Below are positions 1-64,000 of a stretch of 64,000 bases of DNA, piece after piece; positions within the stretch are counted from its first letter, which is position 1, and each line of letters opens with the position of its first letter. This DNA comes from Ruania halotolerans. GTDB lineage: Bacteria > Actinomycetota > Actinomycetes > Actinomycetales > Beutenbergiaceae. The notes below the pieces were generated by a model. It searched no databases, was not told where the DNA came from, and saw nothing but the letters and a program-made list of their open reading frames with translations. Made by a program: the position numbers and the translations under genes. The stretch covers positions 3,111,380 to 3,175,379 of the forward strand of contig NZ_CP088017.1 in the NCBI RefSeq assembly GCF_021049285.1, in the 5' to 3' direction.

Positions 1-347
1 CCGGTACCTGAGCGCAGGTCCTCGGTCAGCCCGGGCGGGATGATCAGTCCTACATCTGCCTCACCGGCGTCCACCGCGGCACGCGGGTCCTCGGAGTCGG
101 TGGCGCTCACCTGGAACGCGCTCAGTCCGGTCAAGCTCGAGACCACCACCCCGGCGAGTTCGTCGTCAGGGTCCACGGAGACGGCCATCGACACCGGTTC
201 CAGTTCAATGTCATCGGCGCCCGTAGGAATGACCAGGTTCAGCACCGACATCAACGCCAACGGCACTGCGAGGGAGAAGATCAACACCGACTTGTCCCGC
301 AGCCGCTGTTTCAGGTCCTTGACGACCATCGTCCATACTGCACGCAT
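1..347 (-). CDS. ABC-2 type transporter permease, N-terminal part (runs off the window)
   Basis: Only the first ~115 codons are present; the 3' end lies before the window. The product starts MRAVWTMVVKDLKQRLRDKS, followed by one hydrophobic segment (about residues 21-42) and then an extracytoplasmic-looking acidic stretch. That is the usual start of ABC-2 permeases, with a short cytosolic amphipathic stretch, TM1 and a large external loop. It lies 3 bp downstream of the stop of the same-strand ATPase gene, so the two form one exporter operon. The substrate (drug, lipid or polyketide) cannot be told. The ATG at 345-347 is the natural start because it directly follows the ATPase stop codon. Confidence 0.8.
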   Translation of the reverse strand, partial: MRAVWTMVVKDLKQRLRDKSVLIFSLAVPLALMSVLNLVIPTGADDIELEPVSMAVSVDPDDELAGVVVSSLTGLSAFQVSATDSEDPRAAVDAGEADVGLIIPPGLTEDLRSGT

Positions 348-350
348 CGA

Positions 351-1337
351 TCAGTCCCGCAACGCCTTGCCGGTGAGGTGCAAGAAGACCTGTTCCAGGT
401 CCGGCCGGGTGATCTCGACGTCCGCCAGCTCGAGATGGGCACTGGCCGCCGTCACGATGGCCGCGAGCGCCGACGGCGCGTCCGTGACGGTCACCAGCAG
501 ATCAGCGGTGCCGGCGTCGGCACGCTCCACACCGCGCACCTGTGCCACGGCGGCGGCCGCCGCGTTCAGATCGCCGGCCCCGGCCAGGCGCACCTGGTCG
601 GAGGAGCCGACGAGACGGATCAGCTCGGATCGGGTGCCGGCCGCCTGGATCCGCCCCGAGTCAATGATCGCGATCCGGTCACAGAGGCGCTCGGCCTCCT
701 CCATGTAGTGCGTCGTGTACAGCACCGCCATCCCCTCACCGGAGAGCGCCTCCACGGATTCGAGGATGGCGTTGCGCGACTGCGGATCAACTCCGACGGT
801 GGGTTCGTCGAGGATGAGCAGCGAGGGGCGGTGCAGCAGCCCGACGGCGATGTTCAGCCGCCGCTTCATCCCACCGGAGTATTCCTTCACCGGATCCTTG
901 GCCCTGTCGGCGAGGCCGACGACGTCCAGCACCTCATCCACGCGGCGCTTCAGGTCCGCTCCTCGCAGCCCCTGCAGAGTTCCGAAGTAGCGCAGGTTCT
1001 CCCGGCCCTTCAGATCCGCGTACAGAGCGAGGTCCTGTGGGACCAGTCCGATGTGGCGTTTCACTCCGACGGCGGCCGGACCGATCCGCTCGCCCGCCAC
1101 CTCGATCGTGCCACGATCTGGCGCAAGGAGCCCGGCAATCATCGTGATCGTGGTGGTCTTGCCGGCGCCGTTGGGTCCGAGCAGCCCGAAAGTCTCCCCG
1201 GCGCGGATGGTGAGGGAAACGCCGTCGACGGCTTTGAGGTCACCAAAAGTACGTTCGACGTCGGTGACGACGAGCACATCCTGGACCGCCGTCGTCGTTG
1301 TGGTCCCGGGCCGGTCGCCCACCTGGTGAGCCGCCAT
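351..1337 (-). CDS. ABC transporter ATP-binding protein (DrrA/ABC-2 exporter type)
   Basis: A 328-residue nucleotide-binding subunit that would power the permease encoded just downstream. Walker A GPNGAGKT lies at about residues 54-61, the Q-loop Gln near 101, the signature YSGGM at about 153-157, and Walker B with its catalytic Glu (LLILDEPT) at about 173-180. A C-terminal extension of ~80 residues after the H-loop region is typical of the DrrA-like daunorubicin/multidrug subfamily. The start chosen is the ATG in MAAHQVGD, which has AGGGGA about 7 nt upstream; a longer open frame upstream has no such site. It is probably part of an efflux operon with the following permease, and no regulator gene is visible beside it. 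Confidence 0.9.
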   Translation of the reverse strand: MAAHQVGDRPGTTTTTAVQDVLVVTDVERTFGDLKAVDGVSLTIRAGETFGLLGPNGAGKTTTITMIAGLLAPDRGTIEVAGERIGPAAVGVKRHIGLVPQDLALYADLKGRENLRYFGTLQGLRGADLKRRVDEVLDVVGLADRAKDPVKEYSGGMKRRLNIAVGLLHRPSLLILDEPTVGVDPQSRNAILESVEALSGEGMAVLYTTHYMEEAERLCDRIAIIDSGRIQAAGTRSELIRLVGSSDQVRLAGAGDLNAAAAAVAQVRGVERADAGTADLLVTVTDAPSALAAIVTAASAHLELADVEITRPDLEQVFLHLTGKALRD

Positions 1338-1419
1338 GAAGGTCCCCTTCTCGTTCGCTGGGATCATCCTGGCACAGTGCGTGCCCACCCCCGGAACCGG
1401 GCAACGGCGGGTGCACCGG

Positions 1420-2970
1420 TCAGCGCACGTATCTCGTAGCCGGCGGCGGCGCCCCCGCAAAGTCCCACCGGGTGCCCGTGGTGGCCATCGCGTCCCGGAT
1501 CACGGCCCGGCGGCGCACCGATTCCCGAGTCGCGGTGTCCAAGGCGATCGGGTCGAACTGGTCCAGCAAGAGCGCGTGCATGCGCTCCAGATCGGCCGCG
1601 CGCTCCGGATCTCCTGCCAGGTCGTGCCGTTCCCCCGGGTCGCCGGCCAGGTCGAAGAGCTGCCGGTCATGACCGTGCACGTACACATACTTCAGGGTGC
1701 CCGAGCGAACCATGTACCCGGAGGCGTGCACCTTCTCCACGTGATACTCCGAGTAGATTGCCTCCCGGTCCCACGGTTCGCCGTCCAGTAGGGGCACAAG
1801 GCTGGCTCCGTGCATGGGGGTGCGCTGGCCCTGTGGCACCTGTGCCAGGTCGAGGATCGTGGGCGCGAGGTCCACCAGAGTGACCGGCTCGGCGCACCGC
1901 CGTCCAGGGTTCTGCTCCCCCGGGCGGGTGATGAGCAAGGGCACCCGGACCGACCATTCGTAGAAGCACCGCTTCTGCACCATGCGACGCTCGCCCAGCA
2001 TGTCGCCGTGATCGGCAGTCACCATGATCACGGTGTCCGAGGCCTGTCCGGTCTCCTCGACGGCGTCCAGCATGGCACCGATCTTGCGGTCCACGTAGGA
2101 CACGAGCGCGTAATAGGCACGGCGTAGGGTGCGCAGCGCATCCGGATCGGCCAGGTCCACCCCGGTCGTGTCATGGGCCTCGTTGAGCCAGCGGTCCAGG
2201 GCATTGATCGGCAGGTCCGGTTCCGGCTCGGGGATGCCGACCTCGACGTCGGCGTACTCCTGCCACATCTGCTCGGTCACGTGGAACGGATCGTGCGGAT
2301 GATGCAGGGAGGCCACCAGGAGCCATGGTTCCTGGGTATCGCGGATTCCTGCCAGCGCCCGCTCGCGGATGAAGTCGACTGCATGGTGGGTGGTCTCCTC
2401 GTCATAGGTGAGGAACCGGGTCCAGGTGCGCACACCCACACCAGGTGGCACGTAGTCGTGGGCGTGGCCGCCGCGCGGGAACTGCCCGTTCTCGTCCACC
2501 TCGGGGAGCCAGTCGAATCCGGCGGGGAAGATGTCCGGATTGAGCCGCTCAGCGAATCCGTGCCGCTGATCCGGACCCACGAAGTGCATCTTCCCGGTCA
2601 GTGCCGTGCGGTAACCGGCCACGTCGAGGTAGTGGGCGAACGTGGGCCGGTCGGCAGGGAACAGGGCGGCATTGTCGTAGCAGCCGAACGAGGATGCGTG
2701 GTCACCGGTCATGAAGGCTGCTCGGGCCGGGGAGCACAGGGGGTAGGGCGTGTAGGCGGCGTCGAAGGTGACGCCGTGGGCGGCGAGCCTGTCCAGGTTC
2801 GGCGTGCGGACCACCGCGTCGCCATAGGGGCCGGTGAGGAAGGGGACGAGCTGGTCAGCCATGATCAGGAGGATGTTCGGCTGCTCGTTGGTGGCTGGCG
2901 CGGGAGTCACAGTTGCGGATGGCGCACCACTCGGAGGTGCGTGGCTGGACGGCACATTCTCGGGGACCAC
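1420..2970 (-). CDS. betC: choline-sulfatase
   Basis: A type I sulfatase of about 516 residues predicted to hydrolyse choline-O-sulfate to choline and sulfate. The formylglycine motif CSPAR (Cys about 79) is followed by AAFMTG, and the stretch GKMHFVGPDQ about 60 residues later is characteristic of BetC rather than aryl-sulfatases. The C terminus (RWDF ... TRYVR) also fits the BetC C-terminal domain. The GTG start at 2968-2970 is preferred because AGAAAGGGG lies just upstream; an in-frame extension of 49 codons is possible. About 30 residues rich in Pro, Ala and Ser precede the catalytic domain and do not look like a classical signal peptide. No betaine-synthesis (betA/betB) or choline-uptake gene is next to it here. 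Confidence 0.88.
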   Translation of the reverse strand: MVPENVPSSHAPPSGAPSATVTPAPATNEQPNILLIMADQLVPFLTGPYGDAVVRTPNLDRLAAHGVTFDAAYTPYPLCSPARAAFMTGDHASSFGCYDNAALFPADRPTFAHYLDVAGYRTALTGKMHFVGPDQRHGFAERLNPDIFPAGFDWLPEVDENGQFPRGGHAHDYVPPGVGVRTWTRFLTYDEETTHHAVDFIRERALAGIRDTQEPWLLVASLHHPHDPFHVTEQMWQEYADVEVGIPEPEPDLPINALDRWLNEAHDTTGVDLADPDALRTLRRAYYALVSYVDRKIGAMLDAVEETGQASDTVIMVTADHGDMLGERRMVQKRCFYEWSVRVPLLITRPGEQNPGRRCAEPVTLVDLAPTILDLAQVPQGQRTPMHGASLVPLLDGEPWDREAIYSEYHVEKVHASGYMVRSGTLKYVYVHGHDRQLFDLAGDPGERHDLAGDPERAADLERMHALLLDQFDPIALDTATRESVRRRAVIRDAMATTGTRWDFAGAPPPATRYVR

Positions 2971-3214
2971 CGCGCCCCTTTCTGGTGTGGATGCTGATAC
3001 GAGAACGATGCGCACGACGTGTGAGATCGTTCCCATACTATGGCGCACATCTCGTGCTCCAGGCAAGGCTGCTCGTGACCCGCTCAGCCGACCCATGCCG
3101 TGATATCGCACCTCCACCTGACGGTTGGCCGCGCCCTCGCGGGGGTCTAGGCAGCCCCATCGATGTGCGATTGCGGTGCGGGTGTGTGCCTCGGTGACCG
3201 GATACGCTCACATC

Positions 3215-3898
3215 GTGCCCCACCCCGCACTGATCGACCTGCACGCTGCGCTCGCCCGAGTGCATGCAGGCGAATACGCTCCGCTCGGCGGCCCGCACGC
3301 CTACGACGCCGACCGGGCAGCAGCCTCCAGAGATGCTGCCGTGTTGGCGCTCTTCACCCCCACCCTCGGCGACCAGCACAGTCCGGGTGTCGACGTCTTC
3401 CTCGTCCAACGCTCCCCTGCGCTTCGCCACCACCCCGGGCAGATCGCGCTGCCGGGTGGCCGCCTCGAGCCCAGCGACACCGGACCCGAAGCGGCTGCGG
3501 TACGCGAGACGGAGGAAGAGACCGGGATCCCGGCCACGCAGATCACCGTGCTGGGAGCACTCCCTCGTGTCCTTGTGCCGGTGAGCGGGTTCGCCGTCAC
3601 GCCGGTCCTCGGCTGGGCCGACCACGTCGCACCCACCGTGGGCCTCGACGACGGCGAGATCCTGCACACGGTGCGCCTGCCGGTGGCACAACTCCTCGAT
3701 CCGGCCGCCCGAGGCACTGTCTCGCTCGCCGGGCACGGCTCGTGCGGGTTCCGGATTGAGACTGGGTGGGTCTGGGGCTTCACCGGCAACCTGCTCGATC
3801 ACCTGTTCACCGAGCTCGGCTGGACCCGCCCCTGGGATCACACCAGAGAACACGCCATGAGCTGGGATGAGGCGCGCGGCGCTCAACTCCTCGACTGA
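3215..3898 (+). CDS. Nudix hydrolase, CoA pyrophosphatase (NudL-like)
   Basis: A 227-residue Nudix protein. The segment RHHPGQIALPGG (about residues 71-82) matches the UPF0035 signature of CoA pyrophosphatases. It runs into the Nudix box, in which RETEEETGI (about 97-105) supplies the metal-binding glutamates. Family members split CoA or its derivatives into 3',5'-ADP and phosphopantetheine. The GTG start was chosen because it begins at the conserved N terminus; no clear Shine-Dalgarno sequence precedes it, so a leaderless or alternative start is possible. The gene is convergent with putA and separated from it by an inverted-repeat region. Confidence 0.85.
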   Translation: MPHPALIDLHAALARVHAGEYAPLGGPHAYDADRAAASRDAAVLALFTPTLGDQHSPGVDVFLVQRSPALRHHPGQIALPGGRLEPSDTGPEAAAVRETEEETGIPATQITVLGALPRVLVPVSGFAVTPVLGWADHVAPTVGLDDGEILHTVRLPVAQLLDPAARGTVSLAGHGSCGFRIETGWVWGFTGNLLDHLFTELGWTRPWDHTREHAMSWDEARGAQLLD

Positions 3899-3900
3899 GA

Positions 3901-3974
3901 CCGCACTCGTTCAGCAGCGAGTGCGGCCAATCTCGGCGATATCTCGCCAAATGAGCGACGTTGGCCGCACTCGC
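3901..3974. terminator. convergent-gene hairpin region with two mutually exclusive stems
   Basis: Between the convergent Nudix and putA genes, a 14-bp perfect inverted repeat GCGAGTGCGGCCAA (3917-3930) pairs with 3961-3974, which ends 1 bp before the putA stop codon. The core sequence occurs a third time: CCGCACTCG at 3901-3909 can pair with 3918-3926 as a 9-bp stem, so two alternative hairpins compete. A small stem (GGCGA/TCGCC) sits inside the large loop. There is no U-tract, as is common for actinobacterial terminators. It probably terminates both transcripts. Confidence 0.6.
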
Positions 3975-3975
3975 G

Positions 3976-6900
3976 TCAGCGGCCGTCCACGCCGACGGCT
4001 GTGCCCGTGGGCGATTCCTCTCGGGCGGGCATGTGACCGAAGCGGTGCATGGTGCGGCTGATCGCCTGTTCGCGCAGCACCGTCAGCATCTCGCGACGCC
4101 CCGAGGCCAGCACCTCACCCATCAGCGGCGTCACGTCGGCCCGTTCGTCACCGGCCGCGTCCCACAGACCGGGGACCACACCGATCACGCGGACCCGACC
4201 TGTCACGCTGCCGCGGGCCACCCGCGCACAGAAGTCCTCATCAGATTCGGCGAACCAGTCCAGCACGGCCTGGTCCGGGCCGAGTGCGGCGGATACCTGC
4301 TGCGCCACCGCGGGGTGCAGGGAGACCTCCACCGGCACACCCGCGCAACTGGCAGCGAGCACCATCCGTCCCACCTCCACTGGCATCGCCTGGGCACCCG
4401 CTCGGACGGTCACCAGTGGCACCGGGCGATACCGGAACACGTTCGCCTCGCTGCGTAGCCCGGTCGGGTCACTCTCGCGGCGGTAGATCTGATCACGGGC
4501 CCACGCATCGCTGGCGGCCGCCACCCGCAACCACTCCTGCTCTGCCGGGTCGTCGGTGAGACGCAGGAAAGTCTCGAGGAGCCGTTGCGCGCGCGCACCC
4601 ACGATTCCCTGACCCATCGGACGGCGTACGGTCGCCCAGGTCCCCAACTGGGCCACATAGTTGGGTCCCCCTGCCTTGGCACCTGGACCCACCGAGGATC
4701 GCTTCCAGCCGCCGAAGGACTGCCGCTGGACAATAGCGCCGGTGGTGTGCCGGTTCACGTATGCGTTGCCCACTTCCACGTGCGCAATCCAGTGCCGGAT
4801 CTCCGATTCATCGAGGCTGTGCAGACCACCGGTCAGTCCATAGGCAGTGGCGTTCTGCCACTCGATGGCCTCCTGAAGCGTCTCCGCCGTCATGATCCCC
4901 AGCACCGGGCCGAAATACTCAGTGAGGTGGAACGCCGAACCCGGCCACACCCCCTCCTTCACTCCCGGCGACCACAGCCGCCCCTCGCCGTCCATCTGGC
5001 GCGGCTGCACCATCCAGGTCTCCCCCGGTTCGAGGGTGGTCAATGCTCGCCGCAGCTTTCCCTGCGGAGGTTCGATCACCGGGCCCATCGTGGTGCCCAG
5101 ATCGTGCGGCCACCCGACCCGTAGCGAGGAGACGGCGTCGACGAGCTGACGCCGGAAACGTTCAGATGTGGCCACTGAGCCCACGAGAATGAGCAGGGAC
5201 GCTGCCGAGCACTTCTGCCCCGCGTGTCCGAATGCGCTGCGCAACACGTCGGCGACGGCGAGGTCGAAGTCTGCGCTCGGCGTGACGACCAGCGCGTTCT
5301 TGCCACTCGTCTCGGCGAGCACACCGGGGCCCAGGGGGCGGTCGGCGCGCCACGACGTGAACAGTCGTGAGGTCTCATACGCGCCGGTGAGGATCACCCG
5401 GTCCACGTCTGTGTGGGAGACGAGATGGCGCCCCACGTCCTCTTCGTCGGTACGAACGATCGACAGCAGGTCCTGCGGCACGTCATGAGCAGCGAAGGCG
5501 GCATGAATGGCATCGACCACCACTTCTGAGCAACCCGGGACCGGCGGCGCGGGCTTGGCGATCACGGCAGATCCGGCGGCGAGCGAGGCGAGCATGCCAC
5601 CGGCGGGGATCGCGATCGGGAAATTCCACGGCGGTGTCACGAGCACCACCCCATCGGGGCTGAAGACGAGCCCCTCGGCCTCTTCGATCTGTTCAATCTG
5701 CTCGGCCATGTCGGCGTAGTAGCGGGCGAAGTCGATCGCCTCCGAGACCTCCGGATCCGATTCCGCTACGGTCTTACCGCCCTCGTGGGCGGCGACCGTC
5801 ACCAACTCCCCGCGGCGGGCCTCGAGTTCATCCGAGACGGTGCGTAGCACGGCCGCACGCTCGGCCGCGGGGCGCGCGGCCCATCCGGCCTGGGCGTTGC
5901 GCGCCCGATCCACGGCTTCGTCGACGGCCTCGGTTGAGGTCAGCACCGGGGAGGTGAGCTCGCGCATCGGGGCGGCGACCCACTCCTGGGCACTCTGGCG
6001 CACCTCGGGCAACGAGGGATCAGAATCGACAGAGTTCACGAAGACCGGTCCGGTCGGCGCGCGCTCAGCCGTACGCCGTCGTTCGGTACTGACTTGCCCC
6101 ACGGCGGCAACGGACGCGCGGAATCGTTCTTCCTGATCGGCCATCGGTGCCGGCGCGCCCGTCTCATCGCCGGCATGCGGGGCAAAGATCGCGTGCACGA
6201 AGTTCTCTGGTGCCGCGTTCTCCTCCAAGCGGCGCACCAGGTAGGACACGGCCACATCGAAGTCCTGGGCAGCCACCACCGGGGTGTAAAGGATCAGAGG
6301 GCTGTGGGTGCCGACCTCGGCGGCCACGGCTCGCGCCTGGGCGGGCGCCATCCCTTGCAGCATCTCCACGTCGAAGGCATGAGCCACGTCTCGCCCGACG
6401 GCGAGATGGTGCGCCAAGGCCAGATCGAACAGGTTGTGCGAGGCTACCCCCACCCGAACCGCGTCGGCCACCTCCGGGCGCAAGATCTCATCAAGCATGC
6501 GCACGTAGTTCGCATCCACCTCCTCCTTGCTGCCGTAGGGAGCCACCGACCAGCCATGCGCCTCGGCCTCCACGTGCTCCATCGCCAGATTGGCGCCCTT
6601 GACCAGGCGGATCTTGATCGGTGCACCACCAGCGGCGCGCCGCGCCTGGGCGAACCGGATGAGTCGTTGCAGGGCGTCGTAGGAGTCGGGCAGGTAGGCC
6701 TGCAGCACCACGCCCATCTGCAGGGAACGGAACTCCGCTTCGTCACAGATGGCCTCGAAGACGGCCACCGTGAGATCGAGGTCCCGGTACTCCTCCATAT
6801 CGAGGTTCACGAACGCTGCCGGAGTCTTCGCCGCGGCTGTCCGGTAAAGCGGGCGGAGCCGACCGAGTACCCGAGCCACAGTTCCCTCGGTGTCCCACGG

Positions 6901-7470
6901 ACTGATCTGCGAAACCAGTGCGGACACCTTGATGGAGACGTAATCCACATCGCTGCGTTCGAGGAGCTGCCGGGTGCGCGCCGTACGGGCGGCGGCCTCC
7001 TGTTCCCCGAGCACCGCCTCGCCGAGCAGGTTGACGTTCAACCGGCGCCCGTCCGCCCGGGCGTTCGCCAGATGCTGAGCCAGGCCGGGATCCGAGGCGT
7101 CTACCACCAGGTGACCCACCAGCTGGCGCAGTCGGGCGCGGGCGAGCGGCACCACCACAGAAGGCGCAAGCCTGGCCACGGCCGCACCGACGCCGAGCAT
7201 CGCGCGGTCCACCGGGGAGAGGAAACTGCCCGCAGCCGAAGTGGAGAGCCGGCCGAGTTCACGCGCGGCCACCGCCAGATCCTCCGGCCGGGCCACCCGA
7301 TCCACGAACCGCACCGCCAGATCGAGGCCCTCAGGATCCGAGACCAGAGCCGCCAATCGGCGCGAGGTCCTACTCTCGCTCGAGGTCGTGCCATGGGAGG
7401 TGGCCGCGGCCCACCGGTGGGCGAGCTGGACGGCCGGTTCGACGGCGGAGCTGAGGATCGTCTCGGTCAT
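3976..7470 (-). CDS. putA: bifunctional proline dehydrogenase / L-glutamate gamma-semialdehyde dehydrogenase
   Basis: A 1164-residue PutA that oxidises proline to glutamate in two steps, FAD-dependent and then NAD-dependent. The proline dehydrogenase barrel spans about residues 90-440 (conserved stretches YVSIKVSALVSQI and IRLVKGANLAMEH). The aldehyde dehydrogenase domain spans about 480-960: PPWNFPIAIPAGG is the cofactor region, with the catalytic Glu near 720 in LAETSGKN and the nucleophile Cys near 754 in GHAGQKCSA. About 200 further residues form the C-terminal region seen in long actinobacterial PutA. No N-terminal ribbon-helix-helix DNA-binding domain is present, so it is not an autoregulator. 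The ATG in MTETILSS has a short purine stretch (AGAGAG) in front and is preferred over an upstream in-frame ATG nine codons earlier. Confidence 0.93.
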   Translation of the reverse strand: MTETILSSAVEPAVQLAHRWAAATSHGTTSSESRTSRRLAALVSDPEGLDLAVRFVDRVARPEDLAVAARELGRLSTSAAGSFLSPVDRAMLGVGAAVARLAPSVVVPLARARLRQLVGHLVVDASDPGLAQHLANARADGRRLNVNLLGEAVLGEQEAAARTARTRQLLERSDVDYVSIKVSALVSQISPWDTEGTVARVLGRLRPLYRTAAAKTPAAFVNLDMEEYRDLDLTVAVFEAICDEAEFRSLQMGVVLQAYLPDSYDALQRLIRFAQARRAAGGAPIKIRLVKGANLAMEHVEAEAHGWSVAPYGSKEEVDANYVRMLDEILRPEVADAVRVGVASHNLFDLALAHHLAVGRDVAHAFDVEMLQGMAPAQARAVAAEVGTHSPLILYTPVVAAQDFDVAVSYLVRRLEENAAPENFVHAIFAPHAGDETGAPAPMADQEERFRASVAAVGQVSTERRRTAERAPTGPVFVNSVDSDPSLPEVRQSAQEWVAAPMRELTSPVLTSTEAVDEAVDRARNAQAGWAARPAAERAAVLRTVSDELEARRGELVTVAAHEGGKTVAESDPEVSEAIDFARYYADMAEQIEQIEEAEGLVFSPDGVVLVTPPWNFPIAIPAGGMLASLAAGSAVIAKPAPPVPGCSEVVVDAIHAAFAAHDVPQDLLSIVRTDEEDVGRHLVSHTDVDRVILTGAYETSRLFTSWRADRPLGPGVLAETSGKNALVVTPSADFDLAVADVLRSAFGHAGQKCSAASLLILVGSVATSERFRRQLVDAVSSLRVGWPHDLGTTMGPVIEPPQGKLRRALTTLEPGETWMVQPRQMDGEGRLWSPGVKEGVWPGSAFHLTEYFGPVLGIMTAETLQEAIEWQNATAYGLTGGLHSLDESEIRHWIAHVEVGNAYVNRHTTGAIVQRQSFGGWKRSSVGPGAKAGGPNYVAQLGTWATVRRPMGQGIVGARAQRLLETFLRLTDDPAEQEWLRVAAASDAWARDQIYRRESDPTGLRSEANVFRYRPVPLVTVRAGAQAMPVEVGRMVLAASCAGVPVEVSLHPAVAQQVSAALGPDQAVLDWFAESDEDFCARVARGSVTGRVRVIGVVPGLWDAAGDERADVTPLMGEVLASGRREMLTVLREQAISRTMHRFGHMPAREESPTGTAVGVDGR

Positions 7471-7588
7471 CTCTCTATCTTGCGCTGCAGACCGCACTGC
7501 CGTCTTGTCGGATCTGCCCGGATCTGGCCGCGCACTCCTCCCCGAGCACCGTCACCACGCTGAGGACGGTCTCGGTACTGTTCGGCCC

Positions 7589-8710
7589 ATGAGTGTCGAG
7601 TCCGAGATCCGTGCGTGCGAACGCACCTTCCGCCGATTCGGCCTGCCCCTGTTAGTGGAGGATCACTCAGCACGACGTGATGTATTCGGACGTGCGGCCC
7701 CCTTCTTGCTGGTGGTGCTACTGCTGCAACTGGCCGGTGCCGTGCGGTTGGACTGGCCGGCGTGGGCGAACGTGCTCGCGGTGATCGGTGCCGTGATGAT
7801 CATCTTCGCCGCCTATGTGGGACTCAACCTGCTCCGAAGGCGCCGGTGGAGCACCCTGCCGCAAGACGTGGGCCTTCCCGAATTGACGTTCTTCGTCCTC
7901 GCCCCGGCCGCAGCCCCGGCGATTATCGGCGCTCAATGGGGCACTGCCCTAAGTGTGGCGATCGGGAACCTGGTGATCCTCGCGGTGATTCGCGCGGTGG
8001 TCGGCTATGGGCTCGCGGCCACGCTGTGGTGGGGCATGGGCCGGTTGCGGCGCGACCTGGGTTCGTCGCTGGTGCGGCTGATCCGCTTCCTGCCGCTGCT
8101 GCTGATCTTCTCCATCGCGCTGTTCTACAACGCCGAGGTGTGGCAGGTCTTCGATCACACCCCGGGCATCTCGGACCTCATCCTCGCCGGGTTCTTCGCG
8201 GCGCTGATCGCGGTGATCCTGCGGATCCGACTGCGCAGCGAGTCCGAGGAGGTGCTGGACCGGGCAGCCGCCGCGCACCCGGAGGTCGCCGGCCTGCCAC
8301 CACTGACGCGGCCACAGCGGATGAACATCTCCGCCATGGTGGGCACGAACCAGCTCCTGCAGGTGATCGTGATCAGCGCGGGTGTGGGCGCGTTCTTCTT
8401 CGCGCTCGGCACGCTCACGATCACCGAGGGGGTGCTGCAGGAGTGGGGCATCGACGGCGGTTCCTGGCAGCGCCGGTTCACGCTCTCCGGCGCCGAGCTG
8501 CTGATCAGCCAGACCCTGCTACGCGTCTCAGTGGCACTGGCCACCTTCACCGGTTTGTACTACGCGATCTCAGTGCTTACCGATGCGCTCTACCGCGCCG
8601 ATTTCGTGGACGACATGGCCGAGCAGATGGCCGAAGTGTTCGCGCATCGGGTCCGGTACCTGAGGCTGATCGGCGCGGAGCGGGCGGAGGGCCCCGATCC
8701 GGTGCGATGA
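7589..8710 (+). CDS. polytopic membrane protein of unknown function
   Basis: A 373-residue integral membrane protein with about seven hydrophobic segments. The first (FLLVVLLLQLAGAV) begins near residue 37 and the others spread to near residue 335. Between the third and later helices are basic cytosolic stretches (LRRRRW, RLRRDLGSS) and an acidic-basic linker (RIRLRSESEEVL). No catalytic or transporter motif is recognised. The ATG at 7589 begins a plausible N terminus (MSVESEIRACERTF). It precedes an osmC gene by 7 bp and is divergent from putA. Function is unknown; a bacterial membrane-protein role in stress or envelope biology is only a guess from the neighbour. Confidence 0.75.
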   Translation: MSVESEIRACERTFRRFGLPLLVEDHSARRDVFGRAAPFLLVVLLLQLAGAVRLDWPAWANVLAVIGAVMIIFAAYVGLNLLRRRRWSTLPQDVGLPELTFFVLAPAAAPAIIGAQWGTALSVAIGNLVILAVIRAVVGYGLAATLWWGMGRLRRDLGSSLVRLIRFLPLLLIFSIALFYNAEVWQVFDHTPGISDLILAGFFAALIAVILRIRLRSESEEVLDRAAAAHPEVAGLPPLTRPQRMNISAMVGTNQLLQVIVISAGVGAFFFALGTLTITEGVLQEWGIDGGSWQRRFTLSGAELLISQTLLRVSVALATFTGLYYAISVLTDALYRADFVDDMAEQMAEVFAHRVRYLRLIGAERAEGPDPVR

Positions 8711-8717
8711 TCGAGGG

Positions 8718-9146
8718 ATGGAACTCCCTAGCTCAGGACTTCGAATCGAGCGCACCGGAACGCGCCAGTACCTCGCCAAGAACGACCGCGGCGGCGAAGT
8801 GGCGATCGGGCCGCGCGAGATCGAAGGCGTGTTCAACCCGGGTGAACTGATGGCCCTGGCTCTCGCCGCGTGCACGATGATGAGCGCCGACCTGCCCATC
8901 GGGCGGCGGCTCGGAGAGGACTTCACCGGTGGTGCGCTCGTGCGCACAGAGAAAGATGAACAGCAGAACCGGTACATCGCTGCTGAGGTGGACGTCCTGC
9001 TCGACACCGAAGCTCTGACCGAGAAGGAGACCGAAGCCCTCGTCCGAGTGATCTCGCGTGCCGCCGAGCAGGCATGCACAGTCGGTCGAACCCTCGAAGC
9101 GGGCCTGCCACACCAGGTGCGCCTCGCCTCCCCAGAGAAGGAGTGA
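8718..9146 (+). CDS. OsmC family protein (peroxiredoxin-like)
   Basis: A 142-residue OsmC/Ohr-fold protein. Two cysteines lie in the expected places: one in the helix ALAACTMMSAD (about Cys 52) and one in EQACTVGRTLE (about Cys 121), with the family Glu-rich stretch between. Ohr/OsmC enzymes reduce organic hydroperoxides with this Cys pair, but paralogues of this shape are not all peroxidases. It starts 7 bp after the membrane-protein stop and is followed 6 bp later by the next gene, so co-transcription is likely. Confidence 0.78.
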   Translation: MELPSSGLRIERTGTRQYLAKNDRGGEVAIGPREIEGVFNPGELMALALAACTMMSADLPIGRRLGEDFTGGALVRTEKDEQQNRYIAAEVDVLLDTEALTEKETEALVRVISRAAEQACTVGRTLEAGLPHQVRLASPEKE

Positions 9147-9152
9147 CGGCGA

Positions 9153-9926
9153 ATGACTGGCCGATTCGACACCCTGATCGAGACTGCAACCGCGATTCCC
9201 ACCACCCAGGTGCGCCGCTATGTGGATAGTGTGCGGCGCGCCCATCCCGATGCCACCCCAGCCGACCTGATCGTGCTGCTGGAGCGCCGGTATCTGATCG
9301 CCGTCAGCGGATCCGGTGGCGCCGTGGGGGCTGCTGCGGCACTTCCTGTGGTGGGGACGGGGGTGGCTCTCGCGCTCACAGCCGGGCAGGTGGGCACCTT
9401 CGTGGCTGCCTCGGCCGCCCTGACCCTCGCCGTGGCCGAAGTGCATGGTATCGCCACCGAGGATTCTGCCCGCCGCCGGGCACTCCTGTTGACCACGCTC
9501 CTCGGGGAGAACGGACCCGAGCTGCTGGAGCAACAGCTCGGTGTGTCCACAGCAACCTGGGCGCAGGTGCTGCTCACCCGGCTGCCGGTGGCCACCGTGA
9601 AGACGGTGAACAAGACGCTGCGCGGGCGCATGACCAAGGCAGTCGTGGCCAAAGGCGGTTCGGTGATGCTCGGCCGGCTCCTGCCGTTCGGGATCGGAGC
9701 AGTGATCGGATACGCAGGCGGGCGCCTGATGGGCAAGAACCTGATCGAGGGGATGCACGCGGCATTCGGTCCCGCACCGGCGGAATTCACTCGGGCGCTC
9801 GAATCGCCCATCGAGGTGACCGAGATCAGCGCTGAGAGCGAGCCCAACCTCTTCGCCGACGCCGCCCAGATCGCGGACCGGGCCGCCGAACATGATCGCC
9901 CCGAGAACGAGCGGAACCTAGACTGA
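9153..9926 (+). CDS. conserved hypothetical protein with glycine-rich membrane-like segments
   Basis: A 257-residue protein with no domain that can be named from sight. The first ~50 residues look soluble and helical ([20 protein letters not shown]). A long Gly/Ala/Val-rich region with two or three possible membrane segments follows (about 55-100), then a basic helix, then another hydrophobic Gly-rich segment ([19 protein letters not shown], about 174-192). The C terminus is acidic. The pattern resembles small actinobacterial proteins annotated only as hypothetical. It lies 6 bp after osmC and 5 bp before thyA. Confidence 0.7.
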
Positions 9927-9931
9927 CCGCC

Positions 9932-10729
9932 ATGGCGGACACCCAGTACGAGGACCTCCTCGCCCATGTGCTCAGCAACGGCACACCCAAATCTGATCGC
10001 ACCGGCACTGGCACCCGGTCGATCTTCGGCCATCAGCTCCGCTACGACCTCTCGCAGGGCTTTCCGCTGATCACCACCAAGCGGGTGCACCTGAAGTCGG
10101 TGGTGCATGAGTTGCTGTGGTTCCTGCAGGGAGATTCGAATATCGGGTACCTGCGTGAGAACGGCGTACGCATCTGGGACGAGTGGGCAGACGCCGATGG
10201 CGAACTCGGCCCGGTCTACGGCGTGCAGTGGCGCTCTTGGCCCACACCCGACGGCGGACACATCGACCAGCTCGCGGGAGTTCTCCAACAGTTGCGCGAA
10301 CAGCCGGATTCGCGGCGGATGCTCGTCTCGGCGTGGAACGTCTCCGAGTTGCACCGGATGGCGCTGGCACCGTGCCACGCACTGTTCCAGTTCTACGTGG
10401 CCGACGGCCGGCTCTCCTGCCAGTTGTACCAGCGCAGTGCGGATCTGTTCCTCGGCGTGCCGTTCAACATCGCCTCGTACGCACTGCTGACCCACATGGT
10501 GGCTCAACAGTCGGGTCTGCAGGTCGGCGACTTCATCTGGACCGGCGGCGACTGCCACATCTACGACAACCACACCGAACAGGTACACGAGCAGCTCGCC
10601 CGGGATCCGTTCGCCTTCCCCCGCCTGGAACTACGGCAGGCAGCGGACCTGTTCTCCTACACGTTCGACGACGTCCAGGTGGTCGACTATCAGCACCATC
10701 CGGCCATCAAGGCACCTGTGGCAGTCTGA
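9932..10729 (+). CDS. thyA: thymidylate synthase
   Basis: Converts dUMP to dTMP using methylene-tetrahydrofolate. The length of 265 residues is close to E. coli ThyA. The catalytic Cys is at about 148 in [11 protein letters not shown], the phosphate-binding Arg region is [18 protein letters not shown], and the C terminus ends in the conserved APVAV. The ATG follows the upstream stop by 5 bp. Dihydrofolate reductase, which regenerates tetrahydrofolate after this reaction, is encoded next, as in many bacteria. Confidence 0.97.
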
Positions 10730-10787
10730 GAGTCTCGGCGCACACGTACGCACGAGGACGCGGCACAGATGCCAGGAGGGAGGGGAT

Positions 10788-11267
10788 GTGCTCGGAATGA
10801 TCTGGGCGCAGGCCCACGGCCGGGTGATCGGCTCCGATGGTGACCTACCGTGGCATCTGCCTGAGGACATGCGCCACTTCCGCGAGACAACGGCGGACTG
10901 CGCCGTGGTGATGGGCCGTAAACAGTGGGAGTCGCTACCGGAGCGATTCCGCCCACTGCCCCGGCGTCGCAACGTGGTCCTCACCCGCAACCCGGCTTAC
11001 AGCGCACCCGGCGCTGAGGTGGTCACCTCTCTCGATCGAGCGCTCGATCTCGTTGCCGGCGAGGATTCCTGGATCTGCGGGGGCGGTGAAATCTACGCCG
11101 CGGCGATGCCCTACGCCCACCGGCTAATGGTCACCGAGATCGATCTCACGATCGAGGGAGACACCTACGCCCCGGAGATCGGCCCCGAATGGCATGCCGA
11201 GCCCGGGCCGTGGCAGACCTCGCGCACCGGTACCCACTTCCGAATCCTCGACTACCGGCGCCGGTAG
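10788..11267 (+). CDS. folA: dihydrofolate reductase
   Basis: A 159-residue DHFR that reduces dihydrofolate with NADPH. Recognisable features are GMIWAQAHGRVIG at the N terminus, the DLPWHLPEDMRHF substrate loop with its acidic residue, VVMGRKQWESLP, and the cofactor-binding ICGGGEIYAAAMP. The GTG at 10788 has AGGAGGG seven nucleotides upstream; an ATG three codons later is the alternative. The stop codon overlaps the GTG start of the next gene by one base (TAGTG), so the folate pair is translationally linked to the MoxR/DUF58 cluster. Confidence 0.95.
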   Translation: MLGMIWAQAHGRVIGSDGDLPWHLPEDMRHFRETTADCAVVMGRKQWESLPERFRPLPRRRNVVLTRNPAYSAPGAEVVTSLDRALDLVAGEDSWICGGGEIYAAAMPYAHRLMVTEIDLTIEGDTYAPEIGPEWHAEPGPWQTSRTGTHFRILDYRRR

Positions 11268-12094
11268 TGAGCGCGCCGGAACCTCTCGATCGCACCACTG
11301 GGACCGAAGTGCCGGCCCCCACTTCGCGACGCGCACTGGTCCGGACGGCCGTGGTGGCGCTCGTGGTGGTGACTGCGGTGCTGACGGCCCCGCTCGTGGG
11401 ATCGTGGCAGTTCGATCCCCGGTTCACGCCGCCCGAGACCGACGAGGTGACCGAAACCAGCGCCGAGTTGCCCACAGCTGAACCCTCCGCCGAGCCCCCC
11501 GCACCCGAGGCCCCGCCTGAGGAGTGGGAGCTGCCCGACCTGACGTGGCTGCTCGTCGTGGTCGCTGTGCTCGCCGGTCTCGTCCTGCTCGCCCTGCTGG
11601 TGCGGCTGGTGCTGTGGCTCCGCCGGCCGACACCGCCTCCGCCCCCGGATCCAAGCGTGCTGGCCGGTGCGGGTGACGCCGAGGATGAGCCCCAGATCCC
11701 CGTGCTGCACCGCGGGGTGCGCGCCGCCGTGGCGCACCTGGAGCAGATCCGGGAACCGCGCGATGCGATCGTGGCCGCGTGGCTGGCACTGGAGGAGGCC
11801 GCTGCTCGATCGGGCGTCCGACGACGGCCGGCTCAGACTCCCACAGAGTTCACCGCCGCTGTGCTCACCCGGACCGGGGCAGACCAGCAGGCCGTCACCG
11901 CGCTGTTGCGGCTCTATCACCGCGCCCGCTTCGCCACTGCTGAGCCCGGACCGGCCGACGTGGGCGCCGCCACCGAAGCGTTCGCCGCACTCACCGCATC
12001 CTGGCCGGAGCTCGCCGAGCGCCCAGATCGCGTTGCCGGCCCAGACAACCCTGATAGCCCGGATAGCCCTGATACCGAGGGGCCCCCCCGATGA
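11267..12094 (+). CDS. DUF4129 domain membrane protein
   Basis: A 275-residue protein with one hydrophobic segment near residues 23-42 and a second near 98-122. A Pro/Glu-rich external stretch lies between them, and a cytosolic helical C-terminal region contains the DUF4129 pattern (AAWLALEEAAARSGVRRRPA ... TEFTAAVL ... LLRLYHRARF). DUF4129 proteins travel with MoxR ATPases and DUF58 proteins, as here. The extreme C terminus is a short Asp/Pro/Ser repeat. The GTG start overlaps the folA stop codon, and the stop overlaps the next start in ATGA. Confidence 0.82.
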   Translation: MSAPEPLDRTTGTEVPAPTSRRALVRTAVVALVVVTAVLTAPLVGSWQFDPRFTPPETDEVTETSAELPTAEPSAEPPAPEAPPEEWELPDLTWLLVVVAVLAGLVLLALLVRLVLWLRRPTPPPPPDPSVLAGAGDAEDEPQIPVLHRGVRAAVAHLEQIREPRDAIVAAWLALEEAAARSGVRRRPAQTPTEFTAAVLTRTGADQQAVTALLRLYHRARFATAEPGPADVGAATEAFAALTASWPELAERPDRVAGPDNPDSPDSPDTEGPPR

Positions 12095-12592
12095 GCGCGC
12101 CGGCCAGACACCGCCACCGTGCCTGGTACCCCTACCTGGGTGCGGCAGCACTCGGCATCCTGGCGTGGGCAGTCGGCCTGAGTGTGCCGCACGCGACGCT
12201 GCTCACCGGGGCGGCGGTGGCACTGACTCTGGTGACCTCCGTACTCGGCTTCGGGGACCGGTCCACGTGGCCCGTTCTGCCCTACGGGCGCAGAGACGGC
12301 GCCCGCAGGGATGTCTCCGGCCTTACCTGGACGATGCTCAATCGTGGCGGAGGACTCTCCGAAGCGGGCGCACGGCGTCTGCACCTCGCCCTGACCGAGT
12401 CCTTGCGCCTGGAAGGCACTGGCGCCACGTCGGCGCGCGCCTCTGATCTGTTCGGCCCACACGTGGCTCGCTGGCTCGCCGAACCTCCCGGTCCGCACAA
12501 CCCCACGGCCCCACCCGACCGCGCCACCGCCCGCCGGGCGATGTCCACCGCAGCGACACTGCTGCGCACCCCGCCCACGAGAAAGGGATCCC

Positions 12593-12609
<17 letters not shown>
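12091..12609 (+). CDS. small membrane protein of the MoxR/DUF58 cluster
   Basis: A 172-residue protein with two adjacent N-terminal hydrophobic segments (about residues 13-31 and 36-53) and a soluble C-terminal part of ~110 residues without a recognised motif. Its ATG overlaps the DUF4129 stop (ATGA), and its 3' end overlaps moxR by 17 bp, in which the moxR ribosome-binding site is embedded. Position suggests a membrane partner of the MoxR/DUF58 complex; this is inferred from context only. Confidence 0.75.
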
Positions 12610-13653
<1,044 letters not shown>

Positions 13654-13657
<4 letters not shown>

Positions 13658-14994
13658 ACGGTCGAAGCACCGGGTTCGGCGCGCTCGTCACGGCTGCCGT
13701 GGGCGCCGTGGTCCTGGTACTCGGCCTGGTGGCGGGCCGGCCGGATGTGGCGGTACTCGGGGCGCCGTTCGTGCTGTGCTTCGCATGGGGCTGGTTCTCC
13801 CGCCCGACGGCGGCCCCTCGCGTGAGCGTGCGCCGCGCCACCGGTCCGGCACGGGCGGGCACCGTGGGCGCAGTCCTTGAGGTGGGGGCGCCGCGTGGGG
13901 TCGAGTCGGTCCGCGTGCGGGTCTCCTCCCCCGGGCACCGCGAGGCGCAGGCGCTGCTCGCCACCGACCGGCCGCGGGAGGTGCCACTGAGGGTGGTCAC
14001 GGCCCGCACCGGAGCCACCCGTCTGTTCCGCGTGGACCACGTGGCCGGCGCCTTTGACGGCGTCACGCTCACGCACCCGGGGGTGGCCGGCCCGATCCCC
14101 GTGGTCGTCCACCCGCCCGCCCGCGAGCTACGCCGGATGCCGTTGCCACCACGCCTGCAGGGACTGACCGGCCCGCACACCTCACGCCGGGTGGGCGATG
14201 GGACGGATCTGCATGACGTGCACCCCTTCGCTCCTGGGGACCGGCTGCGCCGGATCGACTGGCGGGTCACCGCCCGCCGCTCCTATGACCCGCAGAGCGG
14301 CCGGCTCGGCACCCTCTACACCCGCCGCACGTTCGCCACGGCAGATGCCACGGTGATGCTCGTGGTGGACTCACGGGACGCCGTCGGCCCTGATGTGGAC
14401 ACCTGGGGCGGTGGGCGCGTGGGCGCCGTCGACGAACCCATCTCCCTGGACATCGCGCGTGAGGCGGCCACCGCGGTGGCGCGGGCCACGGTGGCCGCCG
14501 GTGACCGGGTCGGGCTGGACGATCTAGGGCTCCGACGGCGGCCCGTCCCGCCGGCGGGCGGGCGGCGGCAGCTGGATCGGATCAGCACCCGGTTGGCGTT
14601 GCTCGCTCCAGACAGCTTCCCGAGCCCGCGCGAACGCGCACCGCAGATACCCGCCGCCGCACTGGTGGTGCTCTGCTCCACGTTCCTGGACGAGGAGGCG
14701 GCGCGCATGGCCCAGCAGTGGCGTGCTCAGGCCCATCGCGTGGTCGCCGTGGACACTCTGCCGGTGGTACGCACCGATGACCTCGACGGGGTCGCCCTGG
14801 CGGCGTATGAACTGGTGCGGCTGGAGCGCGACCTGCGGTTGGAGCGGCTGCGCCGCGCGGACGTGGAAGTGGTGCACTGGTGCGGTGACCCCACAGGTAC
14901 CGGTGCAACGGGTGGACTCGACGGTTCGGGTGCCGCTCTCGGTATCGATGCGGCATGGCAGCTGCTCTCCCGGCCGAGGAGGACTCGCTTGTGA
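13654..14994 (+). CDS. DUF58 domain protein (VWA-like partner of MoxR)
   Basis: A 446-residue protein with two N-terminal hydrophobic segments (about residues 6-25 and 29-48), then a soluble region containing the DUF58 hallmark DVHPFAPGDRLRRIDWRVTA (about 188-207). A VWA-like fold follows, in which MLVVDSRD would hold the metal-site residues. DUF58 proteins are predicted membrane-anchored partners of MoxR ATPases. It overlaps moxR by 4 bp and the next gene by 4 bp. Confidence 0.9.
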
Positions 14995-15671
14995 GCGCTC
15001 TGATCGAGTGGTTCGCGAGCGCAGGTGCGCCCCGGCAGCGCCCCGATCCGGCCGTGCAAATCACCACCCGGGCGGCCATACCTGCCTGGGTGCTGCGTGT
15101 GGCGGCCGCCGCGGCCATGGTGCTGGTGGGCTGTGCCGTGGCCCCCGGGGTGCCGACGCTCGTGGTGGCGGCGTGCCTGGCGGTGGCCGTGGCCATCGCG
15201 CCCCATGGGGCCGTCCCAGCCCTGGCCGTGCTGCTCACCGCGTTGGAGTTGCTACGCCGGCCTGCGGATGCGTCGACCATGGTGGGTCTTCCGGCACCGG
15301 TGACGACCGCCGTCGTGCTCTGCGGGCTGCATCTGATGGTGCACCTGTGCCGCCGAGTCGCAGATCTCTCTCCTGGCGCGGCTGTGGAGTGGGCGGCGCT
15401 TCGTCGTGGGGCTGTTCCTGCACTCGTGGCCCAGGCGGTGGCGCAGATGGCCGCTCTTGTGGCGCTGCTCGTGGCTGCACCGGAAGCGTCTGTGCCATGG
15501 GTGGCGGTGCCTGTCCTGGCCGGTGTGGTGGCGTTGATCGCCGTGGCAGGGCGAGCGCTGCATCGGGCCGAGCAGACGGAGCAGGCAAGGCGTTCCAGGG
15601 CAGACGCAGGAGTGGAAGACGGTGCGCCAGTACGATTGCCCCTCCCCCGGTGGGGAAAACTGGACGACTGA
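14991..15671 (+). CDS. membrane protein downstream of DUF58
   Basis: A 226-residue protein, mostly hydrophobic, with about five membrane segments spread through residues 30-190 and a basic C-terminal tail. No known domain is evident. The GTG at 14991 overlaps the DUF58 stop (GTGA) and has GAGGAGG about eight nucleotides upstream, so it is the last coupled member of the moxR cluster. A longer in-frame ATG upstream would lie inside DUF58 and is less likely. Confidence 0.75.
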   Translation: MSALIEWFASAGAPRQRPDPAVQITTRAAIPAWVLRVAAAAAMVLVGCAVAPGVPTLVVAACLAVAVAIAPHGAVPALAVLLTALELLRRPADASTMVGLPAPVTTAVVLCGLHLMVHLCRRVADLSPGAAVEWAALRRGAVPALVAQAVAQMAALVALLVAAPEASVPWVAVPVLAGVVALIAVAGRALHRAEQTEQARRSRADAGVEDGAPVRLPLPRWGKLDD

Positions 15672-15709
15672 GGTGGCGTACCGCAGCGCCAGAGTGCGAG
15701 AGGACGGCG

Positions 15710-16939
15710 ATGACCGAAGAGAACTGGGCGGGTTCGTACACCTACCGGGCGGCGCAGATCCACCGGCCGGACACCATCGATTCCGTCCGGCGGCTCGTGG
15801 CACAGGAATCGAAGATCCGCGCACTGGGGTCACGGCACTCCTTCCACGATCTGCCCGACTCCCCCGGCGTGCTGGTCAGCCTGGACTCGATGCCCCGGAC
15901 GGTCCATGTGGACGCCGAGGCGCAGACCGTCACAGTGAGCGCCGGGACCCGATACGGCGACCTGGCCACCGAACTGCACCGGGCGGGGTGGGCGCTCTCG
16001 GCGATGGCGTCGCTGCCGCATATCGCCGTTGCCGGCGCGATCGGGACGGGTACACATGGGTCCGGGGACCGGGTGGGCTCGCTGGCGGCGCAGGTGGTGG
16101 GCCTTGAGCTCATCGACGCGGGAGGTGAATTGCGCACCCTCACGGACGGCGACGACGACTTCGCCGGTGCAGTGGTGCACCTGGGCGCGCTGGGGGTGCT
16201 CACGTCGGTGACGTTACGGGTCGAACCCACCTATGACGTGCAGCAGTACGTGGTCAACGACGTGCCCTGGGAATTCGTTGAGGCGCAGTTCGAGGAGGTG
16301 ATGTCCGCGGCGTACAGCGTGAGCATCATGACCCGGTGGAACACCCGCGCGGTACAGGTGTGGTTGAAGAGCCGCGACGGCGAGGTGAGCCTGCCGGCGG
16401 GCAAACCGGCCACAAAGAAGGAACACCCGGCCGGTCGCGACCCGGAAGGCTGCACCGAGCAGCTCGGCGAGGCGGGGCCCTGGCAGGACCGGCTGCCGCA
16501 CTTCCGGATGGGGTTCACCCCGAGCAGCGGGCGGGAGATCCAGGCCGAGTACCTGCTGCCCCGAGCCCATGCCAGGGACGCGATCAGTGCACTGCGCGAG
16601 CTCGGCCCGATCATTGCACCGTTGCTGCAGACGTGCGAGATCCGCACCGTCGCTGCCGATGACCTGTGGCTCTCCGGCTCCTACGGGCGCGACACGGTGG
16701 CGTTCCATTTCACTCTGCTTCCGGAGCCAGTGAAGGTACGGGCGCTGCTGGGCACCATCGAGCAGGCACTGGCCGGGCTGGAGGCACGGCCGCACTGGGG
16801 CAAGTGGTTCAGCACCAGCGCCGAGGACATCGCTGCCATGTATCCCCGGATGGAAGACTTCCGGGCGCTCGTGGGCCGGAGCGACCCGCACGGGAAGTTC
16901 TCCAATTCCTTCCTGGAGCGGGTGGTCCTCGGCCGATGA
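15710..16939 (+). CDS. FAD-linked alditol (xylitol/sorbitol) oxidase-like enzyme
   Basis: A 409-residue flavoprotein of the vanillyl-alcohol-oxidase fold, close in length to streptomycete alditol oxidase AldO (418). The FAD-binding domain occupies about residues 10-180. The stretch RALGSRHSFHDLP carries His 43, at the place where AldO binds FAD covalently, and GTGTHGSGD is the second FAD motif. The substrate domain shows TCEIRTVAADDLWLS and a C-terminal HGKFSNSF. Family members oxidise a terminal hydroxyl of sugar alcohols, producing hydrogen peroxide. The ATG at 15710 is preceded by a GAGAGG stretch. It lies 38 bp after the cluster upstream. Confidence 0.83.
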   Translation: MTEENWAGSYTYRAAQIHRPDTIDSVRRLVAQESKIRALGSRHSFHDLPDSPGVLVSLDSMPRTVHVDAEAQTVTVSAGTRYGDLATELHRAGWALSAMASLPHIAVAGAIGTGTHGSGDRVGSLAAQVVGLELIDAGGELRTLTDGDDDFAGAVVHLGALGVLTSVTLRVEPTYDVQQYVVNDVPWEFVEAQFEEVMSAAYSVSIMTRWNTRAVQVWLKSRDGEVSLPAGKPATKKEHPAGRDPEGCTEQLGEAGPWQDRLPHFRMGFTPSSGREIQAEYLLPRAHARDAISALRELGPIIAPLLQTCEIRTVAADDLWLSGSYGRDTVAFHFTLLPEPVKVRALLGTIEQALAGLEARPHWGKWFSTSAEDIAAMYPRMEDFRALVGRSDPHGKFSNSFLERVVLGR

Positions 16940-16942
16940 CAG

Positions 16943-17008
16943 GTGAACGTGCCGCGGGTGACCTTCAGGTGCGGGCCAGCGGGGTCCGGCAAGTCCACGG
17001 TGGCTGGT
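16943..17008 (+). pseudogene. remnant of a P-loop (AAA/kinase) gene
   Basis: Starting 3 bp after the oxidase stop, one frame encodes MNVPRVTFRCGPAGSGKSTV, a convincing beta-strand plus Walker A typical of small AAA_33-type kinases. Directly after the P-loop, similarity to such kinases stops in all three frames. The rest of the frame (to about 17191) reads as non-coding and runs into the antisense vapC gene. It is best explained as the 5' stub of a gene truncated when the neighbouring region was rearranged. Confidence 0.4.
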
Positions 17009-17076
17009 CACCCGCGCTGGTACCTCAGGGCCGGCGGTCGACCGGCTCCGACTTCCCGTCCAGTGGAACCGAGTTC

Positions 17077-17478
17077 CTACTGGACCACCTGCACGGGACA
17101 CCGGGCAACGCCTGATCTGGCGATACGGGCGTCGGCCGTCACCAGGGTCACGTCGTGGGCCTCCGCAATGGCGACGTACCCGGCGTCATAGACGGACAGG
17201 TTGGACCGAAGCCGCCAGATCCGTGACACGTGGGGTGCTGTCGGCACCACGGCGACCGTCACGCCAGCCAGATCGGTGACGGCCTGATCGGCGTCCGCGT
17301 CGCTGACCTTGCCACCCAACCAGAGACCCCTGATCACCGAAAGCACTTCGGTGCACCAGTGCTCCGGCACGATCCAGGCCGGGTCGGAGCGAAGGATCGC
17401 GACGGCGTCTCTCGTGCGCGCATCTGCGAGGTCACCGTGGAGGAGAAGGGCGACCACCGAGGCGTCGGGGACGATCAC
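17077..17478 (-). CDS. vapC: VapC-type PIN-domain ribonuclease toxin
   Basis: A 133-residue PIN-domain protein. The four acidic active-site residues are all visible: Asp 5 (IVPDASV), Glu 44 (WCTEVLSV), Asp 98 (SVYDAGY) and Asp 116 (VTADARI). VapC toxins are Mg-dependent RNases, several of which cut the initiator tRNA or 23S rRNA. The GTG start overlaps the antitoxin stop by 4 bp (GTGA), the usual antitoxin-first arrangement. The gene appears intact. Confidence 0.9.
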   Translation of the reverse strand: MIVPDASVVALLLHGDLADARTRDAVAILRSDPAWIVPEHWCTEVLSVIRGLWLGGKVSDADADQAVTDLAGVTVAVVPTAPHVSRIWRLRSNLSVYDAGYVAIAEAHDVTLVTADARIARSGVARCPVQVVQ

Positions 17479-17714
17479 CGGTCGGTATGCGCCCGCGCGG
17501 CATCCTGGGCGGCGAGGATCTCCTCGACCGTCACTTCGGAGGGCCGGGGCCGAGCCGCGATCTCATCGATGACGCCCACGTTGTCGGCGAATTTGGCCTC
17601 GCGGAGCACGACGTCACGCAGATACGCCGTCAGGCTCTGCCCCTTCTCCTGGGCGCGCTTGGCCAGCACATCCCGCACCTGCTCCGGAATGTCGCGGATC
17701 TGCAAAGCCACCAT
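17475..17714 (-). CDS. vapB: VapB/FitA-type ribbon-helix-helix antitoxin
   Basis: A 79-residue antitoxin whose first 40 residues (MVALQIRDIPEQVRDVLAKR, then a second helix ending YLRDVVLREA) form an Arc/FitA-like ribbon-helix-helix DNA-binding domain. The C-terminal half is acidic and would wrap the toxin. The chosen ATG lies six nucleotides after a possible -10 TACCAT, which suggests a leaderless message. An in-frame ATG five codons upstream is possible. Such antitoxins repress their own operon, and a palindrome overlaps the promoter. Confidence 0.85.
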   Translation of the reverse strand: MVALQIRDIPEQVRDVLAKRAQEKGQSLTAYLRDVVLREAKFADNVGVIDEIAARPRPSEVTVEEILAAQDAARAHTDR

Positions 17715-17720
17715 GGATCG

Positions 17721-17741
17721 ATGGTACATGCATCATGCATG
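17721..17741 (-). promoter_or_regulatory. vapBC promoter -10 and palindromic operator
   Basis: On the minus strand a -10-like TACCAT occupies 17721-17726, six bases before the vapB ATG. Immediately upstream, 17727-17741 is a 15-bp palindrome with 7-bp half-sites (CATGCAT and ATGCATG around a central base). A ribbon-helix-helix antitoxin would be expected to bind such a site. No good -35 box is visible. Confidence 0.5.
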
Positions 17742-17762
17742 CACCGCTGGAGAGGGGACACG

Positions 17763-17798
17763 ACGAAGGCCCCCGATCCGTAGATCGAGGGCCTTCGT
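17763..17798 (-). terminator. intrinsic-type terminator of the tRNA-fMet transcript
   Basis: Two 16-nt arms (17763-17778 and 17783-17798) pair with one mismatch around a 4-nt loop, giving a very stable GC-rich stem that begins six bases past the tRNA CCA end. There is no clear U-run. Confidence 0.7.
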
Positions 17799-17804
17799 CA
17801 TCTC

Positions 17805-17881
17805 TGGTGGCGGGGGGAGGATTTGAACCTCCGACCTCCGGGTTATGAGCCCGGCGAGCTACCGAACTGCTCCACCCCGCG
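17805..17881 (-). tRNA. initiator tRNA-fMet (anticodon CAT)
   Basis: A 77-nt tRNA including an encoded CCA end. The anticodon loop CTCATAA is closed by three consecutive G:C pairs (GGG/CCC), the hallmark of initiator tRNAs. The first base pair of the acceptor stem is mismatched (C1 against C72), which also marks an initiator. The D-arm (AGCAGTTCGGTAGCTCG) and T-arm (GGTTCAAATCC) are intact. It is a single gene with its own promoter and terminator. Confidence 0.96.
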
Positions 17882-17893
17882 TCGGTGATTCCC

Positions 17894-17922
17894 ACTCTAC
17901 GTGCGCGGGGAGTGGGGATCAA
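17894..17922 (-). promoter_or_regulatory. promoter of the initiator tRNA gene
   Basis: On the minus strand, TTGATC (17917-17922) and TAGAGT (17894-17899) are spaced by exactly 17 bp. This is a good primary-sigma promoter ending 12 bp before the mature tRNA 5' end. Confidence 0.7.
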
Positions 17923-17973
17923 ATCGAGCCGGTGTCGCCCCGGTCACACCTGGGTGCCCTAGTTCGAGCACCT

Positions 17974-18023
17974 GGGCAACGTTGTGGTCGAAGGCCGGTG
18001 GCATTCCGACCACAACGTTGCCC
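17974..18023. terminator. 17-bp inverted repeat downstream of the UPF0182 gene
   Basis: GGGCAACGTTGTGGTCG (17974-17990) is repeated in perfect inverse at 18007-18023 with a 16-nt loop, 17 bp beyond the stop codon of the minus-strand UPF0182 gene. It is a likely terminator. The arms include the palindrome CAACGTTG. No U-tract is seen. Confidence 0.7.
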
Positions 18024-18040
18024 GCGGTAGGTGGCGGGCG

Positions 18041-21000
18041 CTAGCCGTCGGCCGGCTCCTCGGTAGGCTCCCCCGAGGAATCCTCAGCGGCTGTTCCACC
18101 GTAGAGCTCTTCCTCGGCAGCGATCGCGTCCTCCAGTGCGGCTTGCAGACGGTCCTGGGCTTCCCCGTAGGCGGTCCAGTCGCTGTTCGCCAACGCGGTG
18201 TTGGAATCTTCGATCGCCTGGCCCGCCGCAGCCAACGCTTCGTTCAGTTGCTGCTGGGCGCCCGTATCACCGGCACCGTCCGGGTCGCCTGAATCGCCCG
18301 AGCCGCCCGCTCCGGAGCCCTCATCGGGTTCGGGCTCCACACCCGCATCGCCGGCCTGTGCACCGGAATCGCCCTCGAACACCTGGTCCAGGGCCTCGTC
18401 GAGTGTCTGAGCGAACCCGATCTCGTCACCGAAGGCCACCAGCACCCGGCGCAACAGCGGGAACTGGGTACCGCCGGAGGACTGCACGTACACGGGCTGC
18501 ACGTACAGCACACCTCCACCCACAGGCAGGGTGAGCAGGTTGCCCTGGATCACCTGCGAGCCACCACGGCTGAGGATGTTCAGCTCGTTGGCGGCGGCGG
18601 TATCGGAGTCGAAGTTGTTCTGCACCTGCCCAGGGCCAGGCACCGTCACGTCACGGGGCAGCTCGAGCAAGGTGATCGTGCCGTAGTCTTCGGCAACCTC
18701 CCCAGGGGTGTCCCCTGGTTCGGCATTGACCGCCATGAACCCGGTCAGCACATTCCGCTCGTCACTGTTGATGATGTAACTCGACGTGAGCGAGAAGTTT
18801 GCTTCGTCCTCGCCCGGCATCGCCAGGGTCAGGTAGTAGGAGGGCTGCGGGGTCTCCTGACCGGACGTCGGATCGTCCGGGATCCGCCAGAAGTCACCAC
18901 CGGTGTAGAACGTGGCTGCGTCGGTCACGTGGTACTCCGTGAGCAACTCACGCTGCACCTTGAACAGGTCCTCGGGATAACGCAGGTGACTCATCAGCGA
19001 ACCGCTGATCTCGGAGATCGGCTTGATGGTGTTCGGGAAGATCTCCATCCAGGTCTGCAGCACCGGGTCCTCCGGGTCCCAGGCGTACAGCGTGACGGAC
19101 CCGTCGTAGGCGTTCACTACGGCCTTGACGGAGTTGCGGATGTAGTTGATGTATTCCGGAAGGGCCGCTGCGGCAAGTTGGTCCTGCTCGGTGAGGGAGT
19201 CGGTGATCGCCGATTCCAGCTCCTGTCGCGCCGAGTACGGGTACTCATTCGACGTGGTGTAGGCGTCCACGATCCAGACCACCTCACCCTGGCCGTCGTC
19301 GTTGGTGTCCACGACTGCCGGGTACGTCGAACCCTCAGTGTTCAGGAACGGCGCCACCCGGGAGACCCGCTCGATCGGATCGCGGTAGTACAGCACCTGC
19401 GATTCGTCAGTGACGCGGTCGGAGAACAGGATCTGCTCGCTGCCGAAGCGGGCGGCGTAGAGCAGCTTGTTGAAGAAGCCGCCGATTGAGGGACCACCAT
19501 CGCCGGTGAACGTGGTGTTCACCTGCCCGTTCGGGGCAGCGTCGTCGGGGTAGTCCAGCTCCCACGGGTCTGTGCCCTCGGGGGCGCCCACGATCGAGTA
19601 GTCCGGGGAGTTCGGGCTGAAGTAGATCCGCGGCTCGTACTCGCCGAGCACGCCAGTGCTGGGGATGCCGCTCTCCATGAACTGGGGGCGCCCATCCGCG
19701 CTGGTCACGTTGCCGCGTGCGGCCACCACGCCGAAGCCGTGAGTGAAGACCGTGTGGTCATTCACCCAGTTTCGTTCCTGGGACCCGGCGAGGTTGAGCT
19801 CACGCACGGCGATCACCGTGTCGGCGCTCTCGCCGTCGACGTCGTATCGATCCACCGAGAGGGTGTCCCGGAAATCGTAGTACTGCCGGTTCTGCTGCAG
19901 CTGACGGAACGTCGGAGAGACCACATTGGGATCGAGCAGACGGATACTGGCGGTGGAGTCTGCGTCCTCACGCAACGCGCCAGCCTCGGCCACGGTCTCC
20001 GCCTCATAGCGTTCCACCTCGACCCGGTCCAGGTCGTATGCGTCGTAGGTGGCCTCGATATTGCGCTGGATGTACTCAGCCTCAAGGTTCTGCGCGTTCG
20101 GGTTCACCCGCACCGACTGAATGATCGCCGGGTAGGCACCGCCCACGAGGATGCCCGAGACCACCATCAATGCCACACCGACCGCCGGCAGCCGCCAGTT
20201 CCCGCGCACTCCCGTCCACACGAAAAGCAGCGCCACGAACACACCCACGACGGCGAGGATCGCCTTGGCTGGGAGCACGGCGTTGATGTCGGTGTAGGAG
20301 GCGCCGTCGAAGCGTTCGCCGGCGTTGGACAGGACCGAGTACCGGTCCAGCCAGTAGTTGGCGGCGATCGCGAGGGTAATGATGGCGGCAAGGACCGCGG
20401 TGTGGGTGCGAGCCGCACGCGTGATCCGCTCGCCTCCCCCAGTCGGCTGCAATGCGCCGTACAGGTAGTGCGTGAAGACCGCGACGATGGCGGAGATGAT
20501 CGTGGTGGTCATCAGGAAGGACACGATGAAACGCACCATCGGCAGGGAGAACACGTAGAACGAGAGATCAATGCCGAATTGCGGATCTGAGCTTCCCCAC
20601 TCGGTGGCGTTCATCGCCAGCAAGACGGTCTGCCACTGGGCCGAGGCCGCCGAGCCGGCAAAGAAGCCGGCCACCAGGGGGGCACCCACGAAGACCACCC
20701 GGCGCAACGGTTCGAATGCCTCGCGGTACCGGTCCAGATCCTGCTGCTGTGGCGTGGTCGGCACATACATCGGCCGGTTCCGGTACGCCAGGCGCAGGTT
20801 CAGCCACAGCGCCCCGCCCATCACCAGGAAGCCGAGCGCGAACAGCACACCGCGAGTAAGCCACTCGGTCCTGATCACCTGGCCAAAGCCGACCTGCTCG
20901 AACCACAGCCACTCAGTCCAGAAGCGGGCCAGTATGAGGACGACGACGACGACACCGGCGAGCACCAGCACGGTGGGGAGCAGCGGGCCGCGGCGGCGCT

Positions 21001-21043
21001 CCCCAGAGGATGGGGAGGCGGGGCGGGAAGCGGCGGAGGACAC
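18041..21043 (-). CDS. UPF0182 family large membrane protein
   Basis: A 1000-residue protein of the UPF0182 family. The first ~330 residues carry about seven transmembrane segments, beginning with LPTVLVLAGVVVVVLILARF (about 22-41). A large extracytoplasmic domain follows, with family-typical stretches such as RNYNIEATYDAYDL-like EYIQRNIEATYDAYDLDRV, RQYYDFRDTLSVDRYDV and VFTHGFGVVAARGN. The C-terminal ~120 residues are acidic and low in complexity (Asp/Gly/Ser-rich, then a helical stretch). Homologues are universal in actinobacteria (Rv3193c in M. tuberculosis) without established biochemistry. The GTG start has GAGGTG about ten nucleotides upstream. Confidence 0.9.
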   Translation of the reverse strand: MSSAASRPASPSSGERRRGPLLPTVLVLAGVVVVVLILARFWTEWLWFEQVGFGQVIRTEWLTRGVLFALGFLVMGGALWLNLRLAYRNRPMYVPTTPQQQDLDRYREAFEPLRRVVFVGAPLVAGFFAGSAASAQWQTVLLAMNATEWGSSDPQFGIDLSFYVFSLPMVRFIVSFLMTTTIISAIVAVFTHYLYGALQPTGGGERITRAARTHTAVLAAIITLAIAANYWLDRYSVLSNAGERFDGASYTDINAVLPAKAILAVVGVFVALLFVWTGVRGNWRLPAVGVALMVVSGILVGGAYPAIIQSVRVNPNAQNLEAEYIQRNIEATYDAYDLDRVEVERYEAETVAEAGALREDADSTASIRLLDPNVVSPTFRQLQQNRQYYDFRDTLSVDRYDVDGESADTVIAVRELNLAGSQERNWVNDHTVFTHGFGVVAARGNVTSADGRPQFMESGIPSTGVLGEYEPRIYFSPNSPDYSIVGAPEGTDPWELDYPDDAAPNGQVNTTFTGDGGPSIGGFFNKLLYAARFGSEQILFSDRVTDESQVLYYRDPIERVSRVAPFLNTEGSTYPAVVDTNDDGQGEVVWIVDAYTTSNEYPYSARQELESAITDSLTEQDQLAAAALPEYINYIRNSVKAVVNAYDGSVTLYAWDPEDPVLQTWMEIFPNTIKPISEISGSLMSHLRYPEDLFKVQRELLTEYHVTDAATFYTGGDFWRIPDDPTSGQETPQPSYYLTLAMPGEDEANFSLTSSYIINSDERNVLTGFMAVNAEPGDTPGEVAEDYGTITLLELPRDVTVPGPGQVQNNFDSDTAAANELNILSRGGSQVIQGNLLTLPVGGGVLYVQPVYVQSSGGTQFPLLRRVLVAFGDEIGFAQTLDEALDQVFEGDSGAQAGDAGVEPEPDEGSGAGGSGDSGDPDGAGDTGAQQQLNEALAAAGQAIEDSNTALANSDWTAYGEAQDRLQAALEDAIAAEEELYGGTAAEDSSGEPTEEPADG

Positions 21044-21208
21044 GGACTACACCTCGGGTTCGTAGGACTCGGGCACGTTCGGTGCGGCTCAACTGGTTCG
21101 GTCCTGGCGGCCGACTCGCGCCGCCAGGCGCAGTCGGCCTCAGCTGGACCAACGCATGAGCCGTCCATGAAGTTTCGCATACCTCGCGCTGACTGCGACG
21201 ATGGGGTG

Positions 21209-21745
21209 ATGACCTCCGAGATCAGCGCACGTACCCGTGCTCTTGCCGTGACCTGCGTGGAGATCGAGCGGCACGTCGGCACACGCGGGTGGGACGGCCC
21301 GATCGCCGTGTTCTCGCTCGTGCGATCGGCCCAGATCGTGGCAGCCAGTCCGCACCTCGCCCAGGAGCTTCCCGACGGCGCAGCCGAGGATCCCGAACAC
21401 CTCACCTCTATCGAGCAGGACGGGCTCCCCGAGGCCGAGACGCTGGAGGATTTACTCGCCCAGCTTGCGTGGCCGGAGACTGTGGACGGTGCCGCGATCG
21501 TGGTGGAGCGGATGGTGGTGCCACCGGAGGCGGAGGCGCAGATGCCCACCGATCCTGAGGAAGGACTCGCCTATTTGATGGCGCACCCGGATCGTCAGGA
21601 CATGCGGATCGCCGTCGGGGTGCTGCGCACCGGGGAGACCTGGTGTGCGCTGCGTTCACGTGCGAACGACAGTGATGATGCCGTCGCGGGCGGTCCGGAC
21701 GCCGTCCCTGGCCTGGCTCAGGCCCTGGCCAGCACCCTGCGCTAA
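21209..21745 (+). CDS. PPA1309 family protein
   Basis: A 178-residue soluble protein of an actinobacterial family with no assigned role. Recognisable stretches are ARTRALAVTCVEIERHVGTR near the N terminus, GWDGPIAVFSLVRSAQ, and ERMVVPPEAE in the middle. The last part, MRIAVGVLRTGETWCALR, is typical. The ATG at 21209 is preceded by GGGGTG at close spacing; an upstream in-frame ATG lacks such a site. It is divergent from the UPF0182 gene, as in other actinobacteria. Confidence 0.78.
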   Translation: MTSEISARTRALAVTCVEIERHVGTRGWDGPIAVFSLVRSAQIVAASPHLAQELPDGAAEDPEHLTSIEQDGLPEAETLEDLLAQLAWPETVDGAAIVVERMVVPPEAEAQMPTDPEEGLAYLMAHPDRQDMRIAVGVLRTGETWCALRSRANDSDDAVAGGPDAVPGLAQALASTLR

Positions 21746-21781
21746 CGCGCCCGAACGCACCCGCCCTTCGCCGAGTGAAGT

Positions 21782-21810
21782 GGGTGGGTGGCGGTTGAGA
21801 GGTGGGTGGG
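21782..21810 (+). repeat. G-rich tract with G-quadruplex potential
   Basis: Between the convergent PPA1309 and YlbL genes, two GGGTGGG blocks (21782-21788 and 21804-21810) give four G3 runs with loops of 1, 15 and 1 nt. This could form a quadruplex on the plus strand; whether it acts as a terminator or is only composition bias is unknown. Confidence 0.35.
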
Positions 21811-21816
21811 TGGTGG

Positions 21817-22911
21817 CTAGCAGGCCGGTAGGTCTGCTGTGTCGCCATCGGCGATCGACTCGACGGCATCCCTCGCCTCTTCCAGGGTGCTGATGGCAAT
21901 CACCTGCAGCCCGTCCGGCACCGCTCCGCTCACCTCACCGCAGTTGCCAGACGGGGCGAGGAAGAACTCGGCACCGTCGCGTTCAGCGGCGAACATCTTC
22001 AGGGTGATCCCGCCGATCGGACCCACGGTTCCCTCGAGGCTGATGGTGCCCGTACCGGCCACCACGTGTCCGCCGGTCAGCTCACCCTCGGTGAGCAGAT
22101 CCACGATGCCGAGGGCGAACATCGTGCCGGCGCTGGGCCCGCCGACGTTGTCGATCTGAATCTGCACGTCCACCGGATACTCGAATTCCGCATCGAGATA
22201 GATGCCGAGCACGCTCATCCCGGCGCCGTCATCGGTGGTCACGACGTCAAGCTCGGTCTCCTCGCCGTCTCGGAGCACCTCCAGGGTGACGATGCTTCCT
22301 GCGGGTGTCTCGTCCAGCACGTTCGCGAGCGCCTGGTAGGTGGTCACCTCCGTGCGGGCGCCGGCGGAACTGATCGCCGTCACAACGTCCCCCTCGGCCA
22401 CGACGCCATCGGCCCCCATGGTTGGGTCGGCGCCGACGACCTCGAGTTCGGCGGGCACCTCGTACCCGAGCGACGTCAATGCAGCCACCGTCGCGTTCTC
22501 CTGCGAGGAGATCATCTGCTGAGCAGCGATCTGCTCCTGCTCCTGCTCGGTGACCTCGGGATCGATCACCCCTTCGACCGGGAGCACCCGCCGCCCGGGG
22601 TCCACCCAGCCACGCACCACACTCCCGGTGTCCACCGGGAATCCGGGTCCGCCAGCAGTAGTCACCGTCGTCAGCCGCAACTGGCCATCGGTCGGGTAGG
22701 TCTCGGCTCCGGAAATGGTGATCAGCTCAGTGTCCGAGACCTCTCCGAGGGTGTCGAATGTGGGTCCTGCACCCTGGATGGCGTAGGGCACCGGGGTGAG
22801 CATCATGATCAACAGCAGTCCAAGGGTGGCCACGCCGCTGATCAACATCGTGATCGACCGACTTCCGACGCGGCCGGTGAGCGCGTGCAACCCACGTGAA
22901 GTGTCGTCCAT
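21817..22911 (-). CDS. YlbL-type PDZ / Lon-like S16 serine protease
   Basis: A 364-residue membrane-anchored protease. A single transmembrane segment (about residues 20-42) is followed by a spacer, a PDZ domain (about 165-230) and a Lon-type proteolytic domain. The catalytic Ser is in GGPSAGTMFAL (about 275) and the catalytic Lys in GGITLKMFAA (about 318). YlbL relatives degrade regulatory proteins at the outer face of the membrane. It is convergent with PPA1309 and divergent from the next metallopeptidase-like gene, as in other actinobacteria. Confidence 0.88.
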   Translation of the reverse strand: MDDTSRGLHALTGRVGSRSITMLISGVATLGLLLIMMLTPVPYAIQGAGPTFDTLGEVSDTELITISGAETYPTDGQLRLTTVTTAGGPGFPVDTGSVVRGWVDPGRRVLPVEGVIDPEVTEQEQEQIAAQQMISSQENATVAALTSLGYEVPAELEVVGADPTMGADGVVAEGDVVTAISSAGARTEVTTYQALANVLDETPAGSIVTLEVLRDGEETELDVVTTDDGAGMSVLGIYLDAEFEYPVDVQIQIDNVGGPSAGTMFALGIVDLLTEGELTGGHVVAGTGTISLEGTVGPIGGITLKMFAAERDGAEFFLAPSGNCGEVSGAVPDGLQVIAISTLEEARDAVESIADGDTADLPAC

Positions 22912-23000
22912 ACCCCCATCATCGCGCGTTCCGCGTGCGCCCTGAGCGAAAGGTCACGTGCAGGCCTGCCCAGCGCTCGAGCGTGTGGTTACCGTGAGGC

Positions 23001-24410
23001 ATGAGCGAGGACTCCCGGGAACAGTGGCGCCAGATGTTGGAGCAGATGCTCGGCAAGGAAGGCGCGGATGAGGCGATGCGCGCCTTCGAGGCCAGCGGGA
23101 TCGACCCGGGGCAGCTCGGCGGCACCGGCTTCGGCTCCGACCCAGCCCAGCTGCAGGCCGCGATGGCCCAGATGCAGCAGTTGCTGGCCGCGGGCAACGA
23201 TGGCGACTCGCATTGGAAGATGGCTCACGATGTCGCGCGGCAGGTGGCACACACCGGCGGCGATCCTGCGGTGAGCGCCGCCGATGCCGAGCAGATCCGC
23301 AGCGCTTTGACCGTGGCCGATCTGTGGTTGGACGCGGCCACAGAGCTTCCGCCCTCGGGGGGATCGATGATCGCAGCCTCGCGGGCGGAGTGGGTGGAGC
23401 GCACGCTGCCCACCTGGCGCGCCGTGGCCGAACCGGTGGGCACCTCAGTGGCCGAAGCACTGGCCACGTTGTTGGACCCGGAACGTCTCGGACCCGACGG
23501 CGAGCACGGCGCACCCGGTATGCCTGAGTTGCCCTTCGGCGGTATGGACATCACCGCCATGATGCGCACCCTCGGGTCGGCCTCTTTCGCCATGCAGGTG
23601 GGCCAGGGGGCGGGAACTCTCGCCCGCGAGGTATTCGGCGGTACCGACGTGGGCCTGCCCTTGCTGCGTGAGCCCGGTCTGATGATGGTGCCCGCCAATG
23701 TCCGGGAGTTCGCCGACGGCCTGGACGCTCCGGAGGATGAGGTGCGGCACTTCCTCGCTGTGCGTGAAGCTGCCCATGCACGCTTGTTCGCGCACGTGCC
23801 GTGGTTGCGGGCGCACCTCCTCGGGGCAGTGGAGCAGTACGCGCAGAACATTGACATCGACCTCGATCAGATGGAGGAAGCGGTCCGCAGCATTGATGCC
23901 ACCGATGTGGATCAACTGCGCCAGGCACTCTCCGCGGGGATCTTCGTGCCGAAACCCACCCCCACCCAGGCCCAGGCCTTGCTGCGGTTGGAGACGGCGC
24001 TGGCTCTGGTGGAGGGCTGGGTGGAAGAGGTCACCGCTGCGGCGGTCGCCCCGCACCTTCCCCACGGTGTGCCGCTCCGGGAGATGCTGCGCCGCCGCCG
24101 CGCGGCCGGTGGCCCCGCAGAGGACACCTTCCAGACCCTGGTGGGTCTGGAACTCCGGCCACGGCGTGCCCGGGACGCCTCCACACTGTGGGCACTGGTA
24201 GCTCGCGAGCAGGGCACCGCCGCTCGCGACCGGCTGTGGTCTCACCCGGATGTGTTCCCGACCGACACCGATCTGGATGCCCCGAGTGAGTTCCTCACCA
24301 AACGTGCAGCAGAGGCGATCGCCGACTCTGAGATGGATGCCGCCCTGGCAGCCATGCTGGACGGGGAATCCGATTCCCGTGACGGCCATGGCGAGGACGA
24401 GGGGCGCTGA
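23001..24410 (+). CDS. zinc-dependent metalloprotease-like protein (DUF2342)
   Basis: A 469-residue protein of the actinobacterial DUF2342 family, sometimes labelled coenzyme-F420-associated or putative hydrolase. The central stretch FLAVREAAHARLFAHVPWLR (about residues 249-268) is the family hallmark and resembles a metal-binding helix with His residues. No signal peptide is present, and the first ~75 residues are Gln/Met-rich. The ATG lies five bases after a possible -10 (TACCGT at 22990-22995) with no Shine-Dalgarno sequence, so a leaderless start is likely. No F420 gene is nearby, so the F420 label is not supported here. Confidence 0.8.
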   Translation: MSEDSREQWRQMLEQMLGKEGADEAMRAFEASGIDPGQLGGTGFGSDPAQLQAAMAQMQQLLAAGNDGDSHWKMAHDVARQVAHTGGDPAVSAADAEQIRSALTVADLWLDAATELPPSGGSMIAASRAEWVERTLPTWRAVAEPVGTSVAEALATLLDPERLGPDGEHGAPGMPELPFGGMDITAMMRTLGSASFAMQVGQGAGTLAREVFGGTDVGLPLLREPGLMMVPANVREFADGLDAPEDEVRHFLAVREAAHARLFAHVPWLRAHLLGAVEQYAQNIDIDLDQMEEAVRSIDATDVDQLRQALSAGIFVPKPTPTQAQALLRLETALALVEGWVEEVTAAAVAPHLPHGVPLREMLRRRRAAGGPAEDTFQTLVGLELRPRRARDASTLWALVAREQGTAARDRLWSHPDVFPTDTDLDAPSEFLTKRAAEAIADSEMDAALAAMLDGESDSRDGHGEDEGR

Positions 24411-24417
24411 GCGCCGA

Positions 24418-24945
24418 TCAGCCGTGTTCGGCGTAGGTGACGCCCAGCAGGAAGCCGCGGGCGCGTTCAGTCTGCGGGTAGCGCTGCAGGAGAGCCCAGA
24501 ACGCCTCGTCGTGCCCGGGCTCAATGAGATGAGCAAGCTCGTGGAGCAGGACGTAATCGAGTACCCACCCGGGCATTCCCTGGACGCGGTCGGAGATGCG
24601 GATCGTGCCGCTCGCTGGAGTGCATGACCCCCAGCGCAGGCCCTGATTGCTGACCCAGGTGACAGCGTGCGGTGTGGCCCGTCCGTCCAGGTATCGCTCG
24701 GCAAGGTCCTGAGCACGTGTGGTCAGGACGTCCGCGTCGGGTCGGCGCCGACGTTCGGAGGCGGCCAGACGAGCGAGCATCCGACGCACCCAGCGGTCCT
24801 CCTCGGCCCGCGAGAACCGACTCGGAATGGCCACCACCGTGCAGCCGTCCTCGCGAAAGGCGGAAACGGTCTTGCGCCGGCGGGCACTACGCCGGACCAC
24901 GACGGTCTCCCCGTCCACCTCCCGGGACGCATCCGCGGTGTTCAC
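24418..24945 (-). CDS. YgjP-like zinc metallopeptidase (DUF45)
   Basis: A 175-residue DUF45/YgjP-type metallopeptidase. Zinc motif HELAH lies near residue 135, with downstream PGHDEAFWALLQRYP supplying the third ligand region, and LRWGSCTPASGTIRIS is the conserved segment ahead of it. The start is uncertain: the GTG at 24943-24945 matches the usual N terminus of the family, but no Shine-Dalgarno sequence is visible and an 81-codon longer frame exists. The gene is convergent with the DUF2342 gene and divergent from the ThiF-like gene, with ~100 bp between. Confidence 0.82.
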   Translation of the reverse strand: MNTADASREVDGETVVVRRSARRRKTVSAFREDGCTVVAIPSRFSRAEEDRWVRRMLARLAASERRRRPDADVLTTRAQDLAERYLDGRATPHAVTWVSNQGLRWGSCTPASGTIRISDRVQGMPGWVLDYVLLHELAHLIEPGHDEAFWALLQRYPQTERARGFLLGVTYAEHG

Positions 24946-25047
24946 GCGAATAGCGTGGCACACCTCGGCCCGGTTATCCACAGGTGTACTGCGGCCTCTC
25001 CGCATCGGCTGCCTCGGATATGTCAGGCTCGCGCCAAGGAGGCACGC

Positions 25048-26058
25048 ATGCGAGTTCGACCCGGATATGAGGTCTACTGGCGGGAGCCAGGGGTGAGCCA
25101 GTTCGGCTTGGACCCCCGGTGCTCGGTGGTGTTCGACGGGTTGAGCGAACGTGCTCAGCGCCTCCTCGAACGCGCCCCTGAGGTCCACGACATCTCGATG
25201 CTCCGCGAACGTGGCAACCTGCTGGGGATGACCTCGGCGCAGGTGCGCGAGGTCATCGACCGCATGGAGCGGGCCGGCCTCCTCACGGAGCAGCCCGTCG
25301 GTGAGGAAGACGGACCGGATGCGCGCTATTGGAGTCAGGCGGCAGGCGCCGGGCAGGAGCGCCCGGCGGACCGTCGGACGGCCGTGGTCGAAATCCGGGG
25401 GATGGACAGCATCGGACTGCGGGTGGCACTGATCGCCGCCCAGGCGGGGGTGGGCACGCTACTGCTGCGAGACGAGACCGCGGTGACCATGTGTGATGTC
25501 TCGCCAGGGTTGTTCCGCCCGGGCGACGTGGGCCAACCGCGGGAGCGCGCAGCACTGGCGCTGCTTCGGACAGCCGCGCCGCAGGTGCTGGTGAGCGCAC
25601 CGGAAGGCAGACACCCCGACCTGGTCGTACTCGTCCAACACGACGTGGTGGATCCGGTGGCCGTCCGTGCCCTGATGCGGGACGACGTGGCGCACCTGAG
25701 CGTGCTCACTGGGGGGCTTGCGGTGACGGTCGGGCCAATGGTGCGGCCAGGCTTGGGGGTCTGTACGCGGTGCCTGGACCTGTATCGGTGCGCCGAGGAC
25801 GAGCGTTGGCCCGCGGTGGCGACCCAAGCGGCAACGCGCGCTGCCCTCCGCTCGCGGGGGACGGAGACCAGCCTTACGTGGTCCGGGGCCGCGCTGGCGG
25901 CCCAGCAACTCCTCGCCGCAGTGGACGGCCGGGCAGTCGCGGCCGATGGTGCCACGCTCGAGCTGACGGCATGGGACGCGGTGCCTGCCGTGCGCCACTG
26001 GCAGCCGCATCCTTCGTGTGGGTGCACGGTCGCTGCGCTCACGGCCTACGCCGGTTGA
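25048..26058 (+). CDS. ThiF/E1-like protein (cyclodehydratase-type, leader-binding fold)
   Basis: A 336-residue protein. An N-terminal winged-helix-like part (about residues 1-85; ERGNLLGMTSAQVREVIDRM) resembles the peptide-binding region of RiPP cyclodehydratase partner proteins. It is followed by an E1/ThiF-like Rossmann region. Two Cys pairs, CTRC (about 236-239) and CGC near the C terminus (HPSCGCT), look like the structural zinc site of E1 enzymes. The nucleotide-binding glycine motif is degenerate (IRGMDSIGLRVALIAAQ), so adenylation may be lost. AAGGAGG six nucleotides before the ATG gives a firm start. No YcaO gene is present. It is convergent with whiB7. Confidence 0.7.
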   Translation: MRVRPGYEVYWREPGVSQFGLDPRCSVVFDGLSERAQRLLERAPEVHDISMLRERGNLLGMTSAQVREVIDRMERAGLLTEQPVGEEDGPDARYWSQAAGAGQERPADRRTAVVEIRGMDSIGLRVALIAAQAGVGTLLLRDETAVTMCDVSPGLFRPGDVGQPRERAALALLRTAAPQVLVSAPEGRHPDLVVLVQHDVVDPVAVRALMRDDVAHLSVLTGGLAVTVGPMVRPGLGVCTRCLDLYRCAEDERWPAVATQAATRAALRSRGTETSLTWSGAALAAQQLLAAVDGRAVAADGATLELTAWDAVPAVRHWQPHPSCGCTVAALTAYAG

Positions 26059-26121
26059 GCTGACGGCTCACTCCGATTGATCAGAAGGTCACGCCGCCAC
26101 TGTGGTGGCCGGGCGCCCGCC

Positions 26122-26490
26122 TCACGCAGCGGACGTGCTACGCGAGGCGGACGGGGCATAGGGGTCGTTCTTGCGAGGACGTCCACGCCCGCGCTTGCGG
26201 GCCACAACCTGGCCGTCGACGAAGACTTCGCCGCCCCAGACTCCCCACGGCTCTTGCCGTTCCAAGGCGCCGGCCAGACACTCCGCCTTGAGCGGGCATG
26301 ACACGCAGAGTGACTTGGCCCGTTCGATCTCGTCGGTGCGCTCGGCGAACCAGAGGTCTGCTGAGGTGGCGTCCTGGCAGGGAAGGGGTTGGTCGTCAAC
26401 CGCGGCGAGATCGATCGATGTGGACGGGAAGTTCCAGCTAGTCGCCGACCCTCCGCGGGTGAGTTGGTCGAGAACTGAGGTGTACTGCAC
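26122..26490 (-). CDS. whiB7: WhiB7-type iron-sulfur transcriptional regulator with AT-hook
   Basis: A 122-residue Wbl protein. Four cysteines (about 38, 62, 65 and 71; C-x23-C-x2-C-x5-C) would bind a [4Fe-4S] cluster, and the turn GVWGGE follows at about 83-88. The C-terminal RGRGRPRK (about 100-107) is the AT-hook that distinguishes WhiB7, the activator of intrinsic antibiotic-resistance genes that works with the primary sigma factor. The GTG start is preferred because CAGGAG lies six bases upstream; an in-frame ATG six codons earlier has no such site. It is preceded by a long leader with a small ORF and a terminator-like hairpin. Confidence 0.9.
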   Translation of the reverse strand: MQYTSVLDQLTRGGSATSWNFPSTSIDLAAVDDQPLPCQDATSADLWFAERTDEIERAKSLCVSCPLKAECLAGALERQEPWGVWGGEVFVDGQVVARKRGRGRPRKNDPYAPSASRSTSAA

Positions 26491-26570
26491 GAGATGCTCC
26501 TGAGGCATGGTGGGTGATGAGCCGGAGAGGTCCGGTATCACTCGGCGAGGTGTCGCTCGCAAACGAGTAA

Positions 26571-26601
26571 GGCCGCGGACCCGTGAGGGGGCTCCGCGGC
26601 C
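26571..26601 (-). terminator. putative attenuator hairpin in the whiB7 leader
   Basis: On the minus strand GGCCGCGGA (26593-26601) pairs perfectly with TCCGCGGCC (26571-26579) around a 13-nt loop that itself can add three C:G pairs. It is followed by TTACTCGTTTG, a weak U-rich tail. It sits 25 bp past the stop of the small leader ORF and ~80 bp before whiB7, the position expected of a leader terminator. Confidence 0.7.
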
Positions 26602-26625
26602 TGGTCTGCTACAGGAGAGGTGCTC

Positions 26626-26805
26626 TCAGAGCAGTTCCGGGGCGGAGCCTGGTGCGGAGTTGCCGCCGATGGCGGGGTCACCACCGATGGTGGCTCCCGT
26701 GCCGATCTGGCCGGCGGCAGAGCGTGGGCGCACAAAGGTGAACGCACGCAGGTCACTCAGCCGCACGCCGATCGTCGACGCGCTGATCTGGTTCTTCATC
26801 TCCAC
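26626..26805 (-). CDS. small leader ORF (59 aa) upstream of whiB7
   Basis: A 59-residue open frame starting at GTG (26803-26805), with GGAGGTG eight nucleotides upstream, one of the strongest ribosome-binding sites in the window. An ATG two codons later is the alternative. The N-terminal half is helical and charged (MKNQISASTIGVRLSDLR), and the second half is Gly/Ala/Pro-rich (TIGGDPAIGGNS), ending in two Leu. About 80% of codons end in G or C, as in real genes here. The stop codon lies in the loop of a TGCTC/GAGCA hairpin, just ahead of the terminator hairpin. It could be the whiB7 regulatory uORF, a functional small protein or a peptide precursor; it was not recognised as a known family. 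Confidence 0.6.
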   Translation of the reverse strand: MEMKNQISASTIGVRLSDLRAFTFVRPRSAAGQIGTGATIGGDPAIGGNSAPGSAPELL

Positions 26806-26881
26806 TGCGGTTTCACCTCCTTCGGCTCGGGAACCGTGTCTCGCTGGCTAGGCGACGGCTCGTTGTCTCGGAACGGGATTC

Positions 26882-26931
26882 AGCCTACGACGCCCACCAC
26901 GGAGCGCCAAACCTTTTTTCGAAGTTTTTTT
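26882..26931 (-). promoter_or_regulatory. whiB7 leader promoter with A-rich WhiB7-type element
   Basis: Minus strand: -35 TTGGCG (26905-26910), exactly 17 bp, then -10 TAGGCT (26882-26887). Two A-runs (seven and six As, within 26913-26931) abut the -35 box; this AT-rich block is the known mark of WhiB7-activated promoters. The uvrD2 stop codon lies only 7 bp farther upstream. The predicted transcription start is about 26875, giving a leader of about 385 nt before whiB7. Confidence 0.72.
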
Positions 26932-26937
26932 GAGGAA

Positions 26938-28974
26938 CTACTCCGCGGCCTCCGGCTGCGCCCCGTCGCCGGCATGATCGCCCCGGACTGTCGCCAGGAT
27001 TTGCGCCCCGTAGGCCTCGATCTTCGTGGGGCCGATACCCCGCAGGATGGCCAGTTGGCGCATCTGTGAGGGCTGCGCTGCTGCGATGGCCACCAGGGTG
27101 CTGTCATGCATCACAGTGAACGCGGGCCGATCGAGCTCTTGGGCGGTGCGGGCACGCCAGGCGCGTAGCCGTTCGAACACCTCCGGGTCGGCATCCCCCT
27201 CAGCGATTGCCGAGGCGAGCGCCTCAGCGCGTGCCCCCTTACTGCGCCGACGGCGGGTCGGCTGTTCGTCGGAGGGCCAGATGCCGTCGAGAAATCGGGA
27301 GGGTCGGCGAGTGCCGCGCCCGCCGGCGTTGCGCGAGCGGGCAAAGGAGATCTGCAGGTGTTCGCGGGCGCGGGTGATACCCACATACAGCAGGCGCCGT
27401 TCTTCTGCGATGGCCTCGTCCGTCTCGGCCATGGAAATAGGCAGCAATCCGTCGCTTGCTCCGACGAGGAATACCGCGTCCCACTCCAGACCTTTGGCAG
27501 CGTGCAGCGAGGCGAGCGTGACGCCGTCGACAGTGGGAGCGTGCTGGGCGGCCGACCGCTCCCCCAGCTCGGCCACCAGGTCTGCCAGTGTGGCTTCTCG
27601 GGTGCGATACAGATCATCGGCGAGCTGCACGAGGGCGTTCAGCGATTCCCAGCGTTCCCGCACGGCACCTCTGGCGGCGGGCGGCTCTGGCGCCCATCCT
27701 GCGCTGCTGAGCACGTCGCGTACGGTCTCGGGCAGCGTGGCCTCACCCTGCGCTCGAACCGCACCGCGGAGCAGCACGATCGCGTCCCGTACCTCCTTAC
27801 GAGAGAAGAACCGTTCGCCTCCGCGCACGAGATAGCCGATCCCGGCCTTGCTCAGCGCCTGCTCGTAGGATTCCGATTGAGCGTTCGTGCGATAGAGCAC
27901 GGCGATCTCGCTGGCCGAGATCCCACTGCGGATCAACTCGGCCGCCCGCGCCGCCACCGCACCGGCCTCGGACTCGGCGTCGTCGTGGGCCTCGAACCGG
28001 ACAGCCGGTCCGGACGGGCGTTGCGCCTGCAACTCCACCGACGCGGCCGACTTGTGACGACCGGCTCGCGCAAGGACGAGGTTGGCCAGGGAGACCACCT
28101 GGGGAGTGGACCGGTAATCGCGCACCAGGCGCACCACTCTCGCCTCCGGGTAGCGACGAGGAAACTCGGTCAGATACCTGGCGGTGGCGCCGGTGAAGGA
28201 GTAGATGGTCTGAGCGGCGTCCCCCACGACGCACAGATCGTCCCGGCCACCGAGCCACAGCTCAAGCAGGCGATGCTGGAGGGGCGAGACGTCCTGGAAC
28301 TCGTCCACCACGAAGTGGCGGTACTGCCGGCGCACTGTATCGGCCACGTCCTCGCGTTCGGAGAGGATGCCCACGGTGAGCAGCAGGACGTCCTCGAAGT
28401 CGATCACGTTGCGGTCCGTCTTGGCGTCCTCATACACCGAGAGCAGGCGGGCAATCGTGGTGGCGTCGAATCCAGCCACCCCGCTGCGGTCAGATGCGGC
28501 GGAGGCCCGGACATAGTCGTCCGGGGTGATCATGGAGACCTTGGCCCACTCCACCTCGGCGGCGAGATCGCGGATGGCGAGCCGGTCCACCGAGAGCCCT
28601 AGGCGGCCGGCCGCCTCCCCGATCAGCGGGGCCTTGTGCTCCATGATCCGGGGCACGCCCCCGCCGATCGCACTCGGCCAGAAGTACGACAACTGACGCA
28701 GTGCCGCGGCGTGGAAGGTCCGTGCCTGCACGCCGCCGACACCGAGATCGCGCAGCCTGGTTCGCATCTCACCTGCCGCACGTGCGGTGAAGGTGACGGC
28801 GAGCACCGTCTGCGGGTTGTATACCCCGGTGTGCACTCCGTGGGCGATCCGGTAGGTCACCGCGCGCGTCTTCCCGGTGCCGGCGCCGGCAAGTACACAC
28901 ACCGGGCCGGTGAGTTGCTCGGCCGCAGCGCGCTGGTCCGGGTCGAGGGCATCGAGGAGCTGTTCAGCAGACAT
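26938..28974 (-). CDS. uvrD2: UvrD2-type superfamily 1 DNA helicase with HRDC domain
   Basis: A 678-residue 3'-5' helicase. Walker A AGAGTGKT lies at about residues 30-37, motif II is in FVVDEFQDVSPLQ, motif III is GDAAQTIYSFTGA, and motif VI is ITRAREHLQISFA. A C-terminal HRDC domain (about 600-670; LVAIAAAQPSQMRQLAILRG) distinguishes UvrD2 from UvrD1/PcrA. The ATG in MSAEQLL is preferred; a GTG ten codons upstream is possible. It is divergent from mycoredoxin and upstream of whiB7, the same order as in M. tuberculosis. Confidence 0.92.
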   Translation of the reverse strand: MSAEQLLDALDPDQRAAAEQLTGPVCVLAGAGTGKTRAVTYRIAHGVHTGVYNPQTVLAVTFTARAAGEMRTRLRDLGVGGVQARTFHAAALRQLSYFWPSAIGGGVPRIMEHKAPLIGEAAGRLGLSVDRLAIRDLAAEVEWAKVSMITPDDYVRASAASDRSGVAGFDATTIARLLSVYEDAKTDRNVIDFEDVLLLTVGILSEREDVADTVRRQYRHFVVDEFQDVSPLQHRLLELWLGGRDDLCVVGDAAQTIYSFTGATARYLTEFPRRYPEARVVRLVRDYRSTPQVVSLANLVLARAGRHKSAASVELQAQRPSGPAVRFEAHDDAESEAGAVAARAAELIRSGISASEIAVLYRTNAQSESYEQALSKAGIGYLVRGGERFFSRKEVRDAIVLLRGAVRAQGEATLPETVRDVLSSAGWAPEPPAARGAVRERWESLNALVQLADDLYRTREATLADLVAELGERSAAQHAPTVDGVTLASLHAAKGLEWDAVFLVGASDGLLPISMAETDEAIAEERRLLYVGITRAREHLQISFARSRNAGGRGTRRPSRFLDGIWPSDEQPTRRRRSKGARAEALASAIAEGDADPEVFERLRAWRARTAQELDRPAFTVMHDSTLVAIAAAQPSQMRQLAILRGIGPTKIEAYGAQILATVRGDHAGDGAQPEAAE

Positions 28975-29138
28975 TGATTCGATTGTGACAGCCGGGGCTG
29001 ACACGGCATTGGTCCGTCCACAGCACAGCTGACCCACACGATGGGAACAGCACGCGCATGCGCGGTGTTGCACGCGGCGTGGCCACGCGCTGGGACGAGT
29101 GGCCACCCTAGTCCGACCCTCAGAACTGGAGGTTCCCC

Positions 29139-29402
29139 GTGAACGCGATCGCACCACCTGGCGCCGGCAGCGTCGTGATGTACAGCACCACCTGGTGCGG
29201 GTACTGCCGCCGGCTCAAGGGCCAGCTGGACGGCGCCGGAATCCCGTTCACCGAGGTCAACATCGAAGAGGTCCCGGACGCTGCAGCATTCGTGGAGCAG
29301 GTCAATGGCGGCAACCAGACCGTGCCCACGGTGGTATTCCCGGACGGATCCGCGGCGACGAACCCGTCGTTGGCGCAGGTCCGGGAGCGCCTCCTCGCCT
29401 GA
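29139..29402 (+). CDS. mrx1: mycoredoxin (glutaredoxin-like, CGYC)
   Basis: An 87-residue glutaredoxin-fold protein with the active site WCGYC (Cys 20 and Cys 23), the signature of mycoredoxin-1. That enzyme reduces mycothiol-protein mixed disulfides. TVPTVVFPDG holds the cis-Pro. The GTG start has GGAGG six nucleotides upstream. Its location beside uvrD2 and whiB7 is conserved in actinobacteria. The last codons (CTC GCC TGA) are the first copy of a tandem repeat that continues past the stop. Confidence 0.93.
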   Translation: MNAIAPPGAGSVVMYSTTWCGYCRRLKGQLDGAGIPFTEVNIEEVPDAAAFVEQVNGGNQTVPTVVFPDGSAATNPSLAQVRERLLA

Positions 29403-29512
29403 GTTTTGCGTGCGCAGTTCCTCGCCTGAGTCTTGCGTGCGCAGTTCCTCGCCTGAGTCTTGCGTGCGCAGTTCCTCGCCTGAGTTTTCACGTGAGCAGC
29501 TCCTCACCTGAA
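29394..29512 (+). repeat. 27-bp tandem repeat containing the mycoredoxin stop codon
   Basis: Three near-identical 27-bp units (29394-29420, 29421-29447, 29448-29474) begin with CTCGCCTGAG and end with TGCGTGCGCAGTTC. A diverged fourth unit of 28 bp (29475-29502) and a partial fifth (29503-29512) follow. Units 2 and 3 are identical; unit 1 differs from them by one base. Since 27 is a multiple of three, each unit repeats the TGA stop in frame. The short palindrome TGCGTGCGCA occurs in the first three units. Confidence 0.9.
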
Positions 29513-29532
29513 CGGCTCGGCGCCATGGCGGC

Positions 29533-30384
29533 CTAGGCGTCGAGCGCAGTGCGGACCTCGAGGACCTGTCCGTTCGGTGGGAATCCGGGTTGGGCGGTGC
29601 GCTTGGGTTCGCCGGTGGCCCAGCGCGGGTCGGTGTCATCGGGGTGGAGTTCCAGATCCGGCCATTCCATCGGAATGCCCGCCGCGGCTGCCGGATGGGC
29701 GCGGTCCATCAGCTGGACGTGAAGGTGCGGCTCGGACGTGTTCCCGGTGTTGCCCACCTGTGCGAGTTCCTGCCCTGCGTGCACGCTCCGGCCGATCTGC
29801 ACGGTGGCCGATCCACGCCGCAGGTGCGCGTAGGTTCCGTAGGTTCCGTCCTCGTGTCGCACGATCACGTGATTCCCCAAGATCCGGGGGACGCCCGTCA
29901 ACTCCCGCCAGAACCCCTCCACCGTCATCATGAAGACCAGTAACGGCCAGGTGTTGCGCGCGCCATGGTCACGCTGGGCGTCCCGCACCTGCACGACGGT
30001 GCCAGGCGCCATGGCGAAGACGGGCTCGCCAAAGCACGAATAGGACTCCGGTCTGCGGGCCCGCAGCCCCCAGCCGATCGATACCGACGCCGCAGGTGAG
30101 GGGTGCAGGAGGTCGACTGCGTACATCTGCCCGTAGGCCTTGACGCCGTGGCTCGGGACGGCCGACCCCGGGCTGTTCAGCGCGACCCATCGTCCGCGCA
30201 CCGGCGGGGCCAGACGCACCGGCCCGCGATCGCAGGCCGGTGGTCGCACCAGGAAGAGCAGGAACGGCGCGATGATCAGCACCAGGTCCCACGGACGTGG
30301 CACGTCAAGCACCACGCAGGTCAGGATCATGAGGACGAACAGTCGCGCCCACCAGGTCTGCCACCTGGCGATCGCACGCCTCAT
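29533..30384 (-). CDS. membrane-anchored M23 (LytM-type) peptidase
   Basis: A 283-residue protein with two N-terminal hydrophobic segments (about residues 14-32 and 37-50) and a C-terminal M23/LytM domain. The domain shows GNHVIVRHEDGTYGTYAHLR (about 178-197) and the zinc HxH in SEPHLHVQL (about 226-234). The first zinc motif is unusual: HGVKAYGQMYAVDL has a longer spacing than the classic HxxxD. Such domains cleave or bind peptidoglycan cross-links. Its ATG overlaps the stop of the ArsR-type regulator (ATGA), so the pair is one transcript. Confidence 0.83.
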   Translation of the reverse strand: MRRAIARWQTWWARLFVLMILTCVVLDVPRPWDLVLIIAPFLLFLVRPPACDRGPVRLAPPVRGRWVALNSPGSAVPSHGVKAYGQMYAVDLLHPSPAASVSIGWGLRARRPESYSCFGEPVFAMAPGTVVQVRDAQRDHGARNTWPLLVFMMTVEGFWRELTGVPRILGNHVIVRHEDGTYGTYAHLRRGSATVQIGRSVHAGQELAQVGNTGNTSEPHLHVQLMDRAHPAAAAGIPMEWPDLELHPDDTDPRWATGEPKRTAQPGFPPNGQVLEVRTALDA

Positions 30385-30890
30385 CGCCGAGCTCCCATGA
30401 TCACCGCGAGGAGCGGAACCACCCGGGCCACCGGCACTTCGTAGCGACCACTGCCGAGCGAACGAAGCCAACCAGCCGAGGTGAGCTGGCGGAGATGGTG
30501 ATACACCTGCCCACTCGTGCCCACACCATCGGTCTCGGTGAGTTGAGGCACGGTGGTGGCGCCGGCGAGGACCCGCTGTAGCAGGCGCAGTCGGACCGGG
30601 TGGCCGAGTGCGCTGAGCATGTCCGCACTCTCGGCCCACTCGCCACCGAGCAGTTCGTCAGTGACCGAGGCCTCCTGCCATTGCGCATCGCGACCATCGG
30701 GCAGACGCACACGTCCGGCCAGCAGCACCGCGCCCGGCTCATCGACCCGGGCGCGCAACCCCTCCAGCGCCCAGAAGATCTCAGAGTCGGGAACACTCAC
30801 GTCCGGAACAGGTTCGGTCATCGCCTGCAACTGAGCCTCGAGTTCGCTCACTCTCCCCTCCAGCGCAGCGAGTCGGTCCCGATCATTCAT
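30381..30890 (-). CDS. ArsR-family-like winged-helix regulator
   Basis: A 169-residue regulator. The first ~25 residues form a heptad-like helix (RLAALEGRVSELEAQLQAM). A winged helix-turn-helix follows at about 88-155: MLSALGHPVRLRLLQRVLAG, then a recognition region TSGQVYHHLRQLTSAGWLR. The metal-binding Cys residues of classical ArsR are absent, so the signal is something else. A perfect 26-bp palindrome begins 15 bp upstream of its start codon, and autoregulation is likely. The downstream overlapping gene is an M23 peptidase. Confidence 0.82.
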   Translation of the reverse strand: MNDRDRLAALEGRVSELEAQLQAMTEPVPDVSVPDSEIFWALEGLRARVDEPGAVLLAGRVRLPDGRDAQWQEASVTDELLGGEWAESADMLSALGHPVRLRLLQRVLAGATTVPQLTETDGVGTSGQVYHHLRQLTSAGWLRSLGSGRYEVPVARVVPLLAVIMGARR

Positions 30891-30905
30891 GGCGACATGC
30901 TAGTA

Positions 30906-30931
30906 CGATATTTCGTAATTACGAAATATCG
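30906..30931. promoter_or_regulatory. 26-bp perfect palindromic operator
   Basis: The half-site CGATATTTCGTAA is followed by its exact reverse complement, centred at 30918/30919 and 15 bp upstream of the regulator ATG. It is strikingly AT-rich for this genome. Size and symmetry suit a dimeric winged-helix repressor. Confidence 0.8.
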
Positions 30932-30989
30932 ATGGCAGTCGTGTATCAGCCCGCCTCGCGTCAACCAGGTGACGTCGTCTCGCCGTCGG

Positions 30990-31919
30990 TCAGCGAGGCA
31001 ATGGCTGCCCGTACCACTCCTCGATCAGGGAACACGCGATGGAGGTGGGTCGCGGCAGCCGGGTCTGGCCAGTGCGCCACTCCTCGGCGATCTGCGCCCT
31101 GGTGACGAACCGTGCAGCGGAGACCTCCACGCCGTCGGGAGTGGCCTCATGATCGCGGGTGCGGCCACGAAATCCCAGCATCAAGGACGCAGGAAAGGGC
31201 CATGGTTGGCTCGCCGCGTAGGTGACCTCGTCCACCGTCACGGACGTCTCCTCCAGTACCTCACGCCGTACGGCGCTCTCGAGCGACTCCCCCGGTTCCA
31301 CGAAGCCCGCGGGCACCGAGTACTGCCCCGTCGGCCAATGCACTGCGTGACCAAGCAGCAACCGGTCCTCCTGATCCGTGATGGCCATGATCACCGCCGG
31401 ATCTGTACGCGGGAAATGCTGCGAACCGTCGTTCAGGCATCGTCGGACCCAGCCCGATTCCGCCACCTCAGTGGCCGAGCCGCAGCGCGGGCAGAAACCG
31501 TGCGTGGCGTGCCAGTTCGCCAGCGCCAGGGCCGTTGCTGCGAGCCCTGCTTGTGAGCCAGGCAGCTGCCAGCCGATATCGCGCAACGTGATGAATTGCG
31601 GCTCCGTGGCGCCCTGCGGATCGTCCGTGCCACGGGCATCCCACGCCGCATCCTGACCTGAGGCAATCGCAGCAAGGTAGGGAGCGCCCTCGTCCCGGCC
31701 CAGGTAGATCCAGAGCGCCTCAGCACGTTCCGGGCCACCGAAACGCAGGTGCGGACCGTCGTCGGGGCTGCCCGGATGAGCTGCCACGCGGCCATCGCGC
31801 ACCTGCACCACCCGAGTGTGCGGATCGGCGCGCAATTCCTCGATGAGTCCAGGATCGGTGCGGCGCCGGGCGTCCCGATCCACACCAGGTCGCGAGAAGG
31901 GCAGAAGATCGGAGTCCAC
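30990..31919 (-). CDS. nudC: NAD+ / NADH diphosphatase (NudC)
   Basis: A ~309-residue Nudix enzyme that splits NADH (and NAD caps on RNA in some species). A zinc ribbon begins with CPRCG (about residues 139-143) and continues to RRCLNDGSQHFPRTDPAVI. The Nudix box is GFVEPGESLESAVRREVLEE, and the NudC array SQPWPFPASLMLGF follows it. The start is uncertain: the GTG in VDSDLLPFSR matches the family N terminus but has only a weak ribosome-binding site. It is divergent from the phosphotransferase gene. Confidence 0.9.
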   Translation of the reverse strand: MDSDLLPFSRPGVDRDARRRTDPGLIEELRADPHTRVVQVRDGRVAAHPGSPDDGPHLRFGGPERAEALWIYLGRDEGAPYLAAIASGQDAAWDARGTDDPQGATEPQFITLRDIGWQLPGSQAGLAATALALANWHATHGFCPRCGSATEVAESGWVRRCLNDGSQHFPRTDPAVIMAITDQEDRLLLGHAVHWPTGQYSVPAGFVEPGESLESAVRREVLEETSVTVDEVTYAASQPWPFPASLMLGFRGRTRDHEATPDGVEVSAARFVTRAQIAEEWRTGQTRLPRPTSIACSLIEEWYGQPLPR

Positions 31920-32027
31920 CTCATCAGCCTGACACAGCCCGCCCGCCCCGCTGCGCTCCTGCGCAGATCGATGGACGCGCCGCAGCCATGCACCCCGCGC
32001 AGCGCCGCACTGCCATACCGTGGGCAT

Positions 32028-33299
32028 GTGCCTGAGACCACCCGCTCTCCGCTCGCCCTCGCCGCACTCGCGACCGTGGCGATTCCCGGCCTGGATGTGA
32101 TCGCGACCCGTCCACCACGCAACCCGGGTGCGGATTTCGACGTCGTCGGTGTGCTCGATGCGGCCCGGCGCCGGTGGATCGTACGCGCTCCGCGCCGGGC
32201 TGCTGCGGGCGCCTCACTGGAAGCTGAGGTGGCCCTGCTCACTGTGCTCGGCGCCGCCGTCGATGCGGGCCAGTTGCGTTTCGACGTGCCCCGCCCGGCC
32301 GGATTCGCGCCGCTGCCTGAGGGGGGCCGCGCCATGGTCTACCCGGAACTGCTCGGCCAGCCGCTCGATGTGGATCAACTGGCGCACGGCCCTGGTCTGG
32401 CCGCACAGGTCGGACGCTCGATCGCTTCACTACACGAGATTGACCCCGCCGTACTGACCGATGCCGGACTGCCCGCCTACGACGCCGATTCGTACCGCCG
32501 TCGCCGGCTTTCCGAGGTGGATGAGGCGGCCGCCACCGGGTACGTCCCCGCGGCGCTCCTGCGGCGCTGGGAGCACGCTCTGGAGGATGTGGCACTCTGG
32601 CGGTTCCGGGCCACCCCGGTGCACGGCGATCTGGCCGCCGAGCACGTGTTGGTGGCCGACGGGGAGGTCACGGCGATCCTGGACTGGTCCGACGCCCGGG
32701 TGGCCGATCCTGCCGACGACCTCGCCTGGTTGCTCTCGACGGCGCCCGAGGCCGCTCTGGACTCGATCCTGGAGGCGTACGCCTTGGCTCGCACGGAAAG
32801 CGCCGACGAACACCTGGCCGATCGTGCACTGCTGGCCGGTGAGCTCGCTGTGGTTCGTTGGCTCATGCACGGCGTGCGGATCAGAGATGGTCAGGTCGTC
32901 GACGAGGCGATCGAGATGCTCAGCCAGTTGGAGAACGATGTGGCGGGAGAGGGCCCGATCGGCCGCGTCGAGCCTGTGGTCACCGACTGGGTGGACGACA
33001 CCGCTGAGGACCAGGTGGACGAAGAGATCTCAGCGGTGGATGAGGAGTCGCCGGAGCGGGAGGACACCCCGGCCATCGATGAGGGCGCTTCGTCCATCCA
33101 CGAGGTCGAGGACCCGCGGGTGACGCACGCAGACGACGTCGCGTCCGGCCGATACCACCGGGCGGGCGCATTGACCGGCGACGACGACGAAACAGCCGAC
33201 CACCCGGAGCTGCTCATCCTCCGGGAGCCCGCAGCAGGCACCTCACCTCGCCGGGGAGACGATGAGACCCCGACGGCGCAACTTCCGCCAGTCACCTGA
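32028..33299 (+). CDS. aminoglycoside/macrolide-phosphotransferase-fold protein
   Basis: A 423-residue kinase-like protein. The catalytic motif VHGDLAAEHVLV (about residues 199-210) and metal motif ILDWSDARVADPADDLAWLL (about 218-237) define the APH fold, most like macrolide 2'-phosphotransferases. Residues ~310-423 are a long Asp/Glu-rich, low-complexity tail without analogues in resistance enzymes. Conserved position between nudC and the Adn helicases suggests a housekeeping kinase rather than an acquired resistance gene. The GTG start at 32028 is inferred from the family N terminus. Confidence 0.8.
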   Translation: MPETTRSPLALAALATVAIPGLDVIATRPPRNPGADFDVVGVLDAARRRWIVRAPRRAAAGASLEAEVALLTVLGAAVDAGQLRFDVPRPAGFAPLPEGGRAMVYPELLGQPLDVDQLAHGPGLAAQVGRSIASLHEIDPAVLTDAGLPAYDADSYRRRRLSEVDEAAATGYVPAALLRRWEHALEDVALWRFRATPVHGDLAAEHVLVADGEVTAILDWSDARVADPADDLAWLLSTAPEAALDSILEAYALARTESADEHLADRALLAGELAVVRWLMHGVRIRDGQVVDEAIEMLSQLENDVAGEGPIGRVEPVVTDWVDDTAEDQVDEEISAVDEESPEREDTPAIDEGASSIHEVEDPRVTHADDVASGRYHRAGALTGDDDETADHPELLILREPAAGTSPRRGDDETPTAQLPPVT

Positions 33300-33356
33300 G
33301 AACGGGCCGTGCCGGTCGTGTGACGACGACGCCCAATCACGGCAGAACACGCTCGC

Positions 33357-36300
33357 TCAGGTCGAGGCGTCCACTGGCACGCCGGCGCCTGCTGCAGCCT
33401 CGAGCACCTCCTCGATCTCCGCCTCGGTGATCTCGTCCCCGCTGATGGTGGCGCCGTCGGAAACATAGAAGAACGAGGCTCGCACCTGCGTCATCGGTGT
33501 ACCGTGCAGCCTCGACCAGGCGATCCGGTAGAGCGCGAGCTGCATCTGCCTGGCGCGAACGGCAGCCGGATCCCGCGGGGGCGAGCCCGTCTTCCAGTCG
33601 ACAATGTGAATGCCCTGGTCGTCGGCGAAGACGGCATCGATACGGCATCGGATCATCACCCCACGCACGGGAGTCTCGATGTCCGCCTCCACGTCCACGG
33701 GCGAGCGTCCGGCCCATTCGCTTGCGAGGAACCTGCGACGTAGTTCCTCAAGCTCGGGATCTGTGCCGCTCAGCTCGTCACCGGAGCCGGGCAGCGAATC
33801 CCAGTCGATCAGTGCACGAGAGCCGAAGTGCTGCTCCACCCACGCGTGGAACCGGGTGCCCCGGCGGGCATGCACACTCGGGCGGACGGGCACGGGACGC
33901 CGTCGGTTGCGCTGGAAACCAGCCGGGTCCTGAGCGAGCGCCACCACTGCCGAGGCGGACAGGTGCGCCGGCGGCGGCACAGCAGTGTCGCGGGCGGTGT
34001 CCCGCTCAGCGAGGAGTAGCGCAGCATCACGCCACCAGGACTGCACATCCTCGGATAGGCCGCTCGACCCAGCCGAATGCGGCACCGCCTCAGGATCGGA
34101 CGCGCCCTCAGTAGCCGCTGCCTCCGACTCTGCCCACACCTGCCACCAGGACGATCCGACCTCGGGGGTCAACACCGGCCATGTGGCGGTCCGCACCTCT
34201 TCGGCCGCCGGGTTGGTCTCGTGCACACTCTGCTGCGGCCAGGTCCCGCCGGTCTGCGCGAGGCCGCCGGCGACGACGTCCTCGAGGAACGGCGAGGGGC
34301 GATTCACTGACTGACGCTCGCCCCAGAATGAGCCGGTCAACAGCAACTGGTGCCGCGCCCGGGTGAGCGCCACGTAGGCGAGGCGTCGTTCCTCCAGCAC
34401 GAGGCGCTGCCCCTCGGCGAGCCGGAACTCCGCGAGCGCCTGGTCGACGTCTTTGTGGGTGGCCGCAGCCGCGAGGTCGAGCTCGGGCAGTGAGGCACGG
34501 TCCCCCCGCAACGGGTAGGGCAGGGTGGCAATCCCGCTGAGCCAGCCGCTACCCGTGTACGGCTTGCCCGGGCGTGGCGGTGGTGTGAACGCCGGGAAGT
34601 CGCCGACGTTCATGCCGACCACCACGACGGCGTCCCACTCGAGCCCTTTCGCCGCGTGCACGGTCATCACCTGGATGGCCTGCGGGTCCGGTTCGGCCTC
34701 GACCACCTCGAGTCCGCGTTCTTCGTCTTCGGCCACGTCGAGATAGGTCAGGAACGCGCCCAGGGTCGGGGCGTCCGCGTCCCGGGAGAAGTCGGTCGCG
34801 GCAGCGGTGAACGCGTCGAGGTGGCGGCGTGCGTGTCCGGCCGATCCGGGCACGGCCGCCAGTACCTCGATATCCAGGTCCAGTGCCTGTTCTGTTGCGG
34901 TGACGAGTTCGGGAATCCCGAGGTGTGTGAGGGACCGCACGAGCCGGATCTGATCGGCAAGTCGGTTCAGCCGGTCGCGCGCCGGCGTGCTGAGCGTGCG
35001 CCCCTCGGGTGTGTGCCACGTCGGCGGTGGCAGCCGGTCGATGGCCTCGACGATGCTCGCCTGCTCCACAGGTTCGAGTACCTCGGCGCGCTCGTCCCGC
35101 TCCGCCGAGTCGTCGGCGGCCTGGTCGAGGGAGAAGAGCACATCTGCGGGCGCGGGCGACCCGGACGCAGCCCGCAGATCCGGGGCAGCCGCCGTGCGCC
35201 ACGACCGCGCCTGGCTGCGCGCCCACTCGGAGAGCACCCGCAGGTCGCTCGCCCCCAGGTTCACGCTGGGGCCCGTGAGCAGACGCATCAGCGCATCGCC
35301 GCGAGCAGGGTCATGGGCCACCTGGAGGGCCGAGCGCACGTCGGCGACTTCACCGGTGGCGAGCAGCCCGGCCAGGCCCACCACTTGGCACGGCAACCCG
35401 GCAGCCCGGATCGCTCGCTCGATCGTCGGGAACTGTGCCCGCCGCCGGCACAGCACGGCCGCCGATCCCGTGTCCGGGTGCCAGTGCCTGCGTAAGAACG
35501 AGGCCACCACCTCCGCCTCGTCGGCCGCCGTCTCGGGATACCGGGCGTGGACAGCCCCCTCAGCTGCACCGGGCCGTGGCCGCAGTGCAACCACACCCTC
35601 GGTGCGCAGCGGTTCTGCCACGGCGTTCGCGGCACGCAGGATGGCGAGGTCGTTGCGCCATGCGGTGGAAAGATTCACGGTTCGGGCGGGCCGCTCGTCC
35701 TGCGCCCGGAACACATCCGGGAAGGCCAGCAGCGTGCCGGCGGCGGCGCCACGCCACCCGTAGATCGCCTGGTTCGGATCGCCCACGGCGGTCACCGGGT
35801 GGCCGCCGTCGAAAAGGGCGCGCAGGAGTTGCACCTGAGCGATCGACGTGTCCTGGTACTCATCCAACAGGACCACCCGGTACCGGGACCGTTCGGCGGC
35901 GCCGACGTCAGGCACCTGCTCCGCAACGGTCGCAGCGATGCGCACCTGGTCGCCGAAGTCGACCACGCCGTCGGCGCGTTTGCGCCGAGCAAACTCTGCC
36001 ACCACCGCCATCACCTGCATCCGGGTACGCAGGGAGACCAGCACATCCCGGGCTGCCTTCAGCGGACCGTTCGCCTTCGCCCCGGGTTCGGCCTCCTTCT
36101 CCTCAAGATCGCGCATCAGATCCCTGATCACGGTGGCGGCCTCGGCGGGCGTGCGGCCATGCTCAGAGAGCTCCGCCGCCAAGGCAGCGACGGCGTCGAT
36201 CACCGTGGTCACTGCCGACGGCGTCTCGATCGTTTCCGCCCAGGTGTTCACCACGGTCTCGGCAAGCTGGTAGCGCCCGGCGTCGCCGATCAGGGTGGCG

Positions 36301-36722
36301 TCAGGATCGATGCCGATGCGCAGGGCGTGATCGGCCACGATCGCCGCGGCGTAGGAGTTGTAGGTGGCGATGCGGGGGCGGTCGGCCACTGTGTCACCGA
36401 TGGTGACCCCGGCCCGTTGCAACCTGCGCAGTCGTGCTCGGATCCGCTGGGAGAGCTCAGCCGCCGCCTTCCGGGTGAAGGTGAGGCCGAGGATCTCCCC
36501 AGGCGCCACGATGCCGTTGGCCACCAGGTACACCACGCGGGCGGCCATCGTCTCAGTCTTGCCGGAACCGGCACCGGCCACCACGAGCATCGGTTCCAAC
36601 CCGGACTCGATCACCGCCTCCTGCTCGGGCGTGGGCGCTGGCTGACCCAGCGTCTCGGCGATCCGCGCTGCGGTCCACTCCACGTCGTTTTCACCTGGAA
36701 CCTCGGTCGGGGCGTGGCTCAC
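33357..36722 (-). CDS. adnB: AdnB-like helicase-nuclease subunit
   Basis: A 1121-residue UvrD-like helicase fused to a RecB-type nuclease. Walker A VVAGAGSGKTETM lies near residue 46, motif II is in VVLLDEYQDTSIAQ, and motif VI is in VALTRARHQLLLTG. The C-terminal nuclease motif is IHIVDWKTGSPP (about residue 1046), where Asp and Lys are catalytic. AdnA and AdnB form the actinobacterial heterodimer that resects double-strand breaks in place of RecBCD. The GTG start overlaps the adnA stop by 4 bp (GTGA), giving balanced synthesis of the two subunits. Confidence 0.92.
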   Translation of the reverse strand: MSHAPTEVPGENDVEWTAARIAETLGQPAPTPEQEAVIESGLEPMLVVAGAGSGKTETMAARVVYLVANGIVAPGEILGLTFTRKAAAELSQRIRARLRRLQRAGVTIGDTVADRPRIATYNSYAAAIVADHALRIGIDPDATLIGDAGRYQLAETVVNTWAETIETPSAVTTVIDAVAALAAELSEHGRTPAEAATVIRDLMRDLEEKEAEPGAKANGPLKAARDVLVSLRTRMQVMAVVAEFARRKRADGVVDFGDQVRIAATVAEQVPDVGAAERSRYRVVLLDEYQDTSIAQVQLLRALFDGGHPVTAVGDPNQAIYGWRGAAAGTLLAFPDVFRAQDERPARTVNLSTAWRNDLAILRAANAVAEPLRTEGVVALRPRPGAAEGAVHARYPETAADEAEVVASFLRRHWHPDTGSAAVLCRRRAQFPTIERAIRAAGLPCQVVGLAGLLATGEVADVRSALQVAHDPARGDALMRLLTGPSVNLGASDLRVLSEWARSQARSWRTAAAPDLRAASGSPAPADVLFSLDQAADDSAERDERAEVLEPVEQASIVEAIDRLPPPTWHTPEGRTLSTPARDRLNRLADQIRLVRSLTHLGIPELVTATEQALDLDIEVLAAVPGSAGHARRHLDAFTAAATDFSRDADAPTLGAFLTYLDVAEDEERGLEVVEAEPDPQAIQVMTVHAAKGLEWDAVVVVGMNVGDFPAFTPPPRPGKPYTGSGWLSGIATLPYPLRGDRASLPELDLAAAATHKDVDQALAEFRLAEGQRLVLEERRLAYVALTRARHQLLLTGSFWGERQSVNRPSPFLEDVVAGGLAQTGGTWPQQSVHETNPAAEEVRTATWPVLTPEVGSSWWQVWAESEAAATEGASDPEAVPHSAGSSGLSEDVQSWWRDAALLLAERDTARDTAVPPPAHLSASAVVALAQDPAGFQRNRRRPVPVRPSVHARRGTRFHAWVEQHFGSRALIDWDSLPGSGDELSGTDPELEELRRRFLASEWAGRSPVDVEADIETPVRGVMIRCRIDAVFADDQGIHIVDWKTGSPPRDPAAVRARQMQLALYRIAWSRLHGTPMTQVRASFFYVSDGATISGDEITEAEIEEVLEAAAGAGVPVDAST

Positions 36723-39700
36723 GATCGTGCCCCCGGATCTGAGCGACCCACCCGTCCTCCGGCCGGCTGCGCCGGGCACGAGTTCTGCACCGGACAGATC
36801 CGGCAGCGCGGGTTCGGTCGCGCCTCGAACACGGCAGCGGCCATCGCGGTCGCGCCCTCGCGCAGTAGCGTCTCGGCCCACTCCGGTTCGGGGTCCTCGG
36901 CGAGTGGACGCTGCTCGCGCTGGGTCACTCCCTTGGTCGGCGCGCCCAGGTAGACGAGAGCGGCACCGCCGGAGGTGCCCTCGCCGAACGCACCGTGCTG
37001 GACGGCCACCTGGTAGCTGCCGAGCTGTGCGTTCCGCTCGGCATCTGCCTTCGAGACTGCGGACTTCCCGGTCTTGAGATCGACGATCCGCACCCCGGTG
37101 CTGGTGTGCTCCACGCGGTCAACGCGGCCACGTAACCGGACCCCGCCAGTGTCCACGTCGAAAGGGATCTCCGCCTCCACCTGCTGCCCGGAGCGTTCGG
37201 CGTTGTACTGGGCGAGTTTGCGCACGATCTCCTCACCGCGCTCGCGTTCCCGCCTGCCGACCCACCCGTCGGAGAGGTCCAACTCATGCCAGCGCTGGTC
37301 GAGGGCTCGCAGTAGCTCGGCTTCGGTGCCATGAGGATGCTCAGCGGCGATCTCGTGGACCAGGTTGCCCAGACTCTGCGCCGTGGAGTCTCCCGGCGTG
37401 CCGCCATGCCGGGTCAACGCCCAGCGTAGCGGGCAGGTGGTGACGTCCTCCAAAGCCGACGGCGAGACCGTCACCACCTCCCCATCGCCCCACAATGGCT
37501 TCTCGGTGCTCGGAGTCAGGAACGTCGGCCACTGCGCCGGCGCCGCCCCGTGCACATCGTGAGCAGCCAGGTGGGCGAGTAGCGCGGTCGCCGATCGGGC
37601 CCGCGTGGCCGTCGCGGCCCGGCCGCCGTCCGGTTCCCCGGTCAGCAGCGGACGGACTTCGGACCGGAGCCGCCCGACCAGCCCACGCAGATCGAGTGGC
37701 GCGGCCACCGGCGTGACCGCGGGTAGTTCGTCCGAGTCCGGGAGCAGCGTCTCCACGAAGATCGAAGGTCGCGCGTCGGTATCCAGCACCGCCGTGACCA
37801 GCAGGTCTCGCCGGGCCCGCGAGCACGCGGAGACGAAGGTGCGTAGCTCTCCCTCGTACACGTCGCGCCTGGCCCGCCGGAACGCATCCTGGTCGGCGGC
37901 TCCGTCACCGCCGGTCGAGGTGACCACGTGCCTGGCCGTCGCGATGTCGGCGAGTTCAGCCGCACCCAGCAGGGAGTCGCGGATGCGAAGGTCAGGCCAC
38001 GTATCGTCTTGCACTCCGGCCACCACCACAACGTCCCACTCTCCACCGGCCGCCCCGGCCGGGGTGTGCACGGCCACGGCATCGCCGGTGGCCCCATGCG
38101 CGGCGAGGGTGTCCGCTGGGAAGTCCTGCGCGGTGAGGTGCTCGAGGAACTTCGCCGGGGACGCGAAGGTGCTCCGGTCCACGAACTGTTCGGCGGCACG
38201 GAACAACGCCATCACAGCGTCCAGGTCGGTGTCTGCCCGGTCCGCGCCCGCCCCGCCGGCAAGCGCCCGGCGCTGCCAGATGCGCGCGAGCCCTGTCGCC
38301 TCCCACAATTCCCAGAGCACCGTCTCCACCGTGGCGTCCGCAGTGGCGAGTTCGTCCCGCGCAGCCGCCAGCACGCGCAGCACGGTCCGCACGCTACGCA
38401 CCACCCGGTCCGGCACGTCCTCGATGCCCGGCGCCGCGGCCCCGTCATGCTCCGCCTCGGCAGCAGAGCCTTCATCGCGCACAGCGGAGGCGAACAATTC
38501 GCCGAGCAGGTCCTCGGAGTGCCGCTCACCACCTCTGCGGCGCTCCGCCTGCCGCAGCGCCCGCCGCAGAGCCCGCACCCCCACGGCGTCCATCCCGCCG
38601 ATGGGTGAGGTGAGCAGTGCCGTCGCATCCAGCGGGGCGACCTCCCCGGTGATGGCGCACTGCAAGGACACCAGCAGCGGCCGCACGGCCGGTTCATCCC
38701 GGAGCGGCCGGTCCGGAGCTGCCATCGCCAGCGGCACACCTGCCGTGCGCAGCCCTCGGCGTACGGCACCGACGAGTGAGCCGGACCGCACCACCACCGC
38801 CATCTGGGACCACGGCACACCGGCATGCACATGCTGTTCACGCAGGTGCCGGGCGATATAGGCCACCTGCTGGGCGTCGGTGGACAGCAGCACGGCACGC
38901 ACCCGCCCCTCGCCCGGCTCGGCCTGTGCGCGCCGTCTCCTCGTTTCAGCCATGGTGGGCAGCGAGGCGGCGAGCGCGCTCACCGCCTCGCGAATCGGCT
39001 CCCGATGACGCCACACACGGTCGAGCACGTGCTCGGTCGCCCCCCAGGCGCCATCCGGGCCGGTCGGCAACGTGGCGGTGTGCAACAACGCCGGTACGCC
39101 CCCGCGGAACTGCTGCACGGCCACGTCCGGATCGCCGAACGCCACCACGTGGGCGCCGTCGCCCGCGAGAGTGTCGAGCAGGCGTGCCGTGGCGAGGGTC
39201 GCGTCCTGGTAGTCGTCGTGCATGACCAGCGACCAGCGCGGGCGGGGCACGTCCGGCACGGTCTCCTCCCAGGTGCGCAGCGCAAGCACAGCCTCGTCGA
39301 CGATCGTGGCCGCGTCATAACGCGCACCCCGGTCCGGTGTCGTCTGACCCAGCGCCATCACCTGGGTGTACTCGGTCAACACGCGCCCGGCGGCACACCA
39401 CTGCGGGCGGCCGTGTCGTTCACCCCAGGCAGTGAGTCCCTCCCCATCCAATCCGGCCTCGGCTGCTCGCATCAACAGGTCGCGCAACTCGTTCCGAAAG
39501 GCACGCAGACCCAACGTCTGGGCACTCACCGACTCCGGCCAATCGATCCGACTGCCCTCGCCTTCGGCGTGCCCGGCGAGGAGTTCGGCGAGCGCCTGGT
39601 CCTGCTCCGGCCCGGTCACCAGCGTCGGAGCCGGCTCACCCAGGTGACTGGCGCGCAGCCGCAGGATCGAGAAGGCGAGCGACGCAGGCGTACGGACCAG

Positions 39701-39985
39701 CACGGAGCCGGTGGTGCGCTGGAGCCGCGCACTCACCTCGTCGCGGACCGCAGCCGCCCGACGGCGAGTGGGCACCAGCAGCACGGCCGCACCGCGGTCC
39801 TGACTCACCCATTCGGTGAAGGTGACCAACGCCGTCGTGGTCTTCCCCGACCCGGCTGCGCCGTGCACCACATGGTGCCCGCCCGCCAGGATCGCGACGC
39901 GCGCTTCCTCGGCAACGCCGCTCAGGCGGGTGAGGTGTTCGTTGGAGGAAGGCACGGACACGATTCCATCATTACCCGCTGACAT
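36719..39985 (-). CDS. adnA: AdnA-like helicase-nuclease subunit with Fe-S nuclease domain
   Basis: A ~1088-residue partner of AdnB. Walker A is in HGAAGSGKTTTAL (about residues 43-55) and a motif II-like stretch is LVMHDDYQDATLA. The C-terminal RecB-like nuclease contains RIVDLKTGKSAVS. Four cysteines (one in TCPLRWALTRH, three in CRICPVQNSC) match the Fe-S cluster that staples such nucleases. Compared with AdnB, motif II has lost the DE pair (DD), consistent with a weaker motor. The start is probably the ATG at 39983-39985; a GTG nine codons downstream is also possible. Confidence 0.9.
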   Translation of the reverse strand: MSAGNDGIVSVPSSNEHLTRLSGVAEEARVAILAGGHHVVHGAAGSGKTTTALVTFTEWVSQDRGAAVLLVPTRRRAAAVRDEVSARLQRTTGSVLVRTPASLAFSILRLRASHLGEPAPTLVTGPEQDQALAELLAGHAEGEGSRIDWPESVSAQTLGLRAFRNELRDLLMRAAEAGLDGEGLTAWGERHGRPQWCAAGRVLTEYTQVMALGQTTPDRGARYDAATIVDEAVLALRTWEETVPDVPRPRWSLVMHDDYQDATLATARLLDTLAGDGAHVVAFGDPDVAVQQFRGGVPALLHTATLPTGPDGAWGATEHVLDRVWRHREPIREAVSALAASLPTMAETRRRRAQAEPGEGRVRAVLLSTDAQQVAYIARHLREQHVHAGVPWSQMAVVVRSGSLVGAVRRGLRTAGVPLAMAAPDRPLRDEPAVRPLLVSLQCAITGEVAPLDATALLTSPIGGMDAVGVRALRRALRQAERRRGGERHSEDLLGELFASAVRDEGSAAEAEHDGAAAPGIEDVPDRVVRSVRTVLRVLAAARDELATADATVETVLWELWEATGLARIWQRRALAGGAGADRADTDLDAVMALFRAAEQFVDRSTFASPAKFLEHLTAQDFPADTLAAHGATGDAVAVHTPAGAAGGEWDVVVVAGVQDDTWPDLRIRDSLLGAAELADIATARHVVTSTGGDGAADQDAFRRARRDVYEGELRTFVSACSRARRDLLVTAVLDTDARPSIFVETLLPDSDELPAVTPVAAPLDLRGLVGRLRSEVRPLLTGEPDGGRAATATRARSATALLAHLAAHDVHGAAPAQWPTFLTPSTEKPLWGDGEVVTVSPSALEDVTTCPLRWALTRHGGTPGDSTAQSLGNLVHEIAAEHPHGTEAELLRALDQRWHELDLSDGWVGRRERERGEEIVRKLAQYNAERSGQQVEAEIPFDVDTGGVRLRGRVDRVEHTSTGVRIVDLKTGKSAVSKADAERNAQLGSYQVAVQHGAFGEGTSGGAALVYLGAPTKGVTQREQRPLAEDPEPEWAETLLREGATAMAAAVFEARPNPRCRICPVQNSCPAQPAGGRVGRSDPGARS

Positions 39986-39989
39986 TCCC

Positions 39990-40886
39990 CTACGGCGCAA
40001 CCCACCCGTTCGGGGTACATCCGTCCAGTGTGATGGTCTGCTGCTGCATCACCGGCGCCTGCGCACCGGGCGCGGGACAGTCCTCGTGCGGGTGGCCGAG
40101 CAGGTGCCCCACCTCGTGAGTGACCAGATACTGCCGGTAGGTCTCGATTCCGGCCTTGTCGAGGAAGGCCTCGGTGCTCTGTGCCCAGCGCACGGCATTC
40201 AGCACGGCGTGCCCCTCCCGGCCGCAGGAGTACTCCCCCACCGTGGGTAGCGGAGCGCACAGCTCATCGGTGAGGTCAGGGGAGGCGAGCACCACGCGGA
40301 AGTCAGCGGCGCCGTCGGTGCGGGAGAATGCCACCGAGCCGTCGTGTCCCCACCCGCGCGGATCGTTGAGTGTGTCCATCACGAACTCGGCGAAGGCCGC
40401 CTCGTCCACGGCAAGTCCACGCTCGACCTCGACGCTCACGCTGATCACGTGGTCAGCGCCGTCAGGAGCTCCGGATTCGCCCTGCACCACATACAGGTCT
40501 CCCGAAGCCGAGTCCTGCACGTCGCGATCCAGTACACCGGCGCGCTGATCGGCACGCTCGGTCGCGGTCAGCTCCGGCTCCTCGGTCTGCTCAGGCTCGT
40601 CGGGCTCGTCGGGCTCGTCGACACTGGTCTGCGCATCGCCGTCGCGATCGCCCGGGTCCGGAGCGTCCGTGCGCATCGGGCCGGCGTCAAGTCCCTCGAC
40701 CGGAGCAGGATCGCGCCCCTGGCCACGGCTTGTCGCCGGCTCTCGTACCGTCAGCGGCTGCGTGACCTGGTCGGGGTCGGGAATAGCGCCAGGGCTGTGA
40801 GCGCTGAACATCCCGGCGAGCAAGACGACCAGGCCCGCAGGCGCGGCAAAGCGCGCCCTCGGTCTCCTGGATTCGCGCGTGCTCAT
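39990..40886 (-). CDS. DUF3152 putative secreted metalloprotease-like protein
   Basis: A 298-residue protein with a basic N terminus and one hydrophobic segment (about residues 12-28, a signal peptide or anchor). An acidic, low-complexity linker follows (about 70-110, Glu/Asp/Pro repeats), then the DUF3152 domain. The motif THEVGHLLGHPHEDC (about 253-267) has the HExxHxxxxxH pattern of zinc peptidases, and the C terminus is CTPNGWVAP. Homologues occur near the Adn genes in other actinobacteria (Rv3207c). The stop lies 4 bp before the adnA start on the same strand. Confidence 0.85.
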   Translation of the reverse strand: MSTRESRRPRARFAAPAGLVVLLAGMFSAHSPGAIPDPDQVTQPLTVREPATSRGQGRDPAPVEGLDAGPMRTDAPDPGDRDGDAQTSVDEPDEPDEPEQTEEPELTATERADQRAGVLDRDVQDSASGDLYVVQGESGAPDGADHVISVSVEVERGLAVDEAAFAEFVMDTLNDPRGWGHDGSVAFSRTDGAADFRVVLASPDLTDELCAPLPTVGEYSCGREGHAVLNAVRWAQSTEAFLDKAGIETYRQYLVTHEVGHLLGHPHEDCPAPGAQAPVMQQQTITLDGCTPNGWVAP

Positions 40887-40977
40887 GAGTCCATGGTGCC
40901 ACCACGAGCAACGTACGATGGCGCCCAGCACCCCAATCACCGGTGGCCTTGACCACCCGCGACATCCGGAGAGACAC

Positions 40978-41220
40978 GTGGAGATCACGATCGGCGTCAA
41001 GCACATCAACCGCGAGCTCACCCTGGAGGTGGGCCAGGAAGCCGACGCGGTGGTCGCCGCAGTGACTGAGGCACTGGCCAAATCCGCCGACGGCGACGCC
41101 GGCTCAGTCCTGGACCTCACCGATGAGAAGGGGCGCCGCGTGGTGGTGCCGGTGGCGTCCCTCGGGTTCGTCGAGATCGGTGCCCAGACGCCGCGACCGG
41201 TGGGCTTCGGCACGCTCTGA
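40978..41220 (+). CDS. DUF3107 small protein
   Basis: An 80-residue protein of the actinobacterial DUF3107 family (an Rv3208A relative). Conserved features are EITIGVKHINRELTLE at the start, DEKGRRVVVPVASLGFVEIG in the middle and a C-terminal VGFGTL. The GTG start has GGAGAG six nucleotides upstream. The function is not established. Confidence 0.9.
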   Translation: MEITIGVKHINRELTLEVGQEADAVVAAVTEALAKSADGDAGSVLDLTDEKGRRVVVPVASLGFVEIGAQTPRPVGFGTL

Positions 41221-41236
41221 ACGAGGCTGGACTGGC

Positions 41237-41956
41237 TCAGGCTGCAAGGCGGCGAGCCAGCCCATCCAGCAGGAGGTCGAGGGTGAACTCGAACTCGGCC
41301 TGCGAATCGCACCAGCCGAGCGGGTCCTCGTCATGGTCGTGGAGTTCGGCCGCCACCATCGCCGTCAGGTGCGGGAGGCGTTCGGCCATCGCTGCGAATT
41401 CAGCCTCGGCGGCCTCCTCGTCGAGGTTTCCTCCTGCGTCAGCGGGACTGAAGAGCTCCTGAGCGAACCCCAGCGCCATACTGCCCAGACTGTGTAGTCC
41501 CTGGTGGGCGAGGTGGTAGGTAAAGCCCCCAGCGATCAGCGTGGCGAGGATCTCCTCGAAATACGGGTAGAGCGGTGCCGGGATCGTCGATCGTGAGCCG
41601 ATCAACCCGGGTGCCCAGGGATGGCGCACCATGACCGTGCGCGCTGTCAGGCACCGCCGCCGGAGGGCCGCGCGCCAGTGATCGGAGTCCGCACGAGCCG
41701 CGTCTGCTGAGGTCGTGCGGCTCGAGCGCCCCGCCTCGATCTCGATCTCGATCTCGCCGACGATGGACTCCACGAGCCCGTCCAGCAGTTCCTCTTTGCC
41801 GCGCACGTGGTGGTAGAGCGACATCGCCTCGACATCCAGCTCTGCCGCCACCCGGCGCATCGTCACCGCCGCAAGCCCCTCCGCATCGGCGACGGTCAGC
41901 GCTGCGCCCAGGACACGATCACGGCTCAGGGGCTGACGCGCTCTCCTCGCTGCCAC
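41237..41956 (-). CDS. TetR-family regulator
   Basis: A 239-residue repressor with an N-terminal helix-turn-helix (about residues 10-60; LAAVTMRRVAAELDVEAMSLYHHV is split over the recognition region) and a TetR_C_1-type ligand domain. SLYHHVRGKEELLDGLVE is typical of the family. It is divergent from a DUF4386 membrane-protein gene, and two copies of a CTTACGCCGTA element lie between them. Confidence 0.88.
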   Translation of the reverse strand: MAARRARQPLSRDRVLGAALTVADAEGLAAVTMRRVAAELDVEAMSLYHHVRGKEELLDGLVESIVGEIEIEIEAGRSSRTTSADAARADSDHWRAALRRRCLTARTVMVRHPWAPGLIGSRSTIPAPLYPYFEEILATLIAGGFTYHLAHQGLHSLGSMALGFAQELFSPADAGGNLDEEAAEAEFAAMAERLPHLTAMVAAELHDHDEDPLGWCDSQAEFEFTLDLLLDGLARRLAA

Positions 41957-42069
41957 TCACCCTCCCCGGATCTCATCTCGCCGATCTCACCTCGCGATCG
42001 CCTCTCGCCGGCGGTTGCCGCCGGCATGATGCTGCCGCACCGGGTGCCACCCGACCACGATGACCATTC

Positions 42070-42109
42070 TTGACCAAGCTTACGCCGTATGGTTACCTTA
42101 CGCCGTAAG
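42070..42109 (+). promoter_or_regulatory. promoter of the DUF4386 gene with two TetR-type operators
   Basis: CTTACGCCGTAT (42079-42090) and CTTACGCCGTAAG (42097-42109) are 18 bp apart. The second is a 13-bp palindrome with 6-bp arms about a central base; the first keeps most of it. A -35-like TTGACC (42070-42075) with a -10-like TTACCT (42093-42098) at 17 bp spacing would be covered by the sites, so the divergent TetR protein likely represses here. Confidence 0.6.
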
Positions 42110-42153
42110 CCTGGCCGAGTCGGCGGCCGGTTCGATCAGCACCTGGAGCACTC

Positions 42154-42897
42154 GTGACCTCGACTGCGGATTCCCGCACCACCACCGTCCCAGCCCCGCG
42201 CACCCATGACGAGCGAGTCCGAACGGCCCGGATCACCGGACTGTGGTACCTCGGCCTCGGCGTGACCGGCATGGTGGGCTTCCTGCTGATCCGCGCGCAG
42301 CTGTTCGTTCCAGCGGATCCGGCAGCCACTCTGGCCAACCTCGGCGAGCAGGCGTCACTCGCTCGACTGGGGGTCGCCCTGGAGATGGGGGTGGTGGTCA
42401 CCCAGACCCTCACCGCATTGTGGTTCTACCGTCTCTTCCGCCGCGTGGATTCCTTCGCCGCCGGCGCCTTGGCGACCTTCGGTCTGTTGAACGCCGTCGC
42501 CATCATGGGCAGCGCCGCCCTCCTTGCCACGGCCGCCGAGGTGGCGGCCGATCCGGCCGGGAGCATCGCCACCGATACCGGGGCTGCCGCCGGAGTGGTC
42601 CAGCTCAGCTACACCATCGCCGACCACTTCTGGGGCGCTGGCACGGCGTTCTTCGGACTCTGGCTGATTCCGATGGGCCGGCTCATCCTGCGCTCCGGCT
42701 GGCTACCCGCTCCGCTGGGCTGGACGCTCCTCGCCGGGGGTGTGGGGTACCTGGTCAGCGCGTTCATCGGGTACCTGTTCCCCGGCGCGGACACGCTGAC
42801 GACCATTCTCACGGTGCCAGCCACCGTAGGGGAGCTCTGGACCCTGAGCTACCTCATCGTCGTCGGCGTGCGGCGTACTGAAACGCCTGCACCCTAG
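42154..42897 (+). CDS. DUF4386 membrane protein
   Basis: A 247-residue protein with six or so hydrophobic segments. The DUF4386 pattern begins RTARITGLWYLGLGVTGMVG, and later stretches such as DHFWGAGTAFFGLWLIPMG and LLAGGVGYLVSAFIGY are typical. The GTG start is preceded by GGAGC six bases away. It is under likely control of the divergent TetR regulator. The function of DUF4386 proteins is unknown. Confidence 0.83.
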   Translation: MTSTADSRTTTVPAPRTHDERVRTARITGLWYLGLGVTGMVGFLLIRAQLFVPADPAATLANLGEQASLARLGVALEMGVVVTQTLTALWFYRLFRRVDSFAAGALATFGLLNAVAIMGSAALLATAAEVAADPAGSIATDTGAAAGVVQLSYTIADHFWGAGTAFFGLWLIPMGRLILRSGWLPAPLGWTLLAGGVGYLVSAFIGYLFPGADTLTTILTVPATVGELWTLSYLIVVGVRRTETPAP

Positions 42898-43109
42898 GGG
42901 CCACACCTGTCATCGAGGAGACAGGCAGTACGATGGGAGTCGTACACGGTTGCCCGGTCGCCCGAACAGGTAGATCACGCGGTACTCGCCGGCACGCTCG
43001 GCACTGACATTCTGCGATCGGCTACCACGACCAGGTGAGACTCGTTGCCCCGCACCGCGTGGCGCAGGCGTGCGACGTGATCCACCATGAAGCGAACAGG
43101 TTCACATCC
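42898..43109 (+). promoter_or_regulatory. 212-bp leader region of the DEAD-box helicase gene
   Basis: No gene is seen here. A stem CCTGTC/GACAGG (42906-42911 with 42920-42925) may end the upstream transcript. A -10-like TACGAT (42929-42934) with CTGTCA at 16 bp is a weak candidate promoter, giving a leader of about 170 nt. The inverted repeat GTACGA/TCGTAC (42928-42945) overlaps it. Long leaders are common for cold-shock RNA helicases, but no known cold-shock motif was recognised. Confidence 0.35.
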
Positions 43110-44720
43110 GTGACAGACAACACTTTGACAGACGACGCCGTCGTGGATCTCAACGACGTCGTGGCCGACACGGTCGAGGCCGGCGATATCGCCGACCCGC
43201 ACGCGGAGGTCACCAAGACATTTGCGGACTTCGGGGTCCGCGAGGACATCGCGGGCGCGCTCAGCGATGTCGGCATCACTCACCCGTTCCCGATCCAGGC
43301 ACTCACCCTTCCGGTGGCGCTGCAGGGTCGCGACATCATCGGCCAGGCCAAGACCGGTACGGGTAAGACGCTCGGATTCGGCGTCCCCCTCCTGGAAGGC
43401 GTGGTGGCTCCCGGTGAGCAGGACTGGGACACGCTGCCGGACGCCGGCAAGCCGCAGGCGCTCGTGGTGGTCCCCACCCGTGAGTTGGCAGTGCAGGTGG
43501 CCGGGGATCTTGCGACGGCGTCCCGTCGCCGCAAGGTCCGCGTGCTGCAGGTCTACGGTGGCCGCGCGTACGAGCCGCAGATCGATGCCCTGACCAACGG
43601 CGTCGAGGTGGTGGTGGGCACACCTGGCCGCATGATCGACCTGCTCAAGCAGCGTCATCTGGATCTGGGCAAGGTCCGCACCGTGGTGCTGGACGAGGCC
43701 GACGAGATGCTCGACCTCGGCTTTCTCCCGGACGTGGAGACGCTCCTCGCCGCCACCCCCGCCACCCGGCACACGATGCTCTTCTCGGCCACGATGCCCG
43801 GCCCGGTGATCGCGATGGCGCGCCGCTACATGAGCCGCCCCACCCACATCCGGGCCAATGACCCTGGCGATGAGGGCGCAACGCTGAAGACCACCCGTCA
43901 ACTGGCCTATCGCGCGCATGCGATGGACAAGGTGGAAATGCTCGCCCGCATCCTGCAGGCCGAGGGCCGCGGCTTGACGATCGTGTTCGCACGGACCAAG
44001 CGCACCTGCGCCAAGGTCTCGGACGAGCTGAACGACCGCGGGTTCGCCGCCGCCGCCATCCACGGAGACCTCGGCCAGGGCGCCCGCGAGCAGGCCCTGC
44101 GTGCGTTCCGCAACGGCAAGGTGGACGTTCTGGTCGCCACCGATGTGGCCGCCCGCGGGATCGACATCGATGACGTCACCCACGTGGTGAACTATCAGTG
44201 CCCGGAGGACGACAAGGCCTACGTGCACCGGATCGGGCGCACCGGTCGAGCCGGCAATACAGGTACTGCGATCACCTTCGTGGACTGGGACGACATGCCC
44301 AAGTGGAGCCTGATCGACCGCACCCTGGAGTTGAACATCGGCGAGCCCGCCGAGACCTACTCCTCGTCCCCGCACCTGTACTCCGACCTGAGTATCCCCG
44401 AGGGCACCAAGGGCAGGCTGCCGCGGTCGGCGCGGACCCGTGCCGGACTGGGAGCTGAGAATGTCGAGGACCTCGGTGAGACCGGCAACTCGGCCGGGAA
44501 GAGCCGTGGCAGCAGCGGGCACGGCGGCGGTCGCGATCGTCGTGACGGTGAGGGCCGGGCTGCTCGTGGCGGCCGTGGCGGACGAGATGGTCACTCCGAC
44601 GGCGGGGGCGAGGGCCGTCGTCGAGCAAGGCGTGGCAGCAGCGGCCACAACGAGAACAGCTCGGAGCGTTCCGGCGGTCGGCGGCGGCGGCGTACCCGTG
44701 GCGGAGGCACCACCGAATAG
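43110..44720 (+). CDS. DEAD-box ATP-dependent RNA helicase
   Basis: A 536-residue RNA helicase. Q-motif region FADFGVREDIAGAL; motif I AKTGTGKT (about residues 81-88); Ia PTRELAVQ; II DEAD in VLDEADEMLDLGF; III SAT in LFSATMPG; VI HRIGRTGRAG. The last ~90 residues are Arg/Gly-rich (RGG-like runs such as RGGRGGRDG), a usual RNA-binding tail. The GTG in VTDNTLTDDAV is chosen; there is no strong Shine-Dalgarno sequence. Likely role in RNA unwinding, ribosome assembly or cold adaptation. Confidence 0.93.
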   Translation: MTDNTLTDDAVVDLNDVVADTVEAGDIADPHAEVTKTFADFGVREDIAGALSDVGITHPFPIQALTLPVALQGRDIIGQAKTGTGKTLGFGVPLLEGVVAPGEQDWDTLPDAGKPQALVVVPTRELAVQVAGDLATASRRRKVRVLQVYGGRAYEPQIDALTNGVEVVVGTPGRMIDLLKQRHLDLGKVRTVVLDEADEMLDLGFLPDVETLLAATPATRHTMLFSATMPGPVIAMARRYMSRPTHIRANDPGDEGATLKTTRQLAYRAHAMDKVEMLARILQAEGRGLTIVFARTKRTCAKVSDELNDRGFAAAAIHGDLGQGAREQALRAFRNGKVDVLVATDVAARGIDIDDVTHVVNYQCPEDDKAYVHRIGRTGRAGNTGTAITFVDWDDMPKWSLIDRTLELNIGEPAETYSSSPHLYSDLSIPEGTKGRLPRSARTRAGLGAENVEDLGETGNSAGKSRGSSGHGGGRDRRDGEGRAARGGRGGRDGHSDGGGEGRRRARRGSSGHNENSSERSGGRRRRRTRGGGTTE

Positions 44721-44740
44721 GACCCGCGATCTCACCACCG

Positions 44741-45274
44741 GTGCCCGTGCTCACGTGTGGCCACGGGCGTCTCGACGGCGAGCAACTCGGATCGTTGCTG
44801 GCGGACGCGGGCGTGGAATGCCTCATCGATGTCCGGCGCTTCCCCGGGAGCCGCCGCAACGCCGCCGCTGCGAGTGGGGCCATTGAGGCTCTGACAACCG
44901 GGCTGGGGATCTCCTACCGTTGGGACTCGCGATTGGGCGGTCGCCGCCGACTCAGTGCCGCCGACGATGCCGCGTCACCGGACTCCTGGTGGAAGGTCGC
45001 CGCCTTCCGCGCGTATGCCGGTTGGACCCGCAGCGAGGAGTGTCGAGCCGGACTCCTCGATCTGGTGGCGGCAGCGCAGGGGAATCGCACGGCGATCATG
45101 TGCTCCGAGGCCGTCTGGTGGCGGTGTCACCGCCGGCTCATCAGCGACGTCCTGGTTCTGGAGCACGAGCTGCCGGTCCAGCACCTGATGCACGACGGCC
45201 GCCTGACGGAGCATCGCCCCAGCGACGGAGCTCGGGTCGGCTCCGACGGGCGCGTGTTGTGGGACGCGGTCTAG
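44741..45274 (+). CDS. DUF488 family protein
   Basis: A 177-residue protein with the DUF488 pattern: LIDVRRFPGSRRN near residues 28-40 and AIMCSEAVWWRCHRRLISDVL near 118-138, with the conserved Cys and Arg. The family is uncharacterised. GTG codons at 44741 and 44747 are both possible starts; no clear ribosome-binding site is seen. It lies 20 bp after the helicase stop. Confidence 0.85.
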   Translation: MPVLTCGHGRLDGEQLGSLLADAGVECLIDVRRFPGSRRNAAAASGAIEALTTGLGISYRWDSRLGGRRRLSAADDAASPDSWWKVAAFRAYAGWTRSEECRAGLLDLVAAAQGNRTAIMCSEAVWWRCHRRLISDVLVLEHELPVQHLMHDGRLTEHRPSDGARVGSDGRVLWDAV

Positions 45275-45286
45275 CCGTCGTTGCGG

Positions 45287-45904
45287 TCAACCGGCCAGGA
45301 TGAACGCACGCACCGCATCGGCGATCAGCTGCACGGCAATGGCCGCGAGCAGCAGACCCGCGATCCGGGTGACCAGGATCGTGCCGCCTTCACCGAGCAC
45401 CCGGTGAATGATGCCGGCGAACCGCATCGCCACGAACAGGCACAGGTGCACACCCACGATCGCGGCCACGATGGCCACCCACTCGGGCAGGCTCCCGCTC
45501 GAACTCTGCACCGCGAGCATGGCGGCCACGATGGCACCCGGGCCTGCGAGTAGTGGCGTGCCGAGCGGGACCAGGGCGACGTTCACCTTGCCCGACGGCG
45601 AGGGTTCCTCTGCCTTTCCGGTCAGTAGGTCCAGGGCCACCAGGAGCAGGAGCAACCCACCAGAGGCCTGCAGCGCCGGCACCGAGATGTTCAGGAAGTT
45701 CAGCAGGTGCTGCCCGAACAGCATGAAAACCACGATCACGCTGAAGGCCACACTCACGGCCTGCAGAGCGGCCTTCGCGCGTTGCTTCGCGGTCATCGTG
45801 GAGGTCAGCGCCAGGAATACGGGCACCGTCCCGGGCGGGTCCATGATCACGAACAGGGTGAGGAACGTGGTGGCGAACAGGGTGCCGTCGATCACTGCGC
45901 TCAC
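45287..45904 (-). CDS. MarC (UPF0056) family integral membrane protein
   Basis: A 205-residue protein with six hydrophobic segments. The signature LFVIMDPPGTVPVFLALT (about residues 17-34), with the repeated GTPLLAGPGAIVA in the second half, shows the internal two-fold repeat of MarC. Its role in drug resistance has been disputed, so function is left open. The GTG start overlaps the stop of the upstream PHP gene by 4 bp. Confidence 0.9.
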   Translation of the reverse strand: MSAVIDGTLFATTFLTLFVIMDPPGTVPVFLALTSTMTAKQRAKAALQAVSVAFSVIVVFMLFGQHLLNFLNISVPALQASGGLLLLLVALDLLTGKAEEPSPSGKVNVALVPLGTPLLAGPGAIVAAMLAVQSSSGSLPEWVAIVAAIVGVHLCLFVAMRFAGIIHRVLGEGGTILVTRIAGLLLAAIAVQLIADAVRAFILAG

Positions 45905-46743
45905 GGGTAGACGACCTCCAGATGCCCCTCGGCCTCGATCACCTGCAGGACCTCTGCCGAAGACGTGTGCTCGCCGAGCCGGTTCGGTTTACCCGAACCG
46001 TGATAGTCGCTCGATCCGGTGACGAACAGGCCCAACTCGGCGGCCAGTACTCGCAGGTGCTCGCGATCGGCCTCGGTGTGATCGCGATGGTCGACCTCCA
46101 GGCCGGCCAAGCCCGCGCTCGCCATCTCCCGGATCACTGGCTCCTCCACGATCCGGCCCCGCGCACTGGCTCGCGGGTGGGCAAACACCGGGACACCGCC
46201 GGCCGCGCGCACGAGGCGCACCGCGTCCACGGCTGCCGGGGCGCCGTACCGCACGTAGTACTTTCCCGCCGGGGAGAGCAGCGAAGCGAACGCCTCGGCC
46301 CGGTCCGCCACGTACCCCTTGGCCACCAGCGCGTCGGCGAGATGCGGGCGCCCGATCGTGGCGCCATCGCCGGCCTGCGCCTGCACGTCGGCCCACGTCA
46401 GATCGAGGTCCTCGGCCAGACGCGCCACCATCGCCTGGGCGCGGCCGTCCCGCGAAGCGCGCGAGGCATCCAGCACCGCGCTCAGCGGGCCGTCCTCAGG
46501 ATCGTGCAGATAGCTGAGTAGGTGCACGCTGATGCCACCGGCCGTGCAGGAGATCTCGGCCCCACGCACGAGTGCCACCTGCGCGGCACCGACGGCGGCA
46601 GACGCCTCGGTCCACCCGGCGGTGCTGTCATGGTCGGTGAGGGCCACCACGTCCACTCCGGCGGACGCCGCCTCATGCATGAGCTCGGCGGGTGAGGAGG
46701 TTCCGTCGGACACGCGAGAATGCGTGTGCAGGTCGATGCGCAC
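45901..46743 (-). CDS. PHP-domain phosphoesterase (nucleoside 3',5'-bisphosphate / RNase AM type)
   Basis: A 280-residue PHP protein. Metal-ligand motifs are DLHTHSRVSDG, TDHDST, EISC, FAHP and GSSDYHG. Relatives remove the 3' phosphate from pAp-like nucleotides or trim RNA 5' ends. The GTG at 46741-46743 matches the family start (VRIDLHTHS). A -10-like TAGTCT ends seven bases upstream, so a leaderless message is likely. A GTG seven codons earlier is the alternative. It is coupled to marC. Confidence 0.87.
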   Translation of the reverse strand: MRIDLHTHSRVSDGTSSPAELMHEAASAGVDVVALTDHDSTAGWTEASAAVGAAQVALVRGAEISCTAGGISVHLLSYLHDPEDGPLSAVLDASRASRDGRAQAMVARLAEDLDLTWADVQAQAGDGATIGRPHLADALVAKGYVADRAEAFASLLSPAGKYYVRYGAPAAVDAVRLVRAAGGVPVFAHPRASARGRIVEEPVIREMASAGLAGLEVDHRDHTEADREHLRVLAAELGLFVTGSSDYHGSGKPNRLGEHTSSAEVLQVIEAEGHLEVVYP

Positions 46744-46799
46744 GACGCCAAGACTAACGGCCACTGTCCGGTGAGTGAGACGCTCCGGAGTTTGCGATC

Positions 46800-48323
46800 A
46801 TGGGACACATGGTCTCTTCCGCTGACGAATCCGTATCCGAGCAGCAGCCACTGGCCGATCGTGGCTCGAACCGCTCTCACCGGCCCAACTCGGACGCCTT
46901 CCGCACATTCATCGCCTCCGCGTGGGCGCCCCGCGATGAGCCGAAGGTGGCCCGGGCACGGGTGGCCGACCACGCTCGGTGGCGCCGGGATCAGATCGCG
47001 GAGCGGTTCCCCGGCAACCGCCTGGTCGTCCCGGCCGGCCCCTTGAAGGTTCGTTCGAACGACACCGACTACCGGTTCCGGCCGCACTCTGCCTTCGCGC
47101 ATCTGACCGGGCTCGGCACGGACGAGGAACCGGACGCAGTGCTGGTGCTGCACCCGGAGGCCGGCGGTGGGTATGAGGCTGTGCTGTACTTCCGCCCGCT
47201 CGCGAGCCGGGACACCGAAGAGTTCTACGCCGACGCGCGCTACGGGGAGTTCTGGGTGGGCGCCCGACCGACCCTCGACGAGCTCGAGACCCGTACCGGC
47301 ATCCGCTGTGCACACATCGACGAGCTTCCCGACGCCCTCGCCAAGGACGCCGGCCATGTGGCGATGCGCGTGGTCCGCGAGGCAGATGAGGCCGTGACCG
47401 CCCAGGTGGACGCCGCCCGCACGGCGGGGCAGGCGCAGGCCGAGAACACCACTGCTGAGGATGCCGCGCTGGCTGAAGCCCTCTCCGAGCTCCGCCTGAT
47501 CAAGGACGAGTGGGAGGTCGAGCAGCTCCGCCAGGCCGTGGACGCCACCATCGAGGGATTCGCCGAGATCGTGCGTGCCCTCCCCCGGGCCACCGAGCAC
47601 CCGCGCGGGGAACGCGTGATCGAGGGAGTATTCAGCGCCCGTGCCCGTGAGGACGGCAACGGCACCGGGTATGACACGATCGCTGCCGCAGGCGAGCACG
47701 CCACCACGTTGCATTGGATCCGCAACAACGGTCAGGTGCGCGCCGGTGAGCTGGTGCTGGTGGACGCTGGGGTGGAGGTGGACTCGCTCTACACCGCCGA
47801 TGTGACCCGCACCCTGCCGGTGGATGGCACCTTCACCGACGTGCAGCGCCGGATCTACACGGCGGTACTCGATGCCGCCGATGCCGCCTTCGCCGCCGTC
47901 AAGCCCGGCCTGAAGTTCCGGGACGTACACACCGCCGCCGTGACCGTGCTGGCCGAACGGCTCGCCGAGTGGGGGCTGCTGCCCGTGGGAGTGGATGTGG
48001 CGTTGAGCCCGGCCGGCCAGCAGCACCGCCGGTGGATGCCGCACGGCACCAGCCACCATCTCGGCTTGGATGTGCACGACTGCGCCCAAGCGCGGCGCGA
48101 GATGTACCTCGATGCCGAGTTGGAGCCAGGCATGGTCTTCACCATCGAGCCGGGTCTGTACTTCAAGGCAGACGATCTGGCCGTGCCGGAGGAGTTCCGC
48201 GGAATCGGTGTGCGGATCGAGGACAACGTGCTCGTGACCGCAGACGGGGTGGAGAACCTCTCGGCCGCACTGCCCCGCCGCCCCGAGGACGTGGAAGCGT
48301 GGATGGCCTCACTGCGTGACTAG
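46800..48323 (+). CDS. pepP: Xaa-Pro aminopeptidase (aminopeptidase P)
   Basis: A 507-residue M24 metallopeptidase that removes N-terminal residues preceding proline. The five metal ligands are visible: Asp in LVLVDAGVEVDS, Asp in TADVTRTLP, His in GTSHHLGLDVHD, Glu in TIEPGLYF and Glu in GVRIEDNVL. The N-terminal creatinase-like domain starts near residue 45. The ATG in MGHMVSSAD is the first of two close ATGs; no strong ribosome-binding site is seen. It is divergent from the PHP gene. Confidence 0.93.
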   Translation: MGHMVSSADESVSEQQPLADRGSNRSHRPNSDAFRTFIASAWAPRDEPKVARARVADHARWRRDQIAERFPGNRLVVPAGPLKVRSNDTDYRFRPHSAFAHLTGLGTDEEPDAVLVLHPEAGGGYEAVLYFRPLASRDTEEFYADARYGEFWVGARPTLDELETRTGIRCAHIDELPDALAKDAGHVAMRVVREADEAVTAQVDAARTAGQAQAENTTAEDAALAEALSELRLIKDEWEVEQLRQAVDATIEGFAEIVRALPRATEHPRGERVIEGVFSARAREDGNGTGYDTIAAAGEHATTLHWIRNNGQVRAGELVLVDAGVEVDSLYTADVTRTLPVDGTFTDVQRRIYTAVLDAADAAFAAVKPGLKFRDVHTAAVTVLAERLAEWGLLPVGVDVALSPAGQQHRRWMPHGTSHHLGLDVHDCAQARREMYLDAELEPGMVFTIEPGLYFKADDLAVPEEFRGIGVRIEDNVLVTADGVENLSAALPRRPEDVEAWMASLRD

Positions 48324-48337
48324 GTCGGCGGTAGTTC

Positions 48338-49750
48338 GTGACTGAGCCGGCCGTACCGGCCGGAGATCGCTCACCTGGCGGGGGCCTGCGCGGCACTCGG
48401 CGGGCGCTACCCGCGGCGGCCGTCGGGGCGTTCTCCGCGGCGCTGTACAGCGTGTTCTCGATCCGGCAGTGGGCGAGATTCGTCTCGCCCTCGTGGGACC
48501 TGGGCATCTTCACCCAACTGCTGCGGGCCTACGCCGAACTCCGCGCTCCGGTGGTGCCGATCAAGGGTGAGGGCTTCATGCTGCTCGGCGACCATTTCCA
48601 CCCGCTGCTGGCCGTGCTCGCGCCGGTGTACGCGCTCGCACCATCGGGCCTGACGTTGCTGCTGCTGCAGAACGTCCTGATCGGCATCTCCACGGCGGTG
48701 CTCACCGGATGCGCCGTGCGCCACCTGGGCCGGGCAGGCGGGATCACCTTGGGCCTGGCCTACGGCCTGAGCTGGGGGCTGCAATCTGCCGTCGCGTCGC
48801 AGTTCCACGAGGTCGCCCTCGCCCTGCCCTTCCTGACGGCGTCCGGTGCGGCCCTGGTACGCCGGGACCATCGGGCGGCGGTGCTGTGGGCCCTGCCCCT
48901 GCTGGGGGTGAAAGAGGATCTGGGGCTCACCGTGGCCATGGTGGGCGTGGTGGTGGCACTGCGCGGGTCACGTCGCCTCGGCCTGCTGACGGCGGCCGGT
49001 GGCCTGGCCGCGTTCGTTCTGGTCACCAAGGTGGTGTTGCCCGCACTGAACCCCGATGGCGTGTGGGATTACGCCGACGACTCGATCCTGGCGACCCTTC
49101 TCGAGAACCCGGCGGCCGCCGTCGGGGCGCTGTTCACCGGGGCCGGGGCGAAGCTCGGCCTCGTGGTGATGGTGGTCATGCCGACGGCGTTCCTCGCTGT
49201 GCGCAGCCCGATCGCCTTGCTGACGCTGCCCACATTCGCGTGGCGGCTCACCTCCGATGTGCCATTCCACTGGAGCACGGACTGGCACTACTCGGCCGTG
49301 CTGATGCCGGTGGTGTTCCTCGCTGCCATCGATGCGGTCTTGGTGCTGCGACTACGCAGGTATGCCGCATGGATCGGGACCGGGCTACTCGTCCTCGCGC
49401 TGGCGGTCACGATCCGCTTCCCGCTGTGGCAACTCACCGAGCCGGAGTACTACCGGCCGGCGTGGAATGAGCAGGGAGCGCTCGCGGTCCTGGACGCGGT
49501 CCCTGATGGTGCGGTGGTGGCCACTGACATCACCCTGATGGGATACCTGGCTCCACGAGCCGAGGTGTACTGGGTGGGCAACGACAGTAACCCGGTACCG
49601 GATTTCGTGGTGGTGAACACCAGCTCCGGGGTCTACGGGGAGGCGCCGCCGCAAGACGTGGTTGCCTATGCAGAATCGAAGTTCCCCGGTGCATCATTCA
49701 CCGAGGTGCTCGATCGGGACGGCTTCCTGATGGCCGAGCGAGCGTCGTGA
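48338..49750 (+). CDS. DUF2079 polytopic membrane protein
   Basis: A 470-residue protein with about ten hydrophobic segments. The DUF2079 hallmarks are WDLGIFTQLLRAYAEL, FMLLGDHFHPLLAVLAPVYA and SAVASQFHEVALALPF. The C-terminal ~80 residues are soluble (DGAVVATDITLMGYLAPRAE). The fold resembles GT-C glycosyltransferase-like membrane proteins, but activity is unproven. The GTG start follows the pepP stop by 14 bp. Confidence 0.85.
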   Translation: MTEPAVPAGDRSPGGGLRGTRRALPAAAVGAFSAALYSVFSIRQWARFVSPSWDLGIFTQLLRAYAELRAPVVPIKGEGFMLLGDHFHPLLAVLAPVYALAPSGLTLLLLQNVLIGISTAVLTGCAVRHLGRAGGITLGLAYGLSWGLQSAVASQFHEVALALPFLTASGAALVRRDHRAAVLWALPLLGVKEDLGLTVAMVGVVVALRGSRRLGLLTAAGGLAAFVLVTKVVLPALNPDGVWDYADDSILATLLENPAAAVGALFTGAGAKLGLVVMVVMPTAFLAVRSPIALLTLPTFAWRLTSDVPFHWSTDWHYSAVLMPVVFLAAIDAVLVLRLRRYAAWIGTGLLVLALAVTIRFPLWQLTEPEYYRPAWNEQGALAVLDAVPDGAVVATDITLMGYLAPRAEVYWVGNDSNPVPDFVVVNTSSGVYGEAPPQDVVAYAESKFPGASFTEVLDRDGFLMAERAS

Positions 49751-49759
49751 GCGACGGGG

Positions 49760-50404
49760 CTAGCTCGGCGGCGGACCCTGGTTCGGCGGCTGCTGCACTG
49801 GCGGCGGCGGCTGGTGGGTCGGGGTCGGCTGGTGGGTCGGGGTCGGCTGCTGGGTCGGCGCATCCTCTGGCGGCCGGGGGGTCTGGGGCTGTGCCTCGTC
49901 CTGGCTGGGGCCGCCTGCTCCCTGACCCTCCGAGCCGAGCCCGCCAAGCACCCGGCGCGCCTCGTGCGCATTCTCTTCCAGGCACAAGATGGCGAAGGAG
50001 CCGGCGACCACCTGGGAGGTGGACGTGAAGTCCCGCTTCCCGCCCGACATCGCATAGGCGATCACCGCGAAGAGCATGCCGGCACCGGCACCGATCAGCA
50101 GAGCGGGCAGCAGTGTCTGAGCCAGGTCGCCGCCGAACAGGAGCAGCAGAATGCCGATGAAGAACCCGAAGTAGGCACCCGAGGCAGCCCCGCGCAGCGC
50201 CACATTCGGATAGGTGCGGCGGCCGGTGATCCGCTCCACCATCGTCAGGTCCTTGCCCACGATGGTGACCGCGTTGACAGTGAATTCCTGATCGGCCAGG
50301 TAATCGACCGCGCGCTGCGCCTCGAGGTAACTGGAATAGGTGGCAATCTCCACACCGCGCGGCTGATTGCCGGCGCGTGGGTCAGTCGGGCTCATAGCTG
50401 GCAT
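49760..50404 (-). CDS. general stress protein 17M-like membrane protein
   Basis: A 214-residue protein. A GSP17M-like N-terminal domain (about residues 15-70; VEIATYSSYLEAQRAVDYLA) is followed by two adjacent hydrophobic segments (about 78-125). The long C-terminal tail is rich in Pro, Gln and Thr, with the short repeat TPTHQP. GGAGAGG eight nucleotides ahead of the ATG supports the start; a second ATG lies three codons later. It is divergent from the MgtE_N/CBS gene, as in M. tuberculosis Rv1231c. Confidence 0.82.
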   Translation of the reverse strand: MPAMSPTDPRAGNQPRGVEIATYSSYLEAQRAVDYLADQEFTVNAVTIVGKDLTMVERITGRRTYPNVALRGAASGAYFGFFIGILLLLFGGDLAQTLLPALLIGAGAGMLFAVIAYAMSGGKRDFTSTSQVVAGSFAILCLEENAHEARRVLGGLGSEGQGAGGPSQDEAQPQTPRPPEDAPTQQPTPTHQPTPTHQPPPPVQQPPNQGPPPS

Positions 50405-50476
50405 GGGTCCATCCTCTCCCAGGTTCGCCCGCGATGTCATCCGTTGCGAACTCACCGGCTGACATAGGCTGCACCC

Positions 50477-51751
50477 GTGAGCACGACCACCAGCCGCGTC
50501 TTCGTCGCACGCCTGGCCGGCATCGGCGTCTTCGATCCGCTCGGGGACCGCGTCGGCCGGGTGCACGACGTCGTGGTGCTGCTCCGCGTGCGGCAGGCGC
50601 CCCGGGCAGTGGGACTCGTGGTGGAGGTTCCGGGCAAGCGCCGCATCTTCCTTCCGCTCTCGCGCGTGACGGCGATCGATCCGGGTGCGGTGATCACGAA
50701 CGGGTTGCTGAACCTGCGCCGGTTCCAGCGCCGTGCCGCGGAGACCCTGGTGATGGGCCAGCTCCTGGACAGGGTGGTCTCCCTGCGCGACGGTCATGGC
50801 AAGGTGGCCATCCAGGATGTGGGCCTGGAGCAACAGCGGAACCGGGACTGGCTGGTCACCAAATTGTTCGTCCGCGATAGCAGTGGGCGCAGCGTGTTCA
50901 GCCGGGGTCAGAGTCAGATGCTCGATGTGGACCAGGTCACTGGCCTGGCCCCGTCGGCCGAGCAGCAGGGCGCCGCCGCCCTGCTGGCCACGATGGACGA
51001 TCTCAAGCCCGCGGACCTGGCCGATGTGCTGCACGACCTGCCGCAGCGCCGCCGGAACGAGGTGGCCGCCGCCCTGCCGGACGGTCGGCTGGCCGACGTG
51101 CTCGAAGAGCTCGGTGACGAGGACCGGGTGGCCATCCTGTCAACTCTGGCCGCGCAACGCGCCGCCCACGTGCTCGACGAGATGCAGCCGGACGACGCCG
51201 CCGACCTGATCGCCGAGCTGCCCACGCAGCAGGCAAGCGAACTGCTCGAGCTGATGGAGCCCGACGAGGCCGAAGATGTGCGCCGCCTCCTCATCTATGA
51301 CGATGACACCGCCGGCGGGTTGATGACCACCGAGCCGATCATCCTCTCCCCCGAGTCGTCCGTGGCCACAGCGTTGGCGCATGCACGTCGTCAGGACGTC
51401 ACGCCTGCCCTGGCCGCGATGATCTTCGTGGTCCGCCCGCCCCAGGAGACTCCGACCGGCCGCCTGCTCGGGGTGGTCCACCTCCAACGGATGCTCCGTG
51501 AACCGCCGCATGAGGCGATCGGTGGTCTGCTGGACAAGGACGTGGAGGCAGTGGACCCGCACGCCCCGATCGGTCGGATCACCCGGTTGCTCGCCACCTA
51601 CAACCTGACGGCCCTGCCGGTGGTGGACGCCGAGCGCCGGTTGCTCGGTGCGGTGAGCGTGGACGATGTGCTCGATCAGCTGCTCCCCGATCATTGGCGG
51701 GAGGCCGACGACGAAGTGACCGACGCCGCCCTGGGGGGCCAGAATGTCTGA
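50477..51751 (+). CDS. MgtE-N plus CBS-domain protein without a channel domain
   Basis: A 424-residue soluble protein. A PRC-barrel-like region at about residues 1-85 is followed by a second beta-rich segment (90-150), an MgtE_N superhelix (about 165-275; DLADVLHDLP, AADLIAELP repeats) and a CBS pair (about 280-410). The five transmembrane helices of the MgtE Mg channel are missing, so it cannot transport by itself; it may sense Mg or nucleotides. The -10-like TAGGCT (50465-50470) ends six bases before the GTG, which suggests a leaderless transcript. Confidence 0.85.
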   Translation: MSTTTSRVFVARLAGIGVFDPLGDRVGRVHDVVVLLRVRQAPRAVGLVVEVPGKRRIFLPLSRVTAIDPGAVITNGLLNLRRFQRRAAETLVMGQLLDRVVSLRDGHGKVAIQDVGLEQQRNRDWLVTKLFVRDSSGRSVFSRGQSQMLDVDQVTGLAPSAEQQGAAALLATMDDLKPADLADVLHDLPQRRRNEVAAALPDGRLADVLEELGDEDRVAILSTLAAQRAAHVLDEMQPDDAADLIAELPTQQASELLELMEPDEAEDVRRLLIYDDDTAGGLMTTEPIILSPESSVATALAHARRQDVTPALAAMIFVVRPPQETPTGRLLGVVHLQRMLREPPHEAIGGLLDKDVEAVDPHAPIGRITRLLATYNLTALPVVDAERRLLGAVSVDDVLDQLLPDHWREADDEVTDAALGGQNV

Positions 51752-52283
51752 GCGCCTGGACACACCGCTGAGGAACCGTCGCCGACTGTTCCCACGCCGC
51801 CGGAACAAGGACTCGTTCGGCAAGTTCGCCGAAGGGATCGCACGGTTCATCGGTACCCCCCGTTTCCTGCTGTACATGACGGTGTTCTGTGGCGTGTGGT
51901 TGGGGTGGAACACCCTGGCACCGCCGTCCTTGCAATTCGACGCACGTGCCCTGAACTTCACCCTGCTCACGCTGATGCTCTCCCTGCAGGCCTCCTACTC
52001 GGCCCCGCTGATCCTGCTTGCCCAGGACCGCCAGACTGACCGGGACCGGGTGACCGCCGAGCAGGATCGGCAGCGCGCCGAGCGCAATCTGGCTGACACG
52101 GAGTTCCTCGCCCGGGAGATCGCCGCGCTCCGGCTGGCCGTCAACGATGTGGCCACCCGGGACTTCCTGCGTAGCGAGTTGCGGAGCCTGCTGGAGGAGA
52201 TTCAGGCCGAGCGGGAGGACCCGTCCGACCAGGACGTGGCCCGGGACACACCGAGAAAATCGGAAGGCGATCGGCGACCGTAG
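51744..52283 (+). CDS. DUF1003 membrane protein
   Basis: A 179-residue protein with two transmembrane segments (about residues 40-56 and 69-92). Between and around them is the DUF1003 pattern GTPRFLLYMTVFCGVWLGWN and SAPLILLAQDRQTDRDR. A charged coiled-coil-like C-terminal region follows. It overlaps the upstream gene by 8 bp, so translation is coupled, and it is followed by mrp. The family is uncharacterised. Confidence 0.85.
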   Translation: MSERLDTPLRNRRRLFPRRRNKDSFGKFAEGIARFIGTPRFLLYMTVFCGVWLGWNTLAPPSLQFDARALNFTLLTLMLSLQASYSAPLILLAQDRQTDRDRVTAEQDRQRAERNLADTEFLAREIAALRLAVNDVATRDFLRSELRSLLEEIQAEREDPSDQDVARDTPRKSEGDRRP

Positions 52284-52292
52284 ACTCGGGGT

Positions 52293-53429
52293 ATGCCTGA
52301 GTTGATCGCACGCGTCCGCGAGGCCCTCACCACGGTGCTCGACCCGGAGATCCGGCGGCCGATCACCGAGCTCGACATGGTCAAAGACGTCGAGGCATCG
52401 GAATCTCCCGAGGGCGCCATCGTGACGGTGACGATCGCCCTGACCACCTCCGGCTGCCCGCTGCGCGAGACGATCACCCGGGACGTCACCAACGCCTCGG
52501 ACGCCGTCGACGGGGTCGCTCGCACCCAGGTGACCATGACGGTGATGACCGACGAGGAGCGCACGGCGCTGCGTACCAAGTTGCGCGGCGGGATGGCCGA
52601 ACCGGTGATCCCGTTCTCCCAACCGGACAATCTCACCAAGATCTACGCCGTCGCCTCCGGCAAGGGCGGGGTGGGCAAGTCCACCGTGACGGCGAACCTG
52701 GCCGCCGCGATGGCAGCCGACGGTCTCAAGGTGGGCGTGGTGGACGCCGATGTGTACGGCTTCTCCATCCCGCGCATGCTGGGCGTGGAGCTCCCGCCCA
52801 CGAAGGTGGATGACATGATTCTCCCGCCGGTGGCGGGGGACGTGAAGGTGATCTCCATCGGCATGTTCACCGAACCCGGACGCGCCGTGGTGTGGAGGGG
52901 CCCGATGCTGCACCGGGCGTTGCAGCAGTTCCTGGCGGATGTGTTCTGGGGGGACCTGGACGTGCTGCTGCTGGATCTGCCGCCCGGCACTGGTGACATC
53001 GCGATCTCCGTGGCTCAGTTGCTGCCCAGCGCCGAACTACTCGTGGTGACCACCCCCCAGCTGGCGGCCGCCGAGGTGGCCGAACGCGCTGGTGCGATGG
53101 CCCAGGCCACGCAGCAGAAGGTCGCCGGCGTGATCGAGAACATGTCCTGGCTGGTGCAGCCGGACGGTAGCCGCCTGGAGCTCTTCGGTTCCGGTGGCGG
53201 CCAGCGGGTGGCCGACCAGCTCTCCGCCACCCTCGGCACCGACGTGCCACTGCTGGGCCAGGTGCCGCTCGAAGTGGCGCTGCGTGAGGGCGGGGACAGC
53301 GGCGCTCCGCTGGTCACGTCAGCAGCTGCCTCCGACGCCGCCGATGTGCTCCGCGACGTCGCACACACACTCGGTACCCGTCAGCGCGGGCTGGCCGGGC
53401 GCAAACTCTCGATCTCCCCGGTGGGCTGA
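52293..53429 (+). CDS. mrp: Mrp/NBP35-type P-loop Fe-S carrier ATPase
   Basis: A 378-residue protein with an N-terminal MIP18/DUF59 domain (about residues 1-85) and a MinD-like ATPase domain. The deviant Walker A is GKGGVGKSTVTANLA (about 124-138), followed by VVDADVYGFSIPRML. Mrp proteins carry Fe-S clusters to apoproteins. The CxxC motif that binds the cluster in E. coli Mrp is absent: the equivalent stretch reads ENMSWLVQPDGSRLELFG. This also appears to be the case in mycobacterial Mrp. It is convergent with tatB. Confidence 0.9.
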   Translation: MPELIARVREALTTVLDPEIRRPITELDMVKDVEASESPEGAIVTVTIALTTSGCPLRETITRDVTNASDAVDGVARTQVTMTVMTDEERTALRTKLRGGMAEPVIPFSQPDNLTKIYAVASGKGGVGKSTVTANLAAAMAADGLKVGVVDADVYGFSIPRMLGVELPPTKVDDMILPPVAGDVKVISIGMFTEPGRAVVWRGPMLHRALQQFLADVFWGDLDVLLLDLPPGTGDIAISVAQLLPSAELLVVTTPQLAAAEVAERAGAMAQATQQKVAGVIENMSWLVQPDGSRLELFGSGGGQRVADQLSATLGTDVPLLGQVPLEVALREGGDSGAPLVTSAAASDAADVLRDVAHTLGTRQRGLAGRKLSISPVG

Positions 53430-53506
53430 GGCTGCCAGGCACGCCGGTCGGGCGCACGCGCGGGCCAGCCCGGAACGGCAGGTGATGTGACAGGGGCTCA
53501 GGCGAG

Positions 53507-54004
53507 TCAGGTGGCTTCGTCGTCGTAGGGAGCCCCGGTCGCGAGAGGATCGACCGGTTCGACAACCTCGGGTTCGACACCATCGGTCGCGGTCGTCGTG
53601 GCTCCGTCCTCATGCGCGGCCGCACTCTCCGTCGTCGCGGCACGGCTGGTGCCGTCGGTACCCGATCCGCCCGCCGCACGGCTGGGGGTGCGGGAGGTCG
53701 ACGAGCGGGAGGAGCCGGTGCGGGTGGGCGTCCCGTTCGGTTTCGTGGGATTGACATCATCTAACAACGCATCGCGGACGATGCGGCGGGGATCGTACTG
53801 GCGGGGATCGAGCTTGGAGAAATCGAGATCCGCAGCCTCCGGACCAAGTTCTTCCTTGATGGTGGCGGTAGCCCCCCGAGCCATGTCACGCAGCGTGCGG
53901 ACGAGCCGGGCGAGCTGCTCCGCATACGCGGGTAGCCGTTCCGGGCCGATCAGCAGCACGGCGAGAATGGCCACCACGGCCATCTCCTCAAACCCAAAGC
54001 TCAC
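53507..54004 (-). CDS. tatB: Sec-independent protein translocase subunit TatB
   Basis: A 165-residue TatB. A short N-terminal transmembrane helix (VVAILAVLLIGPERLP, about residues 10-25, with the Gly-Pro hinge) is followed by an amphipathic helix and a long Ser/Thr/Gly-rich tail. TatB hands folded, twin-arginine precursors to TatC; tatA and tatC are not in the window. The GTG start is at 54002-54004. Last gene of the sigE cluster, 72 bp after htrA. Confidence 0.88.
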   Translation of the reverse strand: MSFGFEEMAVVAILAVLLIGPERLPAYAEQLARLVRTLRDMARGATATIKEELGPEAADLDFSKLDPRQYDPRRIVRDALLDDVNPTKPNGTPTRTGSSRSSTSRTPSRAAGGSGTDGTSRAATTESAAAHEDGATTTATDGVEPEVVEPVDPLATGAPYDDEAT

Positions 54005-54076
54005 ACCCGAAGCCTAGTCCTACTCACCGGGTGCGTTCGCCGTCCCCATCGTCCGGCGCCTGCACGTTCCGCATGG

Positions 54077-55381
54077 CTACTCACTGGCCCGCTCTCCGAG
54101 CACCACATCCACGTCACGGTCCTGGCCGCCCTCGCGCACGGTCAGCGTGATCGTCTCCCCCGGAGCACGGGAACGGATCTTCACGATCAGCTCATCTGGT
54201 GCCGTCACCGGTTCACCGTCCATCGCCACGATCACGTCACCAGGTCGCAGACCGGCCTCATCGGCCGGCCCACCAGAGACAATGGCCTCGAGGTCGTCGT
54301 CGGACTCTTCGAGGACCTGCACGCCTTCGCCGCTGTACTGCCCGTTCAGCGTGGCCCCGATGATCGGGTAGGTCGCCTCCCCCGTATCGAGGAGCTGCTG
54401 GGCGGTACGCCGCACCTGAGTGCTCGGGATGGCGAATCCGAGTCCGACGCTTCCTGCTGCGGATCCGGACTGAGCGGTGGAGGCGATCGCGGAGTTCACC
54501 CCGATCACCTCACCCGAGGCGTTCACCAACGGCCCACCGGAGTTGCCCGGGTTGATCGCTGCGTCGGTCTGGATGGCGTTCAGGAAAGAGCTGCCTTCCT
54601 CACCCGGGATGCTCACCGGGCGGTCCAGGGCGCTGACGATCCCGGCCGTGACGGTGCCCTCAAGACCGAGTGGAGCGCCGATGGCCACCACCGGATCGCC
54701 GACCCGGAGCCCGTCGGAGTCGCCGAGCACGAGCGGCGTCAGATCCTCGCGGTCCACCTGCAGCACGGCGAGGTCGTAGTCGACAGTGGATCCGACCACC
54801 TCGGCCGTTTCCTGACTGCCGTCGGAGAAAACCACGGTCACGTCCTGCGCACCGGCGATCACGTGATGGTTGGTCACCACCACGCCGTCCTCACGGAGCA
54901 CGAAGCCACTCCCCGAGCCACCAACGCCACCGCCGCCGGTGCGGATGTAGACCGTGCTCGGCAGCACATCCGCGGCAATCCCCGCGACCGAGCCATCGCT
55001 GAGATCGCCCGGGCTCGCCGATGGGTTTCCTGCCGGGGCCGACGGCAGCGACGACGGCGCAGGCTCGTCGATGAGTTGCATGCCGCCGATCGCACCGGCG
55101 ATCAGTCCGACAAGCAGGCTCAGCAGCATCAGGAGGGCGACGACACCACCCCGCACGCCACGCCTGCCCCCGCGCTGATCGCGCTCGCTGCTCTCCGGCG
55201 GCCATGCGTCGGAGCTTCGCCGCGTCGGCGGAGCCGGCGCCGGGGGGTTCGCAGTGGTCCCGTACCCAGATGCTGCGACCGGCAACTGCCACGGCGTCTG
55301 TCCCGGTGCGGTGCTCGGCTGTCCCGGTGCGGTGCTCGGCTGTCCCTGGTGCGGCCCACTCGCCGTCGGCTCGTTTGTCAT
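54077..55381 (-). CDS. htrA: HtrA/DegP-family membrane-anchored serine protease with PDZ domain
   Basis: A 434-residue envelope protease. A Pro/Gln-rich cytosolic N terminus, which includes a duplicated QPSTAPG coded by two 21-bp direct repeats, is followed by a transmembrane segment (about residues 79-102). The trypsin-like domain has a catalytic His in VVTNHHVIAGA, Asp in DYDLAVLQVD and Ser in INPGNSGGPLVNA. A C-terminal PDZ domain spans about 335-425. It degrades misfolded envelope proteins under sigE control. The ATG overlaps the anti-sigma stop (ATGA). Confidence 0.93.
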   Translation of the reverse strand: MTNEPTASGPHQGQPSTAPGQPSTAPGQTPWQLPVAASGYGTTANPPAPAPPTRRSSDAWPPESSERDQRGGRRGVRGGVVALLMLLSLLVGLIAGAIGGMQLIDEPAPSSLPSAPAGNPSASPGDLSDGSVAGIAADVLPSTVYIRTGGGGVGGSGSGFVLREDGVVVTNHHVIAGAQDVTVVFSDGSQETAEVVGSTVDYDLAVLQVDREDLTPLVLGDSDGLRVGDPVVAIGAPLGLEGTVTAGIVSALDRPVSIPGEEGSSFLNAIQTDAAINPGNSGGPLVNASGEVIGVNSAIASTAQSGSAAGSVGLGFAIPSTQVRRTAQQLLDTGEATYPIIGATLNGQYSGEGVQVLEESDDDLEAIVSGGPADEAGLRPGDVIVAMDGEPVTAPDELIVKIRSRAPGETITLTVREGGQDRDVDVVLGERASE

Positions 55382-56271
55382 GAACCAGCGAGCAGGACGT
55401 GCAGACCGTTCGCGAGCCGGTCCACGACGCCGGAGTCGTCGGCCTCGGACATGCGCATGATCACCTCATGGGCCGCCGTCGGGTCTTCGCCGGAGGAGAC
55501 GGCGACGACGGAGCCGCCGCATTGCACGATCCACCAGTTCTCCGCGACCAGATACACCTCGTGGGGACCGACCTGCACCGGTTCGAGCGCCGCGACCATC
55601 GAAGTATCGAGTACGCCGCGCTGCTCCATCACGTGCACGACCGTGGCCCCGTCCACGAGGTCGAGCCGGAGGACTTGCCCGCCAGCATCGGCATTGTCCG
55701 CGACGCTGACGTTCTCCACTCGCATCCCCGCGGGTAAATCGCTCGGTGCCGACCACCCGGAGGCAGTCATCCACTCCAGCACAGTGCCGGAGATCTCCTC
55801 GCCGCCGGTGGTCGGAGAGCTATGACCGGCAGGGCTGACGTTGCCTAGGACCGGCATGGTGGTCAGGGCTGCTGGGTCCTTGAACGTGGGAACCATCGCG
55901 GTGAGATCATCAACCTGGCGTTGCTGGCCGCCAAGCACAAACAGGGCAATCGCGAACACGCCGGCTGAGGCAAGCGCACCGGAGATCACCCGCACCCGCG
56001 TGCCACGCACGGCGCGCTCCACCTCACCGGGCCCGGTACGCAGCGGCCCCGCGGTGGCTCCGGGGATGCTCAGCGCGAGCAACTTCTCGGTGAGATCCGG
56101 GTTGACCGGGACCGCTCGTGCCGCGCGTGCAGCATCCCGGCAGGAGCGCTCGGCGTCCACCCGGGAGCGGCACGCCGGACACTCCACGAGATGCTGCTCC
56201 ACCTTGGCCATGCGTGCTGGCGAGAGCTGCCCGTCGACGAACGGGGACACGAGGGGGCCCAAGTGGCTCAT
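55378..56271 (-). CDS. rseA: zinc-binding anti-sigma factor (RseA-type)
   Basis: A 297-residue anti-sigma factor. The N-terminal ZAS-like motif [10 protein letters not shown] (His 27, Cys 31, Cys 34) sits in a helical domain of about 70 residues. It is followed by a transmembrane segment (about 96-112) and an extracytoplasmic domain of unknown fold. By position it binds and inhibits the sigma factor encoded just upstream. The genes overlap by 4 bp on both sides. Confidence 0.9.
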
Positions 56272-56987
56272 TCGGCCACTCCGGCGGCCGGAGCGGGCGG
56301 GGCGGCAAGCACAGCAGGAAGGGCGGGCGCGCTCGGGTCCTCGCGGCCCGGATCCGGCCCAGGGCCGACCAGCAACCCGCCGTCCGGAGCGCCGGGAGCG
56401 CGATGCGCCAGAGCGTTACGCAACTGGGCGCGGCCGCGGTGGATCCGGGATCGCACCGTGCCCATGGAGATGCCGAGAGTCGCACCGATCTCCTCGTAGG
56501 AGAGCCCTTCGATGTCGCAGAGCACCACGGCCGCTCGGTACTGAGGTTTGAGACCGTCCAACGCCGCCTGAATGTCGGTGTCGAGGTTCTCATGCTCGTA
56601 GCGTCGCTCCGGTGAACCGGACTCGCCGGTGGCGGGGAGGCGCTCGGCAGCGGGTCCGAGCGCATCGAACCGGATGCGCTTCTTGCGCCGCTGCCCATCC
56701 AGGAACAGGTTCGTGGTGATGCGGTGCAGCCAGCCCTGAAAGGTGCCCGGGGCGTAGGAGTTCAGCGAGCGGAACACGCGCACGAACACTTCCTGGGTCA
56801 GATCCTCGGCATCGGCCCGGTTCCCGGTGAGCCGGTACGCAAGCCGGTAGACCCGGTCGGAGTTCTCCCGCACGACCTGCTCCCAGGTGGGCGGCTGCCA
56901 ACCACCCGCAGAAGGATCGACGTCGGTGATCTCATTCGCGACGTCATCAGCGGCAACAGGAGTCATCGTATTCATGGCACCCACCAT
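56268..56987 (-). CDS. sigE: extracytoplasmic-function sigma factor SigE
   Basis: A 239-residue ECF sigma factor. Region 2 holds [20 protein letters not shown] and [19 protein letters not shown]. Region 4 holds [21 protein letters not shown] Pro/Ala-rich tail follows. GGAGGGG seven bases before the ATG at 56985-56987 supports this start over an ATG four codons later. The downstream order anti-sigma, htrA, tatB and the divergent O-methyltransferase match the M. tuberculosis sigE locus, which responds to envelope stress. Confidence 0.93.
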
Positions 56988-57170
56988 GGTAAGTCCCCTC
57001 CCTGAGAATTGCCTGGGAGCCGAAGCCTCTTGGCCCTCCCCCCGACTGCCTGCCCACCTCATCCCGGGCACGTCCCGGACCCGCGAGGGCATCGGCGCTA
57101 CGATCGAGGGCACCATCAACCCCACACCGCCACGAACCGGCTCCGCCGGTGCCCCACCGGGAGGCCCACC

Positions 57171-57803
57171 ATCGCTGCCGACAAGGCCCAGAGCTGGGCC
57201 TACACCGAGGACTACCTCACCGAGCCCGAACAGACCCAACTCGCCCGTGGCCGAGCCGAGGAATTCGGGATCACTCCGGTCTCCCCAGGAACTGGTGCCG
57301 CATTGCGCATGCTCGCCGCGGCGTCGAAGGCACGCGCTGTGGCCGAAGTCGGTACCGGTACCGGCGTCTCCGGCCTGTGGCTGCTGGAAGGAATGCTCAC
57401 CGATGGTGTGCTCACCACGATCGACATCGAGGTGGAGCACCAGCGAGCGGCCAAGGAGACATTCGCTGCGGCTCAGATCCGCCCGACCCGCACCCGCACG
57501 ATCTCCGGGCGAGCCCTGGACGTGCTCCCCCGGCTGGCCGACGCGGCCTACGACATGGTGGTGATCGACGGCGACCCCGCCGAGGCAGCCGACGATGCCG
57601 ATCAGGCCATCCGGATGCTGCGCACCGGCGGAGTGCTTGCAGTGACCGATGCGCTCGCCCGCGATCGGGTGGCCGATCCGGCACGGCGCGACGAGCAGAC
57701 CGTCGCGATGCGCGAGTTGGGCCGACGCATTCGTGAAGATGAGCGACTCATCCCTACGCTGCTGCCGGTCGGCGACGGCCTGCTGGTAGCCATCGTCCGC
57801 TAA
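57171..57803 (+). CDS. class I O-methyltransferase (catechol-OMT fold), probable ATC start
   Basis: A 210-residue SAM-dependent methyltransferase. SAM motif I is [14 protein letters not shown], the acidic motif II is TTIDIEVEH, and [10 protein letters not shown] marks the metal/substrate site. Alignment from memory with actinobacterial homologues (an Rv1220c type divergent from sigE) places the start at DKAQSWAY. No ATG, GTG or TTG lies there; instead ATC (57171-57173) stands six bases after GGGAGG. The only upstream canonical-type start, a TTG near 57009, would add 54 poorly conserved residues and overlap the sigE upstream region. Substrate unknown. Confidence 0.82.
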
Positions 57804-57817
57804 TCCCCGCTCGGCGC

Positions 57818-59341
57818 TCAGGTGAGCGACTGCAGCCAGCGGAACAGTAAGCGCGCACCGAAGCCTGTGGCACCCTCATTCACTTCGTGCTCGGGCTTGG
57901 GAGCACGCCCCGGTCCGGCGATGTCCAGGTGAGCCCACGCCCCGGATCCTGCGAACTGCTGCAGGAACAGGGCCGCAGTGATCGATCCCCCGCCCACCGA
58001 GGAATCGGTGGCGATGTGGCACAGATCCGCCACCGTCGAATCCAGCGCGGTGCGGTACTCCTGCACCAACGGCATCGCCCACACCTGCTCCCCGGTCCGC
58101 TCGGCAGCCGCTTCCAGCCCGGCCCGGAGGTGATCGTCGGTGGCGTACAAGGCGGCGTGCCGCTTGCCCAGCCCCAGGCTGGCAGCACCGGTCAGCGTCG
58201 CGACGTCCACGAGGGCGCTGGGCGCATACTCGGTGCGCGCCCAGGCCATCGCATCGGCGAGAACCATGCGACCCTCGGCGTCGGTGTTCCCGATCTCCAC
58301 CGTGGTGCCATCGACCATCTCGACAACATCGCCGGGCCGGTAGGACGCTGCACCGACGGCATTCTCAGCCAACGGCAGCACGGCGATGACTCGCACCGCA
58401 AGCCCGGCGCGCGCGGCGCCCAGCACTGCGCCGAGCACGGCGGCCGCGCCGGCCATGTCGGTCTTCATCGGAATCATCGCCTCGCGCGGCTTCAGTGAGA
58501 TGCCGCCGGTGTCGTAGGTGATGCCCTTGCCCACCAGGACGACAGGCGCACCATTCGTGGCGCCGGAGCCCGGGTGCTCCACGGTCACCAGGCGCGCCGG
58601 GCTGTCCGAGCCTCCGCCCACGGCGAGGATCCCGCCGAACCCGTGTTCAGCGAGCCAGCGCTCATCGTGGACCTGCACCTGGAGCCCGGTGTCCTGGGCG
58701 AGTTCGCGTGCCTGCCCGGCCATCCACTGCGGGTTTTTCACGTTCGACGGCGTCGCCGCCAGCCGGCGCGCCACCAGGGTCGTCTCGGCCGCCACGGCGC
58801 CTTCCGCCACCGCGGTGGCGATTCCCTCGGACTCGCTGCACAGCGTCAGTGCAGCAAGCGGCGACACTCGATCGGCAGCGGAGCCCAGGGACGGAGGCGA
58901 GTAGGCACCCAGTAGGACACCCTCGACGAACGAGGCAGCGGCGTCGTCAAGCAGCGTCGACAATACGATCGCGGCATGGTCGCACCCGGCGGTGGCCCGG
59001 GCAAGTGCGGCGCCGGCCCGGCGCGCGGACCGCTGCGTACCGTCACCCACGCCGAGAAAGACCACCCGCCGTGGCAGCCCGGCCCACGCGGCCACCGGAG
59101 GAAGTGGCGCCACCACCGCCTCCCCGGCGGCCCCGGTCGCGCCAGCCGACGCGGCCCACTCGGCGAACTCGATTCCGTACGCCGGCACCGCAGCGACCCG
59201 AAGGGAGACCGAGCCTGCGCCGTCGGGGCGATCGTGACCGGAAGCCAGAGCAAGCACCAGCGTGCTCTGCTCACCCCAGTCGCGCAGGTCATCCGCGCCA
59301 GGAGCGGCAGGTCCGGCAGTGAGTGTGGGGCCGTGAGCCAT
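57818..59341 (-). CDS. pepA: leucyl aminopeptidase (M17)
   Basis: A 507-residue cytosolic exopeptidase. The signature [14 protein letters not shown] (about residues 332-345) supplies metal ligands, [15 protein letters not shown] the active-site Lys and Asp, and [14 protein letters not shown] a further Asp. The N-terminal ~170 residues form the macro-domain-like part. It is on the minus strand, convergent with the methyltransferase and 2 bp after the DUF3117 gene, so co-transcription is likely. Confidence 0.94.
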
Positions 59342-59343
59342 CC

Positions 59344-59511
59344 TCAGCCGGCGACGGCGGAGAGCGCGGCGCTCAGTTCATCGGCCTCAGTGGGCTTGAG
59401 TTCGACCACGAGACGACCACCGCCTTCGAGTGGCACGCGCATGATGATCCCACGGCCCTCCTTGGTGACCTCGAGTGGTCCGTCACCGGTTCTGGGCTTC
59501 ATGGCGGCCAT
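59344..59511 (-). CDS. DUF3117 small protein
   Basis: A 55-residue protein that is nearly the whole DUF3117 consensus: MAAMKPRTGDGPLEVTKEGR, then a basic-to-acidic beta-rich region ending ELKPTEADELSAAL. The ATG at 59509-59511 has GGGAG eight bases upstream; longer in-frame starts are not needed. It is highly conserved in actinobacteria (Rv1211 type) and of unknown function. Confidence 0.93.
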   Translation of the reverse strand: MAAMKPRTGDGPLEVTKEGRGIIMRVPLEGGGRLVVELKPTEADELSAALSAVAG

Positions 59512-59515
59512 AGGG

Positions 59516-59773
59516 TTACTCCCTGTTCTCAGTGCGTGATGCGCCTCGGCGGTCGCGGGTTCGGTGACCCCCAAGCGACCCGCCAGTGGTGCTGTTCATG
59601 TCCCATTCTATGCCAGGTGTGACCCAGGACTCCATCACCTGCGGATCGCCGGCCTGAGGTTCGGGATCGTCGAAGGTCACCGCCCACCGGCCGCTGGAGA
59701 GGGCGACTGCCACACACGCCACGGCAGCGCATACCCCGGCCAGCATCCAGGTGATAGCGGTGACCCAGCCCAT
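59516..59773 (-). CDS. small single-pass membrane protein
   Basis: An 85-residue protein with one N-terminal hydrophobic helix (about residues 4-26, AITWMLAGVCAAVACVAVAL) and a short hydrophilic tail. GAGGA five nucleotides before the ATG supports the start. It lies between the LOG and DUF3117 genes with only a few bases either side, so it belongs to the same transcript. No recognised family. Confidence 0.65.
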   Translation of the reverse strand: MGWVTAITWMLAGVCAAVACVAVALSSGRWAVTFDDPEPQAGDPQVMESWVTPGIEWDMNSTTGGSLGGHRTRDRRGASRTENRE

Positions 59774-59780
59774 CAGATCC

Positions 59781-60584
59781 TCACTCGGGCCCGGCCGCGC
59801 CCGCCTGCGCGGCGGCCTCCGCGGCCTCGGCCATCTCCTGGCGTCGCCTGCTCCGATTCGCCTTGACCACCACGTCCACGGCTTCGGCCGGATCATCGGT
59901 GAGATGTAGCAGATCCAGGTCGTGGGAGGAGATCGTGCCGCGGCCCGCGAGCGAGTGCCGGATCCAGTCGATCAGCCCACCCCAAAATTGCGTACCCACC
60001 AGCACGATCGGGAACCGTTTGACCTTCTGCGTCTGCACCAGGGTCAGCGCCTCGAACAGTTCGTCCAGCGTGCCGTAGCCACCCGGGAGCACGATGAATC
60101 CCTCGGAGTACTTCACGAACATCATCTTCCGGGCGAAGAAATACCGGAAGTTCACCCCGAGGTCGACGTACTCATTCAGGCCCTGCTCGAACGGAAGCTC
60201 AATGCCGAGGCCCACGGAGATGCCGTCGGCGTCGTGCGCTCCCTTGTTGGCGGCCTCCATCACCCCTGGTCCGCCTCCGGTGATCACGGCGTAGCCGGCC
60301 TCGACAATGTGGCGGGCCACCTGCTGGGCGAGGTCGTACTCGGCATCCTCGGGGCGCATCCGCGCCGAACCGAACACGCTGACGGCGGGCCCAAGCTCGG
60401 CGAGTGCACCAAAGCCCTCCACGAACTCGGACTGGATCCGCAACACCCGCCATGGGTCGGAGTGCACCCAGTCGGCACCTTCGGACGGCTCCAGGAGCCG
60501 CTCGTCGGTCGTCTTCTCCGGAATCTGCCGGCCCCGTAACTGGACGGGCCCCTTCCAGTAGTGGCGCTTACGTTCGCGGCTCAT
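59781..60584 (-). CDS. LOG family protein (TIGR00730, cytokinin riboside phosphoribohydrolase-like)
   Basis: A 267-residue Rossmann-like protein with the LOG motif PGGYGTLDELFE (about residues 163-174) and GGGPGVMEAANKGAH (about 99-113). LOG enzymes remove ribose 5-phosphate from nucleotide monophosphates. The N-terminal ~55 residues are an extension typical of the actinobacterial TIGR00730 subgroup. GGAGAGGAG precedes the ATG, which overlaps the dapE stop (ATGA). Confidence 0.9.
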   Translation of the reverse strand: MSRERKRHYWKGPVQLRGRQIPEKTTDERLLEPSEGADWVHSDPWRVLRIQSEFVEGFGALAELGPAVSVFGSARMRPEDAEYDLAQQVARHIVEAGYAVITGGGPGVMEAANKGAHDADGISVGLGIELPFEQGLNEYVDLGVNFRYFFARKMMFVKYSEGFIVLPGGYGTLDELFEALTLVQTQKVKRFPIVLVGTQFWGGLIDWIRHSLAGRGTISSHDLDLLHLTDDPAEAVDVVVKANRSRRRQEMAEAAEAAAQAGAAGPE

Positions 60585-61729
60585 CGGACGCTCCTCTCCT
60601 CGCCCGGGCCATCGGCCGGGGCGGTCAACCAGGCGGCCAGCGCGGTCGCACAGGTACGGATCTGCTCGGTGGGGGTGTGTTCGTCGTCGGCATGCGCCAG
60701 CGAGGGGTCGCCGGGGCCGAAGTTGACCGCGGGTACTCCGAGCTCACTGAACCGCGCCACATCGGTCCAGCCGTACTTCGGGCCCAGCTGCCCCCCAGTC
60801 ACCGCCGTGACGGCCGCGGTGAACTCGCGCGCGGCCGGTGAGTCCATCCCGGGGCGCGCGCCTGGCGAGGAATCGGTCAGCTCCACGTCGTACCCGTCGA
60901 ACAGCTCACGCACATGCGCGTAGGCCTGCTCCACACTCGCCGAGGGCGCGAAGCGGTAGTTCACGGTGACGACGCACTCATCGGGGATCATATTCGTGGC
61001 GATCCCGCCGCGGATGCCGACGGCGTTCATCCCCTCCCGGTAGACGAGACCGTCCACCTCCACCTCGGCGGGGGTGTAGTCGGCCAGTCGGGTGAGGATC
61101 GCGGCGGCGTCATGAATCGCGTTGTGTCCCTTCCATGCGCGGGCCGAATGTGCCGTCGTCCCGTGCGTGCGCACCTCCACGCGGAGGGTGCCATTGCAGC
61201 CGCCCTCGATCCCGCCGCCGGTGGGCTCGCCGAGCACGGCGAAGTCACCGGCGAGCCAGTCCGGGTGCGTACGCGCCACACGGCCGAGCCCATTCAGCGA
61301 CGCCTCGACCTCCTCGTGGTCGTAGAAGACCCAGGTGACGTCCACACCCGGCTCGGCGAGCGTGACTGCCAGGTGCAGGGCCACGCCGACGCCGCCCTTC
61401 ATGTCCACAGTGCCGCGCCCCCAGAGGATCTCCTGACCGTCACGTTCGAGGAGCTCGGTGGGTAGGTTGTCCTGGATCGGCACCGTGTCCAGGTGTCCGG
61501 CGATCACCACCCTGCGGTCTCGGCCCAGGTGGGTGCGGGCGACCACCGTGTCACCGTCGCGGAGCACCTCGAGATGGTCAGCGCTGAGCAGCACATCCTC
61601 GACGGCGTTCGCGAGCGCGGTCTCATTCCCGCTGACGCTGGAGATATCGCAGATCGCGCGGGTCAGAGTGACCGGATCGACCTCGCGAGGGTCAGGCAGG
61701 ACGGCCGGTGGGGCCGGGGCATCAGGCAT
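60581..61729 (-). CDS. dapE: succinyl-diaminopimelate desuccinylase
   Basis: A 382-residue M20 amidohydrolase in lysine/diaminopimelate synthesis. Zinc ligands are His in IAGHLDTVP, Asp in GTVDMKGG, the Glu pair in YDHEEVEASLNG, Glu in VLGEPTGGG and a C-terminal His in SLAHADDEHT. The Asp-Met-Lys motif and GWTDVARF are typical of actinobacterial DapE. It is followed without a gap by the LOG gene, the same order as in streptomycetes. Confidence 0.92.
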   Translation of the reverse strand: MPDAPAPPAVLPDPREVDPVTLTRAICDISSVSGNETALANAVEDVLLSADHLEVLRDGDTVVARTHLGRDRRVVIAGHLDTVPIQDNLPTELLERDGQEILWGRGTVDMKGGVGVALHLAVTLAEPGVDVTWVFYDHEEVEASLNGLGRVARTHPDWLAGDFAVLGEPTGGGIEGGCNGTLRVEVRTHGTTAHSARAWKGHNAIHDAAAILTRLADYTPAEVEVDGLVYREGMNAVGIRGGIATNMIPDECVVTVNYRFAPSASVEQAYAHVRELFDGYDVELTDSSPGARPGMDSPAAREFTAAVTAVTGGQLGPKYGWTDVARFSELGVPAVNFGPGDPSLAHADDEHTPTEQIRTCATALAAWLTAPADGPGEERSVR

Positions 61730-61762
61730 GGTCCGAGCCTATCCACCAGCCGCCGCGGCAAC

Positions 61763-63220
61763 TTACGAACGCGCGTCGTGCAGCGTGCGCGCGGCTTCTG
61801 CGATCGATCCGGACAACGACGGGTACACCGTGAATGCCCCCGCCACCTGGTCCACAGTGAGCCGGTTCGAGATCGCCAGGGTGATCGGGAAAATCAACTC
61901 GCTCGCCCGCGGCGCCACCACCACGCCACCGATCACGGTACCGGAGGAGCGGCGGGAGAAGAGTTTCACGAAGCCCTCCGAGATGCCGAGCATCTTCGCT
62001 CGTGGGTTGCGCGCTAGCGGCAGCGTCGTCACGGCGCCGTTCACCTCGCCGGATTCGATGCGGTGCTGGGGAATCCCGACCGTCGCGATCTCCGGTGCGG
62101 TGAAGATGTTGGCGGAGACCTGGCCGAGATCGAGCGGAGAGACGGCGTCACCCAGAGAGTGCCACATCGCGATCCGCCCCTGCATGGCTGCCACGGAGGC
62201 CAATGGCAGCACACCCGTGCAGTCGCCGGCGGCATAGACGCCGCGCACCGTGGTGCGGGAGACCCGGTCCACCTGGATGTGTCCGGCGTCGTTCACGGCC
62301 ACCCCGGTCTCGGCGAGGCCGAGGTCTTCGGTGTTCGGCACGCCACCGACGGCGATGAGGCAGTGGGACCCGGAGACCACTCGACCATCGGTCAGCTCGA
62401 CCTCAACGCCGTTCTCCGTGCGGCGCGCTGATGCCGCACGGGACCGAGACAGCACCTCCATCCCGCGGCGCTTGAACACCTGCTCGATCAGTTCGGCGGC
62501 GTCGGCGTCCTCCCCGGGCAGCACCCGGTCCCTGCTGGAGACCAGCACCACATCGGCCCCAAGGGCGTTGTAGGCACCGGCGAACTCGGCCCCGGTGACC
62601 CCGGAGCCGACCACGATGAGCCGTTCGGGGGCCTCGGTGAGGTGGTACAGCTGCGTCCAGGTAAGGATCCGCTCCCCGTCTGGTTGCGCCGTCGGGAGTT
62701 CACGCGGCCGGGCGCCGGTGGCAAGCAGCACCACATCGGCGGGTAGTTTCATGTCACCGTGCGCCGTCGTCGCGACGACCTGGTGCGGTCCGTCGATCCG
62801 GCCGGTGCCGTCGACGAGGCGCACGCCCTCTCGCTCGAGGCGGGTGCGGATATCCGTGCTCTGCTTGTTCGCCAGCGCGACCACCCGGGCGTTGACCGTG
62901 GCGAAGGCCGCCTCGAATGAGACTTGCTCATCACCGCGCGGCCGGATGCCGAGCTCGCTCGCACTCTCAGTGAGGGTCATCCACTCGGCCGTGGCGATCA
63001 GCGTCTTGGAGGGGACCACATCGGTGAGCACGGCCGAGCCGCCCACCCCTTGGCGCTCCACCAAGGTGACGTCGGCCCCGAGCTGGCTGGCCACGAGGGC
63101 CGCCTCATAGCCGCCAGGGCCCCCGCCGACGATCACCACGCGGGAGCCTGCGCGGGTGCTGGAGCGGCCGACGCCACTGCTCTGCTCGGCGGGTACTGGT
63201 GCATCGGGAGTCGTCGTCAC
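61763..63220 (-). CDS. lpdA: LpdA-type NAD(P)H-quinone dehydrogenase
   Basis: A 485-residue flavoprotein of the disulfide reductase fold. The FAD motif is VIVGGGPGGYEAALVA (about residues 29-44) and the NAD motif is IVVGSGVTGAEFAGAY. The redox CxxxxC pair is absent: the equivalent stretch reads GVGGSAVLTDVVPSKTLI. It therefore cannot be a lipoamide dehydrogenase and matches the quinone-reducing LpdA (Rv3303c) group. The GTG start lies just after CACAATGAACGG, so a leaderless message is possible. It is divergent from the nucleoside phosphorylase gene with only 37 bp between. Confidence 0.9.
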   Translation of the reverse strand: MTTTPDAPVPAEQSSGVGRSSTRAGSRVVIVGGGPGGYEAALVASQLGADVTLVERQGVGGSAVLTDVVPSKTLIATAEWMTLTESASELGIRPRGDEQVSFEAAFATVNARVVALANKQSTDIRTRLEREGVRLVDGTGRIDGPHQVVATTAHGDMKLPADVVLLATGARPRELPTAQPDGERILTWTQLYHLTEAPERLIVVGSGVTGAEFAGAYNALGADVVLVSSRDRVLPGEDADAAELIEQVFKRRGMEVLSRSRAASARRTENGVEVELTDGRVVSGSHCLIAVGGVPNTEDLGLAETGVAVNDAGHIQVDRVSRTTVRGVYAAGDCTGVLPLASVAAMQGRIAMWHSLGDAVSPLDLGQVSANIFTAPEIATVGIPQHRIESGEVNGAVTTLPLARNPRAKMLGISEGFVKLFSRRSSGTVIGGVVVAPRASELIFPITLAISNRLTVDQVAGAFTVYPSLSGSIAEAARTLHDARS

Positions 63221-63244
63221 CCGTTCATTGTGCCTGCTGGGCGG

Positions 63245-63250
63245 TATCTT
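63245..63250 (+). promoter_or_regulatory. -10 box of a leaderless nucleoside phosphorylase transcript
   Basis: TATCTT at 63245-63250 is followed by seven bases and then the GTG start, so transcription would begin at the start codon. No clear -35 box is visible in the 37-bp gap to lpdA. Confidence 0.45.
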
Positions 63251-63257
63251 CGAGCGC

Positions 63258-64000
63258 GTGAGCAATGCATCCGTGGAGAACACCAGCCCCTCCGATGGAC
63301 CGATCGATGTGGATGCCGCCGGCACCGATCCATTCGAGGCCGCTGAGCAGGCGGCCGGCCGAATCGCCGAGCTGACCGGCGTGGCGCGCCATGACATCGC
63401 CCTGGTGCTCGGCTCGGGCTGGGGACCCGCCGCCGATGTGCTCGGGGAGACGATGGCGGAGATCGATGCCAGTGAGCTGCCAGGATTCTCCCGTTCCGGG
63501 GTGCCCGGCCACTCCGGAACGGTGCGCTCCGTCCGCTACACCGACGCCGACGGCACCGCTCGGAATGCGCTCGTGCTCGGTGCCCGCACCCACTTCTACG
63601 AGGGGCGTGGGGTGCGACGGGTGGCACACGGAGTACGCACCGCCGCCGCCGCAGGAGCCCAGGCAGTGGTCCTTACCAATGGCTGCGGCGGGCTCCGCCC
63701 GGAATGGGTCCCCGGCACCCCGGTGCTGATCAGCGACCACATCAACCTCACTGCCGCCTCGCCGCTGGAGGGGGCCACCTTCGTGGACCTCACCGATCTC
63801 TACTCATCGCGGCTGCGGGAGATCGCCCGTCAGGTCGATCCGAGCCTTGCCGAGGGCGTGTACTGCCAGTTCCGCGGACCTCACTACGAGACACCCGCCG
63901 AGGTACAGATGGCGCAGCACATCGGCGGGGACCTGGTGGGGATGTCCACAGCATTGGAGGCCATCGCCGCGCGGCACGTGGGCTTGGAGATCCTCGGCAT
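63258..64000 (+). CDS. purine nucleoside phosphorylase, C terminus cut by the window
   Basis: The frame is open from the GTG at 63258 to the window end (247 codons seen; the family is about 270 residues). The phosphate loop LVLGSGWG (about residues 55-62), the PGHSGTV stretch, HFYEGRG and VVLTNGCGGL are typical of trimeric PNPs. FRGPHYETPAEVQM and GMSTALEAIAARH follow in order. It salvages purine bases by phosphorolysis of (deoxy)inosine and guanosine. About 50 N-terminal residues are an acidic extension. Confidence 0.92.
   Translation, partial: MSNASVENTSPSDGPIDVDAAGTDPFEAAEQAAGRIAELTGVARHDIALVLGSGWGPAADVLGETMAEIDASELPGFSRSGVPGHSGTVRSVRYTDADGTARNALVLGARTHFYEGRGVRRVAHGVRTAAAAGAQAVVLTNGCGGLRPEWVPGTPVLISDHINLTAASPLEGATFVDLTDLYSSRLREIARQVDPSLAEGVYCQFRGPHYETPAEVQMAQHIGGDLVGMSTALEAIAARHVGLEILG

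Follow-up and report, generated by a model that had tools for sequence, protein, structure and literature searches.

How is whiB7 controlled at this locus, and does its leader hold anything beyond the attenuator already known in other actinobacteria? These questions arise from positions 26122 to 26931 of the window, the whole stretch of 64,000 nucleotides from Ruania halotolerans that was analysed. The original prediction placed on the minus strand, in this order, a promoter with an A-rich block, a leader ORF (uORF), a GC hairpin and whiB7. All of these are present at correctly given coordinates; the genome had also been called compact, which, as a single contig of 4.27 Mb, it is not especially. 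The locus very probably combines a WhiB7-type promoter, an attenuator controlled by the uORF, self-activation by WhiB7 and a separate conserved hairpin near the 5' end of the leader.

The whiB7 gene itself occupies 26122..26490 on the minus strand and encodes a protein of 122 amino acids, which matches the Pfam family Whib (E 7.4e-14) and carries the sequence features that define WhiB7/WblC, namely four cysteines, the EPWGVWGG turn and the AT-hook RGRPRK, here within a C-terminal RGRGRPRK. Across an alignment of 20 sequences, C38, C62, C65 and C71, together with the residues of the turn and the hook, are invariant or nearly so. The GTG at 26490 is most likely the start, because it is preceded at 6 nt by the Shine-Dalgarno (SD) site AGGAG (26497..26501, minus strand) and because the same arrangement is common to all eight genomes of the genus. 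Orthologues were found in 24/24 genomes of the family at E <= 1e-30 and in 223 of the 296 genomes of the class at E <= 1e-22. The start context CTCAGGAGCA (26505-26490) is kept in 13 of 16 loci (L001, L006-L020), seemingly beyond the needs of the SD site.

The -35 hexamer TTGGCG (26905..26910) and the -10 hexamer TAGGCT (26882..26887), both on the minus strand and both recognised from the sequence and from comparison with relatives, are separated by a 17-bp spacer and predict a transcript start at about 26875-26876. On the same strand, the A-rich block at 26914..26931, a probable WhiB7 site, ends 3 bp before the -35 hexamer, the A-run finishing at 26914 and the hexamer starting at 26910. This is the spacing reported in the available part of PMC10727445, where WhiB7 ChIP-seq in M. 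abscessus revealed an AT-rich sequence 3 bp upstream of the -35 element in all 56 regions. The strict pattern AAAAN{2,4}TTGGN{18,20}TAG has one match in the 4.27-Mb genome, the whiB7 promoter, with 0 control hits; as there is no second site in this genome, the pattern yields no regulon list. A generic scan for sigma-70 promoters returned 0 sites at the whiB7 leader, because the hexamers are far from consensus. Among leaders of Ruania, Mycobacterium, Nocardioides, Pseudonocardia and Jiangella, those with a promoter call share the AT-rich block, TTG and TANNNT, the spacers allowed being 16-18 bp for these named leaders and 16-19 bp for a set of 193. In 154 of these 193 leaders both a promoter and a uORF were called, automatically and with no shuffled control, and some of the calls look false (e.g. 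L196). The same order of leader parts recurs in relatives. The assignment of the promoter to the WhiB7 type is well supported, and by analogy with homologues WhiB7 is likely to regulate its own promoter; from the same homologues, induction of the leader by drugs may be expected.

Between the predicted transcript start and the SD site of the uORF lies a hairpin (26831..26861, minus strand) that was outside the parts listed in the original prediction. It is the least ordinary part of the locus and what sets the leader of this lineage apart from known whiB7 attenuators. On top of a covarying outer stem it bears a nearly invariant apex, GCCUAGCCAGC (26853-26843), within which the 7-nt loop CUAGCCA (26851-26845) is likewise nearly invariant. 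Covariation was assessed in alignment A4, which comprises 24 leaders, gapless and with one fixed linker length, so that some rows are off register. In this alignment, 80.8% of the cells pair, against 64.7% (sd 1.9) after shuffling; two-sided changes affect 49 cells, the shuffled figure being 17.3 (sd 3.3); and covariation amounts to 0.468, against 0.197 (sd 0.028); none of these values was reached by any of 500 shuffles. Two weaker measures, the number of pairs changed on both sides (8 vs 6.9) and that of further pair types (21 vs 17.1), were reached by 134 and 7 of the 500 shuffles, respectively. Versions of the stem slid along the alignment gave a covariation of 0.05-0.19. The stem scored 15.2 on average with its own arms and 10.4 (sd 0.8, highest value 13.5) in 2000 rounds of swapping arms between leaders. 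Neither shuffling nor swapping takes out the kinship among the leaders, and sliding retains it. Changes on both sides occur in all seven outer pairs. The outer stem drifts in sequence with its pairing kept, and the loop with its two GC pairs is almost constant. In the family genome G009, a variant identified by eye has the outer stem GGACC/GGUCC and the apex GGU-CUAGCCA-ACC, in which the loop is kept and the closing pair has changed from C-G to U-A. In some folds the 5' end (GUUCC) pairs with the SD site of the uORF, which barely varies and thus gives no covariation signal.

The hairpin is present in the whiB7 leader of all 24 family genomes examined and of two genomes of another family. A covariance model, R1, trained on 21 leaders (20 from the family), has its best match at the whiB7 leader in 23 of the 24 family genomes (E 2.7e-7 to 3.1e-4), the 24th being G009; since 20 of these 23 are in the model, most of the family matches are circular. 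Held out of R1 were G006 and G020, which are near copies of members, as well as G008, G501 and G425. In G008 the match lies on a contig end that bears promoter, hairpin, SD site and uORF start, and whiB7 lies on another contig (L230, L017). G501 and G425, which belong to another family, carry it some 300 bp ahead of WhiB7 coding sequence (identity 55.6 and 58.6%, respectively), and their promoter and SD site are likewise in place. The leader of Actinomycetales bacterium JB111 (L044), which is in the model, also carries the hairpin. Across 248 genomes of the order (19 of them from the family), R1 matches at E <= 0.05 occur in 25 genomes outside the family. Among the 33 matches listed outside family whiB7 leaders, eight were inspected, of which two are at whiB7 (G501, G425); the other six, and one further match from the search of the family genomes, have no whiB7 nearby (L225-L229, L232 and L233). 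Rfam gave 0 matches above the gathering score for the hairpin, and its two sub-threshold hits (E 0.069 and 4.7) are both located elsewhere than at the hairpin. The hairpin goes unmentioned in the available portions of the whiB7-leader literature (PMC13236596, PMC11550727, PMC4128351, PMC10727445, PMC12421871, PMC13393426), and literature searches listed no paper about it. That scope does not extend to Poulton 2024 or to Lee, Lee and Roe 2022, and novelty is not claimed.

Two ideas about the apex were set aside. In the window's genome the 11-nt apex has a single occurrence, at the whiB7 leader (0 forward and 1 reverse, against 24 and 6 for the reversed control pattern), which rules out a perfect long antisense partner elsewhere in the genome and leaves room for shorter ones. 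Mimicry of a tRNA anticodon loop was dropped because the variants CCAGCCA and CUCACCA do not fit it.

Other lineages carry different hairpins at the same place of the leader. GNRA-capped hairpins are seen in Oerskovia, Cellulosimicrobium, Antribacter, Promicromonospora and Sanguibacter (L041, L042, L046, L056, L062, L064, L090). Outside the family, 13 of 131 leaders have a loop of the form C[UC]N[AG]CN[AC] closed by 4 bp or more, against 0.9% of shuffles, an excess that is post hoc, as the pattern was written after both loops were known; L024, from another family, is not among the 131. Eleven of the 13 come from four Nocardioides and seven family f45 genomes, with loops such as CUGACAA on differing stems (L100, L101, L105, L112, L118, L119, L126, L144, L169, L187, L190). 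The hairpins of the CUGACAA kind would at most be candidate counterparts of the CUAGCCA hairpin.

What the hairpin does can be read in more than one way. It may be a plain structural element, protecting the 5' end or keeping the SD site open, with a fixed loop that nothing reads; this is quite plausible, if somewhat short of probable, and agrees with the GNRA loops at the same place and with the CUGACAA-like loops in Nocardioides and family f45. Such an element does not readily account for the near constancy of the loop and its two GC pairs on a drifting outer stem, for the compensatory change of the closing pair in G009 with CUAGCCA retained, or for the recurrence of the apex in two genomes of another family. 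Because the loop is fixed while the stem drifts, the comparison suggests a loop recognised by a partner, and recognition by a specific partner is the leading guess. The fuller proposal, in which the CUAGCCA hairpin is a dedicated receptor for a protein, small RNA, tRNA or RNA polymerase, provides whiB7 with a second input besides the ribosome and has its counterpart in the Nocardioides-type CUGACAA hairpin, is put forward tentatively. If it were true, an unrecognised sensor may precede the uORF in whiB7 leaders of actinobacteria at large; if the hairpin binds something at all, it would offer a second point at which intrinsic drug resistance is controlled. The put and EAR elements are 5' RNA elements acting on polymerase or on a termination factor. 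Like them, the hairpin is 5'-proximal, has a fixed apex and stands ahead of a terminator, and the likeness is offered as a possible analogy, sequence relation having been compared through Rfam (no match). The hairpin is an RNA element that accompanies whiB7 and is backed by covariation.

Downstream of the hairpin, and between the promoter and whiB7, follows a uORF of 59 codons (26626..26805, minus strand, GTG start at 26805), recognised from the ORF listing and from relatives and preceded by a strong SD site, AAGGAGGTG (26814..26822, minus strand). In the 16 family leaders in which both were called, the uORF starts 66-74 nt downstream of the predicted transcript start. In erm and other arrest-peptide leaders, translation of a uORF governs a downstream resistance function, and the uORF might accordingly be thought to encode a drug-dependent arrest peptide of the erm kind, whose own amino-acid sequence senses the antibiotic. 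The existence of a 59-codon frame with a strong SD site and a peptide identity of 41-95% across 12 pairs of relatives are compatible with this idea, which is nevertheless very unlikely: in these pairs, which are non-independent, differences at codon positions 1/2/3 number 111/119/112 in the uORF (618 codons) against 86/57/305 in whiB7 (1354 codons). The peptide is not visibly under amino-acid constraint, and no conserved leader peptide of the erm type was found in the 12 pairs; the evenness over codon positions makes arrest by a specific peptide unlikely. The original prediction had stalling in the leader ORF relieve termination, a view that the antiterminator described below supports, with sensing by a specific peptide being less likely than a generic one. 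The uORF probably responds to a general slowing of translation rather than through one arrest peptide, and the simplest reading is that it is translated for timing and not for its product, although the even pattern could alternatively reflect an untranslated uORF. The present leader resembles those of erm in being controlled by a uORF and differs in that its uORF shows no amino-acid constraint and that control is by transcription termination. By sequence comparison the uORF seems to lack amino-acid constraint, and this speaks for a sensor of general stress more than for a peptide specific to one antibiotic.

The attenuator hairpin, GGCCGCGGA...UCCGCGGCC (26571..26601, minus strand), has a 9-bp GC stem and a folding energy of -24.6 kcal/mol, and the leader as a whole folds with z = -3.81 relative to dinucleotide shuffles. 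Of the features of a Rho-independent terminator, the stem is present and the U-tract, UUACUCGUUUG, is poor, which explains why a generic terminator scan gave 0 sites at the whiB7 leader. The earlier description of an attenuated leader is well supported as regards the uORF and the GC hairpin, and is weakened by the poor U-tract and the negative scan. Of 22 family leaders, 15 yielded a stem of at least 9 bp in the scan, and L021, L022, L023, L025, L026, L027 and L029 did not.

Folding and the comparison of leaders revealed that the 5' arm of the terminator takes part in two mutually exclusive pairings, with compensatory changes in several lineages. The second pairing is an antiterminator, of which the original prediction named none. 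Its 5' strand, GGCUCCGC (26642..26649), lies inside the uORF, 14 to 21 nt ahead of the stop codon's first base, and its 3' strand, GCGGAGCC (26590..26597), overlaps the terminator 5' arm; both are on the minus strand and were identified by folding and compensatory changes. Such changes are GGUUCCG/CGGAACC within the genus (L010, L011, L015) and GACUCCGC/GCGGAGUC outside it (L037, L041, L046). When antiterminator partners were swapped among 46 leaders outside the family, own pairs scored -24.21 against -21.37 for swapped ones (sd 0.42; best of 2000 = -22.98); among 23 family rows, one of which is a leader of another family (L024), the difference was not significant (-22.40 vs -21.63, sd 0.51, best swap -23.26). 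Folding gave the antiterminator a probability of 0.99 in RNA that stops short of the terminator 3' arm, of 0.99-1.00 with a ribosome (assumed footprint 30 nt) at codon 4, 10, 20, 30, 40 or 45, and of 0.00 with the ribosome at codon 50 or at the stop codon. With the 3' arm present, the terminator's probability is 0.97 at equilibrium in every case tested, and the switch is therefore workable only kinetically. That whiB7 is controlled at the promoter only, with an incidental GC hairpin, could draw on the poor U-tract, the negative scan and the 7/22 family leaders in which no stem of at least 9 bp was found, but it is scarcely credible given that many lineages show both hairpin and antiterminator, with compensatory changes, and that attenuation is described for homologues in the accessible parts of PMC11550727, PMC4128351 and PMC10727445.

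In the attenuation model, the WhiB7-type promoter would produce a leader RNA that the GC hairpin ends by default. Under free translation of the uORF, ribosomes at its end would cover GGCUCCGC, so that the terminator forms and whiB7 is off. When translation is slowed by a drug or by a lack of charged tRNA, GGCUCCGC would pair with the 5' arm of the terminator ahead of synthesis of the 3' arm, and this antiterminator would let polymerase read into whiB7. WhiB7 would then bind the A-rich block and raise its own promoter.

The whiB7/wblC attenuators of Mycobacterium and Streptomyces, reportedly those of Lee, Lee and Roe 2022, are likewise governed by uORFs. As described in excerpts of PMC10727445, actinobacterial whiB7 is typically preceded by a uORF and a terminator, and stalling leads to an antiterminator made of overlapping uORF and terminator sequence; sections of PMC11550727 and PMC13393426 also give a uORF-attenuator account. 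The mechanism at the present locus is that published attenuator, and a known resistance switch is hereby extended to another lineage. As far as the available text of PMC10727445, PMC11550727, PMC13393426, PMC4128351 and PMC13236596 goes, the attenuators of Mycobacterium and Streptomyces have the same AT-rich block by the -35 element, uORF with SD site, terminator (here a putative one), antiterminator and downstream whiB7, from which the present leader differs in its lineage, its poorer U-tract and its extra conserved 5' hairpin with the CUAGCCA loop.

Some minor observations concern WhiB7-like genes and the neighbourhood of the locus. G009 encodes a second WhiB7-like protein (G009:C1:2108739-2108975, L115), upstream of which the hairpin apex pattern was searched and not found, and second WhiB7-like matches also occur in G002, G007, G045 and G053. 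The gene upstream of whiB7 (26938..29157, minus strand, start codon predicted), which we take to be uvrD2, encodes a helicase with UvrD and HRDC domains and ends with the stop codon TAG at 26940-26938. Further along, a repeat array at 29392-29511 holds 4.4 copies of a 27-bp unit and overlaps the end of an ORF (29139-29402) labelled by eye as glutaredoxin-like.
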